Positions 1 to 64,000 of a DNA stretch of 64,000 bases are shown here, one piece after another. Source of the DNA: Phycisphaerales bacterium. Lineage in GTDB: Bacteria > Planctomycetota > Phycisphaerae > Phycisphaerales > UBA1924. Under the pieces are notes generated by a model. It saw only the letters and a list, made by a program, of their open reading frames with translations. It was not told the origin of the DNA and made no database searches. Every line of letters begins with the position of its first letter. Within the stretch, counting starts at the first letter, position 1. The position numbers and the translations under genes are program-made. The stretch is from positions 1-64,000 of the forward strand of contig JAFIFZ010000023.1 of NCBI GenBank assembly GCA_020831775.1. The letters run 5' to 3'.

Positions 1-129
1 CTGCGATCGCTCGCATGCAGGACCAAAGACGCTCTCTGGCGGGCGATGCAGTCCGTCCTCGACCAGATCACCTCGACCGACGCCGCCAACTGCTTCAGAC
101 ACTGTGGGTACACGCTACGAGTTGAGTAA
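1..129 (+). CDS. IS630-family transposase, C-terminal 42 residues (partial)
   Basis: The reading frame is open from the window edge and stops at 127-129. It encodes the same C-terminus (ending in YTLRVE) as the transposase at 7134-8068 on the other strand, with no difference over the visible part. The catalytic acidic residues lie upstream and are not visible. It is partial only because of the window edge; nothing here shows that this copy is inactive. Confidence 0.88.
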   Translation: MRSLACRTKDALWRAMQSVLDQITSTDAANCFRHCGYTLRVE

Positions 130-137
130 GGACGCTC
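1..137 (+). mobile_element. Right end of an IS630-family insertion sequence (copy 1, cut by window edge)
   Basis: These bases are the exact reverse complement of 7126-7262, the transposase-3' end of the complete element near 8 kb. The terminal repeat (GTAAGGACGCTC) ends at 137 and is followed by the TA dinucleotide that IS630 elements duplicate (138-139). The two copies are inverted, with their transposase 3' ends facing inward. The rest of this copy lies outside the window. Confidence 0.93.
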
Positions 138-436
138 TAGCGGCTTGCAGAGCTGCAACTGTTGCCGCGGTGCTGGTCGAGCCGGTTGGCGTACCAGCTC
201 AATGGCGCGCCGGGGACAAGGCGCAGGCGTGATCCACGATCGAAAGTTTTAAACAGTTGCCGATGCGGATGATCCAAGCGAGAAAGCCTTCGCTTCGGTG
301 CCGTGGGGATGCTCGGCGAGGTTAGACGCCGGCGCCGACGGATTGGCTTCCGCTCGACCGTTCTCCACCTCGGGAGGGGGAATAGAGTGCGGTCCTGCTT
401 CCGGCGACGCCCGGCTTGCGGGGGATCGGGGCTTTG
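138..436 (+). other. Intergenic region between the IS end and ccsBA
   Basis: About 300 bases without a convincing gene; the long minus-strand frame that crosses it is an antisense shadow of ccsBA. It begins with the TA target of the left IS copy and must hold the promoter of ccsBA. A TAGAGT hexamer at 383-388 could be a -10 element, but I find no good -35 partner. I see no FNR-type TTGAT-N4-ATCAA site. Confidence 0.4.
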
Positions 437-3403
437 ATGGGCAGAAAGCTGCTTGGCGCGTTCGCTTCGCTCCGGCTGACGGTGGCGCTGCTGTCGCTCT
501 CGATGGTGCTGATCTTTGTTGGCACACTGGTGCAGGCGAGGATCGGTGTGTGGGAGACGGTCGACACCTACTTCCGCAGCGCGATCGCATGGATCGACCC
601 GGTGATGCTGCTGCGGTCCGACGGGTCGGAGTCGGCGCTGAAGATCCCGTTTCCCGGGGGGATGACGCTGGGGATCCTGCTGTTTCTCAACCTGCTGGCG
701 GCGCACACGGTGCGCTTCAAGCTGACGGGGCGGCGCATCGGCGTGATGGTGCTGCACGCGGGGCTGATCCTGCTGCTGGTCGGCGAGTTCGTGACCGCGA
801 GGTTCGCCGACGAGGGGCTGATGAGCATCGATGTCGGCTCGTCGTCGCGTTTTGTCGAGGATGTGCGATCGGTCGAGCTCGCGGTGATCGACCCGTCGCC
901 CGAGGGGCACGACCGGGTGCTGACGATCCCCGAGTCGCTGGTGCGCGAGGCGATGCGCCGGGGCGAGCCGCTGCGCCACGAGGCGATGCCGTTCGAGGTG
1001 CATGTCGAACGGTGGCTGCCAAACGCGAGATTGCTCGTCGCCCGCGGCGTGACGCCGGCCAATAGGGGTGTCGGGCGCGAGGCGGTCGCCGACGAGCTCC
1101 CGCCGGTCCGCGGGGTCGACGGGGCGCAGACCGACGCGCCGGCGGCGCAAGTCCGACTGACCAAAGACGGGCGGACGCTGGGCACCTGGCTGCTCTGGAC
1201 CAACCTGATCGAGGCGCAGCGGGTGGAGCTCGACGACGGGCGGCTGATGGGGGTCTCGCTGCGGTATCGGCGGACTTACAAGCCGTACACGCTGCACCTG
1301 CACGAGTTCCGCCACGATGTGTTCGTTGGGACGCAGATCGCGAAGAACTTCTCCAGCCGCGTGCGGATCGTTGATGATGAGACGGGGACGGACCGCGAGA
1401 CGCTGATCTGGATGAACAACCCGCTGCGTTATCGCGGGGCGACCTTCTATCAGGCGTCGTACATGCCTGATGGGAGCGGGACGGTTTTGCAGGTGGTGCG
1501 GAACCCGGGGGCGGCGCTGCCTTACATCGCGTGCGGCCTGGTCGGGGGCGGGATGGCCCTGCACTTTGCGCTGGGGATGGTCTCGTTTTTCAAGAAGCGG
1601 GCCAAGCGGCGCGAGAAGGGGCTGCAGGATGCGAGCGGCGAACGGGCGCCGATGAGCCTCGGACGCCGGGCGCTGCCATGGATCGCGTTCATTTTCGGGC
1701 TGCTGCTCGCGTGTTCGGCGCTGTACCGGCCGCAGGCGCAGAGCGAGTTCGACCTCGATTCGTTCGGGGTGCTGCCGGTCTCGGCGGGCGGGCGTGTCAA
1801 GCCGATGGACACGCAGGCGAGGCACGCGCTCTTGGTTTCGAGCGGGCGTCAGGCGATCCGAACGGGTGACGGGCGGGTGGACGCCCGCGAGTTTCTGCTC
1901 GGGCTGATGGCCAGGCCCGAGGCGGTGCGCGATCTGCCGGTGGTGCGGGTCGATCACCCCGATGTGCTCTCGATGCTCGGGCTTGAGCCGAGCGACGCGG
2001 GGCGGATCAGCCTGTCGAAGATCGAGCCGCAGTGGGAGCGGATCGCCGAGCAGGCCGACCGGGCGTTCGAACTGGAACCCAAACAGCGCGACCCGTTCCA
2101 GCGGGGCATCGTCAAGGTGTATCAGAGTGTGCAGACGCTGCTGCTGCACGCGCACATGCGTGCGCCGCACACGGTGCCGCCCCTGGGCGAGGACGGGTCT
2201 TGGCGCCCGTTCCACGAGGCGTTTCTGGACTCGGGGATGGCCCGCCCGGCGGGGCACCCGACGACCCCGACGGACCTGAGCGAGGTCAACCCCGCTGTCG
2301 CGTACTACATCGCGATGATGACGGCCTACAGCGAGAACGACGCCGAGGCGTTCAACCGGGCGGTGCGGGGGTATGAGCAGCTCTTGCGCCGGGAGATGCC
2401 CGGGACGATGAGCCGCGCCGATCGGGAGGTGCTGTTCAACCGGGCGTCGCTCTTTACCGGGACGATGGCGGTGTACGTGCTGGTCTTCCTGCTGGTGTGC
2501 GCGTCGATGCTGCTGCGCCTGGGTTCGTCGCGGGGCGATCTGGCGGCGATGGGCGAGCGGATGCGCGTGTCGGCGCTGGGGCTGCTCTGGGCGGCGTTCG
2601 TCGTGCACACGCTGGCGATCCTGATCCGCATGGAGCTGCAGGGCAGGCCCCCGGTGACGAACCTGTACTCGTCGGCGGTCTTTGTCGGCTGGGCGGCGGT
2701 CCTCTTCGGGGCGGTGCTTGAACGTCTCTACCCGATCGGGGTCGCGGCGATGGGGGCCGCGGCGGTCGGGTTCTCGACGCTGGTGGTCGCGCACCACCTC
2801 GGCAGCGACGGCGACACGATGGAGATGATGCAGGCGGTGCTGGACAGCAACTTCTGGCTGGCGACGCATGTGATCACGATCACGCTGGGCTACTCGGCGA
2901 CCTTCCTCGCCGGGGCGCTGGGGGCGCTCTACATCGTGCTGGGCGTGTTCACGAAGAAACTCGGGCCGGATCTGGCGCAGACCATGGGCCGGATGGTCTA
3001 CGGCGTCGTCTGCTTCGCCCTCCTGCTGAGCTTCGTGGGCACGGTGCTCGGCGGGATCTGGGCCGACCAGTCGTGGGGCCGGTTCTGGGGGTGGGACCCC
3101 AAGGAGAACGGGGCGGCGCTCGTCGTGCTGCTCAACGCCATCATCCTGCACGCGCGCTGGGGCGGGATCATCCGCCTGCGGGGGATCATGGCGCTGGCGG
3201 TCGCGGGCAACATCGTCACGGCGTGGAGCTGGTTCGGGACGAACATGCTCGGCGTCGGCCTGCACGCGTACGGGTTCATGGAGTCGGCGGCGTTCTGGCT
3301 GATCGCGTTCGTCGTGGCGAACCTGGTGCTGATCGGCATCGGGCTGCTGCCCGAGCACCTGTGGCGCAGCCGGACGACACGCCGGTCTTCGCGTCCGGCC
3401 TGA
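437..3403 (+). CDS. ccsBA: Cytochrome c biogenesis fusion protein CcsBA (ResB-ResC type, System II)
   Basis: Membrane haem exporter and ligase that attaches haem to CxxCH motifs of apocytochromes on the outer face of the membrane. The 988-residue product joins an N-terminal ResB/CcsB half (membrane segments plus a large extracytoplasmic domain, about residues 1-400) to a C-terminal CcsA half. The CcsA half carries the tryptophan-rich haem-handling motif WGRFWGWDPKE near residue 885. The length fits known CcsBA fusions. The ATG at 437 was chosen because the membrane segment follows directly; in-frame TTG codons at 416 and 434 are alternatives. It lies just upstream of nrfH and nrfA, which between them need nine haems, so a dedicated maturation role is likely. 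Confidence 0.93.
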   Translation: MGRKLLGAFASLRLTVALLSLSMVLIFVGTLVQARIGVWETVDTYFRSAIAWIDPVMLLRSDGSESALKIPFPGGMTLGILLFLNLLAAHTVRFKLTGRRIGVMVLHAGLILLLVGEFVTARFADEGLMSIDVGSSSRFVEDVRSVELAVIDPSPEGHDRVLTIPESLVREAMRRGEPLRHEAMPFEVHVERWLPNARLLVARGVTPANRGVGREAVADELPPVRGVDGAQTDAPAAQVRLTKDGRTLGTWLLWTNLIEAQRVELDDGRLMGVSLRYRRTYKPYTLHLHEFRHDVFVGTQIAKNFSSRVRIVDDETGTDRETLIWMNNPLRYRGATFYQASYMPDGSGTVLQVVRNPGAALPYIACGLVGGGMALHFALGMVSFFKKRAKRREKGLQDASGERAPMSLGRRALPWIAFIFGLLLACSALYRPQAQSEFDLDSFGVLPVSAGGRVKPMDTQARHALLVSSGRQAIRTGDGRVDAREFLLGLMARPEAVRDLPVVRVDHPDVLSMLGLEPSDAGRISLSKIEPQWERIAEQADRAFELEPKQRDPFQRGIVKVYQSVQTLLLHAHMRAPHTVPPLGEDGSWRPFHEAFLDSGMARPAGHPTTPTDLSEVNPAVAYYIAMMTAYSENDAEAFNRAVRGYEQLLRREMPGTMSRADREVLFNRASLFTGTMAVYVLVFLLVCASMLLRLGSSRGDLAAMGERMRVSALGLLWAAFVVHTLAILIRMELQGRPPVTNLYSSAVFVGWAAVLFGAVLERLYPIGVAAMGAAAVGFSTLVVAHHLGSDGDTMEMMQAVLDSNFWLATHVITITLGYSATFLAGALGALYIVLGVFTKKLGPDLAQTMGRMVYGVVCFALLLSFVGTVLGGIWADQSWGRFWGWDPKENGAALVVLLNAIILHARWGGIIRLRGIMALAVAGNIVTAWSWFGTNMLGVGLHAYGFMESAAFWLIAFVVANLVLIGIGLLPEHLWRSRTTRRSSRPA

Positions 3404-3404
3404 C

Positions 3405-3433
3405 TTGCGGATTTTCCGCTCCGGTTGTAGTCT
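3405..3433 (+). promoter_or_regulatory. Candidate sigma70-type promoter of nrfHA
   Basis: TTGCGG (3405-3410), 17 bases, then TAGTCT (3428-3433), starting 2 bases after the ccsBA stop and 30 bases before the nrfH start. The spacing is ideal and the hexamers are moderate. It could let nrfHA be transcribed separately from ccsBA. Confidence 0.35.
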
Positions 3434-3463
3434 CTGGCGGTGTCTTCGTTGCGGGGATGATCC

Positions 3464-4024
3464 ATGTCTGAACGGGAAGCCGACAGTTCGACCGGTGCGG
3501 AGCAGGAGCCCGGGGCGAAGGGCGAGGCGTCGCCCGCCGCGACCCAAGGAAAACGCCGGGGTCTGCTCGCGCAGATCGGGTTCCTGCCCCTGGCGCTCGC
3601 GATCGTCTTCGGGATGCTCGGCGGGCTCGGGGCGTTCACCTTCGGCTACGGCGAGGGCCTTTCGTACATGTCCAACGACCCGGCCTCGTGCGCCAACTGC
3701 CATGTGATGCAGGGGCACTACGACTCGTGGCAGGCCTCGTCACACAAGCATGTGGCGACCTGCAACGACTGCCACCTCTCGCACCACCCCGTCGGCAAGT
3801 GGATCGTCAAGGCCGACAACGGCTTCTTCCATTCCCTGGCGTTCACGACGGGGAACTTCCCCGAGCCGATCCGCATCAAGCAACGCAACAAGGTGGTCAC
3901 GCAGAACGCCTGCCTGAGCTGCCACTCCGATTTCGTGCACGAGATGCTGCCCGTCCGCGAGGGCGGCGACATGCTCAGCTGCGTGCACTGCCACAGCGAT
4001 GTCGGGCACCGCCACCGACGCTGA
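3464..4024 (+). CDS. nrfH: NrfH, membrane tetraheme quinol dehydrogenase of nitrite reductase
   Basis: NapC/NirT-family cytochrome that takes electrons from menaquinol and passes them to NrfA. The 186-residue protein has a short cytoplasmic tail, one membrane anchor (about residues 34-62) and four CxxCH haem motifs at C76-H80, C100-H104, C150-H154 and C173-H177, the count expected for NrfH. The gene starts at the ATG at 3464 after a GGGG-rich ribosome site, and nrfA follows 29 bases downstream. The N-terminal 30 residues are a charged, low-complexity extension compared with typical NrfH. Confidence 0.95.
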   Translation: MSEREADSSTGAEQEPGAKGEASPAATQGKRRGLLAQIGFLPLALAIVFGMLGGLGAFTFGYGEGLSYMSNDPASCANCHVMQGHYDSWQASSHKHVATCNDCHLSHHPVGKWIVKADNGFFHSLAFTTGNFPEPIRIKQRNKVVTQNACLSCHSDFVHEMLPVREGGDMLSCVHCHSDVGHRHRR

Positions 4025-4053
4025 ACCCGCCTTCTGATCCTGGAACACACGCC

Positions 4054-5751
<1,698 letters not shown>

Positions 5752-5779
5752 GCCGGCCGGACTATCTCAAAGGGGAATC

Positions 5780-7126
5780 ATGATGAAGCGTTCGATCGCC
5801 GCGGCATTTCTCCTGGCCCTGCCTGCGCCCGCGCTGGCGCAGGAAACCGCCGACCCGCGGGAGGCGCCTCCCGAGATCGAGGCCGATTTGCCCGACGCGA
5901 TCACCGAGGCGCAGGTCGGCATGGCGCACCGGCCGCTGGGCTGGCTCTCGGATCCCGATGAGAAGCCGGCGGACATCTTCGAGGCGCTCGTCGGGGGCAA
6001 GGTCCACCTGAACAACCGCTTCCGCATCGAGCTGGCCGACACGACCGGGCGCGACTCCTCCACCGCCATCACCAACCGCATCCGGCTCGGCTACGAGACC
6101 AAGCCCTTCCACGGCTTCAGCGCCATGGTCGAGTTCGAGAATGTCTGGTCGCCAGACAAAGGCAACTACTTCGTCCCGGCGACCGGCAGCGGCACACCCA
6201 CGCGGACCGTGGTCGCCGACCCGACCGGCACCGAGGTCAACCAGGTCTACGCCCGATTCGCCGAGCGGCTCGGGGGCGTAAGACTCGATGTCCGCGCCGG
6301 GCGCCAGCGCATCCTCCACGACAACCAGCGTTTCGTTGGCAATGTCGGGTGGCGCCAGTTCGAGCAGACCTACGACTCGGTCCGCGTGCAGACCGACCTC
6401 GGCGTCGAGGGCCTCGAACTCGAGTACGCGTATGTCTGGTTCGTCCAGCGAATCTTCGGGCCCGACGGGCCGAACTGGGACTCCGACTCGCACCTGATCC
6501 GCGCATCGTACGGGTTTGCGCCCGAGCTCCGCGCAACGACCTTCGTGTACCTGCTCGACTTCCGCGACGACGCGCCGGCCGACTCGACCGACACATGGGG
6601 CGTGCGCGTCAGCGGGCGCACGATCCTTGACGAAGCGGAGGACTACACGCTGCGCTACGAGGCGACCTACGCCCGCCAGAGCGACGCGGGGGCGAACCCT
6701 ATCAGCTACGACGCGGACTTCTTCGCGGTCGAGGCCGGCCTGAACAAGAAGGGGCTCGGGGGCGTGGTCGCGGGGTATCAGTTCCTCGGCAGCGACGGAG
6801 GCGAGGCCGCTTTCCGCTTTCCCCTGGGCACCAACCACGCGTTCCAGGGCTTCGCCGACAACTTCCTGGCCACGCCCGACGACGGGCTGCAAAACCTCTA
6901 CGCCGGGCTGAACACCCAGCTCCCGTGGGAAGTCAACGCCTCGGCGACCTACCACCGCTTCTGGACCGACCGCGGCGGCGACGACCTCGGGTGGGAGCTC
7001 GACGGCGTCCTCAGCAAGGCGATCACACCCAACTGGTCGGTCATGCTCAAAGGCGCGTACTACGACGGCAGCTCAGGCCAGCCCGACACGACTCGATTCT
7101 GGATTCAGACCGAGTTCAGCTTCTAG
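5780..7126 (+). CDS. Putative outer-membrane beta-barrel porin (alginate-export-like)
   Basis: A 448-residue exported protein. It has a Sec signal peptide (MMKRSIAAAFLLALPAPALA, cleavage after ALA), then repeated amphipathic strands rich in Gly, Tyr and Arg, and a terminal Phe (EFSF), the usual end of Gram-negative beta-barrels. The stretch GVRLDVRAGRQRILHDNQRF resembles alginate-export family porins; this is recognition from memory, not an alignment. The start at 5780 has an AAAGGGG ribosome site. It follows nrfA by 28 bases, so uptake of nitrate, nitrite or a carbon source for this pathway is a reasonable guess. Its TAG stop is formed by the end of the inserted IS (7124-7126). Confidence 0.8.
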   Translation: MMKRSIAAAFLLALPAPALAQETADPREAPPEIEADLPDAITEAQVGMAHRPLGWLSDPDEKPADIFEALVGGKVHLNNRFRIELADTTGRDSSTAITNRIRLGYETKPFHGFSAMVEFENVWSPDKGNYFVPATGSGTPTRTVVADPTGTEVNQVYARFAERLGGVRLDVRAGRQRILHDNQRFVGNVGWRQFEQTYDSVRVQTDLGVEGLELEYAYVWFVQRIFGPDGPNWDSDSHLIRASYGFAPELRATTFVYLLDFRDDAPADSTDTWGVRVSGRTILDEAEDYTLRYEATYARQSDAGANPISYDADFFAVEAGLNKKGLGGVVAGYQFLGSDGGEAAFRFPLGTNHAFQGFADNFLATPDDGLQNLYAGLNTQLPWEVNASATYHRFWTDRGGDDLGWELDGVLSKAITPNWSVMLKGAYYDGSSGQPDTTRFWIQTEFSF

Positions 7127-7137
7127 AGCGTCCTTAC
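7126..7137. repeat. IS630 terminal inverted repeat, left
   Basis: GAGCGTCCTTAC, pairing with the right repeat at 8166-8177 at 11 of 12 positions. An identical copy, reversed, ends the left element at 126-137. Confidence 0.9.
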
Positions 7138-8068
7138 TCAACTCGTAGCGTGTACCCACAGTGTCTGAAGCAGTTGGCGGCGTCGGTCGAGGTGATCTGG
7201 TCGAGGACGGACTGCATCGCCCGCCAGAGAGCGTCTTTGGTCCTGCATGCGAGCGATCGCAGCAGTTGCTTGACCTTGCTGAAGACCATCTCGATCGGGT
7301 TCAGGTCTGGGCTGTAGGGCGGCAAGAAGACCAGCTCGGCCCCGGCGCTCTCGATCAGCTCGCGCGTCCTCGCCCGCTTGTGGCTCGATAGGTTGTCCAT
7401 CACGACCACATCTCCCGGCCGCAGCTCCGGGACGAGCACCTGTTCGACGAACGCCTCGAAGATGTCCGCGTTGACGGCGCCGTCGACGACCGTCGAGCAC
7501 CGCACGCCTTGGATCCCCAACGCCGCGATGAGCGTCGTTGTCTTCCAGTGCCCGTGCGGCGTCTTGTCGATCAGACGCTCACCCCGCGGGGCGCGGCCGC
7601 GCAGGCGGGTCATGTTGGTCTTGGCCCAGGTCTCGTCGATGAAGATCAGCCCACGGGCTCGGAGCCCGGGCTGATCACGCTTCCACTGGTGACGCCGCTC
7701 GGCGACATCGGGCCGGTCCTGTTCGGCGGCGTGGATCGTCTTTTTTTGAAGGTGAGATCAAGCGCCTTCAGAGCGGCGTAGATCGCCGACTCGGAGCACT
7801 CGACCCCGAGCATCTCCCGCAGTTCGGGGCCGGTGGCGTCGGGACGCTCTGCGACGAGCCGAGCGAGTTTGTCGCGATCGATCTTGCCGACGCCGGGCGA
7901 GCCCTGCTTGCGCGGGGCGGTCTCGCCGTGCTCTCGCCGGCGCTGCTTGACGCGTCTGACCCAGGCGCGGCAGACGCCGAAGGCCTCGGCGACCTGCTTG
8001 GTCTGCATGCCGCGGTCGCATGCGGCGAGAACTTTGTCCCTGAGATCCTGCGAGTACGGCGACGCCAT
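7134..8068 (-). CDS. IS630-family transposase, OrfA/OrfB joined by -1 frameshift
   Basis: DDE transposase that cuts and pastes the element into TA sites. Frame A (8068 to 7646, 140 aa if read alone) holds the N-terminal helix-turn-helix ([16 protein letters not shown], then AEAFGV). Frame B, ending at 7134, holds the catalytic core. A -1 shift at the A7 run (7741-7747) gives a continuous product of about 311 residues: the first Asp is in IFIDETWAK, the second in [10 protein letters not shown], and the Glu in DLNPIE exactly 34 residues after the second Asp, a DD34E triad. All catalytic residues are present, so the gene looks functional. Without the shift the frame A product lacks all catalytic residues. 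Confidence 0.92.
7741..7747 (-). promoter_or_regulatory. Programmed -1 ribosomal frameshift site (A AAA AAG)
   Basis: Seven T on the plus strand read as A7 followed by G on the coding strand, giving the classic slippery heptamer A_AAA_AAG in frame A. Slipping back one base joins LTFKK to [11 protein letters not shown] and leads straight into the FIDETWAK catalytic motif, with no stop between. Fused OrfAB made this way is known for several IS630 members. Confidence 0.8.
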
Positions 8069-8246
8069 CCGTGGCTCCTTCCCGACCCCGAGGGTCGAGG
8101 CTCGAAGCTACAACAAACATCACCAAGGCGCAACCGGACACGCGCCGAACGGCGCTACGAAATCGGTGAGGACGCTCTAAAGCTGGCTTGAGACCGCCCG
8201 GTTGCTCCGCGTTGTATTCAATCGACGACTCAACCGCTTGCGGCAG

Positions 8247-8726
8247 TCACGCGCTGCCGTTGCTCGAGGGCGCATCCGCCGCTCGGCGTTCGATCGTCAG
8301 AGCATTGCAGAGGGGTTTGGAGGGCGAGGGGTCCGTCATCAGTTCGTCGATGCGCGAGTTGGCGAAGCTCTCTTCGATCTGGGCGTAGGCGTCGTCGATC
8401 CGACGGTGCATCGGGCAGAGGCATTCGCCGTGGGACTTGATGCCCAAGGGGCAGGTCCGGATGCGCTCGATGGGGTCGATGGCGTTGATGATGTCCAGGA
8501 CGGTGAGGTCGGCGGGGTCTTTGAGCAGGGTGAACCCGCCGTTGCTCCCTCGCTGAGCGGAGAGGATGCCGGCCTTGGTCAGGGCCTGAAGAACCTTGAC
8601 GAGGTAGCCCGGAGCGGCCTTGGTGCCCTCGGCGATCTCGCGGACCTTCTGGGTCTCGTCGGGACGCTGGGCGAGCCAGATGACCGCCCGCAGCCCGTAT
8701 TCGCACGCTTCTGACATCAGCTTCAT
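8247..8726 (-). CDS. Rrf2-family Fe-S transcriptional regulator (NsrR-like)
   Basis: A winged-helix repressor of 159 residues, the usual size of the family. The helix-turn-helix occupies about residues 25-65, with the family wing motif QRGSNGGF. Three cysteines, C92, C102 and C104, are placed to hold an Fe-S cluster, though the spacing (CX9CXC) differs from the CX4CX5C of NsrR. The ATG at 8726 follows a GGAGG site; longer in-frame starts are not needed. It is divergent from ric, the classic NsrR target, so control by nitric oxide or Fe-S status is inferred. IscR-like or other Rrf2 roles cannot be excluded. Confidence 0.87.
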   Translation of the reverse strand: MKLMSEACEYGLRAVIWLAQRPDETQKVREIAEGTKAAPGYLVKVLQALTKAGILSAQRGSNGGFTLLKDPADLTVLDIINAIDPIERIRTCPLGIKSHGECLCPMHRRIDDAYAQIEESFANSRIDELMTDPSPSKPLCNALTIERRAADAPSSNGSA

Positions 8727-8763
8727 GGCCGAGAACCTCCGGTCTGTTTCGGCGCGATTTCCG

Positions 8764-8792
8764 TGTACACCAGCTGGACGGAAGGGTATCAT
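8764..8792 (+). promoter_or_regulatory. Candidate promoter of ric
   Basis: TGTACA (8764-8769), 17 bases, TATCAT (8787-8792) on the plus strand in the divergent region between the Rrf2 gene and ric. It is the best sigma70-type match in that gap and would place transcription start near 8799. Confidence 0.45.
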
Positions 8793-8807
8793 TGGCCTAG
8801 AAAAGAA

Positions 8808-8821
8808 TCAAGTGTGCTTGA
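8808..8821. promoter_or_regulatory. Candidate operator: TCAAG-N4-CTTGA palindrome
   Basis: A perfect 5-bp inverted repeat with a TGTG spacer lies about 10 bases after the predicted ric transcription start, where a repressor would block elongation or initiation. An AT-rich GAATATTC palindrome follows at 8828-8835. Binding by the neighbouring Rrf2 protein is only inferred. Confidence 0.35.
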
Positions 8822-8883
8822 AAGCATGAATATTCGAATAGCGGCGGGCCGCCCGCCGACAACACCACCCGGGGAGCAACACC

Positions 8884-9621
8884 ATGCGAGCAGAGATCGA
8901 TCCAAGGTCGACAGTCGGACAGTTGGTCGCCGAGCGGCCTGCCAGGTCGCGGGTCTTCGAGGCGTTGCGGATCGACTACTGCTGCGGGGGCAAGCAGCCT
9001 TTGGAGGAGGCCTGCCGCCGGCGGAACCTGGTCACCGAGACGGTCGTCGACCTGCTGCTGGCGATGGAGGCCCGGGAGAATGACACAGAGCAAGGCGACG
9101 ACCCCGGCGGCATGACGCTGACGGAGCTGGCCGACCACATCGAGCAGACCCACCACGCCGAGCTGCGGATCGAATTGCCCCGCCTGGGCCGGCTGGTCGA
9201 GAAGGTGCGCGACGCGCACGCCGAGACCGAGCCTCGCCTGCACCGCGTCTTCGAGGCGTTCAACGCGCTGCGCGATGAGCTGTCCAGCCACATGGTCAAG
9301 GAAGAGCGCGTGCTCTTCCCGATGATCCGGCGCATGGAGCTCGCGGCCGAACCCAAGCGGTTCGAAGGCGGCTCAATCGCCGACCCGATCCGCCAGATGG
9401 AGGCCGAGCACGACGACGCGGGCGCGGCGCTGGAAGTGCTGCGCGAGGCGACCGACGGGTTTACGCCCCCCGAGGGCGCGTGCAACTCGTGGCGTGCGAT
9501 GCTCGACGGACTCGCATGGCTCGAACGCGACATGCACCGGCATGTCCACAAGGAGAACAACATCCTGTTCCCCAAGGCCCTGCAGCTCGAAAACGCCGAT
9601 GACGCCGGAAGGAGCGCCTGA
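8884..9621 (+). CDS. ric: Iron-sulfur cluster repair di-iron protein RIC (ScdA/YtfE)
   Basis: Repairs Fe-S clusters damaged by nitric oxide or oxidative stress, in the cytoplasm. The 245-residue product has the N-terminal ScdA_N segment with the diagnostic DYCCGG (C33, C34) and a hemerythrin-like four-helix domain. The di-iron ligands are visible as repeated His and Glu motifs (HHAELR near 91, HMVKEERVLFP near 138, EHDD near 178, HKENNILFP near 226). Length and order match the family. The ATG at 8884 has a GGGGAG site. It is divergent from the Rrf2 gene and close to nitrite reduction genes that can leak NO. Confidence 0.95.
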   Translation: MRAEIDPRSTVGQLVAERPARSRVFEALRIDYCCGGKQPLEEACRRRNLVTETVVDLLLAMEARENDTEQGDDPGGMTLTELADHIEQTHHAELRIELPRLGRLVEKVRDAHAETEPRLHRVFEAFNALRDELSSHMVKEERVLFPMIRRMELAAEPKRFEGGSIADPIRQMEAEHDDAGAALEVLREATDGFTPPEGACNSWRAMLDGLAWLERDMHRHVHKENNILFPKALQLENADDAGRSA

Positions 9622-9669
9622 TGCCGATCGAACGGTGAGCCAAGAACGGTCCACAGACGGACTCCCACG

Positions 9670-10692
9670 ATGAACAGACCGAGCGAGACATCCGAAACGA
9701 CCTGCAACGACTGGGCACCCCGGCGCGTCGGCGTGATCGGCGCCGGCGCGATGGGGGTCGGCCTCGCGGCGATGCTCGGGAGTGAGACCCCCGTGACGAT
9801 CGTCGCCAGAAACCCGCGTGCGGCCGAGAGCATCCGGCGCAACGGGGCGGTCGTGACGGGCGGCGTTGCCGCCTCGTCGAGGCCCCGGGTGGTCTCCAGC
9901 ATCGCCGAACTCGGTGACGCGGGCCCGCTGAGCGCGATCTTCGTCGCGACTAAGACCACCGCGATCGACGCCGTTGCTCGCGAGCTCGCGCCCGTCCTCG
10001 ATGCGCTGGGCGACGGGCCTCCATCGCCCTTTGTCGTCAGCTTCCAGAACGGGATCGAGCCCGGAAGACACCTGATCGAGCGTCTGCGCGACCCGCGCGT
10101 GCTGCGGATGGTGCTCAACTACGGCGCCCGCACCGAGCCCGACGGGCGCGTCCGCATCGTGCACCAGCACCCGCCCCACTCCATCGGCTGTCTGCGCGCC
10201 GAGTACCTGCCCGTCTGCCGCAAGCTCGCGGCCCTGCTCAGCGCCTGCGGGCTGCAGACCGAAACCACCGAAGACATCGAGCCTTTGGTCTGGCGCAAGG
10301 GGCTGATCAACGCGGCCGTCAACCCGGTCGCGGCGCTCACCGACGCGTCGGTCGGCGAGGTTCTCGACTCGCCGGCGCGTGCGATCGTCGAGAAGCTGCT
10401 CGTTGAGGGGCTCGCGGTCGCGGGCGCGGAGGGCATCGAGCTCGGGCCGGACGCGGAAGCCTCGCTCTGGAGAGCGATCGAGGCGGCCAGGGCGCACACG
10501 CCGAGCATGGTCGAAGACATCCGCCAGGGCCGCGAGAGCGAGGTCGGCCAGCTCAACCGTCAGGTGATTGAACATGCCAAGCGGGTGGGCGTGCAGACCC
10601 CGTCGCACGAGACGGTCGCCGCGTTGATCGACGCCTTCGACTGGCGCGTGTTCCAGCGGAGCTCGGGCGTCAACAACAGACGGACCGCCTGA
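9670..10692 (+). CDS. 2-dehydropantoate 2-reductase family protein (PanE/ApbA-like)
   Basis: NADPH-dependent ketopantoate reductase family, the pantothenate pathway step from ketopantoate to pantoate. The 340-residue protein opens with a Rossmann motif GAGAMGVG near residue 25, has the substrate-loop sequence SFQNGIE, and carries the catalytic-Lys region VWRKGLINAAVNPV in its middle. It begins 48 bases after ric and is followed 14 bases later by a pdxH-like gene, so the three may be cotranscribed. Family assignment is firm. The exact substrate is not, because the superfamily includes paralogues of unknown substrate and no other pantothenate gene is nearby. Confidence 0.8.
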   Translation: MNRPSETSETTCNDWAPRRVGVIGAGAMGVGLAAMLGSETPVTIVARNPRAAESIRRNGAVVTGGVAASSRPRVVSSIAELGDAGPLSAIFVATKTTAIDAVARELAPVLDALGDGPPSPFVVSFQNGIEPGRHLIERLRDPRVLRMVLNYGARTEPDGRVRIVHQHPPHSIGCLRAEYLPVCRKLAALLSACGLQTETTEDIEPLVWRKGLINAAVNPVAALTDASVGEVLDSPARAIVEKLLVEGLAVAGAEGIELGPDAEASLWRAIEAARAHTPSMVEDIRQGRESEVGQLNRQVIEHAKRVGVQTPSHETVAALIDAFDWRVFQRSSGVNNRRTA

Positions 10693-10706
10693 CCGGGAGA
10701 GCAGCG

Positions 10707-11423
10707 ATGCGCGATCCGACCGAAACCAACCACGACGAAACCGCTGCAGAAGAAAACGCCCAGGACGAAGCCGGGCCGATCATCTCGGCCCTCACCAATA
10801 TGCTCGCGTGCAACGACCTGCCCGACCCGGCGCCCGCCGACCCGATGCCGCTGCTGTTGGCGTGGTTCGAGGACGCCCGGAAGAGCGAGCGATACGAGGA
10901 TTTCAACGCGATGACGCTGGCGACCGCGACGCCGGGCGGGCTGCCCTCGGCCCGGATCGTCCTGTGCAAGGCGATCGAACTCCAGACCCCGGCGCTGGTC
11001 TTTTACACGAGCTACACCAGCCGCAAGGGCGAGGAGCTCGAATCCAACCCGCACGCCGCGGCGGTCTTCCACTGGCCCCACGCCCGCCGCCAGGCGCGGA
11101 TCGAAGGACGCGTGCGCCAGACATCCCCCCAGGAAAGCGACGCGTACTTCAAGACGCGTCCCCTGCTCTCGCGGATCGGCGCCGCGGCCAGCCGCCAGAG
11201 CGCCGCGATCGCCTCGCGCCGTGACCTGATCGCCGAGGCGGTCCGCACCGCAAGGCGCACCATGGCCGGGCGTGAGTTGGAGCGCCCGGACAACTGGGGC
11301 GGCTACCGCATCGTCCCCGACCGTGTCGAGCTCTGGTCGGCCCGCACCGGACGCCTGCACGACCGCGTGCTCTGGTCCCGCTCGCCCGAAAGCACCTGGT
11401 CGGCCCGGCGTCTGAGCGCCTGA
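10707..11423 (+). CDS. pdxH: Pyridoxamine 5'-phosphate oxidase
   Basis: FMN enzyme that oxidises pyridoxamine or pyridoxine phosphate to pyridoxal phosphate. The 238-residue sequence contains the family signatures in order: a substrate-binding NAMTLATAT-like strand, GLPSARIVLCKA, FYTSYTSRKGEELE (FMN phosphate loop), AAAVFHWP, RQARIEGRV, and the C-terminal W-R-L motif ending SAERSAR-like in relatives (here STWSARRLSA). The N-terminal 40 residues are acidic and likely disordered. A GGGAG site precedes the ATG at 10707. It faces mobA tail to tail, 101 bases away. Confidence 0.92.
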   Translation: MRDPTETNHDETAAEENAQDEAGPIISALTNMLACNDLPDPAPADPMPLLLAWFEDARKSERYEDFNAMTLATATPGGLPSARIVLCKAIELQTPALVFYTSYTSRKGEELESNPHAAAVFHWPHARRQARIEGRVRQTSPQESDAYFKTRPLLSRIGAAASRQSAAIASRRDLIAEAVRTARRTMAGRELERPDNWGGYRIVPDRVELWSARTGRLHDRVLWSRSPESTWSARRLSA

Positions 11424-11524
11424 GACCCTGCGCGAAGACAACGCACAAACGGTTGACGCCGCGGGGCGCCCACTGCAGCACCGGGTATTGCCTGCGAGCT
11501 TGCGGGCGTTGCCCGGGCGGGCGG

Positions 11525-12088
11525 CTATCGCTCAGCGTCTGGAGGCAGTTCATCGGGTCGGTTCGCCTGCGTGATTGCGCGGATGTCGTCGCAGGGAACG
11601 GGCCGCGTGTCGGCGGCGTCGAGCAGCCCTTGCATCGAGCGGTGTCCCGCGAAGCGGAGCATGCGGGTGTGGTACAGGCCGGGGAAAGGTTGCCACCTGT
11701 CGGTTCGGTAGACCACCGCGTCTGCATCTTCTTGCCCGGTTCGGGCTTGCTCGAGCTGTTGGATCGGCTCGGGCGAGGGGTGGATCAGGTCGCAGCTGCA
11801 CAGGATGATCCATCCGTCGGCGCGATGCATGAGGGCGGTCTGGAGGCCGCCGACGGGGCCGAGGTCCGGCTCGATGTCGGCGATGGTGTTGAGGCCGAGG
11901 TCGGCATACTGGTCGGCTTCACGAGCGACGGCGACGACTTGGTGGCCGCGCGATTCGAGCATGTCTGCGATGCGCCGGATCAGGGGGCGGCCTTCGATCA
12001 TCGCGCGCGCCTTGTCGCTGCCAAAGCGGGTGCTGCGCCCGCCGGCGAGGATGTAGGCGGTGTCTCTCGCGGGAAGGACAGGGGTCAT
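11525..12088 (-). CDS. mobA: Molybdenum cofactor guanylyltransferase MobA
   Basis: Attaches GMP to molybdopterin to form the guanine dinucleotide cofactor needed by NapA-type enzymes. The 187-residue protein has the nucleotidyltransferase signature ILAGGRSTRFGSDKA near residue 13, the DLGPVGGL loop and the metal-binding CDL (SCDLIHP). Its start ATG at 12088 overlaps the tauE stop in an ATGA, the usual sign of translational coupling. It is the last gene of the long minus-strand operon. A bis-MGD cofactor is exactly what the divergent napA needs. Confidence 0.93.
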   Translation of the reverse strand: MTPVLPARDTAYILAGGRSTRFGSDKARAMIEGRPLIRRIADMLESRGHQVVAVAREADQYADLGLNTIADIEPDLGPVGGLQTALMHRADGWIILCSCDLIHPSPEPIQQLEQARTGQEDADAVVYRTDRWQPFPGLYHTRMLRFAGHRSMQGLLDAADTRPVPCDDIRAITQANRPDELPPDAER

Positions 12089-12825
12089 GCGAGCACCAGC
12101 TTCAGGGCCGCGATCACGAGCACGACGCTGAGGGCTCGCCGCAGCAGTTGCGTGTCGAACCGCCTCGACCCGAGCTCTGCGCCAATGAAGCCCCCCACCG
12201 CGACGCACGCGGCAAAGAGCCCGAGCTCCCCCGCGTGCACCGGCAGCGTGCCGAGCTGGAGGCCAAGCCCGAAAAGCCCCGCGATCGAGGAGAGGAGGAC
12301 GAACGCCGCGGCGACGCCCGCCGCCTGCTTCGCCGTCGCCCAGCGAAAGAGGATGAGCAGCGGGCTGAGAAAGATCCCGCCCCCGACACCGATCAGCCCG
12401 GAAACCAACCCGATCACCGCGCCGATGGCGAGGGCGACGGGGAGGGCCGGGGGTTTGCGGGGGCTTTCGCCCGTGTCTTTGGGCTTGATCGCAAGGCGCC
12501 ACGCCGCAAAGAGCAGGACCGCCGCGATCGCGACGCGGTAGAGCTGTTCGTCGAGCGACCAGTACCGCCCGGCGATGAAGGCGCAGGGCACGGCGGAGGC
12601 CGCGAATGGAACCAAGAGATCGTGGCGCAGCCCCGAGCGCCTTGCAAATCTCGCCAGCGCGATCGAGGCAACGACGATGTTCAGGCTCAGAGCCGTAGCG
12701 CGGACGGTTTCGGGCGGGTGGCCCGTGATCGCGAGCACGGCGAGGTACCCCGAGGCGCCGCCGTGCCCGACCGAAGCGTAGAGCAACGCGACGAGCGCCA
12801 GCGCGATCGCGGTGAGGGCGAACAC
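12085..12825 (-). CDS. TauE/SafE-family membrane transporter
   Basis: A 246-residue hydrophobic protein with about eight membrane segments and two related halves, each with a glycine-rich motif (ASVGHGGASGYLAVL near residue 17 and GLIGVGGGIFLSPLL near residue 143), the hallmark of the sulfite/anion exporter family. It sits 3 bases after mog and overlaps mobA by 4, so it is coupled to cofactor synthesis. The substrate is unknown. Relatives move sulfite or organosulfonates; an anion such as nitrite, sulfite or molybdate would suit the operon, but that is speculation. Confidence 0.82.
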   Translation of the reverse strand: MFALTAIALALVALLYASVGHGGASGYLAVLAITGHPPETVRATALSLNIVVASIALARFARRSGLRHDLLVPFAASAVPCAFIAGRYWSLDEQLYRVAIAAVLLFAAWRLAIKPKDTGESPRKPPALPVALAIGAVIGLVSGLIGVGGGIFLSPLLILFRWATAKQAAGVAAAFVLLSSIAGLFGLGLQLGTLPVHAGELGLFAACVAVGGFIGAELGSRRFDTQLLRRALSVVLVIAALKLVLA

Positions 12826-12828
12826 GGG

Positions 12829-13392
12829 CTACTCCTCCGCTTGCGTGTCGGCGTGGCGGACGACCTTGCCCGTGCGGCTTTGGGCGTCGGGACGCCCGTC
12901 GTCCTGCACCTCGCCCCGGAGGGTCTCGATGGCGTGGGGGAGGATGTCCAGGAGGGCTTCGAGGGATTCGACGGCGCCGCGCGTCGAGCCGGGGAGGTTG
13001 ATGACGAGCGTGCGCCCGATCGTGCCCGCCTCGCCCCGGGAGAGATACGCGCGCGGGGTTTTGTCGTAGCAGCGCCGGCGGATGAGCTCGGTGAGGCCGC
13101 TATGACGGCGCTCGATGACGCCGAGCGTCGCCTCGGGCGTGACATCGCGCGGGGCAAGGCCCGTGCCGCCGGTGGTCAGGACGAGGTCGGGCGCGGGGTC
13201 GGCTGCGGCGAAGGCGCGGAGGTTCGCTGCGATCTGTTCGACCTCGTCGGGCACGCAAGCGAGAGGGAGCGTGCGCGCGCCGAGCTTCTCGCGGGCGAGA
13301 TCGATCAGGGCGGGGCCGGAGGTGTCGACCGTTTCGCCCCGCGAGCAGCGGTCGCTGACGGTCAGCACGCCGACGAGGGGCGGGGCGCTCAC
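12829..13392 (-). CDS. mog: Molybdopterin adenylyltransferase (MogA/MoaB family)
   Basis: Activates molybdopterin by adenylylation before MoeA inserts molybdate. The 187 residues contain the family motifs VSDRCSRGETVDTSGPAL (near 12), TTGGTGLAPRDVTPEAT (near 73) and LPGSTRGAVESLEALLDILPHA. The start overlaps the moaC stop by 4 bases. The acidic C-terminal tail after residue 165 is longer than in E. coli MoaB. MogA and MoaB are hard to tell apart by eye, so the call is at family level. Confidence 0.9.
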   Translation of the reverse strand: MSAPPLVGVLTVSDRCSRGETVDTSGPALIDLAREKLGARTLPLACVPDEVEQIAANLRAFAAADPAPDLVLTTGGTGLAPRDVTPEATLGVIERRHSGLTELIRRRCYDKTPRAYLSRGEAGTIGRTLVINLPGSTRGAVESLEALLDILPHAIETLRGEVQDDGRPDAQSRTGKVVRHADTQAEE

Positions 13393-13871
13393 GCCGAGTC
13401 CTCTGCGCGGTAGGTCCCGCTCTTGCCCCCGGTCTTCTCGATGAGGCGGACGCCCTCGATCACCATCGCCTTGTCGACCGCCTTGCCCATGTCGATCACG
13501 GTGAGGGCTGCGCCGACGACCGCCGCGAACGCCTCCATTTCGACGCCCGTCTTCCAGGTCGTCGATGCGGCGGCACGGATCGCCACGCGCCCGCGCTCAA
13601 TCTTCAGATCGACCTCGACCGAATCGAGCGGGAGCTGGTGGCAAAGGGGAATGAGTTGGTCGGTGCGTTTGGCGGCCTGGATGCCGGCGATGCGGGCGAT
13701 CTGGAAGACGCTGCCCTTTTCGAGGTCGTCGCGTTCGATGCGTTCGAGCAGTTCCGGGCTGCAGCGGACGAAGCCCTCGGCGACGGCGCGACGCCGTGTC
13801 ATCGGCTTGCCCCCGATGTCGACCATGCGGGCGTCGCCCTGTTCGTCGAGGTGTGTCAGCGGGTCGGTCAC
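13389..13871 (-). CDS. moaC: Cyclic pyranopterin monophosphate synthase MoaC
   Basis: Converts the product of MoaA to cyclic pyranopterin monophosphate, an early step of molybdenum cofactor synthesis. The 160-residue protein shows the full set of motifs: MVDIGGKPMTRRRAVAEG, ARIAGIQAAKRTDQLIPLCHQL (active-site Lys and His), and TGVEMEAFAAVVGAALTVIDMGKAVDK. The length equals E. coli MoaC. It starts 14 bases after moeA and overlaps mog. Confidence 0.96.
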   Translation of the reverse strand: MTDPLTHLDEQGDARMVDIGGKPMTRRRAVAEGFVRCSPELLERIERDDLEKGSVFQIARIAGIQAAKRTDQLIPLCHQLPLDSVEVDLKIERGRVAIRAAASTTWKTGVEMEAFAAVVGAALTVIDMGKAVDKAMVIEGVRLIEKTGGKSGTYRAEDSA

Positions 13872-13885
13872 GCGGGCGTTCTCGC

Positions 13886-15106
13886 TCAGAGGGCGTTGGG
13901 GAACGGGAAGTAGGGTCGAAGACCGGACGCGGGCTCGCCGGGCGGGACTTCGACGAAGCCGTCGGCGGAAGCCGCGGCGACCCAGTCGCCCGAGCCCTTG
14001 CTCGGCGCGAGCGTCGCCTCGCCCCGCTCATCGAGCCTGACCAAAGGGTACCACCAGAGCTTCGGCGGGGCGGGCTTCTCGGCGCTGACGCGGACGAGCG
14101 TCGGGCGGGGCGGATGAACGAGCCCGGCGCGCGCGCGGAGTGCTGGCAGGGCGAGAAGCCGCGCGGTGGTCACGACCGAGACGGGGTTGCCCGGCAGGCC
14201 GAGCACGGGCTTGGCGTCGGGCGTGATCGCGCCGAGCGCCGGCTTGCCCGGACGCAGCGCAAGCTTGTGGAAGAGGATCTCCAACCCGAGCTCGCGCAGC
14301 ACGCGCGGCACATGGTCGTGGTCGCCCGTAGAAACGCCCCCGGTGATGAGCAGCGCGTCGCAGCGATCGATGAGGTGCTGGGCGGACGCCGCCAGCCGGT
14401 CTGGGTCGTCGTGCGCGCGCTCCAGCTCTATCTCGCCGACCCATTCGAAGGGGGCGAGCGAGGCGAGCAGGGCCGGGCCGTTGCTGTCGCGGAGCTGCCA
14501 GTCTTCGGGCGAGGCCTCGACGGGCAGCACCTCGTCGCCCGTGACCAAGACGCCGACGCAGAGCGAGCGGTGGACACTGAGTTGAGAGCGGCCGCAGGAA
14601 GCGATTGCCGCCATCACGCCCGGCGAGACGGTTCTGCCGGGTTCGGCAACAGTCTCGCCTTGGCCTGCGTTCTCGCCCTTGCGCCGGATGTGCATGCCCT
14701 CGAAGATCTCTGCGTCTATGGGGATGAGGATCGATCTGTCGCTCTCTTCGACGCGTTCGCGCTGCACGACGGCGGTCGCGCCGGAGGGGACTGGCGCGCC
14801 GGTGAAAATGCGCACGACCGAGCCGTCGGCGGGCATCGGGGGCGGGGGGCGGCCGGGCAGGGCCTCGTCGCTGACGGCAAGGCGGACGCCCCGGGGCTCC
14901 TTGAGCGTGAGGGCGTAGCCGTCCATCGCGCTGACATCGCAGGCCGGGCTCGGCCGATCGAGCGTGATCTTTTCTGCAAGGACGCGTCCGGGGGCGTCGG
15001 CCCACGCGATGCGCTCGGAGCCGACGGGGGCGACGCGCCGGGCGAGCAGGCGTGCCGCCTCGGCGGGGGAGAGCGGCGCCGAACCGGGCGTTGCGTGAGC
15101 GCTCAC
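13886..15106 (-). CDS. moeA: Molybdopterin molybdenumtransferase MoeA
   Basis: Inserts molybdate into adenylylated molybdopterin. The product is 406 residues (E. coli MoeA 411) when started at the GTG at 15106, which overlaps the moaE stop as GTGA; an in-frame ATG further upstream would run through moaE and is rejected. Visible motifs are CDVSAMDGYAL (near residue 55), FTGAPVPSGATAVV, the molybdopterin-binding TTGGVSTGDHDHVP-type loop (here ITGGVSTGDHDHVP) and LGLPGNPVSV. All expected domains are present. Confidence 0.94.
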   Translation of the reverse strand: MSAHATPGSAPLSPAEAARLLARRVAPVGSERIAWADAPGRVLAEKITLDRPSPACDVSAMDGYALTLKEPRGVRLAVSDEALPGRPPPPMPADGSVVRIFTGAPVPSGATAVVQRERVEESDRSILIPIDAEIFEGMHIRRKGENAGQGETVAEPGRTVSPGVMAAIASCGRSQLSVHRSLCVGVLVTGDEVLPVEASPEDWQLRDSNGPALLASLAPFEWVGEIELERAHDDPDRLAASAQHLIDRCDALLITGGVSTGDHDHVPRVLRELGLEILFHKLALRPGKPALGAITPDAKPVLGLPGNPVSVVTTARLLALPALRARAGLVHPPRPTLVRVSAEKPAPPKLWWYPLVRLDERGEATLAPSKGSGDWVAAASADGFVEVPPGEPASGLRPYFPFPNAL

Positions 15107-15516
15107 CGGCTTTGCTCCTGCGCGTCCTTGAAGACCGGGCGCTTCCAGATCGGGACATCGCGCTTCATGGTATCGATGAACCAGGCCATGCCCTCCAGCG
15201 CCGGGGCGCGGTGCGCCGAGGCGACGACGAGCCGGAACGAGCATTCGCCGACCGGAACAACGCCGACGCTGTGGCGCACGAAGACGCCGGCGAGGCCGAA
15301 GCGATCGGCCGCGGCACGCGCGAGCGATTCGAGCTGGTTCTCCGCCATGGGCCTGTACGCCTCGTACTCGATGGCGGCGATCTCGCGCCCCTCCTCGGTC
15401 GGGCGGATGACGCCTTCGAACGCGACGATCGCGCCGGCGCCGGGGGCGCGCACAGCGTCCTCGGGCCCGAGCGGCCCTTCGCTGAGCACGACCTCGATGG
15501 CCGGGGCGGTCTTCAT
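15103..15516 (-). CDS. moaE: Molybdopterin synthase catalytic subunit MoaE
   Basis: Large subunit of molybdopterin synthase, transferring sulfur from the MoaD thiocarboxylate to precursor Z. The 137-residue protein has GAIVAFEGVIR, the YEAYRPMAE strand, VRHSVGVVPVGE, and near its end the active-site lysines in MKRDVPIWKRPVF. It overlaps moaD upstream (ATGA) and moeA downstream (GTGA), fixing both neighbours' starts. Confidence 0.95.
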   Translation of the reverse strand: MKTAPAIEVVLSEGPLGPEDAVRAPGAGAIVAFEGVIRPTEEGREIAAIEYEAYRPMAENQLESLARAAADRFGLAGVFVRHSVGVVPVGECSFRLVVASAHRAPALEGMAWFIDTMKRDVPIWKRPVFKDAQEQSR

Positions 15517-15758
15517 CCGCCCCCCACCATCCCGACCAGCGCGAGCTCGTCGCCCTCGCGCACCTCGTGCGAGGGCGGGACGAAGCGGTTGTTGACCGCG
15601 AGCCTGGTCGATGGCATCAGGGGCGAAAGGGCCGGATAGCGCGACTCGATCGTTTCGAGCACGAGCGAGACGGTCGGCTCGGGCGGGAGGTCGACAGAGA
15701 GCTCGCGCTCGCCCTGGGCGTCGGCGTAAGGGCCGAAGAGTCGGACGGTGAGCGTCAC
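15513..15758 (-). CDS. moaD: Molybdopterin synthase sulfur carrier subunit MoaD
   Basis: Small ubiquitin-fold sulfur carrier of 81 residues that begins at the GTG at 15758, overlapping the previous stop as GTGA. It has the MoaD-type first strand (LTVRLFGPYADAQG), LAVNNRFV, GDELALV, and a C-terminus ending in Gly-Gly (GMVGGG), where the thiocarboxylate forms. It is followed by its partner moaE with a 4-base overlap. The longer frame from 16001 is out of phase with the upstream gene and rejected. Confidence 0.92.
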   Translation of the reverse strand: MTLTVRLFGPYADAQGERELSVDLPPEPTVSLVLETIESRYPALSPLMPSTRLAVNNRFVPPSHEVREGDELALVGMVGGG

Positions 15759-16144
15759 CGCTGGTGGCCTCCGGCGTCGACGTTGGGGGACTTGCCCTCG
15801 CCGGCGTCTCTCTCGAACTGCTCGTGGGCCCAGCTCCACGCCGCGACGGTGCGGGGGAAGCCGACGGTGTTCATGCCGAGCAGGATCGCCTGCTCGACCT
15901 CCTCGTGTGTGGCGCCGGCTTCCAGGGCTCTGCGCACATGGGATCGGAGCGCCGATTCCAGGCCCGCGCCGAGGCTGATGCCGATCTTGACCAGCGCGCA
16001 CTGGCGTGCGTCGAGGGGGCCGAGCGACTCGACCTCGCGCCCGACGCGCTGGTGCGCCTCGCCGAGGACGGGGTAGCGGGCGACGAACTTCTGGAAGGTC
16101 TTGGGGGGCTGGCTGGGGCGGGCGGGAGGTTCAGGACCGGACAT
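15755..16144 (-). CDS. Carboxymuconolactone decarboxylase/AhpD-like small protein in the moa operon
   Basis: A 129-residue helical protein with the CMD-family core (ESLGPLDARQCALVKIGISL, then SHVRRALEAGATHEEVEQAILLGM). The single visible Cys (near residue 50) stands where relatives have no active pair; the CxxC of AhpD is missing, so peroxidase activity is unlikely. It lies 4 bases after moaA and overlaps moaD by 4, so it is made with the cofactor enzymes. Its function in this setting is unknown. The family call is good. Confidence 0.82.
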   Translation of the reverse strand: MSGPEPPARPSQPPKTFQKFVARYPVLGEAHQRVGREVESLGPLDARQCALVKIGISLGAGLESALRSHVRRALEAGATHEEVEQAILLGMNTVGFPRTVAAWSWAHEQFERDAGEGKSPNVDAGGHQR

Positions 16145-16148
16145 CTCA

Positions 16149-17189
16149 TCAGCCTCCGATGTGGGTCATCACGGCGTGCCCGTCGTGGGGGTGTTCGTCG
16201 CGCTTCTGGCCCAGGCCCTCGGCGAGGATCGTGTCGAAGAGCGCCGGATCGAAACGCGGGCGCAGGGCGGGCAGGATCGTGCCCGAGGGCTTGTCCATGA
16301 GGCAAGGATAGAGCGTCCCGTCGGAGGCGAGCCGCACGCGGTTGCACGCGGCGCAGAAGTTGCAGCTCATCGGCGTGATGAAGCCGACGACGCCCGCCGA
16401 GCCGTCGTCGAGTTCGACGCGGAAGCGTCGCGCCGCGTCGTGCCCCTGCTCAACGGGCGTCCATCGCTTCACGATCGGATCGAGGTTGGCCCGCATCTGC
16501 GCCTCGGGCACAAACCGCTCGGCCCACTTCGACGCGAGCGGGCCCATCGGCATCAACTCGATGAACCGCATCTCGATCCCGCGGGCGGAAGCGAAGCGGA
16601 CGAGCGAGGGCATGTCCCGCTCGTTGCGGCCACGGATCACGACCGAGTTCAGACGGATCGGCCAGAGCCCGACACGCTCCGCCTCGTCGAGCCCCTCGAG
16701 CACGCGCTCCAATCCGTCGACGCCCGTGAGCTCGGCGAAGCGTTCACGATCGAGCGTGTCGATGCTGATGTTGACGCGCTGCAGGCCGGCGTCGGCGTAC
16801 TCGCGGGCGCGATGGGGAAGGGTCAGGCCGTTGGTGGTCATCGCAAGATCGCCGATGCCCGGCACGGCGGCGATGCGACCGATGATCTCTGTGAGGTCTT
16901 TGCGGCTGGTCGGGTCGCCCCCGGTCAGGCGGACCTTGTGCAAGCCGTGGCGGAGGGCCAGGTGCTCGACCAGCGAGCCGATCTCGCCGACGGTCAGCTG
17001 CGGCTCGCCCCGGGTGTCTGTGATGCGCTCGGGGCGGCAATACGTGCAGCGCATCGCGCACGCCTTGGTGATCGAGAGACGGAGGTAGCCGACCTTGCGT
17101 CCGGCCCGGTCGATGAAGGGGCCGTCGACGCGACGCGTCTTGCTCGGCGCTCGCTGGAGACGGGCTGGATCGAGGACGGGGAGCCTCAT
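16149..17189 (-). CDS. moaA: GTP 3',8-cyclase MoaA
   Basis: Radical SAM enzyme that starts molybdenum cofactor synthesis from GTP. The 346-residue product has the N-terminal SAM cluster cysteines C44, C48 and C51 (CAMRCTYC), the LTGGDPTSRKDL loop, the C-terminal second cluster region (CNFCAACNRVRLASDG, then YPCLMD) and the terminal Gly-Gly (THIGG) required for activity. Usually the motif reads LTGGEP; the Asp here is a conservative change. The start overlaps the nrfD stop by 4 bases, so cofactor synthesis is coupled to the quinol dehydrogenase genes. Confidence 0.95.
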   Translation of the reverse strand: MRLPVLDPARLQRAPSKTRRVDGPFIDRAGRKVGYLRLSITKACAMRCTYCRPERITDTRGEPQLTVGEIGSLVEHLALRHGLHKVRLTGGDPTSRKDLTEIIGRIAAVPGIGDLAMTTNGLTLPHRAREYADAGLQRVNISIDTLDRERFAELTGVDGLERVLEGLDEAERVGLWPIRLNSVVIRGRNERDMPSLVRFASARGIEMRFIELMPMGPLASKWAERFVPEAQMRANLDPIVKRWTPVEQGHDAARRFRVELDDGSAGVVGFITPMSCNFCAACNRVRLASDGTLYPCLMDKPSGTILPALRPRFDPALFDTILAEGLGQKRDEHPHDGHAVMTHIGG

Positions 17190-18565
17190 GGGCTTCTGCC
17201 GCTCTCGCCGCCGCTGTCGCGCTCGGGCGGGTCGGCTTGCGTTTGATCGGTCGCGGACGCCTCGCCGGCGGGCGGCTGGTCGGCGGGGGGTTCGTGGGGG
17301 GTGTCGTCGGCGACTTCAACGGGCGCGATGAAGCGCTCTTCGCCCCGCATGATCGGGATGGCGATCTTCAGCGCGACGGTGTAAATCATCAGGCCGAAGG
17401 CCCAGATGCCGGCGCTAACCTGCCACTCCGTCAGGTTCGGCACATACTCGACCATCTCGCTCAGCGTGCTGGGAACAAAACCAGGGACGATCAGGCCCAT
17501 GCCCTTTTCGATCCAGAGGCCGACAAACGCGAGCACGCACGCGATCGAAACGACGCGGACGCTGCGCATCGCCGCCGGCAGCAGGAAGAGCACCGCCGCG
17601 ATGAGGTTGAACACGATCGCGGTCCAGATCCAAGGCACCAGCGCGTTGTGCCCCTCCCACCCGAAGAAGAGGTAGATCGCGTGCTTGCTGTAGGCGCCGC
17701 CGGTGTAGAACTCGGTAAAGAGCTTCGAGCAGAGCATCAGCAGGTTGATCAGCACCGTAACGCGGATGATCTGGACGAGGAGCTGGATCGGCCGGTCTGA
17801 AATCACGACGCCGCCGATGCGCCGGAGGATGAACATCGTCAGGATCAGGAACGCCGGCCCGGCGACGAACGCCGAGGCCAGGAACTGCGGCGCCAGCAGG
17901 GCGCTCTTCCAGAACGGCCGCCCGCCGAGACCGCTGAACAGGAACGCCGTGACCGTGTGGATCGAGACCGCCCAGACGATCGAGATCATCACGAAGGGGA
18001 CATACCAGCGCGGTTCGGGCTTCTTGCCGAGGTAGCGGATGTAGAGCAGGTACCCGCAGATGTGCAGGTTCAGCAGCAGGTACCCGTTCAGGACGATCAC
18101 ATCCCAGGTGAGCATCGAGATCGGGAAGTTGAACCGCCCGAGGCCGGGGATGAGGTGCCAGAAGCGGTCGGGGCGCCCGAGGTCGACCGTGACGAACAGC
18201 AGGCACATCACGATCGCCGCGATCGCCAGCAGTTCGCCGATGATCACGACATCGTGCATCTCCTTGTTGCGGTAGAGGTAGCCGGGGATGACCATCATCA
18301 CCCCGCCGGCGGCGACGCCGACCATGAAGGTGAAGTTGGCGATATATAGGCCCCAGCTGACATGATCGGTCATGTTGGTGACGATCATGCCGCTGGCGAC
18401 CTGGTTGGCCCAGGCGTTGGCGCCGACGAGGGCGACGGCGGTGAGCATCGTCATCCAGGCGTAGAACGCGAGGCTGCCGTCGGTCGCCATGACGAGGGAC
18501 CGCCAGAGGAACCTCGGGTAGCTGACGAGGTGGCCTGGTCGGGCTTGCTGGGCTTGTATGGCCAT
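17186..18565 (-). CDS. nrfD: NrfD/PsrC-family membrane quinol subunit
   Basis: Integral membrane protein that exchanges electrons between the quinone pool and a periplasmic ferredoxin subunit. The 459 residues contain about ten hydrophobic segments; the central block RPDRFWHLIPGLGRFNFPISMLTWDV matches the larger NrfD/DsrP/HmcC type. The last 50 residues are a Pro/Asp/Glu-rich cytoplasmic-type tail. It follows the ferredoxin gene by 31 bases and overlaps moaA by 4. With the tetraheme cytochrome and ferredoxin it forms an NrfBCD-like complex. Whether it feeds NapA or NrfA is not shown by sequence. Confidence 0.9.
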   Translation of the reverse strand: MAIQAQQARPGHLVSYPRFLWRSLVMATDGSLAFYAWMTMLTAVALVGANAWANQVASGMIVTNMTDHVSWGLYIANFTFMVGVAAGGVMMVIPGYLYRNKEMHDVVIIGELLAIAAIVMCLLFVTVDLGRPDRFWHLIPGLGRFNFPISMLTWDVIVLNGYLLLNLHICGYLLYIRYLGKKPEPRWYVPFVMISIVWAVSIHTVTAFLFSGLGGRPFWKSALLAPQFLASAFVAGPAFLILTMFILRRIGGVVISDRPIQLLVQIIRVTVLINLLMLCSKLFTEFYTGGAYSKHAIYLFFGWEGHNALVPWIWTAIVFNLIAAVLFLLPAAMRSVRVVSIACVLAFVGLWIEKGMGLIVPGFVPSTLSEMVEYVPNLTEWQVSAGIWAFGLMIYTVALKIAIPIMRGEERFIAPVEVADDTPHEPPADQPPAGEASATDQTQADPPERDSGGESGRSP

Positions 18566-18596
18566 GGGTGTGCTCGGGCGGCGTGGGGCTTGGCGG

Positions 18597-19535
18597 TCAA
18601 TCGAAGAAGTAGAAGAGGGTCGGGCGGGCGCCGAGTTCCTCTTTCAGGACGAACACGCGCTTGGTGCGCAGGACGGTGCGGATCTCCGACTCGGGGTCGA
18701 GCAGGTTGCCGAAGATGCGCGCCCCGGTCGGGCAGGCCTCCAGACAGGCTGGCTGGCGCCCCTCGCGCGTCCGGTGCAGGCAGAAGTGGCACTTCTCCAC
18801 CACGCCCGCGGGGCGGATCCGGTTCGAGAGGTAGCCCTGGTCGGGGTTGACCTCTTCAGCAGGGATCTGCGGCTCTTTCCAGTTAAAGCGGCGCGCGTGG
18901 TAAGGACAGGCCGCCTGGCAATAACGGCAGCCGATGCACCAGTTGTAATCCACCACGACGATTCCGTCTTCTTCCTGCCAGGTCGCCTCGACGGGGCAGA
19001 CATCGACGCAGGGCGGGTTCTCGCACTGGAAGCACTGCACGGGGAGGTAGTACTTGCCCTCGCGCGGGACATCGTGGGTGTAGGTCGAGTCGCCGTGCTT
19101 GAAGTCGGTGGTGCCGATCGGCATCTCGAAGACGCGGATGTACGACTGGTTGGTGGACCGGTCGTGGTTGTTCTCGCGGTGGCAGGCCTCCATGCAGGCG
19201 CCGTTGCCGTTGCAGACGCTGAGGTTGATCGCGTACCCGTAGCGGACGCCGGGGATGGCCTTGGGGTCCTTGATCTTGACATCGGCCCCGTAGCGTTCCT
19301 TGGCCTCGTTCTCGAGGCGCTCGAAGATCTTGGCCTTGTCGTCGGCGGAGAGTTCCTTGTAGTGACGCTGCATCAGCTCCTGCGCCGAGAGCCGGCCCCT
19401 GAGCCCGGCGAGCGGCGAGACGGCGGCGGCGAACGCCGCGAGCCCCAGCGTCGCCCCACCCGCCTTCAGCGCCGTCCGGCGCGATACCTCCCCGAGCACG
19501 GGCAGGGAAATGGTGCGTTTGTCGCTGTCGCTCAT
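18597..19535 (-). CDS. nrfC: NrfC-like four-cluster ferredoxin subunit with Tat signal
   Basis: Periplasmic electron-transfer subunit that pairs with NrfD. It starts at the ATG at 19535 (GGGAG site), giving 312 residues. An N-terminal twin-arginine segment (SRRTALKAGGATLGLAAFAAA) is followed by four 4Fe-4S motifs: CNGNGACMEAC, CFQCENPPCVDVCP, CIGCRYCQAACP and CHFC with CLEACP. This is the standard DmsB/NrfC/HmcB pattern. An in-frame ATG at 19616 would overlap the region just before the signal and is less likely. It sits 55 bases after the cytochrome gene. Confidence 0.92.
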   Translation of the reverse strand: MSDSDKRTISLPVLGEVSRRTALKAGGATLGLAAFAAAVSPLAGLRGRLSAQELMQRHYKELSADDKAKIFERLENEAKERYGADVKIKDPKAIPGVRYGYAINLSVCNGNGACMEACHRENNHDRSTNQSYIRVFEMPIGTTDFKHGDSTYTHDVPREGKYYLPVQCFQCENPPCVDVCPVEATWQEEDGIVVVDYNWCIGCRYCQAACPYHARRFNWKEPQIPAEEVNPDQGYLSNRIRPAGVVEKCHFCLHRTREGRQPACLEACPTGARIFGNLLDPESEIRTVLRTKRVFVLKEELGARPTLFYFFD

Positions 19536-19590
19536 GGATTCAACTCCCGGGTCGGCGGTGCCGGCCGGTGGGGGATCAGGCGTTGTGCCC

Positions 19591-20238
19591 TCAGTCGCCC
19601 GGGCGGGTCGGCTCAAGAAAGCGGTCGAGCGGCTTGAAGGTCGGCGTCATCGAAGGGAACTTCGGGGCGTGCGGGTCGTGGCAGTCGATGCAGCTCTTGC
19701 GCTTCTGGGGCCCCTTGGTGCGGTCCCAGAACCCGGTCATGCCCCCGTGCAGCCCCCGCTCGTAATCGCGCGCCTGCGGCGCGTGGCACTGGGCGCACGA
19801 CTCCATCACCTGCCTGTACTCGATCCGCGTCCCGTCGGCCAGACGCAGGGCGTTGTAGTCGTCGGGGTTGTGGCAGGTCACGCAGGAGAGGTTGCCGTGC
19901 TGGAAGGTCAGCCCCTGGTGGAACGCCATCGGCGGCTCGTCGGCGCTGCGACGGGAGGTGTTCGCGTCGAAGTTCGAGTGGCAGCTCGCGCACGAGACGG
20001 TCACGGCACGGCCCATGGAATCGACCCGATCGGTCACAACCCGCGGCGGGCCATCCGGCAAACTAATTTCAACAAGCCAGCGAGGCGTTTCGTCGGGCAC
20101 CGTTTCGGTGCTCATTGTCGCGGCCAGAAACTCGCTCCTCGGCGACGCGCCGGCGCCCGCCATGATCCGCACCAAACCGATGCTCATCAGGAGCGCCGCG
20201 AGCACGACGATCGGAATTAGAACACGCCCACGCATCAT
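19591..20238 (-). CDS. Membrane-anchored tetraheme cytochrome c, first gene of the nrfCD-moa operon
   Basis: A 215-residue protein with a short N-terminal membrane anchor (about residues 5-28) and four CxxCH haem motifs at C83-H87, C119-H123, C148-H152 and C183-H187. Extra His residues (GLTFQHG, GLHGG) may give the distal ligands. It occupies the position of NrfB in enteric nrfABCD operons but has four haems and an anchor instead of five and a cleaved signal, so it is an analogue rather than a clear orthologue. It begins at the paired ATGs at 20238/20235 and heads the long minus-strand operon, back to back with napD. Confidence 0.88.
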   Translation of the reverse strand: MMRGRVLIPIVVLAALLMSIGLVRIMAGAGASPRSEFLAATMSTETVPDETPRWLVEISLPDGPPRVVTDRVDSMGRAVTVSCASCHSNFDANTSRRSADEPPMAFHQGLTFQHGNLSCVTCHNPDDYNALRLADGTRIEYRQVMESCAQCHAPQARDYERGLHGGMTGFWDRTKGPQKRKSCIDCHDPHAPKFPSMTPTFKPLDRFLEPTRPGD

Positions 20239-20327
20239 CGCGTCGTCTCTTTCAGGCCCTTGGCCCAACAGCGTTTCTTTGCTGCTGAACGAAACGGGCC
20301 GGAGCTGGGTCGAGCGGTCGCAACAAG

Positions 20328-20357
20328 TTGACGGATCGTAGCAAAGTTCATTAGGCT
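20328..20357 (+). promoter_or_regulatory. Candidate nap promoter
   Basis: TTGACG (20328-20333), 18 bases, TAGGCT (20352-20357) in the 182-base gap between the divergent tetraheme cytochrome and napD genes. The -35 is strong and the -10 moderate. No FNR/DNR consensus palindrome is seen in this gap, although nitrate or oxygen control would be expected. Confidence 0.35.
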
Positions 20358-20420
20358 CTGCATATCCTTCATCACCCGCGGCGTTCGATTTTCAGAACAC
20401 CGGTCAGGAGCGCGGCCTCG

Positions 20421-20717
20421 ATGCCCGTCAGCGGATTGATCCTGAGTCTCAGCGACGACCGCCGCCTCCGCGACGGCGCACTTGAAGCGATCAATCAACA
20501 CAACGCCGTTTCACTCGGCGAGATGCAGGGCCTCCGCCTGCCGATCGTCGTCGACACTGCAGACAGCGACGCCGACCGCGAGGTCTGGAAATGGCTGCAC
20601 GAACTCCCCGGCGTGCTCTTTGTCGACCTCGTCTGCACCGACGCCTCCGACGATGCGCCGCAAGACACAAACGAGACTCAGACCGACCACCCCCTCAACA
20701 GGACCGGACGACCATGA
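20421..20717 (+). CDS. napD: NapD, chaperone for periplasmic nitrate reductase
   Basis: Cytoplasmic chaperone that binds the Tat signal of NapA and delays export until the cofactor is in. The 98 residues show the NapD ferredoxin-like fold pattern: VSGLILSL at the start and, after a conserved ELPGVLFVDLVC strand, a polar tail of about 25 residues. Its TGA overlaps the napA ATG (20714-20717), which confirms both starts. The sequence is divergent, so the call rests on pattern plus position directly before napA. Confidence 0.85.
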   Translation: MPVSGLILSLSDDRRLRDGALEAINQHNAVSLGEMQGLRLPIVVDTADSDADREVWKWLHELPGVLFVDLVCTDASDDAPQDTNETQTDHPLNRTGRP

Positions 20718-23176
20718 CCACCACGCCAAGCACTGACCGCCGGTCGTTCCTCAAGGCCTCGGCGATGGCCGCCGCGACCGCCGTCGCGGCCGGCGCCGCA
20801 CGCTCCAAGGGGATCAGCCTCCCCGTGCTCGACGGCGAGCGCGATCCCAACACCGGCGTGAAGTGGAACAAGGGCGTCTGCCGATTCTGCGGGACAGGCT
20901 GCCATGTCCGCGTGGGCGTCAAAGGCGGACGCGTCGTCGCCATCGCCGGCGATGTCAAGGCCGATGTCAACCGCGGGCTGCTCTGCGTCAAGGGGTACCA
21001 CGTCGGCAAGATCCTCTACGGCAACGACCGCCTCACCAAGCCCCTGCTCCGGCGCGGCGATCGCTACGAAGAGATCTCGTGGGACAGGGCCATCGAGATC
21101 ATCGCCGAGAAGATCATGGAGGCGCCAGACCGCTTCGGGATCTACGGTAGCGGGCAGTGGACCATCGGCGAGGGCTTCGTCGCCAACAAGATGATGAAGG
21201 CCGGCCTCGGCAGCAACCAGATCGACGGCAACCCCCGCCTGTGCATGTCCTCGGCCGTGACCGGGTTCATCTCGACCTACGGCGTCGACGAACCCGCGGG
21301 CTGCTACGACGACCTCGACGAGTGCGATGTGCTGATCATGTGGGGCAACAACCCCGCGGAGATGCACCCCGTCCTCTTCTCCCGCGTCGTCGACCGCCGG
21401 GCCAAGGGCGAGGAGGTCACGCTGATCGACATCAGCACCAGGCGCACACGCACCACCGACCTCTGCCAGCACTACCTGGAGTTCAAGCCGCACTCAGACC
21501 TGGCGATCGCCAACGGCATCGCGCACCTCCTGATCAAGAACAACAACTACGACCGCGGGTTCGTCGAGAAGCACTGCAACTTCCGACAGCTCGACCCGGA
21601 CAACCCGGGCCTGATGACCGGCAAGGCGATGTCGTTCGATGAGTACGCCGCGTCGCTCGAGGAATACACGCCCGAGCGCGTCGCGGAGCTCTCGGGCATC
21701 CCCGCCGACAAGATCCGCATGCTCGGCGAGCTGTTCGGCCGGCGCGACATCCGCATCACCAGCCTCTGGTGCATGGGGATGAACCAGCACACGCGAGGCA
21801 CCGCCATCAACTGCCTCGTCCACGGCATCCACCTGCTCAGCGGCCACTTCGGAAGGCCCGGCGACGCACCGACCAGCCTCACCGGACAGCCCTCCGCCTG
21901 CGGCACCGTCCGCGAGGTCGGCACCCTCTGCCACCTCCTCCCCGGCGGGATGCTCGTCGCAAACGCGGCCGACCGCGCCAAGGCCGAAGAGCTCTGGAAT
22001 GTCCCCGCAGGACGCATCCGCCCCACCCCCGGCCACCACACCGTCGCGATGTTCGACAGCTTCTGCACGCCCAAGGCCGAAGGCGGCGACCTCGACACCC
22101 TCTGGGTCCAGGTCACCAACCCAGGGCAGACGCTCCCCAACCTCCACAAGCTCTTCAACCGCAAGAAGGATCTGGAAGAAAAGTTCCTCATCGTCTCGGA
22201 TGTCTACCCCACCGCCACCACAAAGCTCGCCGACCTCATCCTCCCCTCGGCCATGTGGGTCGAGAAGAACGGGATGTACGGCAACTCCGAGCGCCGCACC
22301 CAGCAATGGTTCAAAATGGTCGACCCGCCCGAGGGCGCCCGTGACGACTGCTGGCAACTCATCGCCGTCGCACGCAAGCTCCTGGACATGGGCCACCCCG
22401 GCATGCGCGACAAGGACGGCAAGTGGCTCTTCGAGACCCGCGACGAGAACGGCGACGAGGTCCCCATCTGGGAATGGGCGCACTACTACGACACCAATGT
22501 CGACGAGCGCCTGTTCGAGGAGTACCGCCCCTTCTCCCGCATCAAGCAGAAAGACCTGGCGCCTTACGAGGAGTACGTCAAGGCCCGAGGCCTGCGCTGG
22601 CCCGTCGTCGAACAGCCCGACGGGAGCTGGCGCGAGACCCGCTTCCGCTTCTCCGGCTTCGACGACCCCTATGTCGCCGAGGGCGAGGAGTTCGACTTCT
22701 ACCACTCGGTCACCAAAGACAGCCGCGCCCTGATCTGGTTCCGCCCCTGGGAGCCGCCGCCCGAGATCCCCGACGAGGAATACCCCTTCTGGCTCAACAC
22801 CGGGCGTGTGATCGAGCACTGGCACTCCGGCACGATGACGCGACGGATCCCCGAGCTGCACCGCGCCGTCCCCCGCGCCTACGCCGAACTGCACGCCGAA
22901 GATGCGCGCGAGCTCGGCGTCCAGCGGGGCGACATGGTCCTCGTCGAGTCTCGCAGAGGCAAGATCGAGCTTCCCGTCTGGATCAACGGCCGGGGCAAGC
23001 CCCCGCGCGGGCAGGTCTTCGTCCCCTTCTTTGATGAAACAAAGCTCATCAACGAGGTCACGCTCCACGAGTTCGACCCGTTCTCACGCCAGCCCGACTA
23101 CAAGAAGTGCGCCGTCCGCGTGACGCCCGTCGCGCAGGGAACGACGCGACGCCCCGAGCCAAGGCGGGGGGAGTAA
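20714..23176 (+). CDS. napA: Periplasmic nitrate reductase catalytic subunit NapA
   Basis: Reduces nitrate to nitrite outside the cytoplasm with a bis-MGD molybdenum centre and one 4Fe-4S cluster. The 820-residue product begins with a Tat signal (DRRSFLKASAMAAATAVAAG). The cluster cysteines are C56, C59, C63 and C91 (CRFCGTGC, then LLCVKG with the electron-relay Lys), and the Mo ligand is C177 in NPRLCMSSAV, a NapA rather than formate dehydrogenase (SeCys/His) pattern. The C-terminal molydopterin-binding domain (LNTGRVIEHWHSGTMTRRIPEL) is complete. Length is normal for NapA. The cofactor-making operon is divergent next door. Confidence 0.97.
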   Translation: MTTTPSTDRRSFLKASAMAAATAVAAGAARSKGISLPVLDGERDPNTGVKWNKGVCRFCGTGCHVRVGVKGGRVVAIAGDVKADVNRGLLCVKGYHVGKILYGNDRLTKPLLRRGDRYEEISWDRAIEIIAEKIMEAPDRFGIYGSGQWTIGEGFVANKMMKAGLGSNQIDGNPRLCMSSAVTGFISTYGVDEPAGCYDDLDECDVLIMWGNNPAEMHPVLFSRVVDRRAKGEEVTLIDISTRRTRTTDLCQHYLEFKPHSDLAIANGIAHLLIKNNNYDRGFVEKHCNFRQLDPDNPGLMTGKAMSFDEYAASLEEYTPERVAELSGIPADKIRMLGELFGRRDIRITSLWCMGMNQHTRGTAINCLVHGIHLLSGHFGRPGDAPTSLTGQPSACGTVREVGTLCHLLPGGMLVANAADRAKAEELWNVPAGRIRPTPGHHTVAMFDSFCTPKAEGGDLDTLWVQVTNPGQTLPNLHKLFNRKKDLEEKFLIVSDVYPTATTKLADLILPSAMWVEKNGMYGNSERRTQQWFKMVDPPEGARDDCWQLIAVARKLLDMGHPGMRDKDGKWLFETRDENGDEVPIWEWAHYYDTNVDERLFEEYRPFSRIKQKDLAPYEEYVKARGLRWPVVEQPDGSWRETRFRFSGFDDPYVAEGEEFDFYHSVTKDSRALIWFRPWEPPPEIPDEEYPFWLNTGRVIEHWHSGTMTRRIPELHRAVPRAYAELHAEDARELGVQRGDMVLVESRRGKIELPVWINGRGKPPRGQVFVPFFDETKLINEVTLHEFDPFSRQPDYKKCAVRVTPVAQGTTRRPEPRRGE

Positions 23177-23179
23177 GCC

Positions 23180-24055
23180 TTGGCCCAGCCCGAAGACATG
23201 AAGCCCGACACCGACACGCAGGCCGACCCCGCGCCGAGCCAGGCGACCCGGCGCGCAACGCAGCTCTTCCTCGCCGGCGTGATCGGTGTCTCGTTCGTCG
23301 GCCTCGTCGTCGGCATGCGCCAGGGCGTCCCGACGCACGACCCGCCCGAGTTCGAACACACGCCCGCGCCCCGCGGCCAGGCCTCCATCCCCGCCATGAC
23401 CTACGCCGAGTTCGACAGGCGCAAGCACGGCCCCAACCGCGACTGGCAGAGCAACCTCGGCGACCTCCAGCAACCGGAGGTCGATCTCTTCGCCCCCGTC
23501 GAGTTCGACGAGGCCGAGCGACAGGCCCTGCTCGAAGCCCGCGCATCACGACGCGCCTTCGACGGCGCGCCGCCAACCATCCCGCACCCCGCCGACCAGA
23601 TGACCTCGGCGAGCTGCATGGCCTGCCACGGAGACGGCCTCACCATCAACGAGGTCTACGCCCCGCGCATGTCCCACGCCTACATGCCAAGCTGCACGCA
23701 GTGCCATGTCGAGCAGCAGGCGAGCGACATCCTCGCCACGCGCGAGTTCCAGAACCTCTTCGAAGGACTCTTCTCCTCCGGCCAGGGCCAGCGCGCGTGG
23801 GAAGGCGCCCCGCCGACCATCCCCCACTCGACTTTCATGCGCGAGGACTGCATGGCCTGCCACGGGCCCAAGGGCCCCGAGCCCATCCGCACCTCCCACC
23901 CCTGGCAGACCAGCTGCATGCAGTGCCACGCCCCCTCGGCAGTGCTCGATCAGGGCGTGCACGACGACCTGCCCTCGTTCCTCCCCGGCGTGCCCGTCTT
24001 TCTCCAGGAATCCCCGGCCGATCCCCGCCCCGATCCCACGCCCGACCCCGGCTGA
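23180..24055 (+). CDS. Tandem-duplicated NapB-like tetraheme cytochrome c
   Basis: Probable electron donor to NapA. The 291-residue protein has an N-terminal membrane anchor (about residues 27-46) and four CxxCH motifs (C146-H150, C172-H176, C224-H228, C246-H250). It is built as two copies of a NapB-like unit: residues 129-180 and 209-255 both start GAPPTIPH, continue to CMACHG and end with SC-x-QCH. Ordinary NapB has one such unit with two haems. The TTG at 23180 is chosen because a GGGGGGAG site sits 8 bases upstream; the ATG at 23198 is the alternative. It follows napA by 3 bases, inside the nap operon. Confidence 0.87.
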   Translation: MAQPEDMKPDTDTQADPAPSQATRRATQLFLAGVIGVSFVGLVVGMRQGVPTHDPPEFEHTPAPRGQASIPAMTYAEFDRRKHGPNRDWQSNLGDLQQPEVDLFAPVEFDEAERQALLEARASRRAFDGAPPTIPHPADQMTSASCMACHGDGLTINEVYAPRMSHAYMPSCTQCHVEQQASDILATREFQNLFEGLFSSGQGQRAWEGAPPTIPHSTFMREDCMACHGPKGPEPIRTSHPWQTSCMQCHAPSAVLDQGVHDDLPSFLPGVPVFLQESPADPRPDPTPDPG

Positions 24056-24059
24056 ACCG

Positions 24060-24860
24060 ATGGCCGACCAGCCCGACATCAGCCGTCGAAAATTCCTCCG
24101 GGGCCACATGCTCGGCCAGATGCTCAACGGCATCGACGAAGTCATCTCCGATACCTCCGAAGAAGATCACGCCCGCTCCGACGCAGACACCCCCGACCAG
24201 CGCCGCGCCTCCTTCCCGATCCTCCGCCCGCCCGGCGCAGTCGAGGAAGAACGCTTCCTCCGCGACTGCACGCGCTGCGACGCCTGCCTGAAAGCCTGCC
24301 CGCCCAACGCGATCATCCACGCCCCCGACCGCTTCCGCAAAGCCGCCGGCACGCCCATGATCGACCCCACGCGCCAGCCCTGCACCATGTGCCCCGACAC
24401 ACCCTGCGTCACAGCCTGCGACCCCGGCGTCCTCAGCCCAGACCTCCCCATCAAAATGGGCACAGCCAGCGTCAGCACCGTCTCATGCCTGGCCCACAAC
24501 GGCAGCTTCTGCACCGTCTGCTCAGAACACTGCCCCGTCGAGAACGCCATCGAACTCAATATGGGCAAGCCCACGATCAACGCAGACGCCTGCACCGGCT
24601 GCGGCGTCTGCCAGTTCGTCTGCCCCGCGCCAGACAACGCCATCCTCCTCCTCCCCGCCGAACACCGCCCCGACCCCAAAGCCCCCCCGCAATCAACACA
24701 GCAAACAACCCAGCAAACAACCAAGCAACCCGCGCCCGCGCAGAAGAAGCCCGGACCCCCGCCCGCCCCGTGGGAGCTCGACGCCAACCTCGTCTCCGAC
24801 CCCTTCGCCAAAGATGCGGGTCAGGACACCCAACCCCGGGAGCCCGGGCGTGACGCATGA
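24060..24860 (+). CDS. NapG/NapF-like polyferredoxin with Tat-type N-terminus
   Basis: A 266-residue ferredoxin likely to handle electrons in the nitrate reductase chain. The N-terminus ISRRKFLRGHMLG resembles a Tat signal but lacks a long hydrophobic core, as in cytoplasmic NapF relatives. Four 4Fe-4S motifs follow: CTRCDACLKACP (near residue 77), CTMCPDTPCVTAC, CTVCSEHCP and CTGCGVCQFVCP. The tail after residue 205 is a Pro/Gln/Thr-rich linker. No NapH or NapC gene is present in the cluster. NapG and NapF are both possible; cellular location cannot be decided from sequence. Confidence 0.82.
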   Translation: MADQPDISRRKFLRGHMLGQMLNGIDEVISDTSEEDHARSDADTPDQRRASFPILRPPGAVEEERFLRDCTRCDACLKACPPNAIIHAPDRFRKAAGTPMIDPTRQPCTMCPDTPCVTACDPGVLSPDLPIKMGTASVSTVSCLAHNGSFCTVCSEHCPVENAIELNMGKPTINADACTGCGVCQFVCPAPDNAILLLPAEHRPDPKAPPQSTQQTTQQTTKQPAPAQKKPGPPPAPWELDANLVSDPFAKDAGQDTQPREPGRDA

Positions 24861-25155
24861 AGACCCCCCGCCGCCCCCGATGAGCGATGCGATCCTCGAC
24901 GACGAGGCCCTCGACGCCCTCTTCCGCGACATCGGCACGCTCACGCTGATCGACGAGATCATCGTCAAGCACGGCCCCGGCATGGTCGGCGACGCCCCGC
25001 CGCCAACACTCGACGAGGCCCGCGCCATGCTCGACGCCCGCACCGTCCGCGGCGTCCAGATCCGCTACCGCCACGAGGGTGCCGCCTGGTACGACACGCT
25101 GATGGTGACGCTCCAAGGCGTCAGACTCCTCCGCGTCCGCCACGATTTTTCGTGA
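24850..25155 (+). CDS. Uncharacterised small protein at the end of the nap operon
   Basis: I do not recognise this family. The GTG at 24850 overlaps the preceding gene by 11 bases and has a GGGAG site, giving 101 residues; the ATG at 24880 (MSDAILDDEALDAL) is the alternative. The sequence is acidic, predicted alpha/beta, without cysteines, signal or membrane segment. Motif-like stretches are LFRDIGTLTLIDEIIVKHG and RGVQIRYRHEGAAWYDTLMV. Coding strand, codon use and overlap support a real gene. A chaperone or assembly role for the nap system is only suggested by position. Confidence 0.65.
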   Translation: MTHEDPPPPPMSDAILDDEALDALFRDIGTLTLIDEIIVKHGPGMVGDAPPPTLDEARAMLDARTVRGVQIRYRHEGAAWYDTLMVTLQGVRLLRVRHDFS

Positions 25156-25420
25156 TCGCGGCGCAACCGGTGTCGGCCGGACGGCGCCTGCGTCGCGGAG
25201 CAGCTTCGAACGACACTGTAGAAAAGTTAAGACGCTCGCCGTACGGCAGACACCGAACGCGACCGTGTTGACGCTCCGAGACCTGTCGCCCGGGATCACA
25301 AAAAACTCACAACGCATTGAGGTCTCCCTCGATCGGGGTCTTCCTCATTGCTGATCGCGGTATGATCGGCCACCACCACTGACTGCTGCGTCCGGGTGGC
25401 CTGACCCAAGGGGAATCAAC
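25156..25420 (+). other. Intergenic region after the nap operon
   Basis: No gene or strong terminator is seen. A TATGAT hexamer at 25361-25366 is a plausible -10 for the next gene, with only a weak TTCCTC-like partner upstream, and a TTGACG occurs at 25268. An AAGGGG ribosome site directly precedes the ATG at 25421. Confidence 0.35.
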
Positions 25421-25792
25421 ATGGGCTTCATCGATCGAATCCTCGCCAGGTTCCGCAAGCCAGGCGACCACAGCGACGAGGAGCAGGGCGTCATCATCGA
25501 AATCCCAAGCTCAGGCGATGTCAGCGGCGTGCCCGCCATCGCCGACCTTGAGGACGAACTCGAAGCGGCCATAGAGGACACCGAACTCGGCGAGCTCGAC
25601 GGCAACGAGTTCGGGCCCGAAGGAGTGCGGATTTTCTTCTACGGCCCTGACGCGGACCGTCTTGCCGCGGCGTTTGTGCCCGTGCTGGGCAGGCACCGGT
25701 TCCCGGCCGGGACGATCATCGAAAAGCAGTACGACCTGGACGCGGACGACCGGGTGCGTGTCCCGCTGGAAGATCTGATCGGGCGCGGCTGA
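25421..25792 (+). CDS. Conserved hypothetical acidic protein
   Basis: A 123-residue cytoplasmic protein, strongly acidic in the middle (DLEDELEAAIEDTELGELDG) with a basic N-terminal helix. The C-terminal half (FGPEGVRIFFYGPDADRLAAAFVPVL) resembles small bacterial proteins of unknown function I have seen with the phrase FYGPDADRL; no function can be given. It has a clear AAGGGGAATCAAC ribosome site, stands alone between the nap operon and the alcohol dehydrogenase, and has typical codon use. Confidence 0.72.
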   Translation: MGFIDRILARFRKPGDHSDEEQGVIIEIPSSGDVSGVPAIADLEDELEAAIEDTELGELDGNEFGPEGVRIFFYGPDADRLAAAFVPVLGRHRFPAGTIIEKQYDLDADDRVRVPLEDLIGRG

Positions 25793-25908
25793 GTGAGGCG
25801 TTCGCCGCCAGTGCATCAGCTAGAGTGTCACCGCAGCGATCCCGCATCCAGCGTGTTCGCTGCGTTGGGGGGGACGGTCCGAGATCTTCTTCTGCAGGGA
25901 GTCGCACG

Positions 25909-26955
25909 ATGCCCGTTTCAGCCTTCGCCGCCAAGTCCGCCGAGTCGCCCCTCGCCCCGCTCTCGATCGAGCGTCGCGAGCCACTGGAACAGGATGTCGA
26001 GATCGACATTCTCTACTGCGGCGTCTGCCACAGCGACCTGCACATCGCCCGCAACGAATGGGGCGGCACGACCTACCCGGTCGTGCCCGGCCACGAGATC
26101 CTCGGTCGGGTGACACGCGTCGGCTCGAAGGTCAAACGCTTCAAGGCGGGAGATCTCGCCGCGGTCGGCTGCATGGTCGATTCCTGCCGATCCTGCGAGA
26201 GCTGCAAGGAGGATCTGGAGCAGTTCTGCCTCAAGGGCGCCGTCTTCACCTACAACAGCGAGGACAAGCACTCGGGTGGCATGACCTACGGCGGGTACTC
26301 GACCGGAGTCGTCGTCGACGAGGCGTTCACCCTCAAGGTCCCCGAAAACCTCGACCCGGCCCGCGCGGCGCCGCTGCTGTGCGCCGGGATCACGACCTAC
26401 TCGCCGCTGCGACGCTGGGGCGCCGGCAAGGGCAAGAAGGTCGGCGTGGTCGGGCTTGGCGGGCTCGGGCACATGGGCGTCAAGTTCGCCCACGCTCTTG
26501 GGGCGCACACCGTACTGTTTACGACCTCTGAAGGCAAGGTCGCCGACGCCAAGCGTCTCGGCGCAGATGAGGTGGTCATCTCGAAGGACGCCGATCAGAT
26601 GGCCGCACACGCCGCCAGCTTCGACATGATCCTCGACACGGTCTCGGCGGACCACGACCTCAACGCCTACCTGAACCTGCTCAAGCTCGACGGGACGCTC
26701 GTGCTCGTCGGCGTGCCGCCGAACCCGCAGCCGGTCGGCGTCTTCGGCCTGCTCATGCCCCGGCGCCAGATCGCCGGATCACTGATCGGCGGCATCGCCG
26801 AGACGCAGGAGATGCTCGACTTCTGCGGCAAGCACAAGATCGAGTGCGACATCGAGCTCATCAAAATGCAACAGATCAACGAGGCCTACGAGCGCATGCT
26901 CAAGAGCGATGTGAAGTACCGCTTCGTGATCGACATGGCCTCGCTGAAGGGCTGA
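25909..26955 (+). CDS. Zinc-dependent NAD(P) alcohol dehydrogenase (YahK/AdhC type)
   Basis: Medium-chain dehydrogenase that interconverts aldehydes and alcohols, 348 residues. The catalytic zinc ligands lie in CGVCHSDLH (C37) and GHEILGRV (H60 region), and four Cys for structural zinc in CRSCESCKEDLEQFC. The Rossmann loop GLGGLGHMGVKFA is near residue 185, and LVLVGVPP closes the fold. The pattern fits the cinnamyl-alcohol/YahK branch that prefers NADPH. The ATG at 25909 follows AGGGAG. It faces astD tail to tail with 3 bases between, so the two are not cotranscribed. Confidence 0.92.
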   Translation: MPVSAFAAKSAESPLAPLSIERREPLEQDVEIDILYCGVCHSDLHIARNEWGGTTYPVVPGHEILGRVTRVGSKVKRFKAGDLAAVGCMVDSCRSCESCKEDLEQFCLKGAVFTYNSEDKHSGGMTYGGYSTGVVVDEAFTLKVPENLDPARAAPLLCAGITTYSPLRRWGAGKGKKVGVVGLGGLGHMGVKFAHALGAHTVLFTTSEGKVADAKRLGADEVVISKDADQMAAHAASFDMILDTVSADHDLNAYLNLLKLDGTLVLVGVPPNPQPVGVFGLLMPRRQIAGSLIGGIAETQEMLDFCGKHKIECDIELIKMQQINEAYERMLKSDVKYRFVIDMASLKG

Positions 26956-26958
26956 GGC

Positions 26959-28485
26959 TCACCCCAGCCACTTGTCCTCGAACGCCATCCCGGGCAGCAG
27001 GCCCGCGGCGTCGCCTCGCTCGATCAGGCCCGCCACTGGGTACGCGCAGTAGTCCAGGCTGTACGCGCCGGCGGGGCGGTGGTTGCCGCTGTGTCCCAAG
27101 CCCCCGAACGGCAGCTTGCTGCTGGCGCCGGCGGTGCCCGTGTTGACATTCACGCACCCGGCCCGCGCCTCGTGCATGAAGCGGGCGATCGCTTGCTCGT
27201 CGCTGGAAAAGATGCTCGCGGCAAGGCCGAACCTCGTCGCGTTGGCCTGGGCGATCATGTCGTCGAGGCTGTCCGAGACGCTGATCCGCAGGAGGGGGCC
27301 GAAGACCTCCTCGTCCCGCCCCGGGCCGTCATCGATCGAAAAGCGATCGACTTTCATGACGCCCGGCGAGAGGTAGTAACCTTCCCCGTGCTCGGAAATG
27401 GCGCGCGCCTGCAGGCGCAGCTCGGCCCCGGCATCGGCGGCGTTGTGCTGGAACTCCAACACCGCGTCGCGGGCCTCAGCGGAGATGATCGGGCCCATGA
27501 AGACCGGGTGCTCGGCGTCGGGCTTCCCGATCACCAGCAGGCTCGCGGCTTTGCACACGGCGCCGATGAACCGGTCGGCGACCGATTCGTGCACGATCAC
27601 CCGCCGCGTGCAGGTGCAGCGTTGGCCGGTCGTTACGAACGCGGCCCGGACGCACTCGATCGCGGCCTGACGCAGGTCGGCGTCGGGCATGACGAGGGCC
27701 GCGTTGTTGCCGCCCATCTCCAGCGCGATGATGCGCCCGGGATTGTCGAGGTTAGCTTCGAGGATTCGCCGCCCGACAGGCCACGAGCCGGTGAAGAGCA
27801 CGCCGTCGATATCGTTGTGGGCGACGAGCTTGGACGCGGGGCCCGCGCCGCCCTGGACGAGGTTGACCACGCCGAGCGGCGCACCTTCTGCCGCGAGAGC
27901 TTCGCGGTACATCGAGGCGAGCACCTGCCCCACCGCAGGGGCCTTGTCGCTGGGCTTGAAGACGACGGTGTTGCCCATCGCCAGGGCGGGGATGATGTGC
28001 CCGTTGGGCAGGTGGGCGGGGAAGTTGAACGGGCCGATGACAGCCATCACCCCGTGCGGCCGGAACCAGCACCGCCCCACCCGCGTCTCTGTCGCCGGGA
28101 CCTCGTACCCGCTGACCCGGGCCATGCCCGCGTTCGGCACTGTTGTGTCGAGCGTGATGTCGACCTTGGAAGCCAGCAGCCCCGCCTCGGCCTTGGAATC
28201 CCAGAACACTTTGCCCGTCTCGCGGCTGATGAGCAACGCGACCTCATCGACGCGGGAAGCCGCGATCTCCTTGAATCGCTGCAGCACCTTTACGCGTCGC
28301 TCGAACGGCCATCGAGACCAGACCTCGAAGGCCTCGCGAGCTTCGCCGACCGCCTCGTCCGCGTGGGCGTCCACCGGCGCCGCGCTGAACACGACCTCCG
28401 AAGGATCGGCCGGGTTGATCGAGACGAGACTGTCGCCCGGGATGGGGATCTCGCGGTCGCCGACAAAGTCGTGCGGCATGATCAT
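26959..28485 (-). CDS. astD: N-succinylglutamate 5-semialdehyde dehydrogenase AstD
   Basis: NAD-dependent oxidation of succinylglutamate semialdehyde, the fourth step of the arginine succinyltransferase pathway. The 508-residue aldehyde dehydrogenase has VIGPFNFPAHLPNGHIIPAL, FTGSWPVGRRI, the general-base Glu in LEMGGNNA, and the catalytic Cys in TTGQRCTCTRR, all close to AstD. Its start overlaps the astA stop by 4 bases. It is the last gene of the aminotransferase-astA-astD unit. Confidence 0.92.
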   Translation of the reverse strand: MIMPHDFVGDREIPIPGDSLVSINPADPSEVVFSAAPVDAHADEAVGEAREAFEVWSRWPFERRVKVLQRFKEIAASRVDEVALLISRETGKVFWDSKAEAGLLASKVDITLDTTVPNAGMARVSGYEVPATETRVGRCWFRPHGVMAVIGPFNFPAHLPNGHIIPALAMGNTVVFKPSDKAPAVGQVLASMYREALAAEGAPLGVVNLVQGGAGPASKLVAHNDIDGVLFTGSWPVGRRILEANLDNPGRIIALEMGGNNAALVMPDADLRQAAIECVRAAFVTTGQRCTCTRRVIVHESVADRFIGAVCKAASLLVIGKPDAEHPVFMGPIISAEARDAVLEFQHNAADAGAELRLQARAISEHGEGYYLSPGVMKVDRFSIDDGPGRDEEVFGPLLRISVSDSLDDMIAQANATRFGLAASIFSSDEQAIARFMHEARAGCVNVNTGTAGASSKLPFGGLGHSGNHRPAGAYSLDYCAYPVAGLIERGDAAGLLPGMAFEDKWLG

Positions 28486-29702
28486 GATCCCGCCTCCGAA
28501 CCCGGCGCCGCAGAGACCTTGCGCTTCCGTGGTGTCGCCGGAGCGGGCTTCTTTGGCGAGGGCTTCGGACCGCCGGCTCGCTTGCTCCCGATCTTCGCGG
28601 CGACATCGACCGGTCCGAGCCCGTCGGTCGGGGTCACGCCGACCTCATCGTCGGGGCTCGCCCGCAGGACCTTCATCGTGGCTTTGCCGATGCGGAGCGT
28701 TCCATCGGTAGCGAGGCTGAACGAATCCTCCACAGCGAGAAACTCGCCATCGGTGTCGAGCAGGCTGACAATGCCACGCCGGTTCAGCCGGGCCTTGGGC
28801 AGCCCCTCGCCGAGCTTGAGCCGCACCGTCTCGCGGACGGGCGTGATCTCGTCGGTCACAGCGTGCAGGTGCGGCCCGCCGTCGAACGGATCGACGAAGT
28901 TGTTGTACCTGAAGCCGAGCTTCTCGAGCATCCGTCGCGCCGGGACGGTCTCGGCCCCGACCTTGCCGACCGAGTCGCGCGCGTGCGGCGGCAGCAGCGT
29001 CAGGTAGATGTCGTCGTGAGGCAACAGCGAGGAGATGAACTCGCGCGAGATCTGGCAGTGGCGGTCGGCCTCGTCGTAACTGAGCGGGATAAACCGACGC
29101 CCGAAATACTCCCAGAAGGTGTTGCGCCCGTCGGGTGTGATCTCGGCCATCATCTCCGCCAGCAAATCGCCGGCGAATGCCGCGCGGTGCAGGCCGATGA
29201 AGTGAAACCTCACCATCGAGAGGAACCGCCCCAGCTTCAGTTTGTGGCCTCTGAACGACGGCTGGAGGATCAGCCCGCCCAGTTCGGTCGGTCCCGAAGC
29301 ATCCGAGTGCAGGCGAGCGACGGTGTGCGTCGTGCCGGTGTGGATGTCCTCGGCGAAGAAGTCCCGCTTCTCGAGCTTGAGGGTGTAGTTGGGCCGGTCC
29401 TCCCCGCCCATCTTCGCCACGAGCTGGCTCGTGCCGATCATCCCGCCCGACTCGGTGTCCTCCATCGCGAACATGAACAGGTCCGAAGCATGGATGTTCG
29501 ACGCCAGCCCGCCGGACTTTGTGCGCGCAAGGTCGCCGTAGCGGCACTCGCCCGCCGCGGCCCGCACGAAACAGTTCCGCGAGTGCGTGATCTTCTCGGT
29601 GATGATCTGCTGGTCGGGCGGGAGGTTGATGAAATGCACCATCCGCGCGAGCTTGAGCAGCGTCCCCACATCCTCGATCTTGGCGCGACGGATCACGAAC
29701 AT
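28482..29702 (-). CDS. astA: Arginine/ornithine N-succinyltransferase AstA
   Basis: Transfers succinyl from succinyl-CoA to the alpha-amino group of arginine or ornithine. The 406-residue protein begins FVIRRAKIEDVGTLLKLA and has ELGGLILQPSFRG and AEMMAEITPDGRNTFWEYFGRRFI, motifs of the AstA family. It is about 60 residues longer than E. coli AstA because of a lysine/proline-rich tail (from about residue 370, with SPKKPAPATPRKRK). It overlaps astD by 4 bases and follows the aminotransferase by 59. Confidence 0.9.
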   Translation of the reverse strand: MFVIRRAKIEDVGTLLKLARMVHFINLPPDQQIITEKITHSRNCFVRAAAGECRYGDLARTKSGGLASNIHASDLFMFAMEDTESGGMIGTSQLVAKMGGEDRPNYTLKLEKRDFFAEDIHTGTTHTVARLHSDASGPTELGGLILQPSFRGHKLKLGRFLSMVRFHFIGLHRAAFAGDLLAEMMAEITPDGRNTFWEYFGRRFIPLSYDEADRHCQISREFISSLLPHDDIYLTLLPPHARDSVGKVGAETVPARRMLEKLGFRYNNFVDPFDGGPHLHAVTDEITPVRETVRLKLGEGLPKARLNRRGIVSLLDTDGEFLAVEDSFSLATDGTLRIGKATMKVLRASPDDEVGVTPTDGLGPVDVAAKIGSKRAGGPKPSPKKPAPATPRKRKVSAAPGSEAGS

Positions 29703-29761
29703 CTTGCACCGTCTTTCTGAAAGTCACTCGGGCGTCTGTTGAAGGCGAAGAGCCGCCGGCG

Positions 29762-31207
29762 TCAGCGTGAAGCGACGCGGGCGAGCGCCGCCTCGATCCG
29801 CTCGAATACACGGGGCCAGTCCTCCAGCTTCATCACGCCAAGCGGGGGCAGCATGCGCATGTGGTACGGCCCGTGCCCGCAGTAGAACAGCACCACCCCC
29901 TCGTCGAAGCATGCCTTGCAGGCCGCCTGGATCTTCGCACGGTCGCCGCCGAAGGGCGTGAATCGCATCATGCCGCCGATGCCGCCCGGGTTCTCGGCGC
30001 AGAAGGGGACCTTGGGGAACCAGTCGGGGTGCTTGTCCATCATGGCCTTGGTCAGGCGCCGGAAGGCGTCGTGGTGCTTGGCGATCAGGCCCGTGTCGCC
30101 GTAGTAGTCCCCGTCGCGGAGCATCTCGATGATGCGTGTGCCGACGGTGAACTCGCTGGTCGCGCCGGTGAAGGTGCCGCTGAGCAGGCCCGGCTTGGGC
30201 GCGTACTCGTCGGTGTACAGCGTGGCGCACGCCTGGGTCATCTTGCCGACGCAGAAGACATCGACATAGTCGCCCAGGTCGTACTGCTCGTACGCGAACA
30301 TCCGCGGCGTACGCCCGAACGACTGGATCTCGTCATCCCAGACCGCGATGCCCTTGGCCCGGCAGATCTCCATCAGCTCCACGAAAAACTCGCGCGGCGC
30401 CGTGTTGAATCCGCCCTCGCCCTGCACCAGCTCGAAGATGAAGCAGGCGTGCATGCCCGGGTAGCGCTCAATGTACTGATCGAGCCTCCAGCACGCGTGG
30501 TCGATGAACGCCTTCTTGCCGCCGACCTTCTCGGCCGCTTCCTCGTTCCAGAAGGGCATGTAGTCGACCTGCGTCGTCAGCGGGATACCCTGTCGCCCTG
30601 CGGCGGAGTCGCCGATCTGGCACATCGTCACGCTGCGTCCCATGAAGCAGTTGCGGAACGCCAGCACACGCGATGCGGGCGCGTTCTTCTGGTAGCAGAC
30701 CTTGATCGCGCTCTCGTTGGCCATCGCGCCCGAAGTCGTGATGAACGCCTGCGACAGGCGCGAGTTCTTTCCAGCCTCGGCCAGCAGGGTCTCGGCGAAC
30801 CGATACGCGTCGAAGCCCGACTGCAGGTTGCCGTGCTTGGTCGTGTCTTCAAGCGAGGACTCGACCTGCGCCCGGACGATCTCGGGGTGCGAGTGCCCGA
30901 AGAAGTTGACGCCGATCCCCGAGATCATGTCCCACTTCACCGACCCGTCGGCGAGCTCCACCAGCGCCCCGTTGCCCAGCCCCGAGCCGATGTAGGGGTA
31001 GAGCAGGTCGCGCCCCTTCGTCGCGGCCGCACGCTTCATGAGCGCCTCGTAGCCCTCGCTCGCGCCGTCGCGCGGCGGGCGAACATCGGTGATCTGCGCC
31101 GACCGCTCCGTCACACGCTCGACGATCGTGTCGATGGCCGAGGCGATCGCGGGGTCGGTCTTCAGCTCGGCGCCGAGGCTGTGAGACGCGGAGGCGGATG
31201 CGGGCAT
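29762..31207 (-). CDS. Class III PLP aminotransferase (lysine/ornithine/succinylornithine type)
   Basis: A 481-residue PLP enzyme that would remove the terminal amino group of ornithine, lysine or succinylornithine. It has ITTSGAMANESAIK (phosphate loop), FELVQGEGGFN, the PLP-ring Asp in AVWDDEIQSFGR and the PLP Lys in FCVGKMTQACA. It is clearly longer than AstC (about 400) and closer in layout to lysine 6-aminotransferases. The ATG at 31207 has a GGAG site at the right distance; the one at 31219 does not. As first gene before astA and astD it probably does the AstC step. Confidence 0.87.
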   Translation of the reverse strand: MPASASASHSLGAELKTDPAIASAIDTIVERVTERSAQITDVRPPRDGASEGYEALMKRAAATKGRDLLYPYIGSGLGNGALVELADGSVKWDMISGIGVNFFGHSHPEIVRAQVESSLEDTTKHGNLQSGFDAYRFAETLLAEAGKNSRLSQAFITTSGAMANESAIKVCYQKNAPASRVLAFRNCFMGRSVTMCQIGDSAAGRQGIPLTTQVDYMPFWNEEAAEKVGGKKAFIDHACWRLDQYIERYPGMHACFIFELVQGEGGFNTAPREFFVELMEICRAKGIAVWDDEIQSFGRTPRMFAYEQYDLGDYVDVFCVGKMTQACATLYTDEYAPKPGLLSGTFTGATSEFTVGTRIIEMLRDGDYYGDTGLIAKHHDAFRRLTKAMMDKHPDWFPKVPFCAENPGGIGGMMRFTPFGGDRAKIQAACKACFDEGVVLFYCGHGPYHMRMLPPLGVMKLEDWPRVFERIEAALARVASR

Positions 31208-31322
31208 GGGGGGCTCCAAAGAAGATCAGAAGGTGCGGACAAACCCAAAGGCGGACGGGCGGCGGGCGGTCGGAAAGCCCGTGCCGCTCCACCGAAGCGT
31301 ATGAGGGCGTTTATCGGGCGGC

Positions 31323-32540
31323 TCAGCGGGGTGGATCCAGCCCGATCCGCCCCGAAGCCAGCCTCGACAGCAGCACCGCCAAAAGCTGGCACCGCTCCAC
31401 CAGGCTCGCCAGCTCGATCCACTCCTCGGTCGTGTGCAGGCCCCCGCCCCGCACCCCCAGCGTGTCGATCGTCGGCAACCCGGCGTCCTGCAGGGTGTTC
31501 CCGTCGCAGACCCCCCCGGTCTTGGCGAAAGGCAGGCTCTGGCCGAGGTCTTCCGCGGCCGCCCGGGCCGCCAGGGCCAGCCGCTCGGTCTCGGGGATCA
31601 GGGGCTTGGCGGGGCGATTAAAACTCCGCCGGATGATCGTCGCGGGCATGGCGTCCTCGCCCGTCCCGATCGCATCGAGCAACGCCCCCACCTCCTCGCC
31701 GACCTCGGGGGTCGGATAGCGGGCGTTGCCCCACGCCTTGGCCAGGGGGGGCACGACATTCGGGGGCGTCGTGCACTCCAGGGGCCCGACATTGACGATC
31801 CGGCCCTTCGCCGGGTCGGCGATCTCCGACACCTTCACAATCGCCCGTCCCAAAGCCGTGACCGCGGACACCCCGTCGACAAACGCCCGCCCCACATGGG
31901 CCGACTTGCCGCGGCACTCGATCATGAACTGCCCGCTGCCCATCCGCTCGATCGCCAGCTCGCCACCGGGCAGGGCCGGCTCGATGGCGATGCCAAAGTC
32001 ATGCCTCGCGGCCTCGGCCCGCAGCGCCGGCTCGGAGTGATAGGTCCCCGTCTCCTCGTCGGCGTTCATCAGGAACGACCACGACGCGTCGATCCCCGCC
32101 TCTTCCAGCGCCTCCAGGGCCGCGACCGCGATCACCAGCCCGCCCTTCATGTCCACACACCCCGGCCCGGTCGCGGTCTTGGCGTCGGGTGCGACCGTGA
32201 GCGCCCGGAACGGGCTGCTGACGCTGTGCACCGTGTCGAGGTGCCCGGCGATCAGGACTCGGGGCATCCCCTCCCTCGTCCTGCGGCAGACCGCCGTCGG
32301 CGGGATCGGCGTCTCGGGGTCGGTCCCCCGCAGCCAGTCGGGCTTCGGGACCCCCGGGACAAGCTCGGTCGTTGCCCCGAGCCTCTCCAGACGCTCGGTG
32401 AATCGCTCGCGAGTCTCATCGATCGCGTCGCCCCCCGGCCCGGTCGGCAGGCCGACATGCAGGGTCAGATCGGCGAGCAGGGCGTCACGGCGCCGCCCGA
32501 TCAGATCGCAGAGTTCGCGTTCCTTCGCGTCAAGACCCAT
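31323..32540 (-). CDS. M20-family metallopeptidase/deacylase
   Basis: Di-zinc hydrolase of 405 residues in the ArgE/DapE/carboxypeptidase G2 family. Metal ligands are visible as AGHLDTVH, GCVDMKGG, the catalytic ADEETGTYHSE and the late GGGLHTTEEW. The dimerisation domain is present. The start at 32540 has an AAAGGAG site; the longer in-frame extension upstream lacks one. Because it lies upstream in the same direction as the aminotransferase-astA-astD unit, removal of the succinyl group (the AstE role) is a reasonable hypothesis. Carboxypeptidase or deacetylase activity is equally possible. Confidence 0.86.
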   Translation of the reverse strand: MGLDAKERELCDLIGRRRDALLADLTLHVGLPTGPGGDAIDETRERFTERLERLGATTELVPGVPKPDWLRGTDPETPIPPTAVCRRTREGMPRVLIAGHLDTVHSVSSPFRALTVAPDAKTATGPGCVDMKGGLVIAVAALEALEEAGIDASWSFLMNADEETGTYHSEPALRAEAARHDFGIAIEPALPGGELAIERMGSGQFMIECRGKSAHVGRAFVDGVSAVTALGRAIVKVSEIADPAKGRIVNVGPLECTTPPNVVPPLAKAWGNARYPTPEVGEEVGALLDAIGTGEDAMPATIIRRSFNRPAKPLIPETERLALAARAAAEDLGQSLPFAKTGGVCDGNTLQDAGLPTIDTLGVRGGGLHTTEEWIELASLVERCQLLAVLLSRLASGRIGLDPPR

Positions 32541-32590
32541 CGCCGCTCCTTTCGCCGATGCGACAGAGCGAGAGCGTAGGACGCGGACAA

Positions 32591-32626
32591 GACAAGACCC
32601 CCGAGCATCGGCGCGGGGGTCTTGTC
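32591..32626 (-). terminator. Hairpin after the DUF4397 gene
   Basis: A perfect 12-bp stem, GACAAGACCCCC (32591-32602) and GGGGGTCTTGTC (32615-32626), sits between the stop of the minus-strand DUF4397 gene and the next start. The U tract is weak, so it may be an intrinsic terminator of moderate strength. Confidence 0.6.
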
Positions 32627-32664
32627 CGGAGAATTCAGCGACGATGAAGATCGCTGAGGTTCGA

Positions 32665-33384
32665 TCAGCGGCGGCGGCGGACCGCGGCCAGCCCGGCAAA
32701 GCCGAGCAGAGCGGCCGTGCCCGGCGCGGGCACAGCGTCAACAAACACTGAGACGCCGAAAGTGTCGGCCGCGACCGAGCCCAGCGCGAACGCCGAGACG
32801 TTCGTGTTGGCGATCAGCTCAAGGCCCGGGATGTCCTGAAGCACGGCGTTCGAAACCGCGTCGACGACCCGGATGTCGTAGAAGCCCGGGGCGAGCTCGA
32901 AGTAGCCGGTGACATCCTCGAACTCAACATCGGTGAGGAAGCTCGAGCCGTTGACGAGGATGTTCACCGCGCCCGCGTCGGGCACGAAGTGGCCGAGCCG
33001 CAGCTGCGCGACCGAGGGGTTGGTCGTGCGATTGTCGACCAGGATCACGGGGCGAACATTGGCGAGGAAGTCGATCGCGACCACGCTCACCGGGATGTTC
33101 GCGTCGATCGAGGCGAACGCGTCGATGGCGACAAGCGACGGATCGGCCTCCGGCGTCACCTTGAAGGTGTAGTCGCCGCTGGGCACCGCCAGGTACCCGC
33201 TGTCCTCGCGAAACGAGAGCGACGGGATCACCGGCGAACCGCTGACCGGATTGCCCACGGTGTTGCCGCCATCGACAAACACGCTGACGGCGGGCGTATC
33301 CGGCGAACCGTGGATCACGCGGACATTCGCGGACGCCCCTCCCGCGAGGGCGAGCACGCAACCAACTGCAATGTACTTCTGCAT
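32665..33384 (-). CDS. Exported DUF4397 protein with PEP-CTERM-like sorting tail
   Basis: A 239-residue secreted protein. It has a signal peptide (MQKYIAVGCVLALAGGASA), then two DUF4397-like units opening VRVIHGSPDTPAVSVFVDGG and AQLRLGHFVPDAGAVNILVNG, and finally a PEP-CTERM-like end: PAPG, a hydrophobic stretch (TAALLGFAGLAAV) and RRRR. That tail targets proteins to exosortase in other bacteria; here the motif is PAP rather than PEP. The start at 33384 has an AAGGAG site; an ATG two codons upstream is possible. Function outside sorting is unknown. Confidence 0.85.
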   Translation of the reverse strand: MQKYIAVGCVLALAGGASANVRVIHGSPDTPAVSVFVDGGNTVGNPVSGSPVIPSLSFREDSGYLAVPSGDYTFKVTPEADPSLVAIDAFASIDANIPVSVVAIDFLANVRPVILVDNRTTNPSVAQLRLGHFVPDAGAVNILVNGSSFLTDVEFEDVTGYFELAPGFYDIRVVDAVSNAVLQDIPGLELIANTNVSAFALGSVAADTFGVSVFVDAVPAPGTAALLGFAGLAAVRRRR

Positions 33385-33623
33385 CTGCATCTCCTTCTCC
33401 AACTGCCGAACCGCCTCCGCGGTCGACCGCCCGATCCTCCGGGCGAAAACCATCCTCCCGCTCGGCCGGAGCGCAACGATCGCGCCGAAACAGTTCGCTG
33501 CGATCCTTAATTGCACTCCGCACTCGCGGCCGGAACGAACGATGAGAAACGATTCTCACCTCCGGTCCTGATCGGTTCGGCGTCCCCGCCGTGCGGTTGC
33601 ACCCGTTTGCGATTTCTTCATAG

Positions 33624-35066
33624 TCAGGCCATCGAACCGTGCGCCGCGAGCAAGAGAACCGTGATCACGCCGCACAAAACAATGGCGATCTTCACAATGC
33701 GCACATGACGATCAATCGGCAGCGCGATCGCGCGCATCCCGACGATCTTCTCCAAATTGCGCTGCCTGCGCCGGATCGAACCGTGGCGCCACGAACGACG
33801 CTCGGGAGCGATCCCGTTGCCGATCGCGACGCGCTCGAGTGCGCCGATCATCGCGTCGACTGCTTCGTTTCTAATATGGATTTCCGGATCCGAAGCGCCG
33901 CGTGCGGTCGCGAGTCCGCTCATGTGCTGCGCCGCGAACGCATCGGCCTGCCACTCGAATCTGCGGCTGACCACCCCGAACACAGCCATCCCCGCGAGCA
34001 GGCCCAGCGCGATCGCTGCGGCGCCCCGCCAGTCGTCCATCGCGATCGGCCCCCAAACCGCAAAGACAAGCATCGAAACAACCACCGACACGCCGGTGAG
34101 CAGCACGATCGCCGCGCCCGCGAGCCAAGGGATGTGTCTCCGCCGGATGTGCCCGACCTCGTGCGCCGCGACCGCCTCGATCTGACGCTCGTCGAGCTGG
34201 TCGACCAGCGCGTCGCTCAAGAGCACCGCACGCACACCCGGAAACAGGCCGGTCACCGCGGCGTTGAGCACCGTCCCGTGCGTCCGCCAGATCAGCAGCT
34301 TGCCGAGCCCCACGCCGTGACGCTCGCCGAGATTGCGCAGCCGAGCCCTGATCGCGCCGTCGCCCAGGGGCGTGGTGTCCCAGATCAGCCGCAGCAGCAT
34401 GGGGGCGAAGGCGAAGACCGCCAGGAGCCCCGCCAGCGTCGCACCGAGCCGGATGAGGTCGTCCTGCAGCCACAGCGCAATCCGTCCATCGCCCATGGAG
34501 AGCTTTTCAAGCGTCTCGATCCAAGACGCCGCGAACATCAGGGGGACGAGGATCAGCAGCACCTGGTGGCGCATAGCGTCGAGCACGAAAACCCAACGCG
34601 ACGGCCCCGGCCCCACCGGCAGCCCCTCGTCAAGACGGCGCAGCAGCGTCGCCTCGCGCAGCCTCCGCTCGACCGGCTCGACCGACCACCACGAGCACGC
34701 CCACACAACGAACAGCGGCAGCATCGCCAGAAGCTCATCGAGCAGCACCGGGTCCCCCACCACCGATCGCACCGCCTCCAGCCAGCCGAACACCACAACC
34801 GAGACCGCGAGCCAGACGGTCGCCAGCGTCCGCGACCTGGCCGAGGAGCGCATCGCCCGAAACACATCGATACCGCGCCCCCGCCGATCGATCCGGCGCA
34901 GCCGCAGACGGACCATCAGATCCGTCCACACCGCAAGCAGCGCAAAGCCCCCAAGCGTAATGCCGAGGCTCTGCCAGAAGCCAAGCTCCATCGCGACCGG
35001 ACGCATCGACGGCACATCGCGGAGATGCAACGAGACATACGCGGCGATGATCAGCAGGTGGGTCAT
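33624..35066 (-). CDS. M48-family membrane metallopeptidase
   Basis: Zinc protease of the HtpX/Ste24 type, 480 residues, with several membrane segments at the N-terminus, around the catalytic domain and at the C-terminal end. The zinc motif is HEVGH (AVAAHEVGHIRRRH, near residue 315), and the third ligand is the Glu of RFEWQADAFA. Relatives degrade damaged membrane proteins. It begins 24 bases after the end of the lipoprotein gene and probably shares its transcript. The start at 35066 (MTHLLIIAAYVSLHL) opens directly into a membrane segment. Confidence 0.87.
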   Translation of the reverse strand: MTHLLIIAAYVSLHLRDVPSMRPVAMELGFWQSLGITLGGFALLAVWTDLMVRLRLRRIDRRGRGIDVFRAMRSSARSRTLATVWLAVSVVVFGWLEAVRSVVGDPVLLDELLAMLPLFVVWACSWWSVEPVERRLREATLLRRLDEGLPVGPGPSRWVFVLDAMRHQVLLILVPLMFAASWIETLEKLSMGDGRIALWLQDDLIRLGATLAGLLAVFAFAPMLLRLIWDTTPLGDGAIRARLRNLGERHGVGLGKLLIWRTHGTVLNAAVTGLFPGVRAVLLSDALVDQLDERQIEAVAAHEVGHIRRRHIPWLAGAAIVLLTGVSVVVSMLVFAVWGPIAMDDWRGAAAIALGLLAGMAVFGVVSRRFEWQADAFAAQHMSGLATARGASDPEIHIRNEAVDAMIGALERVAIGNGIAPERRSWRHGSIRRRQRNLEKIVGMRAIALPIDRHVRIVKIAIVLCGVITVLLLAAHGSMA

Positions 35067-35090
35067 GCGCAGGAACGCCCGGGCGGTGCG

Positions 35091-36605
35091 TCAATCATCG
35101 ACCAGCCCAAGGTCCACCACCGCCCCGTGCGGGAAGTAGATATCGGCGTTCAGCCGACCGCGGTCCACAGAGGTGAACACCATGCAGGTCCGCCCCGACC
35201 GCGCGGCGTACACCAGATCCTCACGCCCAGGCCCCGCGTACGCCGCCTGCGAGGGCTGCTGCACATGCATGTGGTAGTGGATCAGCGAGCGGGCGGAGTT
35301 GGCGAGCATCTCTTCCGACGCGACAAACGCCCGATCGCCCAGCCGCTCGCTCGGTCGCGGGACATAGAGCTGGGCTCGGAACGCTTGTCCGTCGGCGTCG
35401 AGCGTGCCGCCGTACTCGGTCGTGGTGTCCGCCCTGTCGGCCTCGGCCTGGCGGTACAACTCACGCCGGACGCCCGGATCCTTCAACGCCTCGTCGGCGA
35501 TCAAGATCGCAAGAAGATCGCCCCACAGCAGTCGGTCACGCCAATCGCTGAGGCGTTCGCGGTTCGGTCCGTCCGAGTGGATGCGTGTCGCCGTGCGCAC
35601 ATACACGGGCCGTCCGCGCAGCCTGCTCTCAAGCTCGGCGTACAGCGCCGAACGCCCCTTCGAAAGCCACTCGGGCCTGTGCTCCTTCGCCCAGCGGACC
35701 GGCTCGATGTGCCGCATCGCAAAGCCCCGACGCTGCTCGTCAGACAGCGACGCGTGCGCCGCCTCGGCGTCCTCCCACCACCGGCGCTGGCGGGCGTCAC
35801 CGGCCCGCATCGTCTCCGCCCAGCGGATCTCCATCCCCGTCTCGGGCAGCACGCCGAATGTCCCGACCACCGCCGAGACCGCCTCGACCATCGGGTCGAC
35901 ATCGGCCGGGATCTCCGCCAGCATCGTCCGCCGCTGCGTCCCTCCGGGGTCCAGCCTCGCCAGGAGGTCCCACGCCTCGGTCCGGAATCGCCGGCGCAGG
36001 TCGACCCCGCGCATCGTCGCCTCGTCGTCGGGGTGCACCGTGGGCCTGAGAAACTGCACGAAGACGATCTGCTCCAGCGAACGATTGGGGTGCAGCCGCA
36101 GCAGCGCCTTCGCCTCGGCCCGCTCGCGCTCGGGGCCCTCCGCCCGCGATCTCGACATCGTGCGCATGAGCGTCGTCGTCAGCTCTGTCCAATCCCGATC
36201 GGCAATCACGCCCGAGACCGCCTCGATCACATCCCGCTCCGACTCGTGCGGCAAGCTCAGCCGAAACAGCGCCTTGGCGTGCTCGGAGACTTCCGGGTCG
36301 GGGTCTCGTCCGATCGTCTCGGCGATCGCCTGGCGGAGCGGTGCCGGCGTTGTCGGCCGCCAGTACACCTGCCGCAACGCGTCCGCCTCGCGGGGCTTCT
36401 GCTCCGTCTCCAGACTGTCCCAGTACACGCGCACGGCGTCCGCCCGCCTCGTCGGGGGCTGCAGCGTGTCGTTGATCACCTGCGCCGGCTCGCCGGACAT
36501 CCGCCCCGAACCCCCTCCCGCGCACCCCGCAAGGGCGCCCGCCAGCAGGCAGGCGAGAAGTACAACCGTCGTGCGCACAAAGAAGCTCGGTGGTGGCTGA
36601 TGCAT
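35091..36605 (-). CDS. Hypothetical lipoprotein
   Basis: A 504-residue protein with a clear lipoprotein signal: basic start, hydrophobic core and lipobox LAGALAGC (Cys near residue 28). The rest is alpha-helical, rich in Arg, Glu and Ala, and reminiscent of HEAT-like repeats in the first half (RQAIAETIGRDPDPEVSEHAKALFRL). I recognise no enzyme motif. It is transcribed with the M48 peptidase gene 24 bases downstream, suggesting a joint role at the membrane. It is divergent from the NifU-domain gene. Confidence 0.78.
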   Translation of the reverse strand: MHQPPPSFFVRTTVVLLACLLAGALAGCAGGGSGRMSGEPAQVINDTLQPPTRRADAVRVYWDSLETEQKPREADALRQVYWRPTTPAPLRQAIAETIGRDPDPEVSEHAKALFRLSLPHESERDVIEAVSGVIADRDWTELTTTLMRTMSRSRAEGPERERAEAKALLRLHPNRSLEQIVFVQFLRPTVHPDDEATMRGVDLRRRFRTEAWDLLARLDPGGTQRRTMLAEIPADVDPMVEAVSAVVGTFGVLPETGMEIRWAETMRAGDARQRRWWEDAEAAHASLSDEQRRGFAMRHIEPVRWAKEHRPEWLSKGRSALYAELESRLRGRPVYVRTATRIHSDGPNRERLSDWRDRLLWGDLLAILIADEALKDPGVRRELYRQAEADRADTTTEYGGTLDADGQAFRAQLYVPRPSERLGDRAFVASEEMLANSARSLIHYHMHVQQPSQAAYAGPGREDLVYAARSGRTCMVFTSVDRGRLNADIYFPHGAVVDLGLVDD

Positions 36606-36681
36606 CTGGCGAGTCTAGAAATCGCCCGACGCCCGCGCCGCCTCTGACGCCAAATGGGGGAGCGAACATCCGGCCGGCATG

Positions 36682-36710
36682 TTGTCCGGGGATTAGAAGG
36701 ATTCTAAACT
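36682..36710 (+). promoter_or_regulatory. Promoter of the NifU-domain gene with overlapping palindrome
   Basis: TTGTCC (36682-36687), exactly 17 bases, TAAACT (36705-36710), 20 bases before the ATG at 36731. A perfect palindrome TTAGAA-GGA-TTCTAA (36693-36707) lies in the spacer and enters the -10, where a repressor would occlude RNA polymerase. The regulator is unknown. Confidence 0.5.
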
Positions 36711-36730
36711 GGACGGAAGCAGGAGCAGCC

Positions 36731-36988
36731 ATGGCCACGCCACCGACCACCCCCGACGATGAGACGCGCGCCAGAGCCGCGAAGGTGATCGAGCTGATGC
36801 GCCCGGCCATCCAGGCCGACGGCGGCGACATCGAGTTCGTCGACCTCCTGCCCGACGGCGTCGTCCGCATCCGCCTCCACGGGGCGTGCGTGGGGTGCCC
36901 CTCCAGCGACATCACGCTCCAGACCGGCGTCGAGCGGAATCTCCGGGCCCATGTGCCCGGCGTGACCGGCGTCGAAGCGATCGATTGA
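36731..36988 (+). CDS. NifU C-terminal-domain protein (Fe-S scaffold/carrier)
   Basis: An 85-residue cytoplasmic protein consisting only of the NifU C-terminal (Nfu) domain: VIELMRPAIQADGGDIEFVDL, VVRIRLHGACVGCPSSDITLQTGVE, with the cluster-binding CVGC pair (C53 and C56). Such proteins carry 4Fe-4S clusters to apoproteins, and this genome segment holds many (NapA, MoaA, NrfC, ferredoxins). The ATG at 36731 has a GGAG site. Single-domain forms are common. Confidence 0.93.
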   Translation: MATPPTTPDDETRARAAKVIELMRPAIQADGGDIEFVDLLPDGVVRIRLHGACVGCPSSDITLQTGVERNLRAHVPGVTGVEAID

Positions 36989-37082
36989 CGAACACCATCC
37001 CGATTTGTTACCATTATGGCCGGGTCTCGCCAGAGATCTCGGACGCTTGTCGGATCATCCCCGGGCGAGGGTGCGAAAAGGG

Positions 37083-37111
37083 TTCCGAAACGCCGCCGCT
37101 TCGGGTATAGT
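37083..37111 (+). promoter_or_regulatory. Candidate csrA promoter
   Basis: TTCCGA (37083-37088), 17 bases, TATAGT (37106-37111), giving a leader of about 70 bases. A second possible promoter, TTGACG-N18-TACCAT (36985-37014), overlaps the stop codon of the upstream gene. Confidence 0.45.
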
Positions 37112-37187
37112 CCGAGTCGGTGGTTTGGTGGTACGGGCAGGTGGGCCCGATTTCGTTCATGCCGGTCAAGGACGGGAGGCAAATCAG

Positions 37188-37409
37188 ATGTTGGTCATCA
37201 CGAGGCGAGAGGGCGAGGAGGTCGTCATTGGCGACCCGAGGAACCCTATCGGAGTTGTGCGGATTGCGTCGGTGCGCGGCGAGCGTGTGCGCGTCGCGTT
37301 CGACTTCCCCCGCAATGTCGAGATCCACCGGCGAGAAGTCGCCGACCAGATCACTGCCTCGCCCGAGGATGTGGTCGGAAGGATCAAGCCCGAGGCCGCG
37401 GCGAACTGA
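37188..37409 (+). CDS. csrA: Carbon storage regulator CsrA
   Basis: RNA-binding post-transcriptional regulator that blocks or stabilises mRNAs at GGA motifs. The 73-residue product opens MLVITRREGEEVVIGD and ends its core with VRVAFDFPRNVEIHRREV, the conserved strands including the RNA-binding Arg. There is a GGAGG site 9 bases before the ATG, itself a potential CsrA target for autoregulation. Length is typical. It is followed by a 169-base gap and the convergent ndk. Confidence 0.95.
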   Translation: MLVITRREGEEVVIGDPRNPIGVVRIASVRGERVRVAFDFPRNVEIHRREVADQITASPEDVVGRIKPEAAAN

Positions 37410-37486
37410 CTATGCCGGCCTGCGCCGGTGCGTCTCGACTCGCCGGTGCTTAAGAGGTCGCCGGTGCGGAACCGACGCCGCGCATG

Positions 37487-37510
37487 AAAAAGCGGGCCGA
37501 GCCGGCCCGC
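37487..37510 (-). terminator. Intrinsic terminator of ndk
   Basis: A GC-rich stem (GCGGGCC / GGCCCGC, 37492-37510) followed on the minus strand by five T (37491-37487), downstream of the ndk stop. It has the classic hairpin plus U-tract form. It lies between the convergent csrA and ndk. Confidence 0.75.
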
Positions 37511-37578
37511 CGAGTTCCTGCAACGAGCACTTTGAGAGAGGCCCCGACCGTGCCGCTGCCGGGCGGTCGGGCGCGCGC

Positions 37579-38049
37579 TCACTCAGGCTTGCCGCCCGAC
37601 ATGTCGTAGACCCAGGCGTCGCCAGCCCGCTCGAAGCTCAGCACCTCACCCTGCTTGAAGAACAGCGAGAGTTCACGCTCCGCGGCCTCCGGGCTGTCAG
37701 ACCCGTGGATCAGGTTGAACGAGTTCGACACGCCGAAGTCGCCACGGATCGTCCCAGGCTCGGCCTTGGAGCCGAAGGTGGCGCCCATCATCTTGCGGCT
37801 GATGGCGATGGCGTCGTTGCCCCGGATCGCCAGCACCAAGACCGGCGAGCTGGTCATGAACGAGACGAGGCCCTTGTAGAACGGACGCTCCTTGTGGGCC
37901 TCGTAGTGGGTCGCGGCCAGATCCTGGGAGATCTGCATCATCTTCGAACCGACGACCTGGAGGCCCTTGTCCTCGAAACGGGAGATGATGCGGCCCATCA
38001 GACCCCGCTGCACGGCGTCGGGCTTGAGGATGATCAGCGTGGTTTCCAT
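37579..38049 (-). CDS. ndk: Nucleoside diphosphate kinase
   Basis: Transfers the gamma phosphate between nucleoside tri- and diphosphates through a phospho-His. The 156-residue protein begins METTLIILKPDAVQRGLMGRII and has the active-site NLIHGSDSPEAAERE with its His near residue 121. ndk enzymes are usually 140-150 residues; this one has a short extra C-terminal tail (FERAGDAWVYDMSGGKPE). The ATG at 38049 follows a GGAG-containing leader; longer frames have no site. Confidence 0.95.
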   Translation of the reverse strand: METTLIILKPDAVQRGLMGRIISRFEDKGLQVVGSKMMQISQDLAATHYEAHKERPFYKGLVSFMTSSPVLVLAIRGNDAIAISRKMMGATFGSKAEPGTIRGDFGVSNSFNLIHGSDSPEAAERELSLFFKQGEVLSFERAGDAWVYDMSGGKPE

Positions 38050-38168
38050 GGCTTGCTCCGCCTCTCTGTCTTGTCTGTTGAAACGCGATTTCGGGTCGAG
38101 AGGATAGCGCCGATCCGCCCGCCCGTCTCGGGATAGAAGCCCGCTTGGCGCCGCCCAAGCAAAGAAAA

Positions 38169-38190
38169 CGGGCGGCCCGGAGGCCGCCCG
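38169..38190 (-). terminator. Terminator of the first tandem PEP-CTERM-like gene
   Basis: The hairpin CGGGCGGCC-x-GGCCGCCCG lies 28 bases after the stop at 38219 and is followed on the minus strand by TTTTCTTT. The same 22 bases recur at 39019-39040 after the paralogous gene. Confidence 0.8.
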
Positions 38191-38218
38191 CTGAGAGTTT
38201 GTGAGAACGCGCGGGCGA

Positions 38219-38890
38219 TCAGGCCCGGCGACGACGGACCGCCACCAGCCCGAGCCCGGCCAGGCCGAGTCCCGCCGCGCCGGGGAGGGGGATGACCACC
38301 ACTTCGCCGACAAAGCGGACGGGCGAGAATTCACCACCTTCGAAGAACTCGGCGATCCGAAGCGTGCCGCCGGCAGCGATGCCGGTGTTGCCGTCGGCGC
38401 GGGTGTCAGACAGAGCGACGATCCGGAACTCCACCTCGCCGGTCAGGCCCGCCAGGCCGCTCAGATCGATCTCGCTGTTCAGGAACGCGGTCCCGCTCTG
38501 CGTGAAGGTGAACAGGTTGTTGGAGAATCCGTCGCCGCTGAAGAACAGACCGAGATCGCCCGGTCCAGTGTTCGACGCACGAGTCGCGATGAACAGGCTC
38601 GACAGATTGACGACCGCGTTCTCGGCGACCGTGAATCCGAACGAGAAATAGTCCTCCGAGGCGTTGAGCGTGTTCCAGCCGCTTGAGCTGAACGAGTTGG
38701 CAGCACTTGTCGCGTTCAGCCCCGTACCACGGGTCATGTTCAGACCTGTGACACCCGTCGCCGACTCCGAAGGCGCAGTAAAGGCCTGATTGCCCGGCTC
38801 GCCGAACAAGTCGTACGCGGTGATGATCGTCGACGCGCCTGAGGCCGAGGTCAGCGACGCGAGGCCGACCGCTGCTGCACTGATATGCAT
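38219..38890 (-). CDS. Exported PEP-CTERM-like protein, tandem copy A
   Basis: A 223-residue secreted protein: signal peptide (MHISAAAVGLASLTSASGAS), a beta-rich domain, and a sorting tail of PLPG, a hydrophobic stretch (AAGLGLAGLGLVAV) and RRRRA. It is clearly paralogous to the next gene; both have ATRASNTGPG-LGLF-SGD-FS, TQSG--FLNS-IDLS and the GGTLRI--FF segment. The start at 38890 has an AAGGAG site; the longer frame upstream is not supported. The fold resembles choice-of-anchor domains of exported proteins. The biological role is unknown. Confidence 0.84.
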   Translation of the reverse strand: MHISAAAVGLASLTSASGASTIITAYDLFGEPGNQAFTAPSESATGVTGLNMTRGTGLNATSAANSFSSSGWNTLNASEDYFSFGFTVAENAVVNLSSLFIATRASNTGPGDLGLFFSGDGFSNNLFTFTQSGTAFLNSEIDLSGLAGLTGEVEFRIVALSDTRADGNTGIAAGGTLRIAEFFEGGEFSPVRFVGEVVVIPLPGAAGLGLAGLGLVAVRRRRA

Positions 38891-39018
38891 GTAAACTCTC
38901 CTTCCGAGTGCTGTTTGCAAGCTCTCTCTGAGCTCGGATGCGGAGCATAACGAGCGCACCTGCGTGCGTTGTCAACGGCAGATGAAGATTGCGCGGTCCC
39001 GCTGTGCAAAAAAGACAA

Positions 39019-39040
39019 CGGGCGGCCCGGAGGCCGCCCG
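39019..39040 (-). terminator. Terminator of the second tandem PEP-CTERM-like gene
   Basis: Identical in sequence to the hairpin at 38169-38190, and placed after the stop at 39077. On the minus strand it is followed by TTGTCTTTTTTG. It doubles as a boundary between the two paralogues. Confidence 0.8.
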
Positions 39041-39076
39041 CTGCTTGTGTCTTGCAACCGTGCGCGTCGCTGGCGA

Positions 39077-39730
39077 TCAGGCGCGGCGGCGACGACCCGC
39101 GACCAGGCCGGCCAGGCCGAGCAGGGCGGCCGAGGCCGGCGCGGGGACGACCTCGCCCGTGAACTGCACCGGGAAGAAGTCGCTGCCGTCGAAGAACTCG
39201 CTGATGCGGAGCGTGCCGCCCGAGGCGATGCCCATGTTCCCGTCGGCACGCAGATCGGAGATCGGGCTGATCCGGAACTCCACCGAGCCGTCAAGGTTGG
39301 TCAGGGCGCTCAGATCGATCGTGCTGTTGAGGAAGCTGGTGCCGCTCTGGGTGAAGGTGTGGAGGTTGGTGCTGAAGTTGTCGCCGCTGTAGAACAGGCC
39401 GAGCTCGCCCGGGCCGGTGTTCGAGGCGCGGGTCGCGATGATCAGCTCGTTGAGGTTGACCACGAAGCCCGCGTCAACGCTGAAGCCGAACGAGAAGTAC
39501 GAGTTGCTGTCGGGCGTCCAGCCGTTGGCGCTGATCGAGTTGCCCGCGGCGGTCGGGTTCAGGTTCGCGCTGCGGGTCATGTCCAGACCCGCCACATTCG
39601 CGGCCGAGGTGGTCGCGGGGGTCGACACCTGGTTGCCCGGCTCCTGGAAGAGCGTGTAACTGGTGATGACGGTGGCATTTGCGGCGCCGGCGAATGCGGC
39701 GGCCGCGACGATTGCTGCGATCTTGTTCAT
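39077..39730 (-). CDS. Exported PEP-CTERM-like protein, tandem copy B
   Basis: A 217-residue paralogue of the gene at 38219-38890. Signal peptide MNKIAAIVAAAAFAGAANAT, a domain with ITSYTLFQEPGNQVS where copy A has ITAYDLFGEPGNQAF, then VPAPASAALLGLAGLVAGRRRRA as sorting tail. The PAP motif and Arg cluster are the same as in the DUF4397 protein at 32665, so one sorting system probably handles all three. The ATG at 39730 has an AGGAG site. No exosortase gene is in the window. Confidence 0.84.
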   Translation of the reverse strand: MNKIAAIVAAAAFAGAANATVITSYTLFQEPGNQVSTPATTSAANVAGLDMTRSANLNPTAAGNSISANGWTPDSNSYFSFGFSVDAGFVVNLNELIIATRASNTGPGELGLFYSGDNFSTNLHTFTQSGTSFLNSTIDLSALTNLDGSVEFRISPISDLRADGNMGIASGGTLRISEFFDGSDFFPVQFTGEVVPAPASAALLGLAGLVAGRRRRA

Positions 39731-40138
39731 GCTGTCTCTCCTGGCTCTCTCGAAAACGATGCTGGTCTCTCTCGCGTCCTTTGCGTGCCTCGGCCGTCTC
39801 TCCGTCCGGCCGAACACTTCTCCCGTCGGGACACGCGTCGTTGCGTAAATCCCAGCGGGACCTGAGCATAAGGGGGATCGCGGGAAGACGGAAGCGGGGA
39901 AGGCGTGTTCAACCCCCCGAAATGCGTGAAGATTGCGCTCACCGGGGCCGCTCGCCGCCCTCGACCGAACCGATGACGATCAGTCGCCCGGACAGCAGAG
40001 ACCGATAACTTCCGCGTCAGCGCACACGACAGCGGTTGCAATCCGCAGGCCTCGATCGACGCCACCTGTGCGCCCCGCTACGCTGGCGGCACATGATGTT
40101 GGCCGCCCCCGATGGGCCGCCCACCACGGAGGGTCATC
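39731..40138. other. Divergent intergenic region before top6B
   Basis: About 400 bases holding the leader of the PEP-CTERM-like gene (CT-rich, 39731-39840) and the upstream region of top6B. No conserved gene is seen. A CGCTACGCTGG sequence at 40077-40087 contains a -10-like TACGCT, without a convincing -35. A GGAGG site precedes the top6B ATG. Confidence 0.35.
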
Positions 40139-42202
40139 ATGGCGAAATCGTCGGGCAAGCCCCGCACGGAAAGCAAACGCTCGGGCTCGTCCGCGACCGG
40201 TGGCCAGAGTGTCAAACGCGTCACCGCCGAGACCATGGCCGCCAAACAGCGCGAGATCTCCGTCTCGGAGTTCTTCGCCAAGAACCGGCACCTCCTCGGC
40301 TTCGACAACCCCCGCAAGGCCCTGCTCACCACCGTCAAGGAAGCCGTCGACAACGCCCTGGACGCCTGCGAAGAAGCCGGCATCCTCCCGGACATCACCG
40401 TCCAGATCGAACACCTCCCCAAGGCCGGGCCCGACCGCTTCAGGGTCACCGTCACCGACAACGGCCCCGGCATCGTCCGCCGACAGGGCGAAACCATCTT
40501 CGGCATGCTGCTCTACCGCTCCAAGTTCCACCGCCTGAAGATGAGCCGTGGGCAGCAGGGCATCGGCATCTCCGCCGCGGGGATGTACGGCCTCATGACC
40601 ACCGGCCGCCCGATGGTCATCACCACCAAGCCCCACAAGTCCAAGCCCGCCCACCACATCGAGCTGGCGATGGACACCACCAAAAACAAGCCCGAAGTCA
40701 CGATCGACATCGAGACCGACGACTTCCCCACCACCAGCAGCGGCACCGGCACCCGCGTCTCCCTCGAACTCGAAGCCCGCTACATCAAGGGCAAGACCTC
40801 CGTCGACGCCTACCTCGAGCAGACGGCGATCGCCAACCCCCACGCCCAGATCACCTTCCTCCCCCCCGCCAAGTCCGCCATCGAAGAGGAAGCCCCCGCC
40901 CTCAAGCCCGAGGCCCCGCCCGACGACGCGGAGGTCACCAAGGCCCTCATCGAGTCCAAGGCCGACAGCGAGGGCCCGCTCCGCACGATCGAGCTCGACG
41001 ACCGCCTGATCTTCCCCCGGGGTATCGCCGAGCTGCCACACGAGGCCGTCGAGATCAAGCCCCACCCATACGGCGTCGAACTCGGCACCTTCCTCCGCAT
41101 GCTCAAGCAGACGAGCGAGACGCAGCTCGGCGGCTTCATGAAGAAGGAGTTCTGCCGCGTGACGCCCGCCGTCGCCTCGCAGGTCTTCAAGGCCGCGGGC
41201 GTGACGGGGCAGAGCTGGGTCAGCCGCATCGACCACGCGACTGCAGAGAAAATCTACAAAAACCTTCAGGCGTCGAAGCTGCGAGCCCCCCCCACCGACT
41301 GCCTGAGCCCCATCGGCGTGCGCACGCTGCTGGCGGGCCTGCTCAAGGGCGTCAAGGCGGAGTTCTACGCCGCCAGCACCAGATCGCCCGCGGTCTACCG
41401 CGGCATGCCCTTCCAGATCGAGGCGGCCGTCGCGTTCGGTGGCGAGCTGCCGGGCGATGAGTCGGCGCGGGTGATCCGTTTCGCCAACCGCGTGCCGCTG
41501 CTCTACCAGCAGTCGGCGTGCTGCTCGTTCAAGAGCGTTGTGGAGACGGCCTGGCGCGGGTACGGCCTCGCCCAGCCCCGCAACGGCGCCCCGGTCGGCC
41601 CGCTGGTGGTGATGATCCACATGGCCAGCGTCTGGGTCCCCTTCACCAGCGAGAGCAAAGAAGCGATCGCCGACTACGACGAGATCCGCAAGGAGATGAA
41701 GCTCGCGCTACAGGAGTGCGGGCGCAAGCTCGGCACCTACATCCGGCGTCGCAAGGCGATGCGCAAAGAGGGCGAGCGCCGCGATGTCTTCGAGCGCTAC
41801 ATCGGCGAGATCGCCAAGGCCTGCAACGCCATCACCGGCGCCGACGCCAAGGCCCTCTACGACGCCCTCCAGCGCCAGGCCCAACGCCGCACCGAGCTCG
41901 CAGACGCCATCCTCGACGAGGACGGCAAGATCATCGGCAGAAAGAGCGAACAGCTCGCCGGCAGCAACGGCCGCCTCGACAAAGACGACGGCGTGATCAT
42001 CCTCGGCTCCCCCAACGACGCCCACGCCGCAGCGGCTCTGACCGAGCCCGCAGTCGAGGCCAAGCCCGCAAAGCGGAGCAAGAAGCCCGCCAAGCCCGGC
42101 GCGAAGGTCAAGACCAAAGCGGGAGCGAAGTCGGGCGGGATGAAGACCGTGAAGAAGAAGACGCGGGCAAAGCCCTCCGGCAGCGGGTTGTTCGATGGCT
42201 AG
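40139..42202 (+). CDS. top6B: DNA topoisomerase VI subunit B
   Basis: ATPase subunit of the type IIB topoisomerase that relaxes and decatenates DNA with Top6A. The 687-residue protein has the GHKL ATP-binding motifs (KEAVDNALDACEEAG near residue 80, VTDNGPGI near 115, GQQGIGISAAGMYG near 140), a central helix-two-turns-helix region, and the transducer domain with the switch-lysine loop VPFTSESKEAIADY. The last 60 residues are a histone-H1-like basic tail. An ATG at 40139 with a GGAGG site is used. It is followed by an overlapping gene and then top6A. Confidence 0.95.
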   Translation: MAKSSGKPRTESKRSGSSATGGQSVKRVTAETMAAKQREISVSEFFAKNRHLLGFDNPRKALLTTVKEAVDNALDACEEAGILPDITVQIEHLPKAGPDRFRVTVTDNGPGIVRRQGETIFGMLLYRSKFHRLKMSRGQQGIGISAAGMYGLMTTGRPMVITTKPHKSKPAHHIELAMDTTKNKPEVTIDIETDDFPTTSSGTGTRVSLELEARYIKGKTSVDAYLEQTAIANPHAQITFLPPAKSAIEEEAPALKPEAPPDDAEVTKALIESKADSEGPLRTIELDDRLIFPRGIAELPHEAVEIKPHPYGVELGTFLRMLKQTSETQLGGFMKKEFCRVTPAVASQVFKAAGVTGQSWVSRIDHATAEKIYKNLQASKLRAPPTDCLSPIGVRTLLAGLLKGVKAEFYAASTRSPAVYRGMPFQIEAAVAFGGELPGDESARVIRFANRVPLLYQQSACCSFKSVVETAWRGYGLAQPRNGAPVGPLVVMIHMASVWVPFTSESKEAIADYDEIRKEMKLALQECGRKLGTYIRRRKAMRKEGERRDVFERYIGEIAKACNAITGADAKALYDALQRQAQRRTELADAILDEDGKIIGRKSEQLAGSNGRLDKDDGVIILGSPNDAHAAAALTEPAVEAKPAKRSKKPAKPGAKVKTKAGAKSGGMKTVKKKTRAKPSGSGLFDG

Positions 42203-43298
42203 CGTCGCCCGGGGCCAACGAGGGCGGACCGCGCCGAAGCCCCGATCTCGCTCGGTCCCGGCTGCCGAAGAGCTCTTCGACCCGCCGAACATCACCGATC
42301 CGCGTCCCGCCATAGACGCAACGATCGCATGGACGGAGAAGAAGCTCGGCGTTCGCCTGCCCGCTTCGTACAAGAAGCTCGTCAAGCTACGAAACGGTGG
42401 CTCGCTGCGGCTGTCGACGCTCAGGCTCCGCAAGCCGATCGACGGTTCGCGGGAACTGTGGGTGACTGAGATCGCTGGCGTGCACCGCAAGCACGACCGG
42501 AGCCTGACCGCTCTCGCGGAGATCACGGCGCGATGGGAGATCGACCCCCTGCTGGTCCCCCTCGCCGATGTCGGCTACGCCTACCTCGCCTTCGACTACC
42601 GCAGAGGCCGGACAGCTTCACCCCGGATCGTGCATGTCGACGCGTACGAGCACACCGTCACGCCGATCGCGGACTCGTTCGAGGACTTCCTGCGGATGCT
42701 TGAGCCGGGCGAGCACGCCTCCGAGCCGGCCAAAGAAGCATCCGAGCCGCAGGATCTCAACGGCGCCATCGCGCGGGGCAACATCGCCGCCATCCGACGC
42801 ATTCTTGACTCTGGCGTCGATCCCGCGTCGGCCCGGCCCGACCCGGGCGCATCGAGCGCCCTGGACCTCGCCGCATCAGCCGGAAACACCGCGATCTTCA
42901 GGCTCTGCCTGCTGCACACCAATCGCCTGCCAACAAGGAACGCGACCAGCATCGCAATCCGCAGAGGTCATCTCGGCACCGTCAAGCTTCTGTTGGAGCG
43001 CAGATGGAAACCCAACGAGACGGACCTCGACAGCGCCGTTTGGTCCAGATCACCCTCGATGGTCCGCCTGATCCTCGACCAGGGCGTTCAACCGAAGAAG
43101 TCCACAGTCCGGCACGCCGCGGGTCTGATCCCGCCGAGCATGGTGGTCACAGGTCACCACGGCAAGAAACACCCCAAGATCCTCAAGATGCTGATCGACG
43201 CAGGCGGAGAAACGCCGAGAGAGCTCCGCACTGCAAGCCCTTCCAATGCAAAGCCAAACGCAGGGAAGCCCACGAAGAAAGCACGGGTCGTACGCTGA
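42195..43298 (+). CDS. SUKH (SMI1/KNR4-like) domain protein with ankyrin repeats
   Basis: A 367-residue protein that overlaps the end of top6B by 8 bases. Residues about 35-175 have the SUKH pattern (WTEKKLGVRLPASYKKLVKLRNGGSL, then LVPLADVGYAYLAFDYR and DSFEDFLRML). Residues about 190-345 contain degenerate ankyrin-like repeats (DLNGAIARGNIAAIRRILDSGVDP, SALDLAASAGNTAIFRLCL, SIAIRRGHLGTVKLLLER). Both modules bind proteins; SUKH proteins are often immunity factors in toxin systems. No toxin gene is nearby. Its place between two topoisomerase subunits suggests a partner or regulator, but that is inference. Confidence 0.8.
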   Translation: MASVARGQRGRTAPKPRSRSVPAAEELFDPPNITDPRPAIDATIAWTEKKLGVRLPASYKKLVKLRNGGSLRLSTLRLRKPIDGSRELWVTEIAGVHRKHDRSLTALAEITARWEIDPLLVPLADVGYAYLAFDYRRGRTASPRIVHVDAYEHTVTPIADSFEDFLRMLEPGEHASEPAKEASEPQDLNGAIARGNIAAIRRILDSGVDPASARPDPGASSALDLAASAGNTAIFRLCLLHTNRLPTRNATSIAIRRGHLGTVKLLLERRWKPNETDLDSAVWSRSPSMVRLILDQGVQPKKSTVRHAAGLIPPSMVVTGHHGKKHPKILKMLIDAGGETPRELRTASPSNAKPNAGKPTKKARVVR

Positions 43299-43813
43299 CT
43301 AACCACCCGGACATTGCGAAGGCTGCTCTGACCGACCCCGGCCGCGGGTCTGTCGCGTTCGGTATCGCCAAGGGGACGCGAGGCTGGCACGCGCTGCACG
43401 CCCGTTGTGAGGCGCCCTTCGGCGAGTGGTCGTTCCAAGACGAGTGCCTGACCGCAGACGAGACGGTTGCGTGGGTGCAGTGGCTCCGTGGCTGTGTCGA
43501 TCTCGCACACAGCAACCCCGAGGACGCCCGGGTGCAGCCCTGGCCCGCCGCGCCGCTGCTGGAGATCTCCTTTCTGGAACCGGAGCTCTCGATGCAGCTC
43601 ATCGCGGCCGGTGGCGGGTGGGCTCGCCTCCGCACCGGCGTGCAATGGAACGCCGCGCCGTCGCCGGCGCACGACGGCCGTTACGATTTCATTGAGCAGG
43701 GGCCGCTCTATATCGACCTCTGCATCGAAGCCGGGCAGATCGCCTCGCTCGCCAACCACATCGAGACACAACAGAAGACCCAGGGGTGGCCCGCGGGCAC
43801 ACCGATGGATTAA
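43295..43813 (+). CDS. Uncharacterised protein between the SUKH-ankyrin gene and top6A
   Basis: I do not recognise this family. The frame is open well upstream inside the previous gene, but the likely start is near 43295, where a CTG overlaps the previous TGA; the only in-frame ATG (43004) would overlap that gene by almost 300 bases. The product is about 172 residues, soluble, Trp-rich (RGWHALHARCEAPFGEWSF, WVQWLRGC, LEISFLEPELSMQLI). The layout recalls small actinobacterial proteins of unknown function and some immunity proteins. It ends 5 bases before top6A. Confidence 0.55.
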   Translation: MTNHPDIAKAALTDPGRGSVAFGIAKGTRGWHALHARCEAPFGEWSFQDECLTADETVAWVQWLRGCVDLAHSNPEDARVQPWPAAPLLEISFLEPELSMQLIAAGGGWARLRTGVQWNAAPSPAHDGRYDFIEQGPLYIDLCIEAGQIASLANHIETQQKTQGWPAGTPMD

Positions 43814-43818
43814 GACCA

Positions 43819-45027
43819 ATGGCCAAGAAGAAAACATCCCGCCCCGCCTCCGGCAAGAAGAAGGTCGCACGCAAGGGCTCGGCCGACAAGCCCGCGAGCA
43901 AAGCCCCCGGCGCCCCCCGCGAGCGTGACACCCGCACCGCCGCGGCGATCTCGCGCCTCGCAGAGTCGATCGTCACCTCCGCCATGGCCGGGCGAGAGCC
44001 GCGCGTCCATGTGCCGACACGATCCAAGGCCAACACCAAGTGGAACAAGTCCCGCGGCATCCTCCAGATGGGCCCCGACCAGCAGGAGCGCCAGCTCTTC
44101 AATGTCGGTCAGGCTCGCAAGTTCATGCAGACGATGCTCCACTCACAGAGCATCAACGAGCTCATCGACCAGGACAAGACCCTCAGCCTCCGCGGCATGT
44201 TCTACAAGAGCCTCCACACCATCCAGGGCACAGGCGCAAAGGGCAAGGGCGAGAAGACCTTCGACGATCAGACCGAGTCCGACGGCATCCTCGAAGACCT
44301 CGAAGTCACGCTCGGCAGCCTCCGCGAAGAACTCCACATCTTCGCCAAGAAGCGCGGCACGATGATCGGCAACATCACCGTCGTCGACGCGGGCGACGAG
44401 ATCGACTGCCGAAAGATGGGCACCGGGGGCTACGCCATCCCCAGCATCTGCGAGCCCGATGTCATCCAGTTCAAAGACATCGATGCCGAGTTCGTCCTCC
44501 ATGTCGAGAAGGACACGGTCTGGCAACGCTTCAACGAGGACAAGTTCTGGAAAGAACACAACTGCATCCTCACCGAGGGCTCGGGCCAGCCCCCGCGAGG
44601 CGTCCGGCGCATGCTCCACCGCCTCAACAAGGAGCACGGCCTGCCCATCATCTGCCTGCTCGACTGCGACCCATGGGGACACTACATCTACAGCGTCATC
44701 AAGCAGGGATCGATCTCCCTCGCCTTCGAGTCCGAACGACTCGCCATCCCCGACGCCAAGTTCCTCGGCATCCGGTCGAAGGACTACGAGGCCTGCGGCC
44801 TGACCGACGATGTCCAGATCGAGCTCAACGAACGCGACATCGCCCGCGCCAAACAGATCGCCGCATACCCGTGGTTCGTGGGCAACAAGGGCTGGCAGCG
44901 CGAGATCAAGAAGATGCTCGACAACGGCTTCAAGATGGAAGTCGAATCGATGATCACCAAGGGCATCAGCTTCATCACCGAGGAGTATGTGCCCGAGCGG
45001 CTGGACGCCCAAGACTGGCTCTCGTAG
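43819..45027 (+). CDS. top6A: DNA topoisomerase VI subunit A (Spo11-like)
   Basis: DNA-cleaving subunit of topoisomerase VI, 402 residues. The catalytic Tyr is Y129 in LSLRGMFYKSL (a variant of the usual RxxYY context). The Toprim metal ligands are E230 (HVEKDTVW), D282 and D284 (LLDCDPWGHYIYS). The first 35 residues form a basic Lys/Ala/Pro tail, matching the basic C-terminal tail of the Top6B here. It begins 5 bases after the orphan gene, so top6B, the two insert genes and top6A form one transcription unit. Confidence 0.94.
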   Translation: MAKKKTSRPASGKKKVARKGSADKPASKAPGAPRERDTRTAAAISRLAESIVTSAMAGREPRVHVPTRSKANTKWNKSRGILQMGPDQQERQLFNVGQARKFMQTMLHSQSINELIDQDKTLSLRGMFYKSLHTIQGTGAKGKGEKTFDDQTESDGILEDLEVTLGSLREELHIFAKKRGTMIGNITVVDAGDEIDCRKMGTGGYAIPSICEPDVIQFKDIDAEFVLHVEKDTVWQRFNEDKFWKEHNCILTEGSGQPPRGVRRMLHRLNKEHGLPIICLLDCDPWGHYIYSVIKQGSISLAFESERLAIPDAKFLGIRSKDYEACGLTDDVQIELNERDIARAKQIAAYPWFVGNKGWQREIKKMLDNGFKMEVESMITKGISFITEEYVPERLDAQDWLS

Positions 45028-45381
45028 CAGGGCTGCGGGCACCGCCCCTCGCCGAAAACCAGCGGACTCCCCCGGGCGGGCGGCAGCGGGCCGCGTCAGA
45101 CGCCGTGAAGTGTGTATGAAGCGGGCGATTATCGGGTAAACACCCCTTGCATCGGGTGTTGCTTTGCTGTAGGTTCATCTGTGTCAGGCGGCCATCTTCG
45201 GGCGGCCGGCTCGGATGCGCTCTTGCGTCCACGCCCGCCCACGGCAAGCCTCGTGGGGTCCCTCAAAGGACCGCCAGCAACACGATGCTCATCCCCGACG
45301 AGCCGACGATGTCCGGGCGCTTGGAGGAGGCGCCTGCGCGCAGCGTCGGCCGTCGGTCTCTTTTGGGAGTGGTATGGGGCG

Positions 45382-45405
45382 TTACATGTAGGGTATTGCA
45401 TGTAA
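45382..45405. repeat. Inverted repeat TTACATG-N10-CATGTAA
   Basis: Perfect 7-bp arms with a 10-base spacer in a low-GC patch, 24 bases before the terminator hairpin of the minus-strand gene. Function unknown; no flanking gene start is close enough for an obvious operator. Confidence 0.5.
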
Positions 45406-45429
45406 GGTGTTGGGTGTAGAAAAGAAAAC

Positions 45430-45454
45430 GCCGCCCTTTGGAAAAGGGCGGCGT
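45430..45454 (-). terminator. Intrinsic terminator of the prolyl oligopeptidase gene
   Basis: An 11-bp perfect stem CGCCGCCCTTT/AAAGGGCGGCG with a 3-base loop, followed on the minus strand by TTTTCTTTTC, 24 bases after the stop. Confidence 0.85.
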
Positions 45455-45477
45455 CGATGGGTTTGGTTGCCGGGCAA

Positions 45478-47661
45478 TCAGTCGAGCATGCCGAGTTGCC
45501 ACATCATGAAGATCCGGGCGTCGGCGACATCGCGGATCCGCATCTCCAGGGGCTTGCCCCCGCCGTGCCCCGCCTCACGCTCGACCCAGAGCAGGACCGG
45601 CTTGTCTGCGGGGTCCGACGCCGTGGCGTGCTGCATGAGCGCTGCCATCTTGCGGGCGTGCATCGGGTGGACGCGCATGTCGTTCTCGCCCGCGGTGATC
45701 AGCATCGCGGGGTACTCGACGCCCTTCTCGATGTTGTGGTAGGGCGAGTACGCGTAAAGCCACTGGAAGTGCGACGGGTCCTCGGCCGTGCCGTACTCGG
45801 GCACCCAGTAGCGGGCCATCAGGAAGTCCTGATACCGCAGCATGTCCAGAAGGGGCACCGCGGAGATCGCGGCGCTGAAGAGCTCCGGCCGCTGGGCGAC
45901 CACGGCGCCCGTCAGCAGCCCGCCGTTGGACCCGCCGACGATCCCGAGGTTGGCCGGGCTGGTGTACTTGTTGTCGATCAGCCACTCGGCCGCGGCGATG
46001 AAGTCGTCGAAAACATTCTGCTTGTTCTCCAGCATGCCGGCGCGGTGCCAGTCGGCGCCGTACTCGCCCCCGCCCCTGATGCACGCGACGGCGTAGACGC
46101 CCCCGTTCTCGTACCAGGGAAACATCGTCGAGCCGAACGAGGGCGTGCGCGGGATGTTGAAGCCGCCGTAGCCCCCGAGGATGGTCGGGTTGGTCCCGTC
46201 GAGCTCGAGCCCCCGCTTATGGACGAGGAACATCGGCACGCGGGTCCCGTCGCGCGACTCGTAGAAGACCTGCTTCACCTCGACCGTGGTCGGATCGACG
46301 GGGATCTCCGGTCGCTCCCACAGCGACCGCTCGCCGCTTGCGAGGTCGACGCGGTAGATCGAGGGCGGGGTGTCGAAGCTGGAATAGCTCAGGAACGCCT
46401 CGCTCCGATCGTTCTTGGTCGAGATGCCCGCCGAGCCGATGCCGGGGAGCTCGACATCGCCCATCTCCCGCCCGTCGAGCGAGAACATCCGCAGTCGGGT
46501 CGAGGCGTGCTCGAGGTAGTTGGCGACGATCCGGCCCCGCGCGACCGAGAAGCCCCGCAGGACCGTGTCCTCGCGTTCGGGCACGACATCACGCCAATGC
46601 TCGAAGGCGGGGTTGTGCAGGTCGACAGCGACGACGCGCCCGTTGGGCGACTCCTGATTGGTGCTCAGGTAGAGCGTGTCGCCGACAAACTCGAACCCGC
46701 CCACGCGCCCGTCCTTGCCGATCGCCGCCTCGACGAGCTCAAGCTCACCGGTGCGGAACCAGTGGTCGAGGTCGGCGATCCAGAGGTCGACGCCGCTGGT
46801 GCCGGTCCAGTAGCCGACCGCGAGCCAGCGCCCGTCTTCTGAGGGAGCCGCAAACGGGCCCCAGGTCCGAGCAAGGTACGCCAGCCGGTCCTCAGACAGG
46901 CCGTGCCCGGCGTAGAAGGTCTCGGCGACATCGCGCTGGCGGAAGAGCACCGGGTCGTGCCTGTGGTGCGTGCCGATCTTGTGGTAGCGGAACTCCGCCG
47001 AGTACGGGTCGTCGAGGTCTTCAAGCCGGCGGTAGAAGAAGCTCCGCCCGTCGGGCATCCACCCGCTCAGCGAGACCTTGCCCGGGATCTCCTCGGCCAG
47101 CCAGCGCCCGGTGTCGACCTCCATGATGTACAGCGTCGAGTTTTCGTCGCCGGAGGTGTACATGCCGAAGGCGAGCAGCGAGCCGTCGGGGCTCGGCGAG
47201 GTCCACGAGACGGTGGTCAGCCCGGTCGGATCGATTTCGACAGGGTCGAGGAGCTGGACGGGCTCGCCGTCATGCCCCTCGCGCATGTAGACGACCGACT
47301 GCTGCTGGTCGCCCTCGCGCATCGAGTAGAAGTAGCGGTTGCCCCGCATCGTCGGGGCGGAGACCGAACCGACGCTCATGAGCTCGCGTAAGCGGGATTC
47401 CAGGGCTTCACGCCCGGGCAGGCCGTCCAGCACGCCCCGGGTGTATTCGTTCTGGCGATCGGTCCATTCGGCGACCTCCGGGGTCAGACGACCCATCCGC
47501 CGGGGATCGGAGTTGTCGCCCTCCAGCCACTGGTAGTCGTCGGTGATCTCGACGCCGTGGAGCGTCTCGGTGACGGGGCGGCGCTCGGTCGGGGGCGGGG
47601 CGGCCAGCGCGATCTGGCAGGAAGCGGCGCACAGCAGGGCCGCGGCGGTGAGCTGTCTCAT
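45478..47661 (-). CDS. Exported prolyl oligopeptidase (S9A family)
   Basis: Serine peptidase that cleaves after proline in small peptides. The 727-residue product has a signal peptide (MRQLTAAALLCAASCQIALA), an N-terminal beta-propeller (about residues 75-430, opening VEITDDYQWLEGDNSD) and a C-terminal alpha/beta hydrolase domain. The catalytic Ser is in GGSNGGLL, the Asp in TAGENDMRVHP and the His in REAGHGGG. Length and order match the S9A family. The ATG at 47661 with a GGAG site is used; the frame is open 170 codons further upstream, but without signal peptide logic. It may degrade proteins taken up or secreted into the periplasm. Confidence 0.94.
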   Translation of the reverse strand: MRQLTAAALLCAASCQIALAAPPPTERRPVTETLHGVEITDDYQWLEGDNSDPRRMGRLTPEVAEWTDRQNEYTRGVLDGLPGREALESRLRELMSVGSVSAPTMRGNRYFYSMREGDQQQSVVYMREGHDGEPVQLLDPVEIDPTGLTTVSWTSPSPDGSLLAFGMYTSGDENSTLYIMEVDTGRWLAEEIPGKVSLSGWMPDGRSFFYRRLEDLDDPYSAEFRYHKIGTHHRHDPVLFRQRDVAETFYAGHGLSEDRLAYLARTWGPFAAPSEDGRWLAVGYWTGTSGVDLWIADLDHWFRTGELELVEAAIGKDGRVGGFEFVGDTLYLSTNQESPNGRVVAVDLHNPAFEHWRDVVPEREDTVLRGFSVARGRIVANYLEHASTRLRMFSLDGREMGDVELPGIGSAGISTKNDRSEAFLSYSSFDTPPSIYRVDLASGERSLWERPEIPVDPTTVEVKQVFYESRDGTRVPMFLVHKRGLELDGTNPTILGGYGGFNIPRTPSFGSTMFPWYENGGVYAVACIRGGGEYGADWHRAGMLENKQNVFDDFIAAAEWLIDNKYTSPANLGIVGGSNGGLLTGAVVAQRPELFSAAISAVPLLDMLRYQDFLMARYWVPEYGTAEDPSHFQWLYAYSPYHNIEKGVEYPAMLITAGENDMRVHPMHARKMAALMQHATASDPADKPVLLWVEREAGHGGGKPLEMRIRDVADARIFMMWQLGMLD

Positions 47662-47779
47662 CTGGAAGTCTCCGTGAGAACGAAAAAATCGTGTTCGGAG
47701 ACGATCGTACCGTCGATCCCGCCCCGCGTTGCCGAGGTATCGTTTTACGGAGGCCCGCTTAAGGAGGCCCTGACCGCCC

Positions 47780-48529
47780 ATGACCGGGTTTGAACCGTTC
47801 AGTCTGCAGCACGCCCTCGTCGTCACCGCCTGCCTGGGGGTGATGGCGGCGTTTGTGTGGCTGGGGGTCATCGCCGGGCGTCGGGAGCGGTGGGTCCGCT
47901 TCGGGTGGGTCGGGCTCTGCGTCATCGCCGAGAGCGTGACCGGCTGGTACTGGCTGACCAACTGGGACCCGGGCGTGAGCCTGCCCCTGCATGTCTGCAA
48001 CATCGCTTCGCTCTTGGCGCCCGTCGCCCTGCTCTTGCCCGCCCGCTGGTTGCGGATCATCCTGTACTTCTGGGGTCTGGGCCTCTCGACCCAGGCCTTC
48101 CTGACCCCCCTCGTCCACGAGGGGACCGCCTTCTGGCTGTTCTGGGTCAACCACACCCAGATCGTCGGCACGGCGGTCTACCTGCTCGTCATCGAGGGCT
48201 ACCGGCCCGACTGGCGCGACTACCGCAACATCACGATCATCAACGCCGGGTACGCCGTGGTGATCAGCGCGATCAACCTCTCCTTCGGCTTCAACTACGC
48301 CTACATCGGCAACCAGCTCCCCGAGGCGACGACGCTGATGCACAAGCTCGGGCCGTGGCCGTGGCGGATCTTTGTCGCCTGGGCGATCGTGCAGGCGTTC
48401 TTCGCCGCGATGGTCGCCGCATGGATGCCCTGGGCCGCCGAGGACGAGGCTATCGAGTCGATGTTCGAGCCCGGGTCTTCGGGCGCCGATCCCAACGAGG
48501 ACTCGGGCGAGTTCGCCGCCCATCGCTGA
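47780..48529 (+). CDS. TIGR02206/YwaF-like integral membrane protein
   Basis: A 249-residue protein with seven hydrophobic segments and the family features WYWLTNWDPGVSLPLHVCNIASLLAPVALL and FNYAYIGNQLPEATTLMHKLGPWPWRI. The family is widespread, of unknown function. An AAGGAGG site lies about 13 bases before the ATG at 47780, a little far but the best start. The gene is divergent from the prolyl oligopeptidase gene and precedes the glycan genes by 61 bases. Confidence 0.82.
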   Translation: MTGFEPFSLQHALVVTACLGVMAAFVWLGVIAGRRERWVRFGWVGLCVIAESVTGWYWLTNWDPGVSLPLHVCNIASLLAPVALLLPARWLRIILYFWGLGLSTQAFLTPLVHEGTAFWLFWVNHTQIVGTAVYLLVIEGYRPDWRDYRNITIINAGYAVVISAINLSFGFNYAYIGNQLPEATTLMHKLGPWPWRIFVAWAIVQAFFAAMVAAWMPWAAEDEAIESMFEPGSSGADPNEDSGEFAAHR

Positions 48530-48590
48530 CGCACCGGCCACGAGCCCGGCCCTCCGCACGGCAACAGCGAAAACGCTCTAGACTCGGCCC

Positions 48591-49718
48591 GTGATCGTTC
48601 CCGTCCTGTTCCTCGTGCTCGTCGCCTTCGCGATCGCCTGCCCGGCGACGCTGGCGATCATCCGCGTCAGCCGCAGGCTCGGCGCCCTCGACACCGAGCC
48701 GATCCCGGGGCAGGAAAAGATGACCCGACGGGCGATCCCCAACACGGGCGGGATCGCGATCGTGCTCGGCTTCACCCTGCCGATGCTGCTTGGGCTCGCA
48801 GCGATCGGGCTCGCCCCGGGCGCCCTCACCGAAGTCGTCCCCGCCCTGGCCGAGCACATCGAGGGCGTCTCGGAGGTCATCCCCGACGCGGCGGTCCTGA
48901 TCCTCGCCCTGCTCTGCCTCCACGCACTGGGCCTGGCCGACGACCGCAGGCCCCTCGGGCCGATGGTCAAGCTCGGGGTCATGCTCGGGCTCTCGCTGGT
49001 GGTCATCCTGCTCACCGACACCCGCCTGCTGATGCTGCTCGACGGGCATGTCGGCGGGGCGTGGCTGAGCATCGCCCTGACCGTCCTCTGGTTCGGCGTG
49101 GTCATCAACGCCATGAACTTCATGGACAACATGGACGGGCTGGCGGGGGGGACCGCGGCCGTCGCCTCGGCCTTCTTTCTCGCCGCCGCCCTCATCAACG
49201 GGCAGTGGTTCATCGCGGCCTGCCTCGCCCTGCTGCTGGGCGCGTGCCTTGGCTTTCTCGTCTGGAACTTCGCCCCCGCCAAGGTCTTCATGGGCGACGG
49301 AGGCTCGCTGGTGCTGGGCTTCCTGCTCGCCTTCCTCACCACGCGCACGACCTACTACGACCCCGCCAGCGCCGGCGGGTGGTACGCCGTCTTCATGCCG
49401 CTGCTGGTCCTCGCCGTCCCGCTGTACGACTTCGTCAGCGTCACGCTGATCCGCATCAGTCAGGGCAAGAGCCCGTTCGTCGGCGACCTGCAGCACTTCT
49501 CCCACCGCCTGCACCGCAGAGGCCTGAGCGTCCGCCAGACGGCGCTGGTGGTCTACGGCGCCACCGCCATCACCGGCGTCGGAGGGATCGCCCTCGCCTC
49601 GCTGGAGCCATGGCAGGCGGTCCTGATCGGTCTGCAGACCGTCCTCGTGCTGGGCGTGATCGCCCTCTTCGAGTTCGGCAGCGCCTCACCCCAGAGCAAG
49701 CGGCAGCATCAACCGTGA
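48591..49718 (+). CDS. Polyprenyl-phosphate glycosyl-1-phosphate transferase (WecA/MraY family)
   Basis: Membrane enzyme that loads the first sugar phosphate onto undecaprenyl phosphate for a surface glycan. The 375 residues have about eleven membrane segments with the family's cytoplasmic loops: GLADDRRPLGP, NAMNFMDNMDGLAGG, KVFMGDGGSLVLGF and the HFSHRLHRRGL histidine loop. The absence of the MraY pentapeptide-site pattern and the pairing with a ligase favour the WecA/TagO branch. It starts at a GTG at 48591; a -10-like TAGACT ends only 6 bases upstream, so the mRNA may have almost no leader. Confidence 0.89.
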   Translation: MIVPVLFLVLVAFAIACPATLAIIRVSRRLGALDTEPIPGQEKMTRRAIPNTGGIAIVLGFTLPMLLGLAAIGLAPGALTEVVPALAEHIEGVSEVIPDAAVLILALLCLHALGLADDRRPLGPMVKLGVMLGLSLVVILLTDTRLLMLLDGHVGGAWLSIALTVLWFGVVINAMNFMDNMDGLAGGTAAVASAFFLAAALINGQWFIAACLALLLGACLGFLVWNFAPAKVFMGDGGSLVLGFLLAFLTTRTTYYDPASAGGWYAVFMPLLVLAVPLYDFVSVTLIRISQGKSPFVGDLQHFSHRLHRRGLSVRQTALVVYGATAITGVGGIALASLEPWQAVLIGLQTVLVLGVIALFEFGSASPQSKRQHQP

Positions 49719-52243
49719 ACGCAACCCCGGACACCCCCACGCCGCAGCGACACAAGCACGAACTCCTGCGCCTGATCGGCCTGCTGCTCATCCTCTTTCC
49801 TGCGCTGTTGCGGGCGAGCGTCACGCACGACTCCCTCCCCTTCTGGAGCATGGACCCGGCAACGGTCGCGACACCGATCGACCACACCGCCCCGGAGAGC
49901 CCGGCGGTCTTCAGCGCGATCAGCGCCTCGCTCTCGGGCGTCGGACCGACCGGCGTCCTGCTGATGGACCTCGTCGGCCTGCTCGGCGCGTCGGTCCTGC
50001 TGCTGGGGCTGGCGTTGGGCGGCGTCCGCGTGCCGGGGCTCTGGCTGCTGCTGGCGACCTTCGGCACCATCGGCGTCCTGCTCCACGCGCTGGTGCTCAG
50101 GCAGGGCGACCTCGACCACCTGCGGATCGGATCCTCGTGGATCTGCGCGATCTGGTCGGCGCTGGCGGTCTATTGCGCCGCGGCCGACGAGAAGCTCCGG
50201 CGCCTCGCCATCGGCCTCGCCCTGGGCTTCGTGGTGATCCTCGCCCTCCGCGGCGGCGTGCAGGTCTTCTCCGAACACGCACGCACCGTCGCAGACTTCG
50301 ACCGAAACCGCCAAGCGATCCTCGCCTCACGCGGCTGGGCCGACGGCTCCGCCTCCGCCCTCGTCTACGAGCGACGCCTCCGCCAGCCCGAGGCCCTCGG
50401 CTGGTTCGGGCTCTCCAATGTCTACGCGAGCTTCGCCGCGACCGCGTCGGTCGTCTTCGTCGGCCTCGCGATCTCCGCGGGCGTGCTGGCGCGGAAAGCA
50501 AAGCCCCTGCTCCTGCCCGCGATCGTGCTGGGCGTGGTCGCGTGCGTCTCGCTGCTCGCCCTCTTCTACAACGACTCCAAGGGCGGATTCGCGTCGGCGG
50601 CGCTCGGCTTCGGCGTGCTCGCCTGCGTCTGGGCGGCCCGCAAACCCCTGCAGGGCCTGGCCGGGCACGGGGCGACGGCCGTGGTCCGCTGGGCAGGAGC
50701 GCTCGCGATCGCCCTCCCGCTGGCGGCGCTCGCGCTCCGCGGCCTCGTCGGCGAGCGGATCGGCGAACTCAGCCTGCTCTTCAGATGGTTCTACCTCGTC
50801 GGGTCGGCGCGCATCTTCGGCGATGCGCCGCTGCTGGGCGTAGGCCCCGGCGGGTTCCAGGAGGCGTACACCGCCGCCCGCCCGCTGCTCAGCCCCGAAG
50901 AAGTCACCAGCCCGCACTCGGTCCTGTTCGACTGGTCCGCCACGCTCGGGCTCTTCGGGGTCGCGTGGTGCGTGCTCCTCGTGCTCATGGCGCTCCGGGC
51001 CGGACGCCGACCGCTGACCGAAGCCGTTGAAGCACCATCCACCCCGTCGCTCCTGGACGCGACCCGCCCGAAGCTGTACGCGATCGCCGGGGTGATCGCG
51101 GGTGTGCTGGCGGTCTCGATGTGGCTTGAGCGGGGCGCCTCGTTCGCCGCGAGCAACGCGATGGCGCTGACCGACACCGACCCGATGCCCCTGTGGGCGC
51201 TCGGGGCCGGGCTCATGATGGTCGTGCTCGCGGCGGTCCTCTGGGGGATGTGCGCGTCGGCGATGCTCTCGAAGGCTGTCCCTGCGCGGGCGCTCGACGC
51301 CGTCGGACTCGCCGGGGCGTGCGTCATGCTCGCGCACTGGCAGATCGAGATGACCCCGACCCAGCCATCATCGGCGCCGTTGGCGCTGGTGATCTTCGGC
51401 GCCTGCGCCGCGGGTCTGTTGCCAAGAGACGCCGGCAGCCGCGAGGGCCGGTTCGCGAGACTTCCCGGGCTCGTCGGCGGGCTTGTGCCGCTGCTCCTGA
51501 TCCCGACACTCTGGGCCGGGGGGGTCGCACGCGTCGCCGCGTGGGAGGCGCAGCTCGCCCAAGCCGCGAAGATTCTCGAACCGATCGGGCGTGTGCGCAC
51601 GATCGCGGGCGCTGTCGACGCCCGGGAACGCGCCGCCGTGCGTGCGGCCCTGGAAGAACTCCGGCTCCAGCACAGCAATCTGCTCGGGGTCCCGCCGCCG
51701 CAGACCTTCGAACAGCTCGAATCGCGGCTTGTCGAGCTGGAGTTGGATCGCCGTCCGCTGTCCCACGAAGTCCTGAACGACGCGATGCAGGACCTCGGCC
51801 TCGGCTCGGACTCGACGAGGCGGCTGCTGGTCGAGGAGGCGATCCGCATCTCCGAGCGTTACCGGGCCACCGGTGAGCGGGGCCCGGCGGAGGCGTGGGC
51901 GGCGCGGGCGATGGCCGCGGCCGACGCCTGGGTGTCGGCCGACCCGGACCGCTTCGGGCCGACGCTGATTCGGGCCAGGGCGGCCGAGGCCGTCAGAACC
52001 GCGACCGACGCTGACGAGGCCTTGGCCCGGCGGGCGTGGGAGCGTGCCCACGAGCTGGCGCCGACCGAGCCCGCCCCGATCCGACGCCTCTGGACGCTGG
52101 CGGAAGAGCGGGGCGACACCGAACAGGCCTCGATCTGGGCGGCCAAGCTCCTGGAGACCGACGCCCGCTTCCGCCTCGATCCCTTGCGGGGTTTGTCAGA
52201 ATCTGAACGGGAACGGGCGAGACAGGCGGCCCGTCAGCCTTGA
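49715..52243 (+). CDS. O-antigen ligase/polymerase-like membrane protein (Wzy_C family) with long C-terminal helical domain
   Basis: An 842-residue protein. About twelve membrane segments (residues 18-600) include the Wzy_C/WaaL signature region LGVGPGGFQEAYTAARPLL, EEVTSPHSVLFDW and ATLGLFGVAW. The last 240 residues are a soluble, TPR-like helical domain (AEAWAARAMAAADAWVSADP, ALARRAWERAHELAPTEPAPI). The GTG start overlaps the previous stop as GTGA, so the two are coupled. It likely polymerises or attaches the glycan started by the upstream transferase. The fused TPR-like tail is unusual for WaaL but known in related exopolysaccharide proteins. Confidence 0.85.
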   Translation: MNATPDTPTPQRHKHELLRLIGLLLILFPALLRASVTHDSLPFWSMDPATVATPIDHTAPESPAVFSAISASLSGVGPTGVLLMDLVGLLGASVLLLGLALGGVRVPGLWLLLATFGTIGVLLHALVLRQGDLDHLRIGSSWICAIWSALAVYCAAADEKLRRLAIGLALGFVVILALRGGVQVFSEHARTVADFDRNRQAILASRGWADGSASALVYERRLRQPEALGWFGLSNVYASFAATASVVFVGLAISAGVLARKAKPLLLPAIVLGVVACVSLLALFYNDSKGGFASAALGFGVLACVWAARKPLQGLAGHGATAVVRWAGALAIALPLAALALRGLVGERIGELSLLFRWFYLVGSARIFGDAPLLGVGPGGFQEAYTAARPLLSPEEVTSPHSVLFDWSATLGLFGVAWCVLLVLMALRAGRRPLTEAVEAPSTPSLLDATRPKLYAIAGVIAGVLAVSMWLERGASFAASNAMALTDTDPMPLWALGAGLMMVVLAAVLWGMCASAMLSKAVPARALDAVGLAGACVMLAHWQIEMTPTQPSSAPLALVIFGACAAGLLPRDAGSREGRFARLPGLVGGLVPLLLIPTLWAGGVARVAAWEAQLAQAAKILEPIGRVRTIAGAVDARERAAVRAALEELRLQHSNLLGVPPPQTFEQLESRLVELELDRRPLSHEVLNDAMQDLGLGSDSTRRLLVEEAIRISERYRATGERGPAEAWAARAMAAADAWVSADPDRFGPTLIRARAAEAVRTATDADEALARRAWERAHELAPTEPAPIRRLWTLAEERGDTEQASIWAAKLLETDARFRLDPLRGLSESERERARQAARQP

Positions 52244-52594
52244 TTGCGGGGTCTGTGCTGCGAACGATTCTCTCTCCGCGTCATTGACGGACGCGGTCTC
52301 TGTCTGGGAGTGACGGTGATGAACAGCGACGACCCCGACGCCGACCCGGATCACGCGGGCTAGAGAGCCCATCGCGTCGAGGTCGGTGTTTCCACCGGCC
52401 CCCCCTCGCCCCGAGAGGGATGTCAAAGCCCGACGACTATCGCCCCGAACGGGGTGATCTACAGATCCCCGTAATCCGCGGCGGGGCGCGGATCTTGCAG
52501 CAGCAGATTTTCATCGTTCCCCGGAAGCACCCGAGGTGTTTCCGGCGGGCGGGATTAGACCAGAGAAGACCCGGTGTTTGTCGCCGGGACACAA

Positions 52595-52613
52595 CGAGCC
52601 GCCAAGCGGCTCG
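52595..52613 (+). promoter_or_regulatory. Leader hairpin 1 of fusA
   Basis: CGAGCCGC-CAA-GCGGCTCG, a perfect 8-bp stem with a 3-base loop, 92 bases before the ATG. There is no U tract, so it is not an ordinary terminator. Confidence 0.55.
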
Positions 52614-52627
52614 ACGCAACCCACCGG

Positions 52628-52652
52628 CCCGTCGCCAAGGCACCGCGACGGG
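52628..52652 (+). promoter_or_regulatory. Leader hairpin 2 of fusA
   Basis: CCCGTCGC / GCGACGGG around a 9-base loop, ending 52 bases before the ATG. With hairpin 1 it forms a tandem structure that could sense translation state. Confidence 0.5.
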
Positions 52653-52704
52653 GAAGAACCGGATCACGAACCGAGGGAGCCCGGCAAGACCGAGGAACGG
52701 CACC

Positions 52705-54837
52705 ATGTCAGACGAACTCAAAGCTGTTGGCCTTCAGCATGTCCGCAACATCGGCATCTGCGCGCACATCGACGCCGGCAAGACCACGGTCACCGAGCGC
52801 ATCCTCTACTACACCGGCAAGAGCCACAAGATGGGCGAGGTGCACGAGGGCACCGCGACCATGGACTTCCTGCAGGAAGAGCAGGAGCGCGGGATCACGA
52901 TCCAGTCGGCCGCGACCACCTGCCCCTGGACCCGCAACAACGAGATCTACAAGATCAACCTGATCGACACCCCCGGCCACGTGGACTTCACCATCGAGGT
53001 CGAGCGTTCGATGCGCGTGCTCGACGGCGCGGTCGCTGTCTTCGACGGCAAAGAGGGCGTCGAGGCCCAGTCCGAGACCGTCTGGCGCCAGGCCGACCGG
53101 TACAGGGTTCCCCGCCTCTGCTTCATCAACAAGATGGACAAGCTGGGCGCCGACTTCGAGTTCAGCTTCCGCACGATCCACGAGCGCCTCGGCGCAAACC
53201 CGATCGCGGTGCAGTACCCGATCGGCTATGGCCAGGAGCTCGAGGGCATCATCGACCTCCTGTCGATGCGGGCCTTCTACTTCGACGCCGACGAGAAGGG
53301 CGCCGTCGTCACCGAGAAGGACATCCCCGACCACCTCGCCGAGACGGCCGCCAAGTGGCGCCACGACATGATCGAGAAGGCGGTCGAGTTCGACGACGCC
53401 CTCATGGAGCGGTACCTCGACGACGAGAACTCGATCACGGTCGAGGAGATCCGCGCCGCGATCCGCAAGGGCACGCTCGCCCGCGAGTGCAACCCCGTCT
53501 TCTGTGGCGCCGCCCTCCGCAACATCGGTGTGCAGCGCCTGCTCGACGGCGTCATCGACTACCTGCCCAACCCGACGGAGGTCCCGCCGGTCGAGGGCCT
53601 GAACCCCAAGAACAAGGACGAGAAGCTCGTCCGCCCCAACTCGCCCGACGCTCCGTTCTCCGGCCTGGTGTTCAAGGTCGTCAACGACGCGCACGGCGAC
53701 CTGACCTATGTCCGCATCTACTCGGGCATCATGACCAAGGGCGCCCGCCTGCTCAACCCCGTCAACGGCAAGAAGGAGATCGCCAGCCGCATCTTCGAGA
53801 TGCACGCCAAGGACCGCCTGGCGCTGGAAGAGGCTCACGCGGGCGCGATCGTCGCGGTCGTGGGCATCAAGGACTCGATCACCGGCGACACCCTCTGCGC
53901 CGCGGACGACCCGATCGTTCTGGAGCGGATGGACTTCCCCGAGCCGGTCATCAGCATGTCGATCGAGCCCAAGACCGCCGACGACAAGCGCAAGCTCTCG
54001 GAGGCACTCGTCACCATCCGGCGCGAGGACCCCTCCTTCCGCTCTGAGTACAACGACGAGACCGGCCAGACGATCATCAGCGGCATGGGCGAGCTCCACC
54101 TTGAGATCATCAAGAACAAGCTCGTCCGCGACATGAAGATCGGCGTCGAGGTCGGGCGTCCCCGCGTCAGCTACCGCGAGGCCATCAGCGGCACCGCGAC
54201 CAATGTCCGCGGCATCTTCAAGAAGCAGACCGGCGGTCGCGGTCAGTTCGGCGATGTCACCATCAACCTCATGCCCTACACCAAGGAGGAGGCGGAGGAG
54301 GAGGGTCTGAACTTCAAGGACAGCATCGCCTTCGTCAACAAGATCGTCGGCGGCTCGATCCCCCGCGAGTTCATCCCGTCGGTCGAGTCGGGCGTCCGCC
54401 AGACCGCCGTCTCGGGCGTCACCGCCGGCTACCCCTTGATCAACATCAAGGCCGAGCTGATCGACGGCTCGTTCCACGCGGTCGACTCGTCGAATGTCGC
54501 GTTCGAGCAGGCCGCACGCCTCGCCCTCCGCGACGCGGTGAGCAAGGCCGGCAATGTCCTCCTCGAGCCGATCATGAAGGTCGTGATCACCACCCCCGAG
54601 GACTACCTGGGCAACATCACCGGCGACCTCTCCTCCCGTCGCGGCATGATCACCGAGACCGAGGACCGCGGCCCGGTCAAGATCGTCTACGCCGAGGTCC
54701 CCCTCAGCGAGATGTTCGGCTACACGACCGTGCTCCGTGGCGTCTCGCAGGGACGGGCCACCAGCACGATGGAGTTCCTCGAGTACCGCGCCATGCCAGC
54801 CAGCCTCCAGAAGGAAGTCCTGGCGACCGGCGGCTGA
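52705..54837 (+). CDS. fusA: Translation elongation factor G
   Basis: GTPase that moves tRNAs and mRNA through the ribosome. The 710-residue protein starts near the P-loop AHIDAGKTT (residues 19-27), has the switch [19 protein letters not shown], and all five domains through to the C-terminal [30 protein letters not shown]. The length matches canonical EF-G. An AGGAACG site precedes the ATG at 52705. It is not in a str operon here (no rpsL, rpsG or tuf beside it), which is unusual for a main fusA. A strong terminator follows. Confidence 0.94.
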
Positions 54838-54872
54838 GCCCGAACGCTCCGGCGAATCCCGAGTCCCTCCCC

Positions 54873-54903
54873 CGCCCCGGCCCAGAGCCGGGGCGTTTTC
54901 TTT
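54873..54903 (+). terminator. Intrinsic terminator of fusA
   Basis: Stem CGCCCCGGC/GCCGGGGCG with a 5-base loop (54873-54895) followed by TTTTCTTT, 36 bases after the fusA stop. A textbook rho-independent terminator. Confidence 0.9.
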
Positions 54904-55061
54904 GCCGCATCGCCGCCAGAAGCCGAGAAACGATTGTCCGGACACCGACGGTGGTTTATCCTCTCTTCTGCCCGTTTCGGCGCCGCCCCAACGCGGCCGA
55001 TGGGCAGTCGCGGCGCACCGCCGCCCGATCCGAGCGGCCCCTACCGGCGAAGGAGAGCCTC

Positions 55062-55709
55062 ATGGCCGAACCGATTTACCAGACCCTTCTGCTCTTCGGG
55101 GCCCCGGGCGCCGGCAAGGGCACCCAGGGCAAGATCCTCGGGCAGATCCCCGGGTTCTTCCATCTCTCCTGCGGCGAGATGTTCCGCAGCCTGGACATCC
55201 ACTCCGAGCTCGGCCAGATCTTCTACGAGTACTCCAGCCGCGGCGAATTGGTGCCCGACGATGTAACCGTCAAGATGTGGGCGGAGAACATCCGCGCGCA
55301 GACGATCCTGAGCCTGTACAAGCCGCACGACGACCTGCTGATCCTCGACGGGATCCCGCGGAGTGTCGAGCAGGCGAAGCTGATGGAGAAGTACATCAAG
55401 GTGCTGGGCATCGTGCACCTTGTCTGCCGCGACAAGGAAGCGATGGTCAAAAGGCTCCGCCGGCGCGCGCTGAAGGAGAACCGGGTCGACGACGCCAAGG
55501 AAGATGTGATTCGCAACCGCTGGCAGGTGTACGAGAGAGACACCGAGCCGGTGCTGAAGCACTACCGCGACAGTCTGATCCACGAGGTCGACGCGGTGGG
55601 CTCCCCCGCCAGCGTGCTCCAGCATGTTCTGGAGGTCGTCGTTCCGATCCAGGACACGCACTTCAACAACCCGATCGACGGCTCGGAGACCGGGCCCGGC
55701 AAGGCCTGA
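55062..55709 (+). CDS. adk: Adenylate kinase-family nucleoside monophosphate kinase with short LID
   Basis: Transfers phosphate between ATP and AMP (or a related NMP). The 215-residue protein has the P-loop GAPGAGKGTQ (residues 13-22), the NMP-binding GEMFRSLD and LDGIPRSVEQAK, and RNRWQVYERDTEPVLKHYR near the end. The LID is only a short loop (RRALKENRVDDAKEDV) without the zinc cysteines or the long beta domain of E. coli Adk, so it resembles the short or eukaryotic AK1/UMP-CMP type. A GGAG site precedes the ATG at 55062. Substrate preference cannot be read from the sequence. Confidence 0.87.
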   Translation: MAEPIYQTLLLFGAPGAGKGTQGKILGQIPGFFHLSCGEMFRSLDIHSELGQIFYEYSSRGELVPDDVTVKMWAENIRAQTILSLYKPHDDLLILDGIPRSVEQAKLMEKYIKVLGIVHLVCRDKEAMVKRLRRRALKENRVDDAKEDVIRNRWQVYERDTEPVLKHYRDSLIHEVDAVGSPASVLQHVLEVVVPIQDTHFNNPIDGSETGPGKA

Positions 55710-55782
55710 GCGGGCCGGAACCCGACACGGACATCCCCGAGAGCCGACCGACGATCGCCGCGCAGCGCGCGTAGGCTGGCGG

Positions 55783-56565
55783 ATGCGTCGGCTCGCTTTC
55801 ACTCTGATCGAGCTTCTGGTCGTGATGGCGATCATCGCGGTGCTGGCTGGCATCATGCTGCCCATGCTTGCCGGGGCGAGGGAACAGGCCCGGCAGGTTG
55901 TCTGCGGCTCACGCCTCCGCCAGATCGCGATCGGGATGGACCTGTACTGGAAGGATTTCGACCGCCTGCTCCCGCAGATGGCCGGCCCCCTGCCCGGCGG
56001 GGGCGAGTCGATCATCGGCTCGCTGTTCGCCGGCAAGAGGGGCACGCTGCCGATGTTCGGGCTCGACGAGTATGGCGCCTCCCGCCGCCCCCTGAACCCC
56101 TACGTGCTCACCCAGGCCCTCCCGCCCGACGAGGACAAGGGGACGGTCGAGCTGGAGGTCTTCCGGTCCCCGCTCGATCGCGGGGCGACGGTGCCCGGGC
56201 TGGGCAGGGTCGACTCGATGTACGACCTTGTCGGGTGCAGCTATGCCCTGAACGACCACGCGGTCGACAGCGACCCGATCAACGAGCTCTGGGCGACGCT
56301 CGTTCCGCCCGGGGGCGGGCGGATGCCCCCGATCCTCAACCCAAGCTTCACCTGGATGGTCGGGACGCACACGATCTACAACTACGACGGCGGGGGCGAC
56401 CGCGAGTCGCGATGGTTCAGGGGTAACCAGGAACGGGCGAACCTGCTCTACGCCGATCTGCACGTCGAACTCGGGATGATCGTGCCCGAGGGCGAGGTGC
56501 ACACGACCGACCGGTACACCTTCCTGCCCCGCCCAGACTGGATCGAAAACTACCCCCACCGCTGA
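55783..56565 (+). CDS. Type IV pilin/pseudopilin-like exported protein (DUF1559-like)
   Basis: A 260-residue protein with a prepilin N-terminus: basic start, then FTLIELLVVMAIIAVLAGIMLPML with Glu at position 5 of the mature protein, followed by a conserved AREQARQVVCGSRLRQIAIGM helix and a C-terminal globular domain. The planctomycete paralogue family with this layout is large; the role may be in a type II secretion-like or surface apparatus. It begins at 55783, 74 bases after adk; a TAGGCT hexamer ends 5 bases upstream. It meets the next gene tail to tail with a 4-base gap. Confidence 0.83.
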   Translation: MRRLAFTLIELLVVMAIIAVLAGIMLPMLAGAREQARQVVCGSRLRQIAIGMDLYWKDFDRLLPQMAGPLPGGGESIIGSLFAGKRGTLPMFGLDEYGASRRPLNPYVLTQALPPDEDKGTVELEVFRSPLDRGATVPGLGRVDSMYDLVGCSYALNDHAVDSDPINELWATLVPPGGGRMPPILNPSFTWMVGTHTIYNYDGGGDRESRWFRGNQERANLLYADLHVELGMIVPEGEVHTTDRYTFLPRPDWIENYPHR

Positions 56566-56569
56566 AGGT

Positions 56570-57952
56570 TCACTCGCGGTTTCTGCGCTGCTCGCGCTCG
56601 CGGCGTTGGTCCTCGGCAGTGATCGGTGTCGTCGTGACACTGAAGATCAGCGCCTGCACGGCGCGGTCCGGCGGGGTTGGCGTGATCAGCCAGCCCCAGA
56701 AGCCGGGCATGCCGGACTGCCCGTGCGAGCGGACGGTCGTGGGCGGGAAGAAGTGGAATGCGATGGGGGCGACGCCGTCGAGCTCGTCGTGGCTGCCGAA
56801 GTAGCGGACCGGTCGCTGCCAGTAGTTGCGCGGCATGCGCGACGAGACGCGGCGCATCCGCTGCGGGTCGACGGGGATCCATGTGACCGAGCCGTCGCGC
56901 TCGTCGTACAGGGCGAACTCGACCCACGAGCGGAGCGGGATGGCGGGGCCGCCCCTGCGGGTGCCGACGCCGCGGTCGCGGTCGCCCCGCTGCTCGTGCA
57001 CGTCATATCCGATGACGACGCGCGCGGGGATACCGACGCGCCGGTAGACCGAGGCGAGGAGCGTGGCCATGTCGAAGGGCGTGCCGCGCATCTCTCTGGC
57101 GGCGACGGTCGGCCCGTAGACCTCGACGGCCTCGAACTGGCCGGCGTGGTTGAAGAGCAGGCCGTTGCCCGATGGGGTGTAGTTCTCTGCGACCCTGCCC
57201 GCGAGGAACTTGGCGAGCACCGCGGGGCGCATCGCGCTCTTGACGCGGTCGATGCTCGCGCCGTCGGTCCACTCGGCGATCAGGCGGTCGACCGGGGCTG
57301 TGTCGTAGGGGCGGCTCGGCCCGACGCCGGGATCGAACTCGATAAAGGGCTGCGGCTCCATCACGCGCTTGAGCTCGTCGGGCAGTTCGTCCTCCCACCA
57401 CGCGACTCGCTCGGCGACCTCGTCTCTGTACACCGTGCGGTAGGAACGCATGGGGATCTCGAGCTGCAGGTTCATCTCGCGCGAGGTGATCGGCTCGCGG
57501 TTGGGCGCAACGAAGCCGAACCTGATGTACCCGGCGCCCGCCGCGACATCTTCGAGGTAGGCGTCGGGCGCGTCGGCGACCTTGTGCCCGTCGAACTGCA
57601 TCTCACCCCGGATCTTCGAGATGTCTGTGCGGTGCGAGGCGGAGGTGTTGGGGGCGGGGAAGATGACCGCGGCGGTCTCGATCTTCCACTGATCGATCTC
57701 GGGCATGCGGTCTTCGGGCGGGCGGCGCTCGAACCACGAACGCACCTCGACGCGGGCGCGGACCGTCCAGCGTCGTTCGTTGGTGAACTCCATGATGTCG
57801 GGGTTGGGCAGGCCGGGCCCGCGCTGGGCCCGCTGGCCGGGCTCGGCGGGCTGGGCCGCTGCGGGCGCAACGGGCAAGGCCAGGGCCGCGAGCGCCAACG
57901 AAAGGATCGCGGGCAGCACGCCTGCGTGGCAACGAACGGTCGGGCTCGGCAT
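56570..57952 (-). CDS. Exported transglutaminase-fold protein lacking the catalytic Cys and His
   Basis: A 460-residue protein with a signal peptide (about residues 1-33, ending APAAAQ). The segment RGTPFDMATLLASVYRRVGI (289-308) continuing PARVVIGYDV, and SWVEFALYDERDGSVTWIPVDP, follow the transglutaminase-like domain order. Where active enzymes have RG-x-C there is RGTP (Pro 292), and where they have H-A-W there is R-S-W (341-343); only the Asp (362) remains. So it should not be a Cys-His-Asp enzyme. The ATG at 57952 has a GGAG site. It is convergent with the pilin-like gene and divergent from fumC. The function is probably structural or binding. Confidence 0.82.
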   Translation of the reverse strand: MPSPTVRCHAGVLPAILSLALAALALPVAPAAAQPAEPGQRAQRGPGLPNPDIMEFTNERRWTVRARVEVRSWFERRPPEDRMPEIDQWKIETAAVIFPAPNTSASHRTDISKIRGEMQFDGHKVADAPDAYLEDVAAGAGYIRFGFVAPNREPITSREMNLQLEIPMRSYRTVYRDEVAERVAWWEDELPDELKRVMEPQPFIEFDPGVGPSRPYDTAPVDRLIAEWTDGASIDRVKSAMRPAVLAKFLAGRVAENYTPSGNGLLFNHAGQFEAVEVYGPTVAAREMRGTPFDMATLLASVYRRVGIPARVVIGYDVHEQRGDRDRGVGTRRGGPAIPLRSWVEFALYDERDGSVTWIPVDPQRMRRVSSRMPRNYWQRPVRYFGSHDELDGVAPIAFHFFPPTTVRSHGQSGMPGFWGWLITPTPPDRAVQALIFSVTTTPITAEDQRREREQRRNRE

Positions 57953-58186
57953 GGCTGGGGCTCCGTTTCCGGCTTGCGGTCCGGGCTCTGGCTCCGGGCA
58001 TTCGCTCAAGGGGGAGGGCCGTGCGGCCCGGGCGAGCGTCGCCCTGTTGGTCCCTGCCGGGGGTGGGCGCGTACCCTCGTCGCCCCGGCGCTCCCTGCAA
58101 GAGTATAACTGCATGCGGGCCCGGCACAAAGCGGGGCACGAGGCCGGACCCGAACTTCACAGACCAGACCCACACCGGAGGCGTTG

Positions 58187-59674
<1,488 letters not shown>

Positions 59675-59706
59675 GACCGCCCGAGAGTTTGCCGAAGACC
59701 GACACA

Positions 59707-59749
59707 AAGGACAGGACGCCGGGCGGCAGCGCCCGGCGTCCTTGTCCTT
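59707..59749. terminator. Bidirectional terminator between fumC and the dockerin-like cluster
   Basis: A long hairpin: AAGGACA and GGACGCCGGGC pair with GCCCGGCGTCC and TGTCCTT, 18 bp with a single bulged T, loop GGCAGC. It lies 33 bases after the fumC stop and 26 bases after the stop of the convergent gene, so it can end both transcripts. Confidence 0.8.
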
Positions 59750-59774
59750 GTGGAGTCGGCAGGACATGGCCGCG

Positions 59775-60509
59775 TCAGCAGCCGATCGCAAACGCGTTGA
59801 GGAACTCGAAGAAGTCGTCGGCATCGATCACGCCGTCGTTGTTGAAGTCGGCTCGCATATCGCCATCTGCGAAGAGCTGGAGGAAGAGGAAGAAGTCGTC
59901 GGCGTCGACCACGCCGTCGCCGTTGAGGTCGGGCGGGCAGGCCGTGCCCGAGCTGACCATGACGCGCAGAGCACTCATGTTGCTGTTTGGAAAGAGCGTC
60001 CAGGTTCCGGGCCCGCCACGCCAAGCCCAGCGGTCATTGGTGTGACCGAACGAGTTCCGCAGCCAGGCGCCCCAACTATTGGAGCCGGGCATGATGCCCA
60101 TCCAGTAGACGACACCCTGCTCGAGTTGGACCGATCCGTCCGCCGTGATACTCAGCGGAAGGTCCGCGATGTTCGGAGAGTTCGGCGCATCCCATTCGGC
60201 CAAGAGCGTGCCGGGCTCGCCGAAACTGTCTTCGTAGATCTGGAACCAGAAGAGATCGTCGCTGCCGCGATGGATCAGCGGGAAGGTGATCTCGGTGATC
60301 CCGCCGCTCGCCTCAGGAACGATGCGGAAGAAAGGTCCCCACGGCTGGCCTGCGTCCGGCCCCATGACAACCATGCCGAGCGACTCGAACTCGTTGCCCG
60401 GCCCCATGTTGTCAAAGGCGGTCTCGATTGCGTGAGCGCCGGACGCGAGCACTGCGATTGAAATCGCGATGGTCGACGCCGTTGCCCCGCGTCTTCGTAA
60501 CTGTGCCAT
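59775..60509 (-). CDS. Exported protein with dockerin-like C-terminal EF-hand pair (paralogue 1)
   Basis: A 244-residue secreted protein. After a signal peptide (ending near SGAHA), a beta-rich domain of about 160 residues resembles choice-of-anchor domains (FWFQIYEDSFGEPGTLLAEWD, VYWMGIMPGSNSW). The C-terminal 55 residues carry two EF-hand-like loops, DLNGDGVVDADDFFLFLQLF and DFNNDGVIDADDFFEFLNAF, preceded by a CPP and ending in Gly-Cys. It is the most diverged N-terminal member of the paralogues, yet shares almost identical 3' DNA. A GGAG site precedes the ATG. It follows the next gene by only 34 bases and is likely cotranscribed with it. Confidence 0.82.
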   Translation of the reverse strand: MAQLRRRGATASTIAISIAVLASGAHAIETAFDNMGPGNEFESLGMVVMGPDAGQPWGPFFRIVPEASGGITEITFPLIHRGSDDLFWFQIYEDSFGEPGTLLAEWDAPNSPNIADLPLSITADGSVQLEQGVVYWMGIMPGSNSWGAWLRNSFGHTNDRWAWRGGPGTWTLFPNSNMSALRVMVSSGTACPPDLNGDGVVDADDFFLFLQLFADGDMRADFNNDGVIDADDFFEFLNAFAIGC

Positions 60510-60543
60510 GGTCTACTCCGATCGGTGAGCGGTTGAAGCGACT

Positions 60544-61266
60544 TCAGCAGCCCGCAGCAAATGCGTTGAGGAACTCGAAGAAGTCGTCGGCATCGATCAC
60601 GCCGTCGTTGTTGAAGTCGGCCCGGAGGTCGCCCGCGGCGAAGAGCTGCAGGAAGAGGAAGAAATCGTCAGCGTCGACCACGCCGTCGCCGTTGAGGTCC
60701 GGCGGGCAGGTCGGGCCGGCTGCGTCGACCATGATGCGCAGGCCACTCATGTTGCTGTTCGCAAAGAGGGTCCAGGTACCAGGACCTCGCCAGGCCCAGC
60801 GGTTCTTGGTCTCGCCGAACGAGTTGCGCCGCCAGGTACCGTTGCTGTCCATCGCGGGCATGATGCCGATCCAGTAGGTCGTGCCCTGGTCGAGGCTCGT
60901 CGAACCATCGAACTGGAAGGTGCTGAGGCCGTTGGCCGGATCACCGGAGACCTCGTGCTCGCCGACGAGCGCACCGATCTGCCCGAAGTCGTCCTGGTAG
61001 ACCTGGAACCAGAACTGGTTGTTCTGATTGCTGTGGGCCAGGGGGAACGAGACCTCGACGATGCCGCCGCTCGCCTCGGCGGTGATGTCGAAGAACGCGG
61101 CCCACGGAACTCCGACATCGGGCCCGCGGACGAGCATGCCCGTCCCCGGCTCAAACGCGTTGCCAGAGCCGAGGTTGTCGTACGCCGTCGATTGCGCTGA
61201 AGCACCGGATGCGGCGATCAAGCCAGCGCACACAGACACACCAAACAGCTTTGCTCTGTTCACCAC
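60544..61266 (-). CDS. Exported protein with dockerin-like C-terminal EF-hand pair (paralogue 2)
   Basis: Close paralogue of the genes at 61437 and 62323. It starts at GTG codons (61266 or 61263) after AAAGGAG, aligned with the starts of those genes; the frame open to 61365 is not used. Signal peptide ends SGASAQ. The domain AYDNLGSGNAFEPGTGMLVRGPDVG to WRGPGTWTLFANSNMSGLRIM is followed by CPPDLNGDGVVDADDFFLFL and DFNNDGVIDADDFFEFLNAF, ending AAGC. It has its own conserved promoter (61350-61378). Its role is unknown; surface display or matrix is likely. Confidence 0.82.
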   Translation of the reverse strand: MVNRAKLFGVSVCAGLIAASGASAQSTAYDNLGSGNAFEPGTGMLVRGPDVGVPWAAFFDITAEASGGIVEVSFPLAHSNQNNQFWFQVYQDDFGQIGALVGEHEVSGDPANGLSTFQFDGSTSLDQGTTYWIGIMPAMDSNGTWRRNSFGETKNRWAWRGPGTWTLFANSNMSGLRIMVDAAGPTCPPDLNGDGVVDADDFFLFLQLFAAGDLRADFNNDGVIDADDFFEFLNAFAAGC

Positions 61267-61349
61267 AAGAATCTCCTTTTCACTACCCAAACGCTCCGCC
61301 ACTCCGACGGCGGCCCACGGTGACGAGACCCATCGCCTCATCTGCGGCG

Positions 61350-61378
61350 AACTTAACAGAACCACTCCGCCGCGTCAA
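61350..61378 (-). promoter_or_regulatory. Conserved promoter of dockerin-like paralogue 2
   Basis: On the minus strand TTGACG (61373-61378), 17 bases, TAAGTT (61350-61355). The same hexamers at the same spacing occur upstream of paralogues 3 and 4. Confidence 0.65.
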
Positions 61379-61436
61379 CAGTTTCCGCGCAGGATGCCAT
61401 TTTCAGGCGGCATCCAAACTCTTTTCCTCCCGACAT

Positions 61437-62156
61437 TCAGCAGCCGATTGCGAACGCGTTGAGGAACTCGAAGAAGTCGTCGGCATCGATCACGCCGTCG
61501 TTGTTGAAGTCGGCTCGCATATCGCCATCTGCGAAGAGCTGGAGGAAGAGGAAGAAGTCGTCGGCGGCGACGACGCCGTCGCCGTTGAGGTCAGGCGGGC
61601 AGGCCGGGACAGTGGCACCGACCATGACACGGAGCGCGCTCACTTGGCTGTTAGAGAACAGGGTCCATGTGTCGGGGCCGCGCCAGGCCCAACGGTTCTT
61701 GGTCTCGCCGAAGTTGTTCCGGCGCCAGGTACCGTGGCTGTTCATGGCCGGCAAGACACCGATCCAGTAGACCGTGCCCTGCTCGAGGTTGATTGTGCCG
61801 TCGAGCTGGAAGGTGCTGAGACCGTTGTCCGGATCGCCGGTGACCTCGTGCTCGCCGACCAGCGCACCGATCTGCCCGAAATCGTCCTCGTAGACCTGGA
61901 ACCAATACTGGTTGTTGTGGTTGTTGTGGTGCAGCGGGAACGAGACCTCGACGATGCCGCCGCTCGCCTCAGCGGTGATGTCGAAGAACGCGGCCCACGG
62001 AACACCGACATCGGGCCCGCGAACGAGCATGCCCGCCATGGCGTCGAACTCATTGCCCGGGCCCATGTTGTCGTAGGCGGTCGTCTGCGCCGAAGCACCT
62101 GACGCGGCGACCAACCCTGCACACACAGACAGACCCAACAGCTTTGTTCTGTTCAT
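61437..62156 (-). CDS. Exported protein with dockerin-like C-terminal EF-hand pair (paralogue 3)
   Basis: A 239-residue secreted paralogue starting at ATG 62156 (or the GTG just before it, 62159) after AAAGGAG. Signal peptide MNRTKLLGLSVCAGLVAASGASA. The main domain (TTAYDNMGPGNEF to TWTLFSNSQVSALRVMV) is very close to paralogues 2 and 4. The dockerin-like tail reads DLNGDGVVAADDFFLFLQLF, in which Ala replaces Asp in the first loop, and then DFNNDGVIDADDFFEFLNAF, ending AIGC. The first loop may therefore bind calcium less well. Transcribed from its own conserved promoter. Confidence 0.82.
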   Translation of the reverse strand: MNRTKLLGLSVCAGLVAASGASAQTTAYDNMGPGNEFDAMAGMLVRGPDVGVPWAAFFDITAEASGGIVEVSFPLHHNNHNNQYWFQVYEDDFGQIGALVGEHEVTGDPDNGLSTFQLDGTINLEQGTVYWIGVLPAMNSHGTWRRNNFGETKNRWAWRGPDTWTLFSNSQVSALRVMVGATVPACPPDLNGDGVVAADDFFLFLQLFADGDMRADFNNDGVIDADDFFEFLNAFAIGC

Positions 62157-62243
62157 CACGACGCTCTCCTTTGAATATCGAAACTCTCCGCCACTCCGAC
62201 AGCGGACCCACGGTGACGAGACCCGGCACCCCGTCCAATACGG

Positions 62244-62272
62244 AACTTAACAGAACCTCATCTGCGCGTCAA
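62244..62272 (-). promoter_or_regulatory. Conserved promoter of dockerin-like paralogue 3
   Basis: TTGACG (62267-62272), 17 bases, TAAGTT (62244-62249), minus strand. The leader between it and the start is also conserved among the paralogues. Confidence 0.65.
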
Positions 62273-62322
62273 GAAGTTATCCGGCGGAGATTCCGGCTCC
62301 GAACAGAATTCGGCCAGTCCAT

Positions 62323-63051
62323 TCAGCACCCTTGCGCAAACGCGTTGAGGAACTCGAAGAAGTCGTCCGCGTCGATCACGCCGTCGTTGTTGAAGTCGGC
62401 TCGCAGGTCGCCATCGGCGAACAGCTGCAGGAAGAGAAAGAAGTCGTCGGCGTCGACCACGCCATCGCCGTTGAGGTCGGGCGGGCAGGTCGGGCCGGCG
62501 GCGTCGACCATGATGCGCAGCCCGGCCATGCCGGTGCTGGAAAAGAAGCTCCAAGTATCCGGCCCGCGCCAGGCCCAGCGGCTCCTGGTCTCGCCGAAGT
62601 TGTTCCAGTGCCAGGTGCCGTGGCTGGCCGGCCCCGGCATGATGCCGATCCAGTAGGTCGTGCCCTGTTCGAGGTTGATCGAGCCGTCGAACTGGAAGGT
62701 GCTGACACCGATGTTCGGATCGGCAAAGACCTCGTGCTCGCCGACCAGCGGGCCGATCTGGCCGAAATCGTCCTGGTAGACCTGGAACCAGAAGAGATTG
62801 TTCTGGTTGTTGAGAAGCAGCGGAAACGAAACTTCAACAATGCCGCCGCTCGCCTCGACGGGGATGCCGAAGAACGCCGCCCAGGGCGAGAGCGTCGATG
62901 CGTCCGGTCCACGAGTAACCATGCCATGCGTGGCGTCGAACTCATTGCCCGGGCCGAGGTTGTCGTACGCCGTCAACTGCGCCGAAGCGCCGGACGCGGC
63001 GACCAACCCAGCGCACGCAGACACACCAAACAGCTTTGTTCTGTTCACCAC
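62323..63051 (-). CDS. Exported protein with dockerin-like C-terminal EF-hand pair (paralogue 4)
   Basis: A 242-residue secreted paralogue starting at GTG codons (63051 or 63048) after AAAGGAG. Signal peptide NRTKLFGVSACAGLVAASGASA. The domain (TAYDNLGPGNEFDATHGMV to SFFSSTGMAGLRIMV) has a four-residue insert (DASTLSP) compared with the siblings. Both EF-hand-like loops are complete, and the protein ends AQGC. The Cys before the tail (GPTCPPDLNG) and the final Cys could form a disulfide, as in the other paralogues. Confidence 0.82.
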   Translation of the reverse strand: MVNRTKLFGVSACAGLVAASGASAQLTAYDNLGPGNEFDATHGMVTRGPDASTLSPWAAFFGIPVEASGGIVEVSFPLLLNNQNNLFWFQVYQDDFGQIGPLVGEHEVFADPNIGVSTFQFDGSINLEQGTTYWIGIMPGPASHGTWHWNNFGETRSRWAWRGPDTWSFFSSTGMAGLRIMVDAAGPTCPPDLNGDGVVDADDFFLFLQLFADGDLRADFNNDGVIDADDFFEFLNAFAQGC

Positions 63052-63132
63052 GAGGTTCTCCTTTGAGCACCGAAACTCTCAGCCGCAACGACGGCGGACC
63101 CACGGAACCAGACCCGACGCGCGACCGAACGG

Positions 63133-63161
63133 AACTTAACAGAACATCATCAGCGCGTCAA
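63133..63161 (-). promoter_or_regulatory. Conserved promoter of dockerin-like paralogue 4
   Basis: TTGACG (63156-63161), 17 bases, TAAGTT (63133-63138), minus strand, as for paralogues 2 and 3. Confidence 0.65.
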
Positions 63162-63220
63162 GAAGTTACCGGGCGGGCCCGCCGGAGACCCCGATCCCCG
63201 AACCGGACCCTGTCCGCCTG

Positions 63221-64000
63221 TTAGCAGCCCTGAGCGAAGGCGGCGAGGAACGCGAAGAAGTCGTCGGCGTCGATCACGCCGTCGCCGTTGAAGTCCGCCC
63301 TCGGGTCGCCGTTGGCAAAGCCCGTCAGGAAGCCGAAGAAGTCGTCGGCGTCGACCACGCCGTCGCCGTTCCAGTCCGCCGGGCAGGGGGCCGAAGCCTC
63401 GCAGACGAACTCGCGGATCAGGAACGCGTCCAGCGCGGCTTCGACGATCGAGGGTGAGCCGAAATCTGAGGCAACGAAACGCAGTTGCACGCTGTTCGTC
63501 GGCTCGCCGAGTTCCGCCACCGACCAGTCGGCAAAGAACCAGCCGCCCTGGCTGCCCGGGCCCGACGGGCCGAGGGTCTCGGCGTTCGTCCATGTCTGCC
63601 CGGCGTCGAAGGAGATGTCGATCTCGAAGACATCGTCGGAGGGGAAGCCCCGGTTGTTGCTGTACCAGCGCCAGTAGGAGATCTCGGCGCCCTCGTGTTC
63701 AGCGAGGTCGAAGACCGGCGAGAAGAGCGTCGTCGCGCCCCCGCTGACGGCGTGCGTGCCGGTGAAGAGCCCCGACCGACCGTCGGTCACCCAGACCTTC
63801 TCACCGACGATCGGTGTGCCGGGCTGAGCAGGCGTGGGCTCTGAAACCATCCGCGTCCAGACGCCGGATGTCGCGGTGTCGCCGGGCGCACCGACGGTCC
63901 ACCCTCTGTCGGTGTCGAAGTCGTCGTAGAAGATCTCGACCCACTCGCCGATGTCTGCGCTGAGCGGGTCGGCCGCGCCGCCTGCGGGGTAGGTGGTCAC
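63221..64000 (-). CDS. Large exported protein with dockerin-like tail, C-terminal part (partial)
   Basis: The frame is open to the window edge; the visible 259 residues are the C-terminal end of a longer protein. A beta-sandwich domain (IGEWVEIFYDDFDTDRGWTV, VFDLAEHEGAEISYWRWYSN, VFEIDISFDAGQTWTNAETL) is followed by CPADWNGDGVVDADDFFGFL and DFNGDGVIDADDFFAFLAAF, ending QGC. The segment TTYPAGGAADPLSADIGE at the edge is typical of the region just after the catalytic domain of secreted metallopeptidases in these bacteria, but the catalytic part is outside the window. The dockerin-like tail is shared with the four paralogues downstream. Confidence 0.8.
   Translation of the reverse strand: MTTYPAGGAADPLSADIGEWVEIFYDDFDTDRGWTVGAPGDTATSGVWTRMVSEPTPAQPGTPIVGEKVWVTDGRSGLFTGTHAVSGGATTLFSPVFDLAEHEGAEISYWRWYSNNRGFPSDDVFEIDISFDAGQTWTNAETLGPSGPGSQGGWFFADWSVAELGEPTNSVQLRFVASDFGSPSIVEAALDAFLIREFVCEASAPCPADWNGDGVVDADDFFGFLTGFANGDPRADFNGDGVIDADDFFAFLAAFAQGC

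Follow-up and report, generated by a model that had tools for sequence, protein, structure and literature searches.

A GC-type dockerin tail as a putative calcium-dependent docking module on exported proteins of a Phycisphaerales bacterium

Five adjacent genes with a common C-terminal module

The window, by which we mean the whole 64-kb stretch of DNA analysed here, contains five adjacent minus-strand ORFs (stops at 59775, 60544, 61437, 62323 and 63221) whose products share a C-terminal module of 54 residues. From N- to C-terminus, the module consists of a Cys followed by Pro or Ala, two loops of the form D-x-N-x-D-G-x-x-[D/A]-x-x-D, a DDFF-x-FL motif and a terminal Gly-Cys, and inspection of the five sequences revealed no hydrophobic helix. 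The ORFs thus bear out the description in an earlier note on this DNA, which had reported five consecutive exported proteins with these features.

ORF 1 (59775..60509) encodes an exported, beta-rich protein of 244 residues with a sub-threshold choice-of-anchor R assignment and a tail at 59778..59939 (64.4 bits to the NCBIfam model NF041540). ORF 2 (60544..61266; tail 60547..60708, 69.4 bits) is a paralogue of ORFs 1, 3 and 4, for which a GTG start at 61266 was chosen by homology, the open frame continuing upstream. The paralogue encoded by ORF 3 (61437..62159; tail 61440..61601, 62.5 bits) has Ala in place of one loop ligand, at the D9 position of the first loop (VVAADD), and the last of the four is ORF 4 (62323..63051; tail 62326..62487). 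ORF 5 (63221..64000; tail 63224..63385, 68.6 bits) is the C-terminal part of an S8 subtilase of 1027 residues in full, whose gene is cut by the window edge and reaches approximately contig position 66304. The cluster itself extends beyond the window, to additional copies at 66466 and 67901 on the contig.

Four of the five proteins are tandem paralogues that share their N-terminal domain (~50–75% identity to the fourth), so that only two cargo types bear the tail within the window. A full-length predicted model of ORF 4 shows a beta-rich N-terminal domain followed by a loop-helix tail; since confidence in this model is moderate (pLDDT 74.9) and its Foldseek matches are scattered beta-rich proteins with low TM, we assign the cargo domain no function. 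PEP-CTERM-like proteins, which the earlier note had placed in the same region, are indeed present, with ends at ~32668, 38225 and 39083, all three falling below the Pfam cut-off.

Dockerin identity, export and genome-wide distribution

All five tails match NF041540 over the full model, with 59–66 bits in a separate scan, at a curated cut-off of 29 bits. By this match, the module belongs to an already-named family, the 'GC-type dockerin domain-anchored protein', which was also matched by 101/101 scanned tail proteins of the source genome and by none in 14 control genomes. The literature searched contained no mechanism, receptor, disulfide or distribution for GC-type dockerins, and the term itself was absent from those papers. 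As evidence against its proposal, the note had named a dockerin already known here together with its cohesin; of the two, only the dockerin subfamily is known, with no cohesin partner described and none recognisable in the source genome.

Profile comparison and a confident structure prediction show dockerin homology and fold. The tail profile matches solved dockerins across both repeats (2y3n_B, E 4e-10), and an AlphaFold model of the ORF 4 tail alone (pLDDT 91.9) places helices at residues 19–30 and 46–58. In a VIA-align comparison of this model, which covered few chains and gave modest Z, dockerins made up seven of the eight rows with Z ≥ 2 (Z 2.8–5.6), the best being 2y3n_B (Z 5.6, rmsd 2.4, 57 residues aligned). 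The module has both of the calcium-loop/helix repeats expected of a dockerin, and position 12 of the loops is Asp, as dockerins require, in 94/94 canonical tails. A calmodulin-type EF-hand was rejected, as position 12 is Asp rather than Glu and the model has no entering helix. The same repeats and twelfth ligand occur in cellulosomal type I and II dockerins such as Bacteroides cellulosolvens DocCel48 (PDB 2y3n). The GC tail differs from these in the closer placement of its two repeats (loops starting 27 residues apart), in having a Cys pair where they carry an aromatic/proline clasp, in the lack of cellulases among the cargo families listed, and in residing in a genome with no recognised cohesin.

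The source genome (3.55 Mb) carries ~118 copies of the tail on exported proteins. The cargo falls into at least 54 sequence groups, so that the notion of a constant tail on different domains, narrow within the window, applies across the genome; the 101 scanned proteins include choice-of-anchor R, Q and D domains, beta-propellers, and S8, M14, M64 and trypsin proteases. Signal-peptide prediction showed that tail-bearing proteins are exported: a signal-peptide-like start was found in 102 of 110 full frames, and within the first 60 residues in 78 frames, compared to 4.9 in shuffles. Every one of the 61 family genomes sampled has the module, with up to ~200 tails per genome.

The source genome also encodes two exosortases, along with seven PEP-CTERM matches above cut-off and 12 weaker ones, and therefore holds two systems in which many exported proteins carry a C-terminal tag. 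Assignment of the tail to PEP-CTERM (PF07589) was rejected because a PEP-like motif, hydrophobic helix and basic C-terminus are all missing, a folded calcium module standing in their place; in some genomes of one family (f3), a dockerin directly precedes PEP-CTERM. Exosortase was found in 91/91 genomes, so its presence does not explain the distribution of the module, and the T9SS translocon protein SprA gave matches in 0/91 genomes, the control genomes being equally silent. Of the earlier note's interpretation, a putative calcium-dependent docking module on exported proteins that is distinct from, and coexists with, PEP-CTERM is supported.

The cysteine pair and the repeat face

Outside the source genus, both cysteines of the pair were present in 22 modules, the N-side Cys only in one, the C-terminal Cys only in seven and neither in 68 (Fisher p 7e-15, calculated on rows that are not independent), while tails of the FDF type in genus g2 had both in 26/26. 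Linker cysteines are likewise mostly paired, with two in 12 modules, one in three and none in 89. Some copies retain one Cys of the pair only, which runs counter to a clasp (C-terminal Cys in C64_2253, C37_3914 and C81_119130, for example, and N-side Cys in C47_84147). Gly-Cys hardly varies, and 82 of 93 parsed copies in the source genome end on its Cys; however, one residue follows it in 18/27 g2 tails, residues follow it in some own-genome tails too, and the pair is present in a non-terminal module (L126) as well.

Because the first and last cysteines co-occur across the order, linker cysteines are paired and the last Cys is not always terminal, the two probably form a disulfide joining both ends of the dockerin. 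In known dockerins, the N- and C-terminal ends are clasped intramolecularly by aromatic/proline stacking (Slutzki 2013, cited in PMC5934362 and PMC4728124), whereas in the GC tail a disulfide would probably serve instead; no disulfide-clasped bacterial dockerin was found in the literature searched. For the same reasons, Gly-Cys is probably not the sorting or transpeptidase site that had been proposed, but is best read as one half of the clasp; a covalent-attachment tag was likewise rejected, since Cys is not obligatorily the last encoded residue.

Statistical comparison of the repeats showed a symmetric, genus-specific face. With one tail taken per genus (24 genera), positions 10, 11 and 14 agreed between the two repeats of a tail in 0.74 of cases versus 0.15 between genera (permutation p ~1e-4), and the excess of agreement was highest at positions 14, 10, 21 and 11, with little or none at 15, 19 and 22. 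In the source genome, Ala-Asp occupies positions 10–11 in all 95 first loops and in 90 of 95 second loops. Positions 10, 11, 14 and 21 are thus near-constant inside a genome and vary from genus to genus, with both repeats shifting together, as expected of a symmetric binding face fitted to a lineage-specific receptor. Cellulosomal dockerins share this internal two-fold symmetry and these specificity positions, 10 and 11 being those that determine cohesin recognition (PMC8063739). Alternatively, concerted repeats could stem from a duplication inside the module, or a conversion, that took place long ago in the ancestor of each genus; the codon comparison of repeats (0.731 within tails versus 0.717 between tails) argues only against recent conversion.

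A proposed docking tag and its putative receptor

Our preferred reading, to which we give a probability of about 0.62, is that the tail is a calcium-dependent docking tag with a disulfide clasp and a symmetric face, recognised by a non-cohesin or highly diverged receptor and operating beside exosortase/PEP-CTERM. Proteins would first undergo Sec-type export, after which the module would fold in the oxidising, calcium-containing exterior into a compact dockerin of two calcium-loop/helix repeats, its ends clasped by a disulfide from the Cys of Cys-Pro to that of Gly-Cys in place of the aromatic/proline stack. We infer that the tail tethers its cargo non-covalently to a single common receptor or a small set, which would be lineage-specific, unrecognisable as a Pfam cohesin, and able to read positions 10, 11, 14 and 21 of either repeat through a 180-degree interchangeable (dual-binding) face, as in classical dockerins.

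Pfam cohesin (PF00963) had no match in the source genome at E ≤ 1, and was above cut-off in only five of 61 sampled family genomes. With the tail genome and nearly all its relatives devoid of a recognisable cohesin, a surface receptor probably awaits discovery; the rarity of cohesins also fits a module that has stopped docking. A weak cohesin-like match (22.7 bits) in genome G220 was dropped as a diverged general partner, because its domain occurs in only 4/41 family genomes and not in the source genome.

An ordinary cohesin–dockerin system, its cohesin too diverged for PF00963 or lying in a missing part of the assembly, would share docking with the preferred reading and differ in the receptor; we regard it as a serious possibility somewhat short of even odds. 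It accords with the fold, symmetry and specificity positions of classical dockerins, with sporadic cohesin-like domains in the family, and with the cohesin/dockerin complex ('planctosome') proposed for freshwater planctomycetes, Nemodlikiaceae (PMC6461901), which is likewise non-cellulosomal and has peptidases among its cargo. In three genomes (G301, G323, G393), the cohesin-like domains belong to large proteins whose frames also encode a dockerin-like segment towards their C-terminal part, a layout similar to that of the planctosome 'adaptor'. However, the planctosome has cohesins on large anchoring and adaptor proteins, whereas the source genome combines ~118 dockerins with no recognised cohesin. 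Assembly gaps, moreover, cannot account for absence from most of the 61 genomes, many near complete, and the sporadic cohesin-like domains lie on few proteins; the cohesin repeats of G299, with their Pro-Thr linkers, come from a contig of only 3.6 kb, which may be a contaminant.

The tail might instead be a folded cap that has no specific receptor, its calcium- and disulfide-stabilised end guarding exported proteins against unfolding and proteolysis. The scarcity of cohesins in the family and their absence from the source genome would suit a cap, as would the finding that calcium ligands and the Cys pair are the features most conserved across genera; yet a pure stability role needs no genus-specific, concerted positions 10, 11, 14 and 21, and the choice-of-anchor names of several cargo domains (R/Q/D) refer to alternating surface anchors, making this explanation unlikely. 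A C-terminal sorting or covalent-attachment signal for a transpeptidase or lipid-attachment enzyme would suit the near-invariant, mostly terminal Gly-Cys, but is highly improbable given the extended g2 tails, the pair in L126, the co-occurrence of Cys with an upstream Cys across lineages, and the lack of the hydrophobic helix or basic tail seen in PEP-CTERM proteins of the same genome.

Beyond the name NF041540, our analysis therefore adds a proposed disulfide clasp and a concerted, genus-specific repeat face. A disulfide-clasped, genus-orthogonal dockerin, if true, would be a useful stable tag in protein assembly. Extended to the whole family, surface docking by such dockerins to a lineage-specific non-cohesin receptor, parallel to exosortase sorting, is a tentative and at present doubtful generalisation. 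Most knowledge of dockerins has come by way of their cohesins. In the present case, a planctomycete family appears to use them by the hundred, on proteases and surface proteins, with no recognised cohesin, which turns the question of the binding partner into a direct and testable one: the receptor would have to meet a symmetric patch whose residues are given and vary from genus to genus.

GC-type dockerin tails in the window and its genome

The shared C-terminal module proposed in the earlier note was confirmed at the end of all five ORFs at 59775–64000 (minus strand), each of which matched the NCBIfam family NF041540, ‘GC-type dockerin’, with 59–66 bits (cut-off 29 bits). Four of the five also matched choice-of-anchor R, under that model’s cut-off. 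Pfam searches of the five ORFs gave sub-threshold EF-hand and Dockerin_1 matches only, except for one EF-hand match just at the cut-off. Four ORFs encode small tandem paralogues; of the fifth, a 1027-aa S8 subtilase that also gives a sub-threshold PPC match, the window edge leaves the C-terminal part. The tandem paralogues have similar leaders upstream (TTGACGCG...TTCTGTTAAGTT; about 62235–62275, about 63125–63165 and upstream of 61300, minus strand), suggestive of a copied promoter.

When diverse tails were combined into one profile, it matched solved dockerins over both repeats (best, 2y3n_B). AlphaFold modelled the tail of ORF 4 confidently (pLDDT 91.9, pTM 0.78), as two loop-helix units. 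Foldseek likewise ranked 2y3n_B first for this very short chain with a probability of 0.99, but the best E-value, 0.12, was not significant; dockerins accounted for seven of the eight VIA-align rows with Z ≥ 2. Given the profile matches, the confident model and the VIA-align rows, the tail is a dockerin by sequence and predicted fold.

A profile search of the whole assembly (3.55 Mb, 84 contigs) located NF041540 at 122 places, and removal of four weak dockerin-like places left 118 GC-type copies, including some fragments at contig ends, which stand in runs of up to seven. Several contigs (C20, C27, C36, C64, C65, C72; loci L046, L050, L059, L081, L082, L089) end inside or beside tail sequence, suggesting that repeated tail DNA broke the assembly. 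Canonical 54-mer tails, a set in which the two Cys are conserved through its selection, share a mean identity of 81.5% (amino-acid) and 80.5% (nucleotide), and fourfold third positions at their conserved residues agree at 0.57 versus 0.44 expected from codon usage, indicating dominant protein-level constraint plus some shared ancestry or homogenisation. Insertions (e.g. DLTGSATPGDPGYGVPDG) in the calcium loops of one or both repeats occur in loci L354, L355, L356 and L357 and own-genome copies C15_9206, C28_77979 and C49_14438, all retaining the Cys pair and core motif.

The cargo preceding the tail is diverse, with 54 blastp groups among 111 usable regions, including S8, M14, M64 and trypsin-like proteases, beta-propellers, beta-helices and choice-of-anchor R/Q/D. 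A simple heuristic found a signal-peptide-like start in 102 of 110 complete frames, and within 60 residues in 78 frames versus 4.9 after shuffling; it was negative for EF-G, adenylate kinase and fumarase, and some missed frames appear exported by eye.

Putative recognition face and probable cysteine clasp

In each of its repeats, a dockerin’s specificity is set by positions 10 and 11, and dual binding rests on sequence symmetry (PMC8063739); in a Ruminococcus dockerin, recognition is dominated by the equivalents, renumbered here, of positions 10 and 14 (PMC5429695). Nearly all own-genome copies carry Ala-Asp at positions 10–11, as do related MAGs. With one tail per genus from 24 genera, a tail’s two repeats agreed at positions 10, 11 and 14 at 0.74 versus 0.15 between genera, exceeding all 10,000 permutations, a comparison in which one mis-parsed half (genome G318) acts conservatively. 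Per position, using the corrected half, the excess was 0.73 at 14, 0.61 at 10, 0.56 at 21 and 0.51 at 11, with little or none at 15, 19 and 22. Same-codon use between halves of one tail (0.731) was barely above that between different tails (0.717), giving no sign of recent internal conversion; conversion in a genus ancestor could still underlie the concerted repeats.

The tail core varies by genus (DDFFxFL here, xFDFLAFQ in g2, NGDFxAFF in g6, xxDLxxLLxxW elsewhere), and Cys-x-x-D...G-Cys is kept across genera despite this change. Outside the own genus, FDF-type tails left out, 22 modules had Cys both before loop 1 and after helix 3, 68 had neither and 8 had one of the two; in two of these eight, L128 and L157, read by eye, the first Cys probably lies further upstream. 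In the count of linker Cys, 12 modules had two, 3 had one and 89 had none. The rows are not phylogenetically independent. Some one-Cys exceptions are conserved in relatives (L311, L315, L326). The linker site would be equivalent to the terminal one through dockerin two-fold symmetry. Loci L195, L222, L226 and L238 lack the terminal Cys pair but carry two Cys at the pseudo-symmetric site, in the linker. In known dockerins, the end-to-end clasp is formed by aromatic/proline stacking (PMC5934362, PMC4728124).

Distribution and putative receptor

Within the phylum (292 genomes), the module is found mainly in the window’s order, and it occurs in all 61 genomes (60 genera) of the window’s own family, 59 of them over the cut-off; the nearest named relatives are Phycisphaerales MAGs, e.g. 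PLM2.Bin57 and CSSed162cmB_608R1. Dockerin_1 is found in 86 of 91 genomes of the order. Pfam cohesin scores over cut-off in 5 of the 61 family genomes, and the Pfam cohesin search of the own genome gave no match at E ≤ 1. One protein with several cohesin-like repeats separated by Pro/Thr linkers (L347, on a 3.6-kb contig of G299) may be bin contamination. An 11,837-residue open frame (L166, G372:C53) contains several dockerin matches.

We favour, with a probability of roughly 0.6, the reading that the tail is a tag which is clasped by a disulfide and docks in a calcium-dependent way through a symmetric face specific to the genus, its putative receptor not being recognised as a cohesin. That the receptor is a cohesin diverged beyond Pfam, which overlaps with this explanation, is a tentative possibility, and it is doubtful that the tail is a stability cap without any receptor.

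Exosortase is present in 91 of 91 genomes and PEP-CTERM matches in the own genome (7 over cut-off and 12 weaker), so two C-terminal tag systems coexist. This fits the second tag system beside PEP-CTERM suggested earlier. One further residue follows the last Cys in 18 of 27 g2 tails, evidence against Gly-Cys as its attachment site, and a transpeptidase or lipid tag there is very unlikely. Three PEP-CTERM-like C-termini in the window (32668–32736, 38225–38293 and 39083–39148, minus strand) have the typical VPAPxxxALLG...RRRR tail, yet score under the Pfam cut-off. In some genomes of family f3, a dockerin immediately precedes PEP-CTERM; the modules at L202, L207, L217, L245 and L176, with the PEP-CTERM tail directly after, lack the Cys pair.

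The domain itself is already catalogued (NF041540); what is new beyond the named family is the proposed clasp and recognition face, and the near-absence of cohesins.
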